Translations under genes and position numbers: made by a program
The notes under the pieces: generated by a model
What the model saw: only the letters and a program-made list of their open reading frames with translations
Told to the model about the DNA's origin: nothing
Database searches by the model: none
IMG/VR virus record: IMGVR_UViG_3300024258_000095
Span: 1 to 28,273 of that record
DNA: 28,273 bases
Reading direction: 5' to 3' (one strand)
Source: a virus
Shown: in pieces, positions 1 to 28,273 of the stretch
Position numbering within the stretch: the first letter of the stretch is position 1
Layout of the letters: each line of letters starts with the position of its first letter

Positions 1-1058
1 TCATCTTGTGCGCTACCATCAACTAATGGTTTTTGTTCATTGTTGATATCAGTTAGTGCAGCGATATATTGATCTCTACTATTTAATTCAGAAAAAGTTC
101 CATCAACATCAACAGATTTTAGCTGAGTAATTCTATCACTAACAACGTCAAATGTGCCATCATTTAAATGTTCCATAAGGTCTTTTCTAGTCTCAGCGTC
201 TTTTAAAAACACATCAAAACTTTCTTTGTCCCATTGAGAACCAACTACTTCTTTTAGTCTTGACGAAACATCTCCACCATAAGATTTAGCTGTTTCAAAT
301 GTATCGTTTATAACCATTTGTTCATCAGTAGCAATATGATTTTTCGCTTCATATGAAATATCATCAAGCTCTAAATCTAAAATAGGATCAATATCTAAAT
401 TTGAAATAAGTTGCTTGATAGCTTCTTTATCTCCATTCATAACATCAATCATCATGTTAAATTTATCAGAATCTTCTAACATTCCATTACTCTTGATAGC
501 ATCCATTAATGGTCTGTACTTTTTAAATCCAGACATTTTTTCACTAAAGCCATGTGCCATTTGCTGGCTCTTAATAATTTGTTCTGGAGTAGTAAAGCCT
601 TTTACTTTTCTACCATTAGCAACAAATTCAGCATTAGTGATTTCATCATAAAACTTTTTGTATCTCGATAACTCGGAATCATCTTCAGTGTCTTCTACGT
701 CATCGTCAGTCAGTAGCTCTGTGTCTGTTTCTTCATCTTCATCATCTTCGATATCTTGTTCTACTGGAGAGTTTTCCTCTTCATCCGAATCATCTTCATC
801 TAAAGTATCATCTTCTTCATCGTCATCAAGAACATTCGTTTCTTCATCTTCAAACTCATCTTCATCAAGATCAGTGTCCTCGTCAATATCATCATTGTCG
901 ATATCATCATCCTCAAGTTCATTATCGTCAACTACTTCATCCTCGTTAGCTTGTCCTTCAGCACCTGGATCTCGTTCAAGTCCACCAGATTCGATTTGTT
1001 CAAGAATGCTATTAAAATCTTCAGCAGAAGAAGCGTCTACACCATGTTTAACTTCCAT
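1..1058 (-). CDS. Acidic scaffolding-type capsid assembly protein (partial, runs off left edge)
   Basis: The frame stays open from ATG at 1058 to base 1, about 352 codons, and its end lies outside the window. The first ~30 residues are ordinary. Residues ~30-130 are an extreme Asp/Glu run. Then comes a more typical domain containing YKKFYDEI, VKGFTTPEQIIKSQQMAHGF and GDKEAIKQLISNLDIDPILD. Family knowledge: a phage protein encoded beside the portal with an acidic N-terminus, a 'GFTTPEQ' segment and a 'GDKEAIKKL..DPLD'-type segment is usually the internal scaffold that guides prohead assembly and is then lost. The start has a clear AGGAGA site 7 bases upstream, overlapping the end of the previous gene. 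A major capsid gene is expected next to the left, outside the window. The scaffold role is inferred from position and composition. Confidence 0.6.
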   Translation of the reverse strand, partial: MEVKHGVDASSAEDFNSILEQIESGGLERDPGAEGQANEDEVVDDNELEDDDIDNDDIDEDTDLDEDEFEDEETNVLDDDEEDDTLDEDDSDEEENSPVEQDIEDDEDEETDTELLTDDDVEDTEDDSELSRYKKFYDEITNAEFVANGRKVKGFTTPEQIIKSQQMAHGFSEKMSGFKKYRPLMDAIKSNGMLEDSDKFNMMIDVMNGDKEAIKQLISNLDIDPILDLELDDISYEAKNHIATDEQMVINDTFETAKSYGGDVSSRLKEVVGSQWDKESFDVFLKDAETRKDLMEHLNDGTFDVVSDRITQLKSVDVDGTFSELNSRDQYIAALTDINNEQKPLVDGSAQD

Positions 1059-1060
1059 GA

Positions 1061-1480
1061 CTATTCTCCTTCATTTAATAAGCGTGATTTTAATTCTTCA
1101 GATTCTGCAATTTTTTGTAGTGCAAGATCACCAGATTCAATAGAATTCTTAATAAATGCTTTTACTAAACGAATAGTATTTGCAGATGCTAAAACTTCTT
1201 TCTCATCTTCCTCGCTAAGTTTATTTTCTCCAAATAGAAATTCTGAAATGTTTTTTTCGCCATCATTAAGAAGACGACTTTCAATAACTGTTTTCCATTC
1301 CTCAGTAGATACTAACTTTTTAGCAGCATTGCTAAATTGAATCATATCAGTAAACTCAACAATATTTGAATCAATTTCTTCAATCTTGGTTTCTAACTCG
1401 GTTTTTTCGTTTTCCATAATTTTCCTCTTTTTGGGTGTGATAATCACAGTGCCATCATTTCTGTTTTCAGTTAACGACAT
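1061..1480 (-). CDS. Small charged helical protein between portal and scaffold genes, unknown function
   Basis: It encodes 139 residues, Glu/Lys-rich and probably mostly helical, with no membrane segment or recognisable catalytic motif. It lies in the portal-scaffold block and is separated from the scaffold gene by two bases, so it is probably a structural or assembly accessory. The start is uncertain. The first ATG at 1480 has no visible ribosome site, while Met22 at 1417 (MENEKTEL) is preceded by AGAGGA at good spacing and would give a 118-residue product. The longer form is given here because the extra residues read like normal protein sequence. I do not recognise the family. Confidence 0.6.
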   Translation of the reverse strand: MSLTENRNDGTVIITPKKRKIMENEKTELETKIEEIDSNIVEFTDMIQFSNAAKKLVSTEEWKTVIESRLLNDGEKNISEFLFGENKLSEEDEKEVLASANTIRLVKAFIKNSIESGDLALQKIAESEELKSRLLNEGE

Positions 1481-1537
1481 GAAAAGTCGATGAATTTCAA
1501 AAATTCAACATCATTATATAGAATTAAGCTTTATGTT

Positions 1538-1939
1538 TTATTGAATCTGTCCTAACCCAGTACCTTGTGGAGCTTGTTCTTGCACATTTTGAGAGCCAGG
1601 TTGTTGCATAGCTTCTGAAAGTCTTGCTTTTATTTCATCATGTACTCTTGGATCATTCATGATATTTGCTAGCTGATTCTCGTCAAGTTGACCAGATTCT
1701 ATTGCTTCAATTACATACTGATTGTATTCTCTACTTTCTTGTTCTTCCCTCTGCGCTTCATGTTCATTGATAATTCTTGAACGATCTGCTTCTTTTCCTG
1801 CTTGAATTTCATTAATTCTCTGTTGCGCAGTAAGTTCATTGATAATTTGATCAGGATTCTTTGCAGTTCCTTCACCGACTGGTTGCTTCTGTGGTGCTTG
1901 TTGTTGTATTTGACCTAGTCCTTGTTGTTCTTCTAACAT
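1538..1939 (-). CDS. Gln/Glu-rich small protein directly downstream of the portal gene
   Basis: It encodes 133 residues, very rich in Gln, Glu and Asn. The same hexapeptide GLGQIQ occurs near the N-terminus (residues 7-12) and at the extreme C-terminus. A helical stretch in the middle (AQQRINEIQAGKEADRSRII) looks like a coiled coil. Its start codon overlaps the portal stop (TAATG), so translation is coupled to the portal. Small low-complexity proteins in this slot are often head assembly or portal-associated factors in large podovirus-type phages, but the sequence itself gives no function. One copy of the genome-wide octamer AGAGCCAG falls in its coding region (PGSQ codons). Confidence 0.6.
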   Translation of the reverse strand: MLEEQQGLGQIQQQAPQKQPVGEGTAKNPDQIINELTAQQRINEIQAGKEADRSRIINEHEAQREEQESREYNQYVIEAIESGQLDENQLANIMNDPRVHDEIKARLSEAMQQPGSQNVQEQAPQGTGLGQIQ

Positions 1940-4167
1940 TATATAGTTCCTTCTGTGTTGTTTTGAGAGCCAGGGATCAAGTCTCTTTCGTAATCTTTGG
2001 CTAGTGCATCAAATGATTTTTCTTCCATTCTATTTGCATGCTTAGAGATTTCTCTTTCCATATGTCTGCTCTCGTTTATACCATCATGATCTCTAATAAC
2101 ATCATAATCAATCTTATCGCGCTCTGAAAGAAGTTTAGATGCTTGTGCTTCTTTGAGAGATGCTTCTGCAGTCTTCTTGCGAACATCAACTTCATTCTCT
2201 CTACTTCTTGAATATCTTTCAGAAATTCTTGAATCAGCTTCTTGGATTTGTTTTTTAAGCAATTCGTTTTCAAGACGTAAATTATCCATTTGCATTTGTT
2301 CTGCTTGTAACTGAGATTCACTAGGACCTTCTGGCTCAATATTCTCCATTTTCTCGGCCAAGTCAACTTGATTCCATAATCTAGCAATCTTCGCATAATG
2401 TAGGTTTGCAATCTCTGACGGCATATTTGCTGCATTTGTCTGCATGAGAGTCATAATCTTATCAGCAGTTTCGTTGTCTTTTTCTGGAGTAGAAATGTTT
2501 ATTTTTAAATCAAATTCACCCTGTAAATCATCTCGTCTAATTGTTGCAAACTCTTCATTGGTGATTCTTATTACTTGCTCTTCCTCCATAAACTCTTGAT
2601 TCATAGCGATTGTCATGCGCGCTAAATCTACAAACATTGAACTCAATCTTCTCAATATTGAAAGCTCACGCTTGCTTGTTGCATCTAAAGCACTACGAAT
2701 ACCAGTTGCGCTTGCTCCCAAGGCTTGACCAGATATTCCACCTGAAAATGATTTAGTACCTGTAAGTGACTCAGCTTCAGCCTCTTCTCGTTGTAACATA
2801 TTGAATACAGTAGAAGGAACTGGCTCTACGCTTCTTCTATGGATTGATTTTTGAGGATCAAATCCACCTCTGAAGAAAACAGTATTACCCTTGTAGTAAT
2901 TATCTTTTTGAACAGCAGATGGTAGTAATTGCTCATCTATAAATTCTTGTCCAACTGCATGTGTAGAAGTAATATCAAGTGAGGCTCTAAGCAATTTACC
3001 TACAGTTTCTTGATTGTCAATAAGTAGTTCAGCATCTGGCTCTCCGTGTGGGCTATCCATAACAGGCATATAATGAGCCATAGAATAAGGTATTCTGTTG
3101 TGCGAAAAAGGATTCTCTTCCATGCGAACTAGTGTGTTGTTTACCCATGTAGCAACAATAGACACAAGCTCACCAGTGCCATGAATATCCCAATAACCCC
3201 AATATTCAAATGCTCTAAGCTTCTTTCTTGCCTTATCTTTTAATTGAAATGATCGAGAATCATCATTCTCAAAATCTCTATTACCTTCAAATCCTTCATC
3301 AGCATTTAAATTAATATTATCAATATTCTTATAGTGACCGAATTCTTCCTCTATTTCTTCACCATTATCATCAATATATTTTTCAACTTTATATTCATTC
3401 TTTTTTAACTCTGAATAGTTAGTGTCGTAATCATGTATAAGAAATAGTGCAGTTTTAATGTCTCCATTGCATCCAGGATCAAGCATTACATTTTCGCCAT
3501 TACAAACCAACCATTGTGGTTGATTTTTAGTAGTTACTACTTTCTCAACTATAACAGTTTTTTCAGATATAACCACTGGCTCTCCTGATTGAATGATGGC
3601 TTCTGCTTCTGCTTCATTTATTTGACCAGATTGGACCATCGCCATTAAATATTCATAGCTCTGTTCAGGTGTAGCATATATAGGCATTTTCTCTTTTGCT
3701 TTAATCTTCTTCTCTTCAAATTCCCATCCAGCTTTAACAATAACACTACCTTGCTCTACATCACGTCTAACAATATCATTTACTAATTTTGTCTTATTCA
3801 TTAATGTATTCAGCTGATATTCGAAAATAATTTGATTTTGTTTTGCAGCCTCTACATCTTCTGCAGTTCTACCTAGAAATTCAAACAATTTAGATGAAGA
3901 TAGAAATGGTTCTTCTAATGCAGGATATTTCCATTCTTGTTGCTTTCTAACTAATTTTGGTCTAACCTTGCTTTTTCTTTTGCGAGGATCAACCTTGATT
4001 TCTTTCCCGCCTTCTCTATCAGTTTTCCACTTTGATAAGTTAGCAACATGTGTAGAGTGATATGATTCAGCCTCTTTTTGATCTGCTTGTAAATCTTCAA
4101 GAGTTGGCTCTTGTTTCCAAGTAGGTTGCAGCTTTACTGAATTCATATTGCTATTATCTAAAGACAT
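1939..4167 (-). CDS. Portal protein
   Basis: This protein of about 742 residues forms the dodecameric ring at the head vertex through which DNA enters and to which the neck binds. Recognisable features are an N-terminal basic stretch followed by WKYPALEEPFLSS (about residues 75-95), typical of the ~700-770-residue portals of N4-like and related podovirus-type phages, a long central alpha/beta region, and a long Glu/Gln/Arg-rich helical C-terminus (about 600-740) matching the portal stem/barrel. The start is chosen at ATG 4167 (MSLDNSN) because GGAG lies 9 bases upstream; an in-frame ATG at 4182 has no ribosome site. It ends in a TAATG overlap with the next gene. Oddly, it follows the lysis genes and is about 15 kb away from TerL. 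Confidence 0.85.
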   Translation of the reverse strand: MSLDNSNMNSVKLQPTWKQEPTLEDLQADQKEAESYHSTHVANLSKWKTDREGGKEIKVDPRKRKSKVRPKLVRKQQEWKYPALEEPFLSSSKLFEFLGRTAEDVEAAKQNQIIFEYQLNTLMNKTKLVNDIVRRDVEQGSVIVKAGWEFEEKKIKAKEKMPIYATPEQSYEYLMAMVQSGQINEAEAEAIIQSGEPVVISEKTVIVEKVVTTKNQPQWLVCNGENVMLDPGCNGDIKTALFLIHDYDTNYSELKKNEYKVEKYIDDNGEEIEEEFGHYKNIDNINLNADEGFEGNRDFENDDSRSFQLKDKARKKLRAFEYWGYWDIHGTGELVSIVATWVNNTLVRMEENPFSHNRIPYSMAHYMPVMDSPHGEPDAELLIDNQETVGKLLRASLDITSTHAVGQEFIDEQLLPSAVQKDNYYKGNTVFFRGGFDPQKSIHRRSVEPVPSTVFNMLQREEAEAESLTGTKSFSGGISGQALGASATGIRSALDATSKRELSILRRLSSMFVDLARMTIAMNQEFMEEEQVIRITNEEFATIRRDDLQGEFDLKINISTPEKDNETADKIMTLMQTNAANMPSEIANLHYAKIARLWNQVDLAEKMENIEPEGPSESQLQAEQMQMDNLRLENELLKKQIQEADSRISERYSRSRENEVDVRKKTAEASLKEAQASKLLSERDKIDYDVIRDHDGINESRHMEREISKHANRMEEKSFDALAKDYERDLIPGSQNNTEGTI

Positions 4168-4200
4168 ATTCGAAATCTCCATATTAGTTTGTAATATTTA

Positions 4201-4258
4201 CTTTCATTTAGAAGCTTATAAAGCATCCAAATGAAAGCAAATACCGGGATTATACCCG
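4201..4258 (-). other. Two hairpins in the lysozyme-portal intergenic spacer
   Basis: The ~90-base gap between lysozyme and portal holds two inverted repeats. One is CTTTCATTT (4201-4209) with AAATGAAAG (4229-4237), nine perfect pairs. The other is CGGG (4245-4248) with CCCG (4255-4258), enclosing a TATAAT on the minus strand. No U-run follows either hairpin, so these look more like an RNA processing or partial termination point, or an internal promoter, than a strong terminator. They separate lysis from head genes. Confidence 0.45.
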
Positions 4259-4272
4259 ATATTGACTTTATA

Positions 4273-4728
4273 TTATTCTTTTACAACTTTAACGAGCATA
4301 GGTATAATATTCTCTGCTCTATTTGTTGCTTGACGATACCATCGGCTATCTCTAGCTTCTCTCTCGATACCTTCAACATCTTTTTCTTTCATTGCTTTAA
4401 GCATATTTTTAAACTTCATAAGCCCATTGGACCCAATTTGATATGCCATATTTGACAATCCATTTTTTTGCGATTGAGTTAAATCATCCCAAAAATCTAC
4501 ATATTTAACAAGTTCGTTCATCTTCTCCGTTAACCTTTTTTCTAACAAATATTCTGCTTCATTTTCATCCACTTTAACAAGTGAGCCATATCCAATAGTT
4601 AAGTTTAATTTAGGCAGCCATTTCTCAATAATTGCCAATTCGTCTTTAGGGATAGTTCTTTTAACCAACACATCAATATATGGATCACTGCTGAATCCTT
4701 CATGCCTTTTAAGATCTTCTAACAACAT
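4273..4728 (-). CDS. Endolysin, T4-type lysozyme (GH24)
   Basis: A 151-residue muramidase that cuts the glycan strands of peptidoglycan at lysis. The catalytic triad of T4 lysozyme can be placed: Glu10 in RHEGF, Asp19 nine residues later as in T4, and Thr44 in TIGYGS. The C-terminal signature SRWYRQATNRAENII (128-142) closely matches the T4 SRWYNQTPNRA motif. About 19 extra residues lie between Asp19 and Thr44 compared with T4, mostly charged helix. There is no signal peptide, so export should need a holin. It is preceded by AAAGGT at good spacing and sits below a holin-like gene and a small gene, forming the lysis cassette. Confidence 0.88.
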   Translation of the reverse strand: MLLEDLKRHEGFSSDPYIDVLVKRTIPKDELAIIEKWLPKLNLTIGYGSLVKVDENEAEYLLEKRLTEKMNELVKYVDFWDDLTQSQKNGLSNMAYQIGSNGLMKFKNMLKAMKEKDVEGIEREARDSRWYRQATNRAENIIPMLVKVVKE

Positions 4729-4738
4729 ACACTAACCT

Positions 4739-5122
4739 TTAAAATTTAATTTTAATATTCTGTATTGCTCTAATTGCTGTATCTAAACCAAGATTATTAG
4801 TTTTTTTATCAGCAAGTTTTAGCATGCCCCTTTCTGCAACAGCCATAGCTAAATTCTGTGTCAACTTATTGTTGCCTAGAACATTTGCCATTTTTGATGG
4901 ACCTTTTAAACCAAAAGCAGGCAACGACTTATCACTAATATCAGAAATAATTCCTTCTATTAATTCATCATCAATCTTGTTTTCAGTAAACCCTACTAGC
5001 CATCTAAGTGCCAGGGTTGTTAATCTGGATGTAGCTCTTTCGGCTACAACTTCCCATGCAACCTTAGCAAACATAGCTTTAAAGCTTTCAACTACTAAAC
5101 CTACAATAATACCTTGTATCAT
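4739..5122 (-). CDS. Small protein of the lysis cassette, unknown function
   Basis: It encodes 127 residues. The N-terminus (MIQGIIVGLVVESFKAMF) is hydrophobic enough to be membrane-associated, and the rest is amphipathic and helical with many Ala, Leu and Lys. It lies between the holin-like gene and lysozyme, starting two bases before the holin-like coding region ends in transcription order, with GGAGA just upstream. Position suggests a lysis accessory (second holin, antiholin or spanin part), but no spanin lipobox or family motif is visible. I do not recognise the family. Confidence 0.6.
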   Translation of the reverse strand: MIQGIIVGLVVESFKAMFAKVAWEVVAERATSRLTTLALRWLVGFTENKIDDELIEGIISDISDKSLPAFGLKGPSKMANVLGNNKLTQNLAMAVAERGMLKLADKKTNNLGLDTAIRAIQNIKIKF

Positions 5123-5123
5123 C

Positions 5124-5369
5124 TCATTCTCCTATCAAGTATTTTATTAAAGCTGCATACAGTGGAGTTACTATAAATACAACAATACTCACGCCAATTT
5201 TAAGATTTGTTTTTATAGTAACAATCTCTTTTGCTATATCATGATTAAACGTAGACTGTTTAACATTGATTTTTTTCTGTTCCTTGTTCTCTTCTTTAAT
5301 ATTATCTACTTTTTCAGCAAATAAGTCTTTAAGTCCGTCAATTTTAGAGTTAAACGATTCAACGCTCAT
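5124..5369 (-). CDS. Holin-like (XhlA-type) membrane protein
   Basis: It encodes 81 residues with a charged N-terminal coiled coil (about 1-50) and a single C-terminal membrane span (about 57-78, GVSIVVFIVTPLYAALIKYL). This is the layout of XhlA/haemolysin-type holin partners encoded beside phage endolysins. It has a strong GAGGAGG ribosome site inside the end of the preceding PAS gene, with which it overlaps by 11 bases, so translation is probably coupled. A holin-related role is inferred from topology and from lysozyme two genes downstream. A plain structural membrane protein cannot be excluded. Confidence 0.55.
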   Translation of the reverse strand: MSVESFNSKIDGLKDLFAEKVDNIKEENKEQKKINVKQSTFNHDIAKEIVTIKTNLKIGVSIVVFIVTPLYAALIKYLIGE

Positions 5370-6108
5370 CAGTACCTCCTCTTTTTATTGCGTCCATGTA
5401 GAAATTATATATAGCCTCACCCTCTCCTTCTTTAACATAGACTACATCACTAAGTATGTCCTCTATAGAAGTTATAGTATTTGCACATTCGCTATTGCAA
5501 TGCAACTTTAATAACTTGAATATTCTATCTGTAATATCCTTACCACTCCCAGAAGTTGCAAATATATTACCCTGTTTATCTCTAATACAATGCTTGCTGA
5601 CATCTAAAATTAAAGGAAATCCTCCACTAAAGCCAAATTCAATAAAGGTCATATCAGTGCCAGCGCCAATTGTTACTTCATCGCTACCATAACAGTATGC
5701 ACCAAAGTCATGATTCTCTGAACCGAACTTCCTTACTGCTTGAGCACCAAAGTAATGGTCGTTTTTGCCGATAGTATCTTTGAGTTCACCGCTAAACAAT
5801 AAACCATGTCTGATTTTCTTGTTAGCCCACATGTACTCACCATTAACCTTCTTCATCCATAGCATATCTGGGTGCTCTTCACCAAATAATTCTAATGTGA
5901 TTCTATTCGCTAAAGCATAATCTTTTGCTTCTTCAATCTTTTCTTGTAACTTTCTTTCTAACTTGTCCCATTCTTCTTTTCCGGATAAACTAGTGTCTAA
6001 TTTTCTATGAAGACTATCAGTTGAATCTTTAATCTCTTTGGCTGTCTTTATTAAATTACAACCAACGCTGAAAAAGTTCTTAATTTTGCTGATTATATTG
6101 CAATTCAT
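5359..6108 (-). CDS. PAS-domain protein in the lysis/tail block
   Basis: It encodes 249 residues. The N-terminal ~65 residues are helical with a coiled coil (SGKEEWDKLERKLQEKIEEA). Residues ~80-195 read as a PAS fold: 'WMKKVNGEYMWANKKI' matches the usual 'dxxGxyxxaN' start, 'IGKNDHYF' the middle, and 'IRDKQGNIFATSGSGKDITDR' the usual 'DxxGxxxGxxGxxxDIT' end. PAS domains bind small ligands or cofactors and usually feed a kinase, cyclase or transcription output. No output domain is visible here. It overlaps the preceding gene as ATGA and the holin-like gene by 11 bases. In a phage late operon it may sense a host signal or act as a structural or binding module. The domain call is by pattern only. 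Confidence 0.6.
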   Translation of the reverse strand: MNCNIISKIKNFFSVGCNLIKTAKEIKDSTDSLHRKLDTSLSGKEEWDKLERKLQEKIEEAKDYALANRITLELFGEEHPDMLWMKKVNGEYMWANKKIRHGLLFSGELKDTIGKNDHYFGAQAVRKFGSENHDFGAYCYGSDEVTIGAGTDMTFIEFGFSGGFPLILDVSKHCIRDKQGNIFATSGSGKDITDRIFKLLKLHCNSECANTITSIEDILSDVVYVKEGEGEAIYNFYMDAIKRGGTDER

Positions 6109-6551
6109 GAACCAATTCCCTGCGGATTAACTTTTAAGTCATAGTGTATTTCTCGTCTAAATAATGAGTTTCCTGATGAAGGATCAGCTAATCGATTCTC
6201 TAGTTGAATTGCTGTCCAAGGAAGTCCTGTGTCTGGATCATTTCCAGAAAGTGATTCATTTTTAAATAGTTGCACTACTAATAGATATTTTCCTGAAAGT
6301 ATTGTGTTTGTTTGACCAGGAGATAATCTTACATATATACCATCAGTTGAAACTCCAGAAGTGTTATCAAATTTAGCTTCATAAGCTGGCTCTCCAAGTG
6401 AATCTAAACCAAGTTGCTGTTTACTTCCTCCAACCTTATTTAAAACCACAATTCTTGCTCTGTACTCAGTATATACTGACTCATCTTTTATTGATAATTG
6501 GTATGTTTTTGTACTATCACCTTGATATATTTCAATTGAATCTTTAGCCAA
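6105..6551 (-). CDS. Virion/tail accessory protein with QGDSTKTY N-terminal module (intact paralog)
   Basis: It encodes 148 residues, predominantly beta-rich. It starts with TTG at 6551, seven bases after a strong AGGAG; no better ATG exists. The N-terminal part (IYQGDSTKTYQLSIKD...YRARIVV) recurs in the truncated gene at 8227-8364, making them paralogs. The 'GDS.T...' opening resembles the N-terminal module of baseplate or tail-fibre proteins that attach appendages, but this is weak. It overlaps its upstream partner (6544-6792) by eight bases and the PAS gene by four. Probably a late structural protein. Confidence 0.55.
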   Translation of the reverse strand: MAKDSIEIYQGDSTKTYQLSIKDESVYTEYRARIVVLNKVGGSKQQLGLDSLGEPAYEAKFDNTSGVSTDGIYVRLSPGQTNTILSGKYLLVVQLFKNESLSGNDPDTGLPWTAIQLENRLADPSSGNSLFRREIHYDLKVNPQGIGS

Positions 6552-6792
6552 CTTTCATCTCCTTTATTTTCTTAATTATTACATCCCCATGATCCATAAT
6601 AGAAACGCTTCCATGTGTTGATATATTTGAAACTTTTTTAGATTCTGCAATAGTAACATTATCTTTATTAGTTTCAAATATATCAACATGACCACCAGTG
6701 ATTTTCAAAATTCTAATATTATGAAATAAAGATAAAGCTGTTGCTCCATCAGAACCAGAACTTAATGACAGGATTAATTCTCCAGTTGTCAT
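6544..6792 (-). CDS. Small TTGEL-type virion protein, paralog of 8357-8611
   Basis: It encodes 82 residues. The start at 6792 is chosen because ATG overlaps the stop of the 56-residue upstream gene as ATGA and because the product then begins MTTGELIL, matching MATTGELLFG of the paralog at 8357-8611. Shared positions continue through '..TAL....NI.....I.GG.V.I'. The C-terminal halves differ. It is followed by the QGDSTKTY gene in the same order as in the second copy, so the pair is a duplicated cassette. Function unknown; the location among tail genes suggests a minor virion component. Confidence 0.6.
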   Translation of the reverse strand: MTTGELILSLSSGSDGATALSLFHNIRILKITGGHVDIFETNKDNVTIAESKKVSNISTHGSVSIMDHGDVIIKKIKEMKVG

Positions 6793-6959
6793 GATAACAC
6801 TTTGGACCATACATTGGTTGAAATTTCTTCTGCAGTAGGAAAATTTGATGCATTTGCAAAAGTAAGGCCTGTAGTTCCGTCAAGATTAGTGAATGTCCAA
6901 TCATTATTCTCAGAAGCATCCACTGCATCAAAGTTATATTCCTTAAAGTATGCAGACAT
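6789..6959 (-). CDS. 56-residue protein coupled to its neighbours at both ends
   Basis: A short gene that fits exactly between two others. Its ATG at 6959 overlaps the upstream stop as TAATG and its TGA overlaps the downstream start as ATGA. The product begins MSAYFKEYNFDAVDASENND and ends in WSKVLS; it is acidic and aromatic-rich with no membrane segment. The double overlap is good evidence that it is translated. I see no family match. Its neighbours are tail appendage genes. Confidence 0.6.
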   Translation of the reverse strand: MSAYFKEYNFDAVDASENNDWTFTNLDGTTGLTFANASNFPTAEEISTNVWSKVLS

Positions 6960-7450
6960 TACATTAGACTTATTGCTTTAACTTCTGCAGTAGTAGTAGC
7001 AGCATTAATGTCATCTTCTTTCTTATGTAATGAACCTTGTGCACCAGCTATATCCAAAACTTTAACACCAATCTTACCAAGTAGCACAACTCTATTTATA
7101 CCTCTAATCAATGCAAGTCTGTCCGCATAAGGAGTAGCAACAGTATTATCATTAATCCATCTAGTCCATTCAGCTGTTTGTATTGCCCATGTGTCTAATT
7201 CAAACTCGGCAGTGTCAACTATTAAAGATTGGATAATCTCACCCCAAAATTCTCTTACTTCTTGAATTCTTTTAATCTTTTCTTCTTCAAGAGTCAAAGC
7301 AACAGGAGTAGGAATATCCCAGCTAGTCCCATTCCAATAAGCATGATCATCCCTCCCTGGCTCTACAGTAGTATAAGTAGCACCAACCATCGGATCATCA
7401 TCAGTAAATCCTATATAGAGCATATTGGTATCATATAAGTAGTTTCTCAT
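6959..7450 (-). CDS. Tail-fibre accessory protein (DUF4376-like C-terminus)
   Basis: It encodes 163 residues. The first ~55 residues (LYDTNMLYIGFTDDDP...YWNGTSWDIP) resemble the N-terminal module of tail-fibre assembly or tip proteins. Residues ~58-160 form a long helical segment (REFWGEIIQSLIV...WTRWINDN...INRVVLLGKIGVKVLDIAG) like the DUF4376 domain found at the ends of phage tail-fibre proteins. It lies between the two HTH genes and the small 56-residue gene. The role in fibre assembly or as a fibre tip is inferred from this resemblance and from the many appendage genes around it. Confidence 0.5.
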   Translation of the reverse strand: MRNYLYDTNMLYIGFTDDDPMVGATYTTVEPGRDDHAYWNGTSWDIPTPVALTLEEEKIKRIQEVREFWGEIIQSLIVDTAEFELDTWAIQTAEWTRWINDNTVATPYADRLALIRGINRVVLLGKIGVKVLDIAGAQGSLHKKEDDINAATTTAEVKAISLM

Positions 7451-7458
7451 TATAATCC

Positions 7459-7803
7459 TTATTTCTGAGTGTTTCTAAATTCAGGTATTGACATTCCATA
7501 AACTTTTTTAAACATTTTACTTAATGTACCCTTTGATACATCACAAATACAAGCAACTTCTGATATTGGAGAGCCAGTGGAGAGAAGACGAAGTTCAGTT
7601 TTGTAAAGATCAGTTTTTAAAACCCATCCTTTTAGGTTCCACATTTTGACAGAAGAAGGCTCAACCAATTTAGTTTTACCGTTATTAAATATAGCTACTC
7701 TTCCAGTCATGGTCATTGATTGTTTGAACTTATTTCTATCTGAACGCGTTTTGCCAAATCTGAGTTTTCTTTCAGATTCAGTCATTGTTAGGTTATATTT
7801 CAT
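7459..7803 (-). CDS. Small HTH protein of homing-endonuclease accessory type (copy 1)
   Basis: It encodes 114 residues. A basic N-terminal part (TESERKLRFGKTRSDRNKFK) leads to a beta segment GRVAIFNNGKTKLVEP...WNLKGWVLKTDL, then a helix-turn-helix ISEVACICDVSKGTLSKMFKK at about 79-100. The 'NGK.K.V....W..GW' pattern and NUMOD-like basic N-terminus are common in the DNA-binding parts of phage homing endonucleases, but no HNH or GIY-YIG nuclease is visible. It starts as ATGA on the stop of the preceding paralog. The two proteins align over nearly their whole length. Confidence 0.55.
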   Translation of the reverse strand: MKYNLTMTESERKLRFGKTRSDRNKFKQSMTMTGRVAIFNNGKTKLVEPSSVKMWNLKGWVLKTDLYKTELRLLSTGSPISEVACICDVSKGTLSKMFKKVYGMSIPEFRNTQK

Positions 7804-8189
7804 GCAGATTTATTCTTTGTATGTTCTGATATACTAATACCATAAACCTTTTTGAACATATTACTAAATGAAGCCTTTGATATATCTATATCCTTACATA
7901 CACTAGCAGCTGTAGCACCATTATAGACTAGTTCCAACTGAACCTTATATAAATCAGTCTTTAATATCCACCCATTTGAGAGCCAGGTGTTGGTGTCATC
8001 AGGTTTTACAATCTTAGTTTTCCCATCTTTATAAATATAAGTTCTTCCAGATATAGAATCAGCTTGTTTCTTTTTATCTTCGTCAGTTCGTTCTCTTCCG
8101 TATATCTCTTTTCGCTCTTCTTCAGTAATTGCGTCAATTATAGCTCTATTGCTTGCTTTGCTCTTAGCTATAGATTCAGGTGTACTCAT
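7800..8189 (-). CDS. Small HTH protein of homing-endonuclease accessory type (copy 2)
   Basis: It encodes 129 residues and is a paralog of the following gene: ITEEERKEIYGRERTDEDKKK at the N-terminus, GRTYIYKDGKTKIVKP...WLSNGWILKTDLYK in the middle, and an HTH-like end AASVCKDIDISKASFSNMFKK. No nuclease motif is seen. No good ribosome site precedes ATG 8189, unlike most genes here. The sequence just upstream carries a 10-base direct repeat of the start region. The pair sits immediately after the truncated gene 8227-8364, as if inserted there. DNA binding is inferred; the role (selfish element remnant or regulator) is open. Confidence 0.55.
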   Translation of the reverse strand: MSTPESIAKSKASNRAIIDAITEEERKEIYGRERTDEDKKKQADSISGRTYIYKDGKTKIVKPDDTNTWLSNGWILKTDLYKVQLELVYNGATAASVCKDIDISKASFSNMFKKVYGISISEHTKNKSA

Positions 8190-8218
8190 AGCGTCAATAC
8201 GCAGCTTTGTGTACTCAT
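8180..8218. repeat. 10-base direct repeat at the junction of truncated gene and HTH pair
   Basis: GTGTACTCAT occurs at 8180-8189 and again at 8209-8218; on the minus strand each copy is ATGAGTACAC. The first includes the start codon of the HTH gene. The repeat lies between the premature stop of the QGDS paralog (8227) and the HTH pair, so it could be the scar of an insertion or local duplication. Confidence 0.5.
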
Positions 8219-8226
8219 GGTTGCTA

Positions 8227-8364
8227 CTAAACTCTTTTTGCTTCAGTAATTACTACTCTAGCTATATAACCTATATAGTCATCGTGAGTACTTTTCCCTT
8301 GTACTCTAATATTATAAGTTTTAGAGCTATCTCCTGTAATTACGCTTATTAATTTTCTACCCAT
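8227..8364 (-). pseudogene. Truncated 45-codon paralog of the QGDSTKTY gene
   Basis: An open frame from ATG 8364 to TAG 8227 encodes a product starting MGRKLISVITGDSSKTYNIR. It aligns with the first ~40 residues of the 148-residue protein at 6105-6551 (ITGDSSKTYNIRV...YIARVVI versus IYQGDSTKTYQLSI...YRARIVV) and then stops. AAGGAGA lies at usable distance before the start and the gene overlaps its upstream partner by eight bases, as the intact copy does, so the fragment may still be translated. No continuation of the missing ~105 residues is seen downstream, where the HTH pair begins. Confidence 0.6.
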
Positions 8365-8611
8365 CTAATTGTTCTCCTTCAATTGTAAAAAGTTCACTTT
8401 CTGCTTCTTCTAGTATTATATCATTATCATGTTCAGGTATTAATAGCTCACTAGTTTGCTCCTCAATAAAGATTTCCTCTGTTGACACTATATCTATCTC
8501 TACCACACCACCTATAACAGTAATTAGCTTTATATTAGCAAGGTGATCCAAAGCTGTTGAGCCTACACCTGCACTAGTATACCCAAATAACAACTCTCCT
8601 GTAGTAGCCAT
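8357..8611 (-). CDS. Small TTGEL-type virion protein, second copy
   Basis: It encodes 84 residues. MATTGELLFGYTSAGVGSTALDHLANIKLITVIGGVVEI aligns with the N-terminus of the protein at 6544-6792. The C-terminal half is strongly acidic (EEIFIEEQTSELLIPEHDND). It starts as TAATG on the stop of the upstream gene and overlaps the truncated QGDS paralog, preserving the cassette order seen at 6.1-6.8 kb. Function unknown; probably a minor structural protein. Confidence 0.6.
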   Translation of the reverse strand: MATTGELLFGYTSAGVGSTALDHLANIKLITVIGGVVEIDIVSTEEIFIEEQTSELLIPEHDNDIILEEAESELFTIEGEQLDG

Positions 8612-9033
8612 TATATTGTCTTATTCCATATACCATCAACAATCTCTTGGAGATCAGGTAGGGTATTTAGCACATTTAATAAGTTTTCTTGTCCTGGGGT
8701 CATAACACTTTCCTCTCTAACTTGTATCTTCTTGTATAGCGGTGTAAAGTTACCTAAAGTATCTATTATCTTTAAAGTATAATCACCTTCATTAACTAAG
8801 GTAATAGTACGATCATAATCATCACCTGTCTGGGTAAAACTACCTGACTGTAACACATAGGCATTAGATCCTTCTTTAATATATAACTCTAAAGATGGTA
8901 AGTCATCAGATATAACTGTTATAGTGGTAGGTACAAACTCAATCCATACATCTATTGCCAGTAGATGTGTATTAAGAGATGTACCTATAAAAGTCTCTAA
9001 CTGCTCTAGCCTCTCTTTAATTGTTAATGCCAT
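8611..9033 (-). CDS. Small tail-region protein with coiled-coil start and beta domain
   Basis: It encodes 140 residues. The first ~25 residues (TIKERLEQLETFIGTSLNTH) are a short amphipathic helix suited to trimer formation. Residues ~30-110 are beta-rich with an Ig-like flavour (ITVISDDLPSLELYIKEGSNAYVLQSG...YTLKIIDTLGNFT). The C-terminal helix ends VDGIWNKTI. AGGAGA overlaps the stop of the preceding gene. The layout fits a small appendage or fibre adaptor. I do not recognise the family. Confidence 0.55.
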   Translation of the reverse strand: MALTIKERLEQLETFIGTSLNTHLLAIDVWIEFVPTTITVISDDLPSLELYIKEGSNAYVLQSGSFTQTGDDYDRTITLVNEGDYTLKIIDTLGNFTPLYKKIQVREESVMTPGQENLLNVLNTLPDLQEIVDGIWNKTI

Positions 9034-9041
9034 TTATTCTC

Positions 9042-10484
9042 CTATGCAAAAGTTAATATATAGTTTATAGTAACTGAACTATTACTAGTATCTAACCGAT
9101 GTTCATCTTCTATTAGATAACCACCGTCATATAAGATAATATCAAAGGAATTCAGAGTCTCATTTTCTACACGTGCTACAGCTTCTAGGCTATCTTTTAC
9201 AGTAAGCACTACATTGAACTCCGTCTGTGTTGGGTTGTCTATGAGAACAGTTACTGCACCATCTACAGCCTGAACTGCTACATCATTTACTTTACCTGAT
9301 ACAAAGTTACCATTAACTAAGGCATCTGTTATATCAGTGTTTTGAGCCTCTAGTGACTTAATTGCATCAAGCACTGGAGTTAAGTCTATCGTTCCGCCTG
9401 CAGGAACCAGATAAATACCCATACCCTTGATAGGTCTGTTAATCATTACTCTTCTTGATTCTATATGTCCATCTACATCTATTTCTAGTGTATGTGGTGT
9501 CTTTATAGAGCCAGTAGCATCATTACCTATATATTCATACATTACTACTTCTTGACTAATCTGACCATTAGAGTCAGTTACTGTATGAAATACAGGGTTA
9601 CCGTCTACGTCATAGCAGATTACTGTCTGTCCTGTTAAAGGTTCACTAGCACTATCAAATACAGTAGGATTAAACGTATAGCTGATATTCATATTGCTAT
9701 TATCATCCCTTGACTTAACATCGTACCCATCCATAATCTCACAATCTAAGAATGTAATAGTTTCTATAGAGTGATGACTTGATCTGTCTTTATATAGTAA
9801 TCCTTCTGCATACCCAGAGAAATGACTATCTCTAATTACCATATCTCCATCTGTATAATCAGTATCTACATAAATAGCATAGTCCTTTCCACCGTATGTC
9901 TCTGTATGTCTACTATACCAACCACTTGCTTCTTGGATGTTACCGTGAAACAATCCGTACTTACCATTACTCTTATCGAATGATAGGTTTCTAAGTATTA
10001 CCCCATCTCCTGATATACGACCAAATCCATTAACGATACAATCTATTAGCTGTACTTCATTACTACCTTCGTAGAATCCCCAGTAGCACTCTACATCTAT
10101 CTTGGAGCCATAGGCAATAAAGTTTCCTGACCTATTGGTAGACGTATGACCAAAGCCTTTACTAAATCTAGGTGAAGGCATATACAATGTACATCCTCCG
10201 TAGGTAGACCCATTGGCTCTCAGCACACCTAGTGACAGTGTTGAGTTCTTACGGATCTGTAGTTTATCTCCCAGGACCGTTATTGATACATTGGTGTCAT
10301 CTACAACTACATAGGAGTTATCACTGTTACCGATATATAGATCGTTAGCAAATGTATAGTGGTTGCCACATCTTTCTATGTAGCCACTCTTACCCTGACT
10401 AATCATCTCTTGGTATATCTCTTCGAATGTCCATGCACCCGTCTTAATCTTTACCTTACTACTGCTAAAGTCTATATCAGCCAT
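9042..10484 (-). CDS. Tail appendage protein, probable right-handed beta-helix (tailspike-like)
   Basis: It encodes 480 residues. Residues ~60-270 show short repeated beta segments with Asn, Gly and aromatic turns (YGLFHGNIQEASGWYSRHTETY, DGDMVIRDSHFSGYAEGLLY, HSIETITFLDCEIMDGYD), typical of right-handed parallel beta-helices in tailspikes and polysaccharide depolymerases. Residues ~275-360 form a beta domain (GQTVICYDVDGNPVFHTVTD). A helical hinge (~385-405) leads to an ~80-residue C-terminal module shared with the next upstream protein (10536-11159). No catalytic residues can be assigned. Probable role: host surface binding, possibly glycan processing. AAGGAG precedes the start. Confidence 0.6.
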   Translation of the reverse strand: MADIDFSSSKVKIKTGAWTFEEIYQEMISQGKSGYIERCGNHYTFANDLYIGNSDNSYVVVDDTNVSITVLGDKLQIRKNSTLSLGVLRANGSTYGGCTLYMPSPRFSKGFGHTSTNRSGNFIAYGSKIDVECYWGFYEGSNEVQLIDCIVNGFGRISGDGVILRNLSFDKSNGKYGLFHGNIQEASGWYSRHTETYGGKDYAIYVDTDYTDGDMVIRDSHFSGYAEGLLYKDRSSHHSIETITFLDCEIMDGYDVKSRDDNSNMNISYTFNPTVFDSASEPLTGQTVICYDVDGNPVFHTVTDSNGQISQEVVMYEYIGNDATGSIKTPHTLEIDVDGHIESRRVMINRPIKGMGIYLVPAGGTIDLTPVLDAIKSLEAQNTDITDALVNGNFVSGKVNDVAVQAVDGAVTVLIDNPTQTEFNVVLTVKDSLEAVARVENETLNSFDIILYDGGYLIEDEHRLDTSNSSVTINYILTFA

Positions 10485-10509
10485 ACATTCTCCTTATAGG
10501 TTTCTATAC

Positions 10510-10526
10510 AATCCCCAGAGGGGACT
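10510..10526 (-). other. Stem-loop between two appendage genes
   Basis: On the minus strand AGTCCCC pairs with GGGGATT around a TCT loop, seven pairs including one G-U; the wobble favours the minus strand. It sits between the stop at 10536 and the ribosome site of the 480-residue gene. No U-run follows, so it is more likely an mRNA stability or processing element than a terminator. Confidence 0.45.
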
Positions 10527-10535
10527 GTAACAAAT

Positions 10536-11159
10536 CTATGGTAGTACGTTATCTGTAGTAAATGCTACAGCGTCTTTATCATAAGAAATAGTAACTGTTA
10601 AGTCTAAGTTATTAGTAGATGCATCATATACTTGACCATCTTCAACTAAATAAGCTTTATCATAAGCAGTAATAGTAGCAGATGTAGCAGAAGTTTTATC
10701 AACTCCTACAGAAGCTCTAAGAGCACTAAGTCCATTACTAGATACAGATACTTTATAATCAGAAACTGCACTGAACCCATAAGCAGTTAAATCTAGAGCA
10801 ATAGTACCAATAGCACTAATCATTGTAGATTCTACTAGCTCAGTAGCAATACGGTCATTATTAAGGTCTGTTTTGATGATTGTTAAAGCATCAAGAACAT
10901 CATTAGCTGCTCCAGCTTGACTAAGTACATCTTGAAGATTCTGAATCTCAGTAAGCATTGTACTGATATCACCACCAGTTAATGTAGTAAGCTGACCTTG
11001 TAAGTCATTTAAAGCAGTTTCAACTGCGTCATTAAGTCCATCTTGTCCACCTAGTGCCTCATTAATACGGTCTTGAGTATTCTCAATTCTAAGCTTGATA
11101 GCCCCACTTGTAAGTTCTGGTGTTAGTGTAATATGTTGTGCTGATAAATCAAAAGCCAT
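10536..11159 (-). CDS. Appendage protein with coiled coil and shared C-terminal module
   Basis: It encodes 207 residues from ATG 11159 (MAFDLSAQ), which is preceded by AGGAGA at eight bases. An in-frame ATG at 11249 would add 30 residues but lacks a ribosome site. Residues ~20-120 are helical with heptad-like patterns (RINEALGGQDGLNDAVETALNDL), fit for a trimeric stalk. Residues ~130-195 (YKVSVSSNGLSALRA...AYLVEDGQVYDASTNNLDLTVTISY) align with the C-terminal end of the beta-helix protein downstream. This suggests a common attachment or tip domain. Function inferred from architecture only. Confidence 0.55.
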   Translation of the reverse strand: MAFDLSAQHITLTPELTSGAIKLRIENTQDRINEALGGQDGLNDAVETALNDLQGQLTTLTGGDISTMLTEIQNLQDVLSQAGAANDVLDALTIIKTDLNNDRIATELVESTMISAIGTIALDLTAYGFSAVSDYKVSVSSNGLSALRASVGVDKTSATSATITAYDKAYLVEDGQVYDASTNNLDLTVTISYDKDAVAFTTDNVLP

Positions 11160-11287
11160 AACGATTATCTCCTGTGTTTGTATTATTTCTACGAAAGTTA
11201 AATCGAATGGTTCTGCGAAATTTAATCCGAAGTCTATAAACATTGTCATCTCATGTAGAATAGTTTAAGGACTATTGCGGTCGCCTA

Positions 11288-11758
11288 CTATTTAGGGTAC
11301 ACCTGAATAGCTCCTGAGCTTACTATATGCTGCAATAAATCTTCTGGACTATAGTACTGAGGATCCGTTATTGCCATTTTAGTACCTGCATCCTTAAGAA
11401 CTAATGCATTAGACTCAGAACAAAACCATAACTGACCATCATGAGTACCTATAGGTATTAACTGACTAAGGATAATCCCTGTCCAATCATATCTTGCACC
11501 TACTAGACTATCCATCAATTCTTTATTGATTGGTTTCTCTGTTGGTACTTCAAAGTAATCCCACTTATCATTACTAACCCAGTGGTGTGCATACCTGACA
11601 CCTGCTCCACCTGTGTTGTTCCTATAACTAGTAGAACTCCACATTTCTGTACCTATAATTATCTCTGAATGGGAATATTTAGAGTTAGTGAACCATCTTA
11701 TAATCTTATCGAAGAATCTGCCCTTGCCCTTATAGAAGGCAAGAGTTACTGTGCTCAT
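11288..11758 (-). CDS. Circularly permuted NlpC/P60-like (YiiX-type) cysteine peptidase/amidase
   Basis: It encodes 156 residues. The motif KYSHSEIII (His30) near the N-terminus and LWFCSESNALV (Cys113) near the C-terminus, in that order, are the hallmark of the permuted papain-like fold of the YiiX/YaeF group, with the histidine before the cysteine. Between them GARYDWTGII is also typical. These enzymes cut amide bonds in peptidoglycan or act on lipids. In phages they are frequently encoded among tail genes and may help wall penetration. It begins as ATGA on the upstream stop. No signal peptide. Confidence 0.65.
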   Translation of the reverse strand: MSTVTLAFYKGKGRFFDKIIRWFTNSKYSHSEIIIGTEMWSSTSYRNNTGGAGVRYAHHWVSNDKWDYFEVPTEKPINKELMDSLVGARYDWTGIILSQLIPIGTHDGQLWFCSESNALVLKDAGTKMAITDPQYYSPEDLLQHIVSSGAIQVYPK

Positions 11759-12372
11759 GTTATTTCTCCGGTTGTTGTACTGAAAGCCACCACAGCTAAG
11801 GCTTGAGCCATCTCTATATCAGCTAGCTGTAATAGCACTTTCTGGTTGTTAGCTAATGTCCAAGGTGATTCAGTCAACCCTAGCTTACTAGATGCAGCTA
11901 CTGCACCTGTTAGGTTAGCTTTAGCTTCTAGGTCTGCATTAAATGTAAGAACAGTACCAATTGCATGAACTTCCCCTGTAGGTATATTGTCAACTGTAAG
12001 CACTGGAGCTACACTGCTCAAAGTAACCCCACATGTGAGGTTCAATCTAGCATCTTTCTTAAGAGCACTTTTAATCTCTGCAAGGTTTAGCTTAGTTCCA
12101 TACACAGAACCAGCTAATAGTCTTTGGTCAAAACCTTCAGGCACATCTGGACTATCTATATAATCAACTAATGCTTCAGATACAAACAATTCTGTATCTC
12201 CGTAGACTTCACCGAATACTTCGTAAGTCTTGTTATCCACTTCTTGAGAAATCAATTTAAACTTATATGGAGCCTCACTTACTAGTGTTGGCTCAACTAA
12301 TGGGTCTTCACTAAATGTGTAGACATCTGAAGGGAAGTTCCCTAACTCTGAATTCTCTAATCTAATGTACAT
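11755..12372 (-). CDS. Tail-region protein of unknown function
   Basis: It encodes 205 residues, acidic in the N-terminal half (ENSELGNFPSDVYTFSEDPLVEP) and Ala/Leu/Thr-rich in the C-terminal half. The segment ALVDYIDSPDVPEGFDQRLL is followed by a region resembling cell-wall or adhesin beta structure. AAAGGAAC precedes the start; the end overlaps the peptidase gene. It sits between the LamG adhesins and the peptidase, so a virion role is likely. I do not recognise the family. Confidence 0.5.
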   Translation of the reverse strand: MYIRLENSELGNFPSDVYTFSEDPLVEPTLVSEAPYKFKLISQEVDNKTYEVFGEVYGDTELFVSEALVDYIDSPDVPEGFDQRLLAGSVYGTKLNLAEIKSALKKDARLNLTCGVTLSSVAPVLTVDNIPTGEVHAIGTVLTFNADLEAKANLTGAVAASSKLGLTESPWTLANNQKVLLQLADIEMAQALAVVAFSTTTGEIT

Positions 12373-12398
12373 ACTGTTCCTTTATTGTTTTATGTATT

Positions 12399-13646
12399 CT
12401 AACGTAGGTCTGCTACGAATTCTATCTCACTACATCTTGTATGAGTACCACTGCTATCAAGATCACAAACTATATAGTAGTAATCATAATAATCAGAAAT
12501 AGTGTAGGTAAAGTAAGGTGTGAACTGACCGATACCTAATGTGTTACCTGTAACTGTATCTAACAATGTGGCATTAGCTATAACATCACCTGCTGTATTG
12601 TAAGAAGTATCTGAGGCGAAGACTCTCCAATCTGTCCAATGATTAGGAAGATGGTCAAAATCTAGTCTATACTTATTCAATGCCAACCCACTTACAGCGA
12701 ACCGAACCATGAAACCTACATTATCAGTACCTAGCATCCCAGAGCCCTGATTGCTTCGAACTCCATCAACTAAAGCACTACTTCCGCCAAACCCTGCAGT
12801 AATAGTAGCATCAGTGAAAGTAGTAACACTAAGCACATCATTCGTAATAGCAGTATTGGTGCTACCGTCAAGTAAAAATCTTTGAACCTCAGAAAGTTGT
12901 GTAATTTCTTCTTGTGTTAAGACTCTATTATAGACTCTAAAATCATCTGCAAAACCTTCATTGTTAGCGGTATGGTTTTGACCACAAAGTACCGATATGC
13001 CTGCTAAATCAAAATTACTTGGTGAGGTATCACTACTAGATAACACCCCATCTAAATATAAGCTACCACTAGTGCCATTCACAGTAAGCAATACGTGTCG
13101 CCATGCAGTAGTTGGGGTTATGGGAAAATGCACTCCGATGCCTCCCCCTTTCTCTAAGTCAATACTATTGCCAACTCCAACGTGTGTGAAATAAGTACCA
13201 ACTCCAATATCTCCAAACATGGGGAAGTGATGCGAATTGGTATCGGGTTTAATCCAACAACACAAAGTAAATGTGCTAGTGCTTGGTAAGGCATTAGCGA
13301 TAGTTATTTTATTATCTGAACCATTTATATACTGCACCCCGTCGCCTGAATATCCACCACCTATTATATGCCCCACTAAGGTTCCATTGTTATTACTAGG
13401 ACTTGAATCAGTAATGGTATTACCAGATACTGATTCAAAATCATAATGAAGAACTAAGCCAGAAGTAGGGAGGTTTGACGCCTCTTCTTCAGTACCACAC
13501 TCATACATATTCCCTACACTGTCTACAAAGTTCAAAGTCCTTGTATCTGATGTTTGGTATACCTTACCTGCATTAGCAATGACAGCAAGCCCTTCAAGCT
13601 CACTATCTAGCACCTCATCATTTCTATATATTACATTTATTGCCAT
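12399..13646 (-). CDS. LamG-like adhesin with C-terminal discoidin-like domain (paralog 3)
   Basis: It encodes 415 residues. Residues ~1-60 carry the attachment-type N-terminus shared with the two upstream paralogs (..LAVIANAGKVYQTSDTRTLNFVDSVGNMY). Residues ~62-250 form a LamG/concanavalin-like jelly roll (GLVLHYDFESVSGNTITDSS...FTLCCWIKP...LYLDGVLSS...DDFRVYNRVLTQEEI). Residues ~265-415 look like an F5/8 type C (discoidin) domain (ALVDGV..., WTDWRVFASDTSYN..., YYYIVCDLDSSGTHTRCSEIEF). Both domain types bind carbohydrate. Stop/start overlap with the paralog upstream is TAATG. Likely a receptor-binding decoration on the tail or capsid. Confidence 0.7.
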   Translation of the reverse strand: MAINVIYRNDEVLDSELEGLAVIANAGKVYQTSDTRTLNFVDSVGNMYECGTEEEASNLPTSGLVLHYDFESVSGNTITDSSPSNNNGTLVGHIIGGGYSGDGVQYINGSDNKITIANALPSTSTFTLCCWIKPDTNSHHFPMFGDIGVGTYFTHVGVGNSIDLEKGGGIGVHFPITPTTAWRHVLLTVNGTSGSLYLDGVLSSSDTSPSNFDLAGISVLCGQNHTANNEGFADDFRVYNRVLTQEEITQLSEVQRFLLDGSTNTAITNDVLSVTTFTDATITAGFGGSSALVDGVRSNQGSGMLGTDNVGFMVRFAVSGLALNKYRLDFDHLPNHWTDWRVFASDTSYNTAGDVIANATLLDTVTGNTLGIGQFTPYFTYTISDYYDYYYIVCDLDSSGTHTRCSEIEFVADLR

Positions 13647-14476
13647 TAACTCTCTCCTGCCAGTGCTGTTATCTCTGGTAATGATAATGCTCTATCATAA
13701 GTCCTTAGACTATCAATCTGACCTACAAACTCATATGAAATACCTCGATTACCTAGACTAAGGTTAGTACCGTTACTTACTATATGAGCAGTAGCCTTAT
13801 TATCACTATCAACGACTACACCATCTACATACAAAACCTGCTCACCTGCTTTGATAGTAGCCGATACATGATGCCATACACCATCATCAACTCTAGTAGC
13901 ATACTGCAAGAAAGGGTCATCTCCACTACCATAGAGAGGATAGTAAGCAAGTATACCGTTCTCTAGGTAGAATTGAAATCCAATATGATTACTTGTAGCG
14001 TAATAACCAGAAAGTATAAAGTTAATACTACTCTGTGTATTTGCCTTAATCCAACATGCTACAGTAAACTCTCCTGTAGTAGAATCAACCGCTAAAGGTA
14101 CATATGAGTCCGTAAGTAACCCAGTATTTACACTTTCATTGATATAACCTGTTTGGTAAGTAGCTCCAGCTAATGTACCATCATTACCGTTTCCAGACAC
14201 ATCATTAACAGTATTACCACTAACATCACCACTATCAAATGTATAATGAACTAGCAAACCTTCTGTTGGTATATTAGATATACTAGGTGCACTAAGAACT
14301 ACATTACTTCCTTGATTAGGTATAGAATACATAGTCCCATCACTACCTACGAAGTGTCCTTGCATAGTATCGTCAGTAACTAATAACTCCCTATGAGAAC
14401 TAGATGTTCTTGTTGGTAGGTCAGCAAAGTTACCGTGTGATGTTTTGATTTGTTTAGTTATTTGAACTGTTGCCAT
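13646..14476 (-). CDS. LamG-like adhesin (paralog 2)
   Basis: It encodes 276 residues. An N-terminal module (HGNFADLPTRTSSSHRELLV...GHFVGSDGTMYSI) aligns with those of its two neighbours. A LamG-type domain spans ~74-262: GLLVHYTFDSGDVSGNTVND, FTVACWIKANTQ, HHVSATIKAGEQVLYVDGVV, QIDSLRTYDRALSLPEI. It ends ALAGES like paralog 1. LamG domains are jelly rolls that often bind sugars. Overlapping stop/start on both sides (TAATG) makes the three genes one translational unit. Confidence 0.72.
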   Translation of the reverse strand: MATVQITKQIKTSHGNFADLPTRTSSSHRELLVTDDTMQGHFVGSDGTMYSIPNQGSNVVLSAPSISNIPTEGLLVHYTFDSGDVSGNTVNDVSGNGNDGTLAGATYQTGYINESVNTGLLTDSYVPLAVDSTTGEFTVACWIKANTQSSINFILSGYYATSNHIGFQFYLENGILAYYPLYGSGDDPFLQYATRVDDGVWHHVSATIKAGEQVLYVDGVVVDSDNKATAHIVSNGTNLSLGNRGISYEFVGQIDSLRTYDRALSLPEITALAGES

Positions 14477-15231
14477 TAACTTTCTCCTGCCAGTGCTGTT
14501 ATTTCTGATTGACTAAGAACCCTGCTATAAACTCGAAATATATCAGCAAAACCTGTATCAGCAAAAGACCTCATACCTAATAATCCATTAATACTAGATA
14601 GTAAGAATGGATTTGTTCTATTAACAGTGCCTATAGAAGACCCATCTATAAAAATCTCTTGGGTTAGTCCGTCTAAAGTACCAGTTATGCAACAATGATA
14701 CCACTGACCTATTGTTGCATTAAACGCTATAGTCTGAGCATCCCCGGATACTGTTAACTCAAATTCATTTGAAGATCCGTGGTATCCAATGAAAGGTACA
14801 ACATCTAAATCATTAATTAAAGGAAAAAAATCTCCCTTACTATCAACTTTAAACCACATAGATACAGTATACGCACTATTTGTCTGAGCAGCAAACGTAA
14901 TTATATTACCAACCCCTGACTGAAGAACTATTCCTTCATTAACGTAGCCAGAACCTGAAGTATGCCCTGTTATAGTAGCATCATTACCATTGCCTGATTG
15001 GTCAGCTACAGTATTACCTGATATAGTGGCACTATCAAATGTATAATGAACTAGCAAACCAGAAGTAGGCAAAAAACTTAACTTAGTTCCTTGATAAAGA
15101 CTAAGTACATCACCATTGCTATCTACATAGGCTAAATGTCTATCAGCACCATCTTCTACTATCATTATCTCTGATTGGTCGGCTCCTGTCTTGGCGGGGA
15201 GGTTAGCCCTATTCCCATATCCAAGACGCAT
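14476..15231 (-). CDS. LamG-like adhesin (paralog 1)
   Basis: It encodes 251 residues. The N-terminus (NRANLPAKTGADQSEIMIVE...LAYVDSNGDV) is the presumed virion-attachment module shared by all three tandem paralogs. A LamG-type jelly roll covers ~57-240 with the marker segments GLLVHYTFDSATISGNTVAD, YTVSMWFKV, WYHCCITGTLDGLTQEIFIDG and DIFRVYSRVLSQSEITALAGES. It overlaps the stop of the large tail fibre. Likely a surface-binding protein displayed with or on the fibre. Confidence 0.72.
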   Translation of the reverse strand: MRLGYGNRANLPAKTGADQSEIMIVEDGADRHLAYVDSNGDVLSLYQGTKLSFLPTSGLLVHYTFDSATISGNTVADQSGNGNDATITGHTSGSGYVNEGIVLQSGVGNIITFAAQTNSAYTVSMWFKVDSKGDFFPLINDLDVVPFIGYHGSSNEFELTVSGDAQTIAFNATIGQWYHCCITGTLDGLTQEIFIDGSSIGTVNRTNPFLLSSINGLLGMRSFADTGFADIFRVYSRVLSQSEITALAGES

Positions 15232-18200
15232 TAGAAATTCGCTCCGACTATTTCAACAGAAGCATTAATGAATTTACTTGTAGCATTATCATAAATAACA
15301 AAATCATTATCAGCCAATGCAGTAAAATTAGTATCAGTAGCATCAGCTATTGTAGATGTTCCTCCACCTCCACCAATAGATTGATAATCAGCACCATCCC
15401 ATCTATATGAAGTATTTGTGCTAGCATCTATATATACAACTTGAGATACTCCAGAGCCAGGGAGTGATGCATAATTAGCAACTTCAATAACTTCCATTCC
15501 TGAGTGAGCATGATCTCCTTCAGATACTGTTCCAGAAGTTGTTCCTAAATCTTTATTGAATCCAGAGTTCTTACTAAATGAATCTTCTTTTCCAGCAAGC
15601 GCAGCAGATACAGTTGTTGCACCATGACTTACATTTGTTGAATCATCATGACCGCTATGAACATTAATCACAACTGTAACAACAGAAGGGTTAGCCTTGA
15701 TAACATAAGCAACAGGTTGATTGTAATTAGTATTTGTTATGGTCTTAACTTCAGTTAATCCACCAGATGCATCACCATATAAAATATCACCAACATCCCA
15801 TGAATTTCCATTTGTTAATCCAGCTACAACTCCAACATTTACAGAAACACCAAGTAAACCATTTCCTATAGCTTCTTCGGCTAAACCAATAATAGGTTGT
15901 GCAAGAGAACTTCTTTTAGCTACTTTAATTACAGTATCTCCACTAGTTCCAGTTGCAACAAGAACATCTCCAGCAGCAATAGCTTCAGTTGCTTGAACTT
16001 GATAATGCATCTGGTTCGCATGGATTGTATTAGTAACATCAGTAAGTGTTTTATTTATCAATGTAGAAACTGCACTATTTTTAGTCGCATCACTTGTATT
16101 GTTTACATTTCCAAGACTAAGATTAGTGCGCGCAGCTGGAGCATCAACAACATCAGATAAATTACTTGAAGATTGAAGTGCTCCGCCCAAAGCAGTAACA
16201 TTAGCATCAGTAAATGCATTTGTATTAGCTTCAGCCTCATAAGCAACTTTTATTTCAGCACCAGTTTGATCAGCGGTAGCATCAAGTTCAACAGAGCCAA
16301 TACCTAAATTAGTACGAGAAATTGAAGCATCTGAAACATCATTAAGATTATTAGCAGCAATCAATCCTTCAGAGCCAGAGGCGTAAGCATCTAACCATGT
16401 AGTATTTCCCAAGTCATAAACTTTCATAGCATTTTCAGCAGTGTTAAAATATAAAGAACCATCAACTAAAGCATTGTTTTCATTATCTAAAGTTGGCTCT
16501 ACAGCTTTTTGTCCTAGATACTTTGTTTCAAAGTTTGTAAAAGCAGCCAATGCTTGATCTCTAGCAGCTTCTGCAGCAGCTTGAGCACTTGATGCAGCTG
16601 CACTATTGATAGCCGCTGCACTTGCGCTTGAAGCTGCTCCTGTAGCACTTGTTGCAGATTCAGATGCAGATGTTGCTGAATTAGTTTCAGAACCAGATGC
16701 ATTTGTCTCAGCAGTACTTGCGTTTGTAGCAGATGTTGACGCAAAAGTAGCACTTAAAGCCGCAGCAGTTTCAGATGTAGCAGCGTTAGTCTCAGATGTT
16801 GATGCGTTAGTCGCGCTTAAAGCAGCCGCAGTCTCGCTTGCTCCAATTGCTCCTACACCAGATACAGCTTTAGCTGCATAGTGTTTAGCAGAATATTCTA
16901 CACCAGAAACAATTACATCCTCATCTTCGTTAGCCCACTTTTCAGCATTAACTTCTGAAGCAGCAGCATTTGTTTCGCTTGTTGCACTTGCTGTCTCTGA
17001 ATTTCCTGCATTTGTTTCACTAGTGGCTGCATTTGTCGCACTGGTTCCTGCACTTGTTGCGCTTAAACCTGCATTAGTTTCTGAAGTTCCTGCATTTGTT
17101 TCTGACACTCCAGCCGCAGTCTCGCTATTACCTGCATTAGTTTCACTTGTCAAAGAAGCTAAAGCAGAAGCAGCCGCAGCAGTAGCGCTATTATCCGCAT
17201 CAGTAACATCAGTACCTATTGAAGCAACACTGGCGGCAGCTGCAATAGCAGATACATTAGCTTCTCCAGCTCTAGTTGCAGCTACAGTTTCAGAAGAAGA
17301 AGCCAAACCAGCACTTGTAGCAGAGGCAGTCGCACTATTTCCAGCAGTGACTACGTCAGCGTTTGTTGATACTACATCAGCCGCAGTAGCAATGGCATCA
17401 GCCGCGATTGAGGTGGCAGAATTAACAGCATTCGTTTCTGACGTAGCTGCAGCGGTTGCAGACAGTCCAGCATTTGTTTCCGATGTAGAAGCCGCTGTTG
17501 CGCTATTTGCAGCAGAAGTTGCACTATTCGCACTATCTGTTACAGCTGTTCCTATAGATGCCACACTAGCAGCAGCGTTAGTTTCACTTGTAGAAGCAGC
17601 AATTTCGCTATTTCCAGCGTTTGTTTCACTGACTCCAGCCGCAGTAGCAGCATTAGTAGCATTAGTCTCAGAAGTAGCGGCTCCAGTAGCAGCAGTTGTG
17701 GCAGCCAAAGCATCAGCCACAATTCCAACTTCACTAGCAGCAGCAGCTACAGCGCTTGAATCAGCAGCGGTTGCACTTAATGCAGCAGCATCAGCATTTG
17801 CTTGAGCATTGTTAATTGAGATTGCAATATTGTTCGTATAATTTACTGCAATGTCTCGCGCAGTCTCAGCTTCAGTGGCACTAGTTGCTGCATTAGATTC
17901 GCTTACAAGAGCTTCGTTAGCCTTAGTAGATGCAATTGTAGATGCCGTAGATGCAGTAGATGCAGATGCGGTAGCAGAATCTTTTGATGCCAATGCACTT
18001 ACAGCACTATTTGAAGCACTTGTAGCACTGTTTGATGCACTTAATTCAGACGCACTAGCATTTGTTTCAGATGTACTAGCATTAGATTCACTGGTACTCG
18101 CATTAACTTCACTGGCGCTAGCTTTTGCAGAATAATGTTTTGCAGAATATTCAGATCCACTTACTATAGTGTCCTCAGCTTTATTTGCCCAGTCCATAGC

Positions 18201-18977
18201 TTCTTGAGCAGTTGTTGCAACACTTGATTCACTGGCACTTGCAGAAGTTGCAGAATTTGTAGCAGACACAGCGTTATCATAAGCATGTTTTACTTCACTA
18301 TAATTCGCTCTATCTCCAACGGGATCATTTCCAGTCAAGCCATAATCGGCAACCAAATCAGCAACATCAGTTGATACAGCAGCCAAAGTGTTTAATTCAT
18401 CATCAATGAGAGCCAGGGTTGATATATCTGAGCTAATAGCATTTACTTTTTTAATTTCACTAGATGCACCAAGGTTTAAATCAGTTGAAACAGTTGAAAT
18501 GTCAGCAATGTTATCAGACACATTAGATACATCAGATATTTGAGCTCCAACAGTATTAACACTAGCAATACTATCAGAAACAGTTCCTATTGTATTAGCA
18601 CCATTGATATCATCAAGTACAGGTTGAATCTCATCTTTTGCATTTGTTGCAGTAGTTGCATGAGTTTCTGCGTTTGTCTCACTAGCAGAAGCCGCATCAG
18701 CACTGTCAGAAGCATTTGTTGAGAACGTACTTGCACTAGATGCGATATTTGTTGCATTAGTGGCAGCAGTTTCTGTTTCTGTTTTGAGTGTATCTATTTG
18801 TGCTTTTTGTTCATAAATAGCACCAAGAATACCCTCATCAGCACCTGGAACTTCCCCAGGTCCACCTTGACTATGATCTTTCTCTGTTAGTTCATAATAA
18901 ATACCATCAGTAATATTTCCACCAGAATCCGGTGTACCTCTAATCTCCTTGATTATATTTAAAAAATCTTCAGCCAT
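15231..18977 (-). CDS. Large repetitive tail fibre protein (Stf-like)
   Basis: It encodes 1248 residues. After an N-terminal head (~1-60), residues ~60-810 are an Ala/Ser/Thr/Asn/Glu repeat of the 'ATSETNA' type, as in lambda Stf and many other fibres, expected to form a long trimeric shaft. Two longer modules within it, WANKAEDTIVSGSEYSAKHY and a near-copy, WANEDEDVIVSGVEYSAKHY, are a known fibre signature. From ~819 a different tail begins (LVDGSLYFNTAENAMKVYD..., LNDVSDASISRTNLGIG, then EGDHAHSG and YRWDGADYQSIGGGGG), typical of fibre distal regions. AAGGAAC precedes the start. It should contact the host receptor, perhaps with the LamG proteins encoded just after it. Confidence 0.85.
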   Translation of the reverse strand: MAEDFLNIIKEIRGTPDSGGNITDGIYYELTEKDHSQGGPGEVPGADEGILGAIYEQKAQIDTLKTETETAATNATNIASSASTFSTNASDSADAASASETNAETHATTATNAKDEIQPVLDDINGANTIGTVSDSIASVNTVGAQISDVSNVSDNIADISTVSTDLNLGASSEIKKVNAISSDISTLALIDDELNTLAAVSTDVADLVADYGLTGNDPVGDRANYSEVKHAYDNAVSATNSATSASASESSVATTAQEAMDWANKAEDTIVSGSEYSAKHYSAKASASEVNASTSESNASTSETNASASELSASNSATSASNSAVSALASKDSATASASTASTASTIASTKANEALVSESNAATSATEAETARDIAVNYTNNIAISINNAQANADAAALSATAADSSAVAAAASEVGIVADALAATTAATGAATSETNATNAATAAGVSETNAGNSEIAASTSETNAAASVASIGTAVTDSANSATSAANSATAASTSETNAGLSATAAATSETNAVNSATSIAADAIATAADVVSTNADVVTAGNSATASATSAGLASSSETVAATRAGEANVSAIAAAASVASIGTDVTDADNSATAAAASALASLTSETNAGNSETAAGVSETNAGTSETNAGLSATSAGTSATNAATSETNAGNSETASATSETNAAASEVNAEKWANEDEDVIVSGVEYSAKHYAAKAVSGVGAIGASETAAALSATNASTSETNAATSETAAALSATFASTSATNASTAETNASGSETNSATSASESATSATGAASSASAAAINSAAASSAQAAAEAARDQALAAFTNFETKYLGQKAVEPTLDNENNALVDGSLYFNTAENAMKVYDLGNTTWLDAYASGSEGLIAANNLNDVSDASISRTNLGIGSVELDATADQTGAEIKVAYEAEANTNAFTDANVTALGGALQSSSNLSDVVDAPAARTNLSLGNVNNTSDATKNSAVSTLINKTLTDVTNTIHANQMHYQVQATEAIAAGDVLVATGTSGDTVIKVAKRSSLAQPIIGLAEEAIGNGLLGVSVNVGVVAGLTNGNSWDVGDILYGDASGGLTEVKTITNTNYNQPVAYVIKANPSVVTVVINVHSGHDDSTNVSHGATTVSAALAGKEDSFSKNSGFNKDLGTTSGTVSEGDHAHSGMEVIEVANYASLPGSGVSQVVYIDASTNTSYRWDGADYQSIGGGGGTSTIADATDTNFTALADNDFVIYDNATSKFINASVEIVGANF

Positions 18978-18997
18978 CTGTCTGTTCCTTATGTTTA

Positions 18998-19393
18998 TTA
19001 AATTGAATGTGCAGCATTAAATGCATCATTTACTCCTGGATAATTTATTCCGTTGACCGTATTCGAGAGCCAGATGTCTATGGCTTTCATCAAGGTTACG
19101 TTCATACGTGCAGTAATGTTCCCATTTTCGTAATCTACATATTCATAAAAGAAATCTCTTTCAAGCTTATTCATTTTTGCCATACTATCATTACTAAGTG
19201 CTTCTCTAAACGTCAATCTAAAATGTAAATCTAAATATAGAATTTCACCACTTGTATCATGTCTAATTGAAAAAGGTTGATTATCTTTGAAGATCTCTTT
19301 TGCTAGATACACTGAATCATTAAGCGTACATTTCTGAACACCTAACCCACTCAACTCTCCATTAATTAATGCACTAAAGCTCACAATTTCCAT
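18998..19393 (-). CDS. Neck/tail protein of unknown family
   Basis: It encodes 131 residues, a mixed alpha/beta soluble protein with no membrane segment (FSIRHDTSGEILYLDLHFRLTFREAL, MAKMNKLERDFFYEYVDYENG). It overlaps the preceding gene by 20 bases. A GTG nine bases downstream of the annotated ATG has the better-spaced GAGG and could be the real start. It lies between TerL and the tail fibre, where head-tail connector and stopper proteins are common, but the sequence does not identify it. Confidence 0.5.
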   Translation of the reverse strand: MEIVSFSALINGELSGLGVQKCTLNDSVYLAKEIFKDNQPFSIRHDTSGEILYLDLHFRLTFREALSNDSMAKMNKLERDFFYEYVDYENGNITARMNVTLMKAIDIWLSNTVNGINYPGVNDAFNAAHSI

Positions 19394-19802
19394 CCTCGTT
19401 CAAATTCATCTTTTCTAGCATTGAGTATACAATACCATTATATTGCAAGATGATATTTTCTGCATCTGATATGTGATATGCAATTTTGTCTTTAGATATA
19501 GCTGCTGCTACATATCGAGCAGCAGCAAAAGCTAAATCTTCATCTATATCTAATTCTGAATAGTCATCTTCGGGGAGCGTTGGTCTTCTAGTTAAATAAT
19601 CGCCAATAGAACCACGCATGATATCTCCACTTTTATCTAGTGTCATCAATCGCAATGATTCTGCTTTTTTGGCGACAATACTGTATGCATAGCTAAGTAG
19701 TTGCTTGACAACTTCATCGTTATCTTTGCCATTGTTCTTAGGTAAAGCATTATCCCCTATGAGGAATCCAGATACTAATAGCTTAAAGTCACCATAAGTC
19801 AT
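19374..19802 (-). CDS. Putative head-tail adaptor-type protein
   Basis: It encodes 142 residues, largely helical: a helix-rich first part (VVKQLLSYAYSIVAKKAESLRLM), a loop with RPTLPEDDYSELDIDEDLAFAAARYVAAAIS, and a final helix. The pattern 'PTLPEDDYSELDIDEDL..AAARYVAA' resembles small phage neck/adaptor proteins that bind below the portal. It follows TerL after a 57-base gap and has AAGGT before the start. The role is inferred from helical content, size and position. Confidence 0.4.
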   Translation of the reverse strand: MTYGDFKLLVSGFLIGDNALPKNNGKDNDEVVKQLLSYAYSIVAKKAESLRLMTLDKSGDIMRGSIGDYLTRRPTLPEDDYSELDIDEDLAFAAARYVAAAISKDKIAYHISDAENIILQYNGIVYSMLEKMNLNEDGNCEL

Positions 19803-19859
19803 AATGATTACCTTTTTTATTTTATTGCAAATTCTACTTAAAACCAGCTTATCTATTCT

Positions 19860-22610
19860 TTAAACATAAGAATCATAGTCAGAGTCATATAATTCAGCTT
19901 CAATAAAATCGTCATAAGGATTAAATTCATGTTCATTGTATTCAATCTTTTTTACTTCATCTTCTTCTACTGGGCTATACAAATCAAACATAGAAAGCAT
20001 AGCAAGGCAATCAAGAATATCATCGTTTCTGGCTCTACCAATCTTTCTTCCAGTATTTGTTTTACTTACAAATCTAAGCTCATTAAACAATTCAATCATA
20101 AATGGATCTTCAATGCAGTCATCTGGAAATTTAATTTTATGAGTAGAAAATCTAGGCTGCATAACTTGAAATCTCTCATATTTACGCATACCAGTAGCAG
20201 GTCTTATTCCTTCTTTGTTTCCATTTCCATACGACAACAATCTAAAATAATTATCTTCAGCAATCATTTTGTCTTTGATTGTGCTAATAGTTCCACCTTG
20301 TTGTCCACTAACCTCAATACCCACACCAAGCATATTTGTACGATACATTTTAGTTATTCTAAATAGGTTATTAATGAATTCATTCAATAATACTTTTCCA
20401 AACCAAAAATCAACAAGAAGTATATCTTTGTCTTTGTTTATAGCCCAAACCATTATTACACTAAAGTCAGCACTTGCATGATCAGTAGTTGCAGCATCAG
20501 TAGTGACATAGAAGTTATACATACCCTGGTTCTCAAGAACAATATGTCTATTAAAGTAAGTAATATCTCTCTCAGGAATTAATCTATCATCAGCATTTGA
20601 AATCTGCAACATAAGCTCTTGATAAAAATCATCAGGTCTACCAACTGCAATAGCCAGATCAAACTTCTTCTTAACCATCTCAAAAGGGAATCGTTCTTCC
20701 CAGCTTCCCTTAAATGTCTCTTTTGTTGTTGTGCTATCAAAATTTTCAGCAACAGGAAAACATGCTACATCCCATTGACCAGAGCCAGCTGCTTCATATA
20801 TTGGATCATTCTGATTAAATGGAGTACCTAGCCAAATCTGTTTTGACTTTGTTGGATGTATCGCATGTCCAACAGCTTTATATATCGTATCTTTTATCGT
20901 ATCAATTATTGTTGGTGACTTTGCATCAGAATCGGATAATACATCATCCATTACAACAAGATTTGGTCGTTGACCCATCTCTTTAGCCCCACGAACACCA
21001 ACCGATGCTCCATACCCCTTTATAACTGTTTTCTTCCCTGCCCAATTCTGAAACTCAAGACGTATATCTGTAAATTTAACACCAGCAGATTTTGATTTCT
21101 TATATTCATCAAGGCTATTGGTTACATCAACTTCAATATCATTTTCATCAATAACGGATATTCTTCTATTTGGAATAAGCTTCTGCATCATTTCTGATTC
21201 TTGATATCTGTGCTCAATATTTCTTCGTAAATTTTTTACACCATTTTCAATACTATCTGTTACGTATAAAATCAAGCTAACATTACCAAATCCAGGAAGT
21301 ACATTAAAGGCTGCTATATACAAAAATAAAGACTCTGCGAAGATAGTCGTATTATGAGTGACTGTATATCCATTTGTAATATAACTATGGTCTTCAGACT
21401 TAACAGCTATACAATAACCACCATTACTATTATCAATCGGCTCTATAGACACTATACCTTTTGTCATCTTTTTAGTAGGCTTCCATTTAGATGCTTTTCT
21501 ACTTAATTTAAATGGATTCAACTTCATATTTACTATAGTTGTATATTCCATATCATAAGTAGGTTTATCAGGTCTATCATCCTCTCTTATGTAGGAAATT
21601 CCACCTAATGATCTAACCAAGTCTCTAACACCTAGAGCCAGGGATTTATTAGTAGAGTGATATCTGCTACTCCCATTAGATGAAATGCTTCCATCTCCAT
21701 CCATAAGTCCCCTCAGCAAATCTAATCTTTGACTGATAGATGAATACATAAACAAGTCTGGTATCATTTTTTCTTGAGATACCATGTGTCTATAGTTTTT
21801 AAAAAACTTATCGCTTATTAATATTTTATCTCCACTTTCAGAAGTTTTTTCCATTTTGCTTACAGGGTATCCACGGTCATTAATTTCTTTTGATATTTCA
21901 ATCATGTCATCAAGATGACAACTTAATTGTCCACCCTTAAAGTATCCATTTGCTAAAAATATACCAAACACATACGGATCTTCAGGTAAATTTTTATAGC
22001 TAAATTCTATAGGATCAGACAATGGTATTCCAAATTTGTAAGCAATTTTTGGATATCTATTTGATTTTCTATTTTTATTGCACGTCAATCCAGAGGCTAT
22101 AAGTTCATCAGTGGTTAATACAAATTCAGTATTTCTACCTTTCTTTGGAGTTCTTCTGTCTTTCCAAACTATATGTCTGTGCTCATCTCCAACTTCCAAA
22201 ATAGTACCATCAGTCAATGTCATTTTATACATTTTAGGATATTGTTTTTCAGTCTTATAGATGACTTCTGTAGCCTTACCGAATCTATTAACTACTTTAT
22301 CACCCTCTTTTATGTCCTCCATTGTAGTCCATCCATTTGGAGTCAATATTGGAGTATCCGGACTTTCTAATTTTCCAGAACCCCTATGAACTAGGATTAA
22401 ACTTAATGGATTGCTATTAAAAACCTTCTCCATCATTGCAGTATGCATAACAGAACTCTTATTTTCATCTTGGCCATTATTTAATTCTTGCATAAAAGTA
22501 ATAAATTCTAATGATTCAATAGTAGGCTTAAAGTTATCCCAAGAGTAATCTACTTCAGCTAAATAATCTTCAACCTGCTTTTTCTTAATTGGTACAAGGG
22601 TGCTATCCAT
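19860..22610 (-). CDS. terL: Terminase large subunit, interrupted by an intein
   Basis: The DNA-packaging motor ATPase/nuclease. The precursor is 916 residues; without the intein it is about 576, the usual TerL size. The ATP-binding loop is split: HRGSGK (75-80) precedes the intein and TTIFAE follows it, so the spliced Walker A reads HRGSGKTT. Walker B is LVVMDD, and the C-terminal RNase H-like nuclease shows TTDAATTDHASAD and a late NDDILDCLAML acidic cluster. The start at 22610 is chosen because TTGGAA lies six bases upstream; an in-frame ATG at 22622 also exists. It overlaps the previous gene's end. Activity of the motor requires splicing. Confidence 0.92.
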   Translation of the reverse strand: MDSTLVPIKKKQVEDYLAEVDYSWDNFKPTIESLEFITFMQELNNGQDENKSSVMHTAMMEKVFNSNPLSLILVHRGSGKLESPDTPILTPNGWTTMEDIKEGDKVVNRFGKATEVIYKTEKQYPKMYKMTLTDGTILEVGDEHRHIVWKDRRTPKKGRNTEFVLTTDELIASGLTCNKNRKSNRYPKIAYKFGIPLSDPIEFSYKNLPEDPYVFGIFLANGYFKGGQLSCHLDDMIEISKEINDRGYPVSKMEKTSESGDKILISDKFFKNYRHMVSQEKMIPDLFMYSSISQRLDLLRGLMDGDGSISSNGSSRYHSTNKSLALGVRDLVRSLGGISYIREDDRPDKPTYDMEYTTIVNMKLNPFKLSRKASKWKPTKKMTKGIVSIEPIDNSNGGYCIAVKSEDHSYITNGYTVTHNTTIFAESLFLYIAAFNVLPGFGNVSLILYVTDSIENGVKNLRRNIEHRYQESEMMQKLIPNRRISVIDENDIEVDVTNSLDEYKKSKSAGVKFTDIRLEFQNWAGKKTVIKGYGASVGVRGAKEMGQRPNLVVMDDVLSDSDAKSPTIIDTIKDTIYKAVGHAIHPTKSKQIWLGTPFNQNDPIYEAAGSGQWDVACFPVAENFDSTTTKETFKGSWEERFPFEMVKKKFDLAIAVGRPDDFYQELMLQISNADDRLIPERDITYFNRHIVLENQGMYNFYVTTDAATTDHASADFSVIMVWAINKDKDILLVDFWFGKVLLNEFINNLFRITKMYRTNMLGVGIEVSGQQGGTISTIKDKMIAEDNYFRLLSYGNGNKEGIRPATGMRKYERFQVMQPRFSTHKIKFPDDCIEDPFMIELFNELRFVSKTNTGRKIGRARNDDILDCLAMLSMFDLYSPVEEDEVKKIEYNEHEFNPYDDFIEAELYDSDYDSYV
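21351..22370 (-). other. Intein with LAGLIDADG endonuclease, class 3-like, in the TerL Walker A motif
   Basis: A 340-residue insert, Leu81 to Asn420 of the precursor. Block A is ESPDTPILTPNGW; the first residue is Leu, not Cys/Ser/Ala. Block F has Cys400 (GYCIAVKSEDHSYIT) and the end is VTHN followed by Thr, so Thr418 is two before the last Asn. These are two of the three marks of class 3 inteins, in which the block F Cys attacks first. The third mark, a Trp shortly after the block B His, is not in place: GDEHRHIVW has Trp149 five residues after His144. Endonuclease block C is FGIFLANG (Asn where the catalytic Asp is expected); block E is LLRGLMDGDG, intact. Confidence 0.88.
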
Positions 22611-22890
22611 TAAACATTCCAACTAGATGTTTTTTCAGCTCATTACTTTCATATTTCAACACATCTTTAAACATCATAGATTTTGCTATAAATACGTATA
22701 AAGTATCTATAATGTAATGAATGTTTTTACATTCCAAAGAGCCAGTGTGTGGATACACGTCTATAGATATTGGCATCATTCCATTTCTGTTATAACTTGC
22801 TCTTGGACTCATTGGATGATCCTCTCTTACACCGAATACTCTATTCTCAACATACCCATCTTCCCATTCAACCTTTAGAGCCAGGTTCAT
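22603..22890 (-). CDS. Small protein upstream of TerL, unknown function
   Basis: It encodes 95 residues, mixed composition (ALKVEWEDGYVENRVFGVREDHP...), with an N-terminal beta part and a helical C-terminus. Its ATG abuts the previous stop (TAAATG) with GGGAGAT as ribosome site, and it overlaps TerL. It and the next gene upstream are each about 95-99 residues and share a layout (N-terminal strand, 'V..R' segment, helical end) though little sequence identity. A packaging accessory is possible. I do not recognise it. Confidence 0.5.
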   Translation of the reverse strand: MNLALKVEWEDGYVENRVFGVREDHPMSPRASYNRNGMMPISIDVYPHTGSLECKNIHYIIDTLYVFIAKSMMFKDVLKYESNELKKHLVGMFNG

Positions 22891-23190
22891 TTAGATCTCC
22901 CAAGAAGGTCTGGTATGTTTGTTCTCAATCAAGTATTCTTTGATTCTCTTATCAACAAATTTAATCTCGTACTCTTCAGGAGTTTCTATCTCTTTCTTTA
23001 AATGTTCAAATACTGTGTAATACAAAACAGAATTATATTCAGTCTTATCATTTAAGTGGTCAATTAATACATAGTCTGCCTTTTCTCCATTTCCTTTAAG
23101 AGGAAGCTTAACCATTCCGTCCGACCTAATATTACCTATATGAACAGTCTCTATGCGACCAACCTTGTAGTGAAATACAGCTTTTAACAT
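22891..23190 (-). CDS. Small protein between putative TerS and TerL, unknown function
   Basis: It encodes 99 residues starting MLKAVFHYKVGRIETVHIG, with a charged helical second half (FEHLKKEIETPEEYEIKFVDKRIKEYLIENK). Its start follows directly on the previous stop (TAAATG) and GAGGA lies within the end of that gene. No motif identifies it. Context: packaging genes on both sides. Confidence 0.5.
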   Translation of the reverse strand: MLKAVFHYKVGRIETVHIGNIRSDGMVKLPLKGNGEKADYVLIDHLNDKTEYNSVLYYTVFEHLKKEIETPEEYEIKFVDKRIKEYLIENKHTRPSWEI

Positions 23191-23997
23191 TTATACATCC
23201 TCTGAAATTTTTGCTTCTATAGCCTCATCTTTGGCTCTAACTGGTGCATTGATTGTATCAAATAAGTCTTCACCTTCTTCAATGTTTGCCATCTTAGCTT
23301 TAGCCATTGCAGCAATTGCAGCCTTGTAATCATCTCCAATAGTCCCATGATTAATATTAACATCAACTGTTGATTTTGCTTCTTCTGGCTGTTTAGTTAA
23401 TAATGCTAATTCTTTAGCCGCTAAATGCTCCACCATTGGAGAAACTCTTCCATCACCAGCAGATATACCATTCATTAGTTCAAACTGCTTCTTGACTGCC
23501 TGATGGAAGTATCCTTGATACATTATGTGAGTTGGAATAATCATCATCTTATCAATAGCAACAACTAGCTTTGATTGATTGTACATAGACACAAATGAAC
23601 TTGCATCACGCTTGCCTGATAACAACTCTTCCATTTTTGCAGGGAATACAATCGACCATGCCATATTGTTTGTCATATTTCTTTTAAGATTACAATACTT
23701 TACAGCATTGATTAGATCCAATACATTGACACCTTTGATTGATCCAACTAAGTGAAGGTATGACATTACATCTTCTTCCATTAAGTTCTGTGGCAATCCT
23801 GTATCATTTTCAAGATTGTTTATCATATCTACCATATCATCAGTAACTTTTGCCGCAGTTCCCTTTGGCAAGAATGACATAATTCTTTCTCTTGTCACTC
23901 TTTGAGATTCAGCAGGTACATGTCTAAAATCATCAGGATGAGGATCAGATGCATACGCTACTGTTTTCTTTTTTTTAGTTTTTTTCTTCTCTTCCAT
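23191..23997 (-). CDS. Putative terminase small subunit / DNA-recognition protein
   Basis: It encodes 268 residues from ATG 23997; an in-frame ATG at 24009 lacks a ribosome site, while GGAGA precedes the chosen one. The N-terminus is very basic (EEKKKTKKKKTVAY), the core is all-helical (RERIMSFLPKGTAAKVTDDMVDMINNLENDTGL...), and the C-terminus is acidic. Small terminases are helical oligomers that bind the packaging start site and hand DNA to TerL. The call rests on helical content, a DNA-binding-type tail and position three genes before TerL. Another DNA-binding or structural role is possible. Confidence 0.4.
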   Translation of the reverse strand: MEEKKKTKKKKTVAYASDPHPDDFRHVPAESQRVTRERIMSFLPKGTAAKVTDDMVDMINNLENDTGLPQNLMEEDVMSYLHLVGSIKGVNVLDLINAVKYCNLKRNMTNNMAWSIVFPAKMEELLSGKRDASSFVSMYNQSKLVVAIDKMMIIPTHIMYQGYFHQAVKKQFELMNGISAGDGRVSPMVEHLAAKELALLTKQPEEAKSTVDVNINHGTIGDDYKAAIAAMAKAKMANIEEGEDLFDTINAPVRAKDEAIEAKISEDV

Positions 23998-24055
23998 ATT
24001 ATTCTCCATTAACTTATTGAGCTATTATTGAAGAATAATACCATATTTACATCAA

Positions 24056-24098
24056 AATTAGATATTGAGAGATTTTTGGCTTATCTGTTTATCTAATT
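24056..24098. repeat. Inverted repeat in the spacer before the putative TerS gene
   Basis: AATTAGAT (24056-24063) and ATCTAATT (24091-24098) form eight perfect pairs around a 27-base loop in the ~107-base gap between 24010 and 24116. On the minus strand the second arm is followed by a short TTTT-poor run, so termination would be weak. A copy of the AGAGCCAG octamer (24100) directly follows the repeat. Confidence 0.4.
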
Positions 24099-24116
24099 GA
24101 GAGCCAGGGATGTAGG

Positions 24117-24392
24117 CTATTTTCCTTTTTTTACATCTTCTAATCGCATATTCATATCGTAACAAAATCCTAAAATATGTTTCATGAATCTCTTATGCTT
24201 TTCTTGACTATCCTTATCTTGCATAGCGTCCATAACATCTTTTATATACTTTTCTTTCTTCTCATACTCTTTCATCATCTTAGAGCCAGTGTTATGCATC
24301 TTCTTTTCATCAGTATCGTATGACTCCATATATGGCATATTATTAGTGCCTGGATTTCCATCTTCTCTCATGCTTCCTAGTCCAACTGTCAT
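24117..24392 (-). CDS. First gene of the late operon, small charged protein, unknown function
   Basis: It encodes 91 residues, rich in Lys, Glu and Met (EKKMHNTGSKMMKEYEKKEKYIKDVMDAMQDKD), helical and soluble. AAAGGAAAC precedes the ATG. A near-perfect sigma70 promoter lies about 60 bases upstream, making this the leader gene of the long minus-strand transcript. No family recognised. Confidence 0.55.
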   Translation of the reverse strand: MTVGLGSMREDGNPGTNNMPYMESYDTDEKKMHNTGSKMMKEYEKKEKYIKDVMDAMQDKDSQEKHKRFMKHILGFCYDMNMRLEDVKKGK

Positions 24393-24450
24393 GCTGTTTC
24401 CTTTTTGTTGTTATCTGTTTTGGTTTTTGAATGTTAGTTCAATATTTAAA

Positions 24451-24479
24451 ATTATATAGATAAAAACTTATATATTCAA
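24451..24479 (-). promoter_or_regulatory. Sigma70-type promoter at the head of the late operon
   Basis: On the minus strand TTGAAT (plus 24474-24479) and TATAAT (plus 24451-24456) are separated by exactly 17 bases. Transcription would start near 24444, about 50 bases before the first late gene. This is the clearest promoter in the window and no phage polymerase promoter is obvious, so the host polymerase likely reads the operon. Confidence 0.75.
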
Positions 24480-24553
24480 TACCGTTGATAGGAAGCCTGT
24501 ATTTGATCGACAAGACTACATACAATAAATGTATCAAAAAACTATTTAAAATG

Positions 24554-24679
24554 GATTGTGAGCAAAGCTAGACACATCAAATCCCACCCTCCTGCTGATG
24601 AAGTGCAGCTACGTGTGATTTGGTGTTATGGAAACAATGCGAGTTTACGAGTATTGGTTTCATAGGTGGCTCCACAATC
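24554..24679 (+). ncRNA. Candidate structured RNA with nested pseudoknot
   Basis: A compact multi-helix fold can be drawn by eye. Outer stem: 24554-24563 with 24669-24679 (ten pairs, one bulge). Second stem: 24574-24583 with 24617-24626 (ten pairs, one G-U). Third: hairpin 24627-24664. A small hairpin CTGC/GCAG lies at 24592-24608. CCACC at 24584-24588 is complementary to GGTGG at 24665-24669, which would knot the second stem's loop to the junction. Two G-U pairs would be A-C mismatches on the other strand, favouring the plus strand. The block is richer in GC than its surroundings and has no convincing reading frame. No known family is recognised; promoter and ends are uncertain (weak TTGATC at 24503). 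Confidence 0.5.
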
Positions 24680-24793
24680 AGCTAAGTAGAGCGGAACGAA
24701 AGAAGCAAAACCTCTTGCAACAAGCAAGAAAAAACTTTATTTGGTTGGTGATTACTATAAATTAAATATCTTTATTAGTTTATATCTTTAGGC

Positions 24794-24901
24794 AAAAAGT
24801 ACAGAACATATAGTAATAAATATGCAAATTTTTAAAAAGTACAAATCTGTACTTTTTTTGATAAAAACCAGAAATTGAAAAAGTACAGATTTGTACTTTT
24901 T
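24794..24901. repeat. Palindrome cluster with AAAAAGTACA arms (operator or origin-like, set 1)
   Basis: Two 24-base near-palindromes lie at 24834-24857 and 24878-24901. Each has arms AAAAAGTACA / TGTACTTTTT around four bases (AATC and GATT), and the two are exact reverse complements of each other. A further single arm AAAAAGTACA is at 24794-24803, followed by CAGAACATATAG, a block that recurs in diverged form near 25020. The layout suits a repressor operator, a ParB-type site or iterons. The T-rich ends could also make a weak bidirectional terminator. No gene is seen in 24680-25010. Confidence 0.65.
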
Positions 24902-25010
24902 GCTTATATCTAGCTTAATATTATATACTAATATTATAAACATAATTAGGCAAATGTTGAATGTGTCGATAGATACAAAAATCATGAATCAGATACAACT
25001 TGATTATATT

Positions 25011-25168
25011 AAAAATAGACAGAACATAGTATATATAAATATACAAAATTTTTAAATGCAAAATATACTTGAACAAAATAGACAAATCTATCCTTTTTGA
25101 AGATGTTTTGTCTATTTTATATACTAAACAATCATAATTTTAGACAATTTTTAGACATATTTTAAGAC
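25011..25168. repeat. Second, diverged palindrome set with AAAATAGACA arms
   Basis: AAAAATAGACAGAACATAG at 25011 is a diverged copy of the block at 24794. AAAATAGACA (25075-25084) and TGTCTATTTT (25109-25118) are perfect inverted arms. TTTTAGACA-like units then repeat in tandem at about 25137-25168, ending some 35 bases before the ParB-like gene's start. The core has changed from AGTACA to TAGACA in parallel at each site. A weak TAGAAT -10 is visible near 25178. Confidence 0.55.
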
Positions 25169-25203
25169 TAAAAATGATAGAATAAACAAAAAAAAGGAAT
25201 ATC

Positions 25204-25977
25204 TTGAAAGATAAATTTAATGGATTCAATGAAATTGAAGCACACAAATATGCGGCATTAGTGCCAATGGCTATGGAGAGTGAGCAGATAGCATTAAATA
25301 ATGACATTTTAAAAAATGGATTAAATGAACCAATCATGGTTTGGAAAGGAAAAATCATAGATGGAAGATGCAGACAAAAGGCATGTATATTTGCAAATGA
25401 AAAAATGAGATTCACATTTATAGATGATGAAGTACCGGATAATCAAATTAAAATTATGGTTAAGTCTTTAAACACGAGAAGAAACTTATCGAATACACAA
25501 AAAATAATAAGTGCATGTAAAACATATATAGACCCAGATAACAATGGAGTACTAAAACAAACACAAAATGAGATTGCTGAATCATGGGGTATAAGTACCG
25601 TAATATTGAAAAACGGATTATATATACATAAAACAAAACCTAGTTTCATTGAACCATTATTCAATGGATTATCTGTAGAGATTGAAGATAAACATGGAAG
25701 TAAACTATCAAGCAATAAAATTAGTACTATTTATGCATACTTGAAAAGACAAGCAGAAAATTCAATAGAGAACACAGAGCATGCTTGGAATCCAGATTCA
25801 TACATCAATACTGTAAGTGGAAAAGAATGGTATTACGAGCAACTAAAGAGCCAGCGTAATGTAGCTGTTAGTACGAAAATGTTAATTGCAGAATTAGCTA
25901 ACTTTAAATTTCAAGCAACATGCTCTGAAACAGGTGAGGTGCTAAATGGAAAAATCAATGATGAGGAAGTTCACTAG
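25204..25977 (+). CDS. ParB-like nuclease-fold DNA-binding protein
   Basis: It encodes 257 residues starting at TTG with AAGGAA six bases upstream. Residues ~20-75 are a ParB/Srx N-terminal domain: 'EPIMVWKGKIIDGRCRQKACI' matches the 'DG..R..A' nucleotide-binding box. SLNTRRNLSNTQK (88-100) matches the 'LN..RR.LS..Q' segment of ParB/RepB-type proteins. An HTH (TQNEIAESWGISTVILKNGL, ~120-140) follows. The C-terminus is not recognised. It may bind the palindromes upstream to regulate itself, partition or replicate the genome, or govern early transcription. It stands alone on the plus strand between two structured non-coding elements; no ParA is present in the window. Confidence 0.7.
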   Translation: MKDKFNGFNEIEAHKYAALVPMAMESEQIALNNDILKNGLNEPIMVWKGKIIDGRCRQKACIFANEKMRFTFIDDEVPDNQIKIMVKSLNTRRNLSNTQKIISACKTYIDPDNNGVLKQTQNEIAESWGISTVILKNGLYIHKTKPSFIEPLFNGLSVEIEDKHGSKLSSNKISTIYAYLKRQAENSIENTEHAWNPDSYINTVSGKEWYYEQLKSQRNVAVSTKMLIAELANFKFQATCSETGEVLNGKINDEEVH

Positions 25978-25982
25978 TTTTT

Positions 25983-26004
25983 CCCTCTAGCTGAGGGGTA
26001 TTTT
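25983..26004 (+). terminator. Rho-independent terminator of the ParB-like gene
   Basis: CCCTC (25983-25987) pairs with GAGGG (25993-25997) around a five-base loop, followed by GTATTTT, six bases after the stop codon. On the minus strand the stem is followed by A-run, so termination would be in the plus direction only. Confidence 0.6.
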
Positions 26005-26018
26005 CTGATCGTTATCGT

Positions 26019-26087
26019 CTGCCAGGCTGATTTGGAGCCGCAGTGCCGCAACTCTCCGCAAGCTCCGAGCAACGACACCACCAAATC
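26019..26087 (+). ncRNA. GC-rich pseudoknot element downstream of the ParB-like gene
   Basis: A hairpin has stems CTGC/GCAG (26019-26022 with 26040-26043) and GGCT/AGCC (26025-26028 with 26036-26039), a two-base bulge and the seven-base loop GATTTGG (26029-26035). The whole loop is complementary to CCAAATC at 26081-26087, giving an H-type pseudoknot. CCGCAA occurs twice in between, and GGAGC/GCTCC is a competing stem. The block is much richer in GC than its surroundings and has no convincing gene. It could be an RNA, a transcript end or a DNA site; strand is uncertain because all pairs are Watson-Crick. Confidence 0.45.
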
Positions 26088-26135
26088 ACCTTCTGACTAC
26101 CACTCTCAGGGGGATTAGTTTTATATTACCCGGCT

Positions 26136-26621
26136 CTAAAACTTCTTAGTATATTGTACCGATCCGCTTCGTTCTCGCCCATATCCACCTTTGGGATTCA
26201 TTGCACCACCTTCTCTAACTGCCAATTCTAAATTAGAATTATTCCCAAGATCAAACCTACCTTTAGCATTAAGATCAGGTTTAAGACCTCGTTTAGCCTT
26301 GACACCGGCATCATATGATCCAGTAAATCCAAACAACTTAAATCTATTAGCAATATCAGCACTCACACCAGTATCACCACCATGACGAAGATCAGTCTTT
26401 ACAGAAATATCACCAAGTCCAGTATTGAACCTAGTGCCTATTTTGCCACTAAAACCATCATCTTTATCCTTCTTAACATTCTTAATACTTATATTTCTAA
26501 TAGCATCAGGACCTACTCCATCCCTGGCTCTTCTTGCTTTCTTAAGTGATTCTGGTTCATCCCTAACCTTACTGCGACCTTCCATCTTATAATTCTCTGG
26601 AACATAAAATCCTTCATTCAT
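26136..26621 (-). CDS. Gly-rich beta-repeat protein, unknown function
   Basis: It encodes 161 residues. A basic N-terminal third (RSKVRDEPESLKKARRARDGVG) is followed by residues ~55-160 that alternate polar and apolar residues with many Gly turns (KIGTRFNTGLGDISVKTDL, TGVSADIANRFKLFGFTGSY, ARGRFDLGNN-like segments), the pattern of an amphipathic beta sheet or barrel-like repeat, ending in Lys-Phe. There is no signal peptide. It overlaps its upstream partner (ATGA). I do not recognise it; a membrane-acting or virion protein is conceivable. Confidence 0.55.
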   Translation of the reverse strand: MNEGFYVPENYKMEGRSKVRDEPESLKKARRARDGVGPDAIRNISIKNVKKDKDDGFSGKIGTRFNTGLGDISVKTDLRHGGDTGVSADIANRFKLFGFTGSYDAGVKAKRGLKPDLNAKGRFDLGNNSNLELAVREGGAMNPKGGYGRERSGSVQYTKKF

Positions 26622-26866
26622 CCTCTTGCCCTACCTTTAACCATATTGTTTTTACGTATCTTTTTAGATGACTTAAATTTATTAGATATAAATTCTTCAA
26701 CAGTATCATTATCACCTTCTATTTTTCCTAATCCAACAGAATCTGACACAACACCAGCAACACGCTTAAAAAAGCTTGCCTTCTTACCTTTTTTCAAGCC
26801 TACTTCCTCTGGCTCTCGTTTGTTTTTGAACTCATTCTCTTCAGAATATTTACCAAAATTATCCAC
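26618..26866 (-). CDS. Small basic protein, unknown function
   Basis: It encodes 82 residues with GTG start at 26866, chosen because AGGAG lies six bases upstream; a TTG at 26872 would touch the ribosome site. The protein is Lys-rich (FKNKREPEEVGLKKGKKASFFKRVAGVVSDSVGLGKI), with one short hydrophobic patch. It precedes and overlaps the beta-repeat gene, so the two form a small operon facing the late operon's direction but separated from it by the ParB-like region. Confidence 0.5.
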   Translation of the reverse strand: MDNFGKYSEENEFKNKREPEEVGLKKGKKASFFKRVAGVVSDSVGLGKIEGDNDTVEEFISNKFKSSKKIRKNNMVKGRARG

Positions 26867-26939
26867 AAGCAACTCCTATATATTTTATTTTACAGATTTT
26901 ATTATATATCAAACAAACTAATTGTAATGGGATTTCGGA

Positions 26940-26945
26940 TATAAT
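26940..26945 (+). promoter_or_regulatory. Candidate -10 box for the nuclease gene
   Basis: A perfect TATAAT lies 22 bases before the TTG start of the nuclease gene, in the ~100-base gap between two divergent genes. No well-spaced -35 is visible (TTGTAA is only 12 bases upstream), so it may need an activator. The implied leader is very short. Confidence 0.4.
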
Positions 26946-26967
26946 ATTGCAACAAAAAGGATTACAA

Positions 26968-27432
26968 TTGAATAATCAAACTAGAGAACCAAATATTTTT
27001 ACAATCATAACAATCATATTATTCTTACTATCAGTGATAGTAGTAAACTTACAAGCTAAAGAAACTTACCCTGATGTATGTGCAAACAATATAGTATCAG
27101 TATACGATGGAGACACTATCAAAGTAGATATAAACTCATACCCTGATGTTATTGGTAAAGGCGTATCTATAAGGGTAGCAAACATAGATACGCCAGAACT
27201 AAGAGGCGCTAAATGTGAACTAGAAAAAGGTTTAGGTTTATTGGCAAGAGACTTTGCAATAGTCTTTATGAATAGATGTAACCACATCATGTTAAGAAAC
27301 GTACAGAGAGATAAATACTTTAGATTGGTTGCTGAGGTTCATTGTGAGAACCAATCATTAGGCGATGAGCTAATCAAAGTAAATCTAGCTTATCCATACA
27401 CAGGTGGAACAAAACAATCATGGTGTAATTAA
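26968..27432 (+). CDS. Membrane-anchored or secreted staphylococcal-nuclease-like protein (thermonuclease)
   Basis: It encodes 154 residues from TTG 26968, preceded by AAAAAGGA at seven bases; a TTG at 26947 lacks a site. Residues ~10-28 (IFTIITIILFLLSVIVVNL) are a signal or anchor helix. The SNase fold follows: YDGDTIKV (Asp48), IRVANIDTPE (Arg69, Asp74, Glu77) and DKYFRLVAEV (Arg119), corresponding to D21, R35, D40, E43 and R87 of the staphylococcal enzyme, so the active site looks complete. Four or more cysteines suit an oxidising compartment. It would degrade nucleic acid outside the cytoplasm, perhaps incoming DNA of rivals or host debris for nucleotides. Confidence 0.75.
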   Translation: MNNQTREPNIFTIITIILFLLSVIVVNLQAKETYPDVCANNIVSVYDGDTIKVDINSYPDVIGKGVSIRVANIDTPELRGAKCELEKGLGLLARDFAIVFMNRCNHIMLRNVQRDKYFRLVAEVHCENQSLGDELIKVNLAYPYTGGTKQSWCN

Positions 27433-27468
27433 CCAATCTTAAATGTATAGATTCTAAAAGGAAAACAA

Positions 27469-27873
27469 ATGGAAGAAATAGAAATATTAGATCAAGACAA
27501 AGTAGAAATATTCAAAGCTTACACAAAAAAACATAATATAGACTATGTAGGAGGCTATGAAGAATATGATGATACATTCAATAAAGCTATAGAAGAATTA
27601 AAAGAATCAGATAAGATATGGAAATACGTTAAAGAATACAGAAAAGAACGAGCTGAATATAAAGCAAAACTTGAATATGCAAAGATGATGGTATCAGAAA
27701 TGAAGATAGCTTATAATAAATCATCAAGTGATTATTCATCAGCTGCATATTTAGATAGAGACAACAATCTTGTTACAGTAGTGGCAAAGACATCTGATCT
27801 ATTAGATACAGAAATATCAAAGAGTGTGCTAACTAAAATACTAAAAGTAAAAGAAATAAAAGATTGGAATTAA
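27469..27873 (+). CDS. Charged helical protein, unknown function
   Basis: It encodes 134 residues, Glu/Lys-rich, with a likely coiled coil in the middle (WKYVKEYRKERAEYKAKLEYAKMMVSEM) and a more hydrophilic end (AAYLDRDNNLVTVVAKTSDLLD). AAAAGGA precedes the ATG. It follows the nuclease gene by 36 bases on the same strand. Its stop overlaps that of the convergent gene at the right. No family recognised. Confidence 0.55.
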   Translation: MEEIEILDQDKVEIFKAYTKKHNIDYVGGYEEYDDTFNKAIEELKESDKIWKYVKEYRKERAEYKAKLEYAKMMVSEMKIAYNKSSSDYSSAAYLDRDNNLVTVVAKTSDLLDTEISKSVLTKILKVKEIKDWN

Positions 27874-28091
27874 TTCATCTTCTGATTTAACCACATTTTA
27901 GCATACGTCTTCAACACAGGATCATTACTATACTCGATAACAATCTCATACATCAAGCATGGGACCTTATCCATAAACCCCTCTTTAGTAATTTGAACCT
28001 TCATCTTTTGCACCCTTCTGTACAATATAGGGTTATAATCCCTGACTCTTCTTGATACCTCACATACAAAATCTATATCACTCATCTTCAT
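27870..28091 (-). CDS. Small protein, convergent with the preceding gene
   Basis: It encodes about 73 residues from ATG 28091; a TTG at 28100 and an ATG at 28085 are alternatives and the ribosome site is weak for all. The product (SDIDFVCEVSRRVRDYNPILYRRVQKMKV...) is basic with two helical parts. Its stop overlaps the stop of the plus-strand gene by four bases, leaving no room for a terminator. Function unknown. Confidence 0.4.
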   Translation of the reverse strand: MKMSDIDFVCEVSRRVRDYNPILYRRVQKMKVQITKEGFMDKVPCLMYEIVIEYSNDPVLKTYAKMWLNQKMN

Positions 28092-28273
28092 ACCATCCAA
28101 TTAAAACTACAGAATAATAACACATTAAAACTATCTGAGAACCAGGGTTATAGTAGTCATATACTCCAAGGCTCTAAAGTGTAGATTCCTTATACAAAAT
28201 CATATTGCATTAGTATTGGTCCATTATTTACTAAAGAATACGATAATTTAAAGTATACCCCCACCCATCTTCA
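28092..28273. other. Right-edge non-coding stretch
   Basis: I see no convincing reading frame here. It contains a near copy of the recurrent motif, GAGAACCAGGG, at about 28136, and AT-rich DNA typical of an upstream region. The sequence leaves the window. Confidence 0.4.

Follow-up and report, generated by a model that had tools for sequence, protein, structure and literature searches.

An intein divides the P-loop of an N4-like large terminase

The window analysed here is the whole stretch of 28,273 nucleotides of the IMG/VR virus record IMGVR_UViG_3300024258_000095. Its minus strand contains an open reading frame (22622..19860) of 920 codons from the TTG, or 916 from the likely start ATG at 22610, with no internal stops. 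The PHROGs profile for the terminase large subunit (TerL) matched the encoded protein with an E value of 6e-76. The C-terminal part of TerL, the C-extein, gave tblastn matches in 474 phage records; among the matches listed, the best were 42-45% identical across no less than 93% of the C-extein and came from Schitoviridae (N4-like) phages wherever taxonomy was given. The gene upstream of TerL (24009..23191) matched phrog_2109, which is gp69-like, and occupies the same position as the N4 gp69-like genes in PEV2, while a portal protein gene is located downstream (4182..1939). The host protein is an N4 gp68-type large terminase of the Schitoviridae (N4-like). We also observed approximately 29 extra residues after LIPN in the window TerL (window ~21080-21170; C-extein residues ~62-90), a stretch that is shorter in the TerL of another contig, L002, and absent from the aligned Schitoviridae isolates.

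The gene and the insertion are composed of the following features:

19860..22610, minus strand: TerL gene (N4 gp68-like) including the intein; likely start ATG 22610, reading frame opening at TTG 22622
22371..22388, minus strand: end of the N-extein, first part of Walker A, HRGSGK; (H/F/S)RGxxK-T(T/S) in intein-free relatives
21351..22370, minus strand: class 3-type intein of 340 residues, LESPDT...TVTHN; edges set by 73 intein-free TerLs
21345..21350, minus strand: start of the C-extein, Thr+1 and Thr+2, the remainder of Walker A as defined by intein-free relatives

The insert lies in frame between HRGSGK and TTIF and divides the Walker A motif as HRGSGK^TT, and both intein and LAGLIDADG profiles matched it. 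A TerL profile was used to collect 80 TerL relatives from viral contigs; some are near-duplicates, and the counts therefore refer to records. Seven of the 80 contained an intein directly before the same Thr, and the remaining 73 showed an unbroken (H/F/S)RGxxK-T(T/S); because these 73 relatives run straight through K-T, both intein junctions are fixed. The original prediction had placed an intein in the TerL P-loop, at exactly 22370..21351 and with residues numbered from the ATG. Its coordinates and numbering were borne out by the sequence, and the intein itself by the in-frame insert, the profile matches, an intein at the same site in L002 (59% identical; 58.9%) and the comparison with intein-free TerLs, which confirmed the exact K-T junction in 73 of 80 records. 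Leu81, His144, Trp149, Cys400 and Thr418 of that numbering are intein positions 1, 64, 69, 320 and 338, respectively, and intein positions are used below. In one further pair of nearly identical TerL proteins, L118 and L110, the intein was present in one and absent from the other, which makes them a good pair for a homing comparison.

Splicing residues and class assignment

The intein was compared with a survey of 226 distinct inteins of class 3 type, taken from IMG/VR, from annotated phages and from bacteria at one genome per species; as the survey was gathered by similarity to the window intein, it is a non-random sample of class 3. The residues concerned are as follows:

22146..22370, minus strand: N-terminal half of the splicing domain, residues 1-75, blocks A to B; 68% identity to L002, dN 0.23
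21351..21482, minus strand: C-terminal half of the splicing domain, residues 297-340, blocks F and G; 74% identity to L002, dN 0.19
22368..22370, minus strand: Leu1, non-nucleophile, codon TTA
22179..22181, minus strand: His64, block B (B:10); His in 226/226
21411..21413, minus strand: Cys320, block F:4, proposed to act as the first nucleophile, like Cys124 of MchDnaB1 (PMC7664689); Cys in 226/226, a count that partly reflects the choice of the survey
21351..21359, minus strand: Thr338 (G:5), His339 and Asn340 (THN); Thr in 225/226 and Asn in 226/226

With the junction set by the intein-free TerLs, position 1 is Leu and thus lacks a nucleophile, as had been anticipated; the expected class 3-type residues, Cys at F:4 and Thr at G:5 in the THN end, were likewise located by alignment, and His328 is also present. 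Position 1 is Ala in 151 of the 226 surveyed inteins and Leu in seven; Leu1 is uncommon without being unique. At +1, 160 inteins have Thr and 64 have Ser (together 224/226).

The signature by which class 3 is recognised consists of Trp at B:12, Cys at F:4 and Thr at G:5 (PMC5050341, PMC7891396). The working definition under which 1701 class 3 inteins were counted does not demand Trp at B:12, and 6.1% of them deviate there (PMC7891396). The window intein has no Cys or other nucleophile at position 1, carries Cys at F:4 and Thr at G:5, and is predicted to adopt a class 3-like HINT fold, and it departs from the strict Trp-Cys-Thr (WCT) signature by His66 at B:12. Its residues place it in class 3 by the working definition (PMC7891396) and outside the strict WCT group.

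Three other accounts of the insert were weighed against this assignment. The window is a single uncultured contig, and an assembly or sequencing artefact might be suspected; the chance of this is negligible, as the frame is open and same-site homologues with the same key residues occur in two other records (L002 and L003), whose sequences already contradict such an artefact. It is also very improbable that this is a class 1 intein with an overlooked nucleophile. A Ser is found two residues into the insert (Ser3 of LESPDT), but a start at Ser3 would leave Leu-Glu in the P-loop, which is seen in 0 of the 73 intein-free TerLs, and position 3 is Thr in L002; many class 1 inteins, moreover, carry Asp where the window intein has Cys at F:4. 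Ser3 as a class 1 start was ruled out by the intein-free junctions. A class 2 intein, in which Thr+1 directly attacks the N-junction, would agree with the non-nucleophilic position 1, but the Cys at F:4 and Thr at G:5 are as in class 3 relatives, and we consider class 2 just as improbable as class 1. Class 3 chemistry through Cys320 is by far the best explanation.

Structural comparison of the predicted precursor

The precursor was modelled with AlphaFold2 from an alignment with 44 relatives, which gave a model with a pLDDT of 88.3 and a pTM of 0.89. VIA-align revealed that the predicted splicing domain is highly similar to the class 3 inteins 6riy (Z-score of 19.8, rmsd of 1.6 Å over 128 residues) and 6bs8 (Z-score of 19.7, rmsd of 1.3 Å over 123 residues). 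The class 3 structures outscored gp41-1 and the other inteins, the margin being between one and a few Z units; as these differences are small, class cannot be assigned from the fold by itself, and it is the residues that decide it. The best PDB sequence matches were the class 3 DnaB inteins 6rix, 6riy and 6bs8. The model of the whole intein matched PI-SceI with a Z-score of 28.1, and the block B strand was predicted to comprise residues 65-69.

Loss of the block B tryptophan

Two residues of block B are of particular concern:

22173..22175, minus strand: His66, B:12, where class 3 has Trp; codon CAT
22164..22166, minus strand: Trp69, B:15, at the strand end; Q, K, L, I or E in the N4-like sisters

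B:12 was scored two positions downstream of the block B His; of the 226 surveyed inteins, 211 have Trp there, 12 have Asn and three have His. All 13 N4-like TerL inteins are non-Trp at this position (Asn in 11, His in the window and L002), compared with only 2 of the 213 others. Eleven of the 13 are inserted at K^T, and two (L251 and L279) at the TerL site KGYGAK^TGVRGA. In a tree in which 11 of the TerL members were used, the window and L002 grouped at 100 and the Asn clade at 99, and the two groups were joined at an SH-aLRT of 84. Because the tree joins the TerL members, the contrast of 13/13 with 2/213 marks one lineage and not 13 independent events. The simplest reading would be a single loss of Trp in a common ancestor, with the join of the His pair and the Asn clade moderately supported (84). 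The His (CAT) and Asn (AAT) codons are one base apart. L279 is located on a contig assigned to Burkholderiaceae and belongs to the same Trp-less lineage as L251, at the second TerL site. L203 (His) and L230 (Asn) were the only surveyed inteins outside N4-like TerL without Trp at B:12.

The original prediction had described a deviating tryptophan, with Trp69 as the moved class 3 Trp and possibly a variant mechanism. The class 3 Trp is indeed absent from B:12, but it is replaced by His66 and not displaced. In the same-site relatives the motif is H-(L/I)-N-x-V or H-(R/K)-H-(I/V)-V, the register is unchanged and nothing is inserted before the B:12 column. A three-residue bulge might nevertheless let Trp69 fold back and fill the B:12 pocket, which would make this a WCT class 3 intein in an altered register; one large MAFFT alignment put Trp69 in the Trp column, and Trp69 is kept in both His-type members. 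Against this, the same-site relatives and two second-site relatives with H-x-N-x-V have neither extra residues before B:12 nor a Trp, the strand 65-69 is unbroken in the model and should point residues 66 and 69 to opposite faces, and L019 carries Trp at both B:12 and B:15. Trp69 was set aside as the class 3 Trp on the basis of register and strand geometry, and a displaced Trp is kept as a rival of low probability because of that one alignment.

Nor is a distinct splicing mechanism needed. In the AceL NrdHF intein, which has Met at B:12, splicing follows the class 3 route and is lost once Trp is put in (PMC7891396); Trp is therefore not essential to the chemistry. The window intein is best described as a lineage-wide Trp-less variant, not a new mechanism. 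We found that several positions shift with the loss of Trp, namely 52 (mostly Phe in inteins with Trp and Leu in 13/13), 14, 17, 50 and 329, which may reflect a rebuilt core or merely shared ancestry. In the literature consulted, no working example with a polar side chain such as His or Asn in the buried B:12 position is documented, the known splicing substitutes being hydrophobic (Met and smaller hydrophobic residues).

What appears to be new is that the loss of Trp is fixed in the N4-like TerL intein lineage as sampled, with His or Asn instead. Recognition of class 3 relies on the Trp-Cys-Thr triplet, and a strict WCT search would miss this lineage; with all else kept, its members are natural test cases for the role of the Trp.

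Endonuclease domain and apparent movement between TerL lineages

The endonuclease features of the intein are as follows:

21483..21998, minus strand: LAGLIDADG homing endonuclease domain, approximately residues 125-296; Pfam LAGLIDADG_3 E value of 1.7e-8, PI-SceI Z-score of 28.1
21948..21950, minus strand: Asn141, at the catalytic acid position of block C; codon AAT
21693..21695, minus strand: Asp226, catalytic acid of block E, intact; Asp in 224/226

Both LAGLIDADG motifs are present, block C reading FGIFLANG and block E reading LMDGDG, and only block E retains the catalytic acid; Asn141 is the substitution that had been noted at the block C acid. In the survey, the block C position is Asp in 212 of 226 inteins, Asn in nine, Glu in three, Ala in one and Val in one, and eight of the nine with Asn kept the block E acid. 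L002 shares the block C Asn, with codon AAC where the window has AAT. The endonuclease domains of the window and L002 are 52% identical, with dN of 0.45-0.47 and dS of about 1.9-2.3; the resulting dN/dS of ~0.2-0.25, which is rough with dS close to saturation, points to purifying selection and not neutral drift. Changes of the catalytic acid were commoner in block C (14/226, mostly to Asn) than in block E (2/226), and the two half-sites may be unequally constrained.

Between the window and L002, the inteins were 58.9% identical and the TerL C-exteins 50.9%, whereas the order was reversed between L002 and L118 (inteins 34.3%, C-exteins 61.5%). The TerL of L002 is 82-83% identical to the TerL of intein-free L097, and the nearest TerL to that of the window is intein-free L096; a scan with the C-extein alone revealed no contig closer to the window TerL. 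The tree path between the window and L002 was 0.9 for the intein and about 2.6 for TerL, and for pairs such as L118-L134 it was the intein path that was the longer of the two. This suggests a transfer of the intein between TerL lineages that came later than the origin of the Asn. Vertical descent with several intein losses is a possible alternative, the block C Asn could also have arisen twice, and the long TerL branch of the window is a caveat. An AU test (p 0.0001) was rejected as stand-alone proof of horizontal transfer, as intein-free rows were included. When only intein carriers were considered, the TerL and intein trees agreed, and the argument for transfer thus depends on the contrast in path lengths, with the intein path the shorter one in window-L002 and the longer one in pairs such as L118-L134. 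No local rise in identity that would mark a recent co-conversion tract was found around the site in the empty/occupied pairs L002/L097 and L118/L110.

The endonuclease could be a dead relic left by the change of Asp141 to Asn, a reading that we consider possible but the less probable one. Asn stands at a catalytic acid, and in PhoVMA, acid loss accompanies inactivity, but there both acids are missing (PMC8966425). The window intein retains the second acid and the fold, its dN/dS of ~0.2-0.25 was obtained against L002, which has the same Asn, and block C Asn recurs in 9/226 with the block E acid kept in eight of those. The greater identity of the inteins (59%) than of the C-exteins (51%) between the window and L002, each TerL having a closer intein-free neighbour, also speaks against a relic. 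Selection and apparent mobility together argue that the endonuclease is not simply dead. One working half-site is possible, and nicking or weak cutting by an endonuclease with one of its two catalytic acids is favoured only mildly over full cutting or none. Literature searches on Asp-to-Asn LAGLIDADG nickases and on PI-SceI acid mutants yielded nothing usable. That the His branch carries an Asn endonuclease, and that this endonuclease still looks selected, would also be new; if still mobile, this endonuclease is a natural test of one-acid LAGLIDADG homing. We offer a joint proposal as a speculative one, and doubt that both of its parts hold: that the lineage works with a polar His or Asn at the buried B:12 position by means of a rebuilt core (co-varying positions 14, 17, 50, 52 and 329), and that its His branch is spread by a naturally occurring LAGLIDADG nickase, one of whose catalytic centres carries Asn, through homing at a single-strand break.

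Proposed splicing route

TerL is essential in such phages. The C-extein is under purifying selection (dN 0.47 and dS 2.1 against L002), the Walker A motif of this essential motor would otherwise be broken, and the splicing halves are the best conserved parts of the intein (68-74%), all of which lends indirect support to splicing. By analogy with MchDnaB1, in which His65 and Thr143 assist Cys124 (PMC7664689), Cys320 (F:4), aided by His64 and Thr338, would attack the Lys-Leu bond and hold the N-extein as a thioester. The N-extein would then pass from Cys320 to Thr+1, and Asn340, aided by His339, would cyclise and release the intein. The exteins would ligate as HRGSGK-TT, thereby restoring Walker A; given the insertion between the Walker A Lys and Thr, it is soundly expected that packaging can begin only after splicing. 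The N4-like TerL intein lineage would thus splice without the class 3 Trp, with Asn or His at B:12. Overall, we consider it probable (about 0.87) that this is a mobile class 3-type LAGLIDADG intein in the P-loop of an N4-like TerL, splicing by the class 3 route and belonging to a Trp-less lineage. P-loop inteins using Thr at +1 for splicing could be useful parts in protein engineering.

Comparison with known inteins

To MchDnaB1 (6rix, 6riy) and M. smegmatis DnaBi1 (6bs8), the window intein is similar in its non-nucleophilic position 1, block F Cys, THN end and predicted fold, whereas these two have Trp at B:12, solved chains without an endonuclease and a different host protein. The AceL NrdHF intein (6zgq; PMC7891396) is likewise a class 3 intein without the Trp; in contrast to the window intein, it has a hydrophobic Met at B:12, is split and lacks the two block F/G histidines. 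The mycobacteriophage TerL1-a inteins also lie between the invariant P-loop Lys and Thr, where K^T insertions are classic, but they belong to another TerL family, and WCT was reported to be highly conserved in the class 3 inteins of that study (PMC5050341).

The closest parallels are the TerL inteins of the Vibrio N4-like phages JA-1, VCO139 (PMC3670811), 1.245.O, 1.238.A and D456, which share the family, the K^T site, the Cys at F:4, the THN end and the non-Trp B:12. They differ in having Ala1, Asn at B:12 and an intact block C Asp, and their intein identity to the window is ~32-35%. The TerL inteins of JA-1 and VchO139-I were reported in 2013, apparently without a class assignment (PMC3670811), and N4-like TerL phages may be among the 6.1% of class 3 inteins without Trp (PMC7891396).

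A second, Cys-starting intein was observed in the TerL nuclease domain (HDDA^C) of L004 (Vibrio phage 1.245.O, 2252-5980) and also of L005, where it breaks off and is followed by an HNH-like reading frame and then a separate open reading frame with the C-part of the intein and the end of TerL. This arrangement resembles a naturally split intein whose two halves are separated by a free-standing endonuclease gene.
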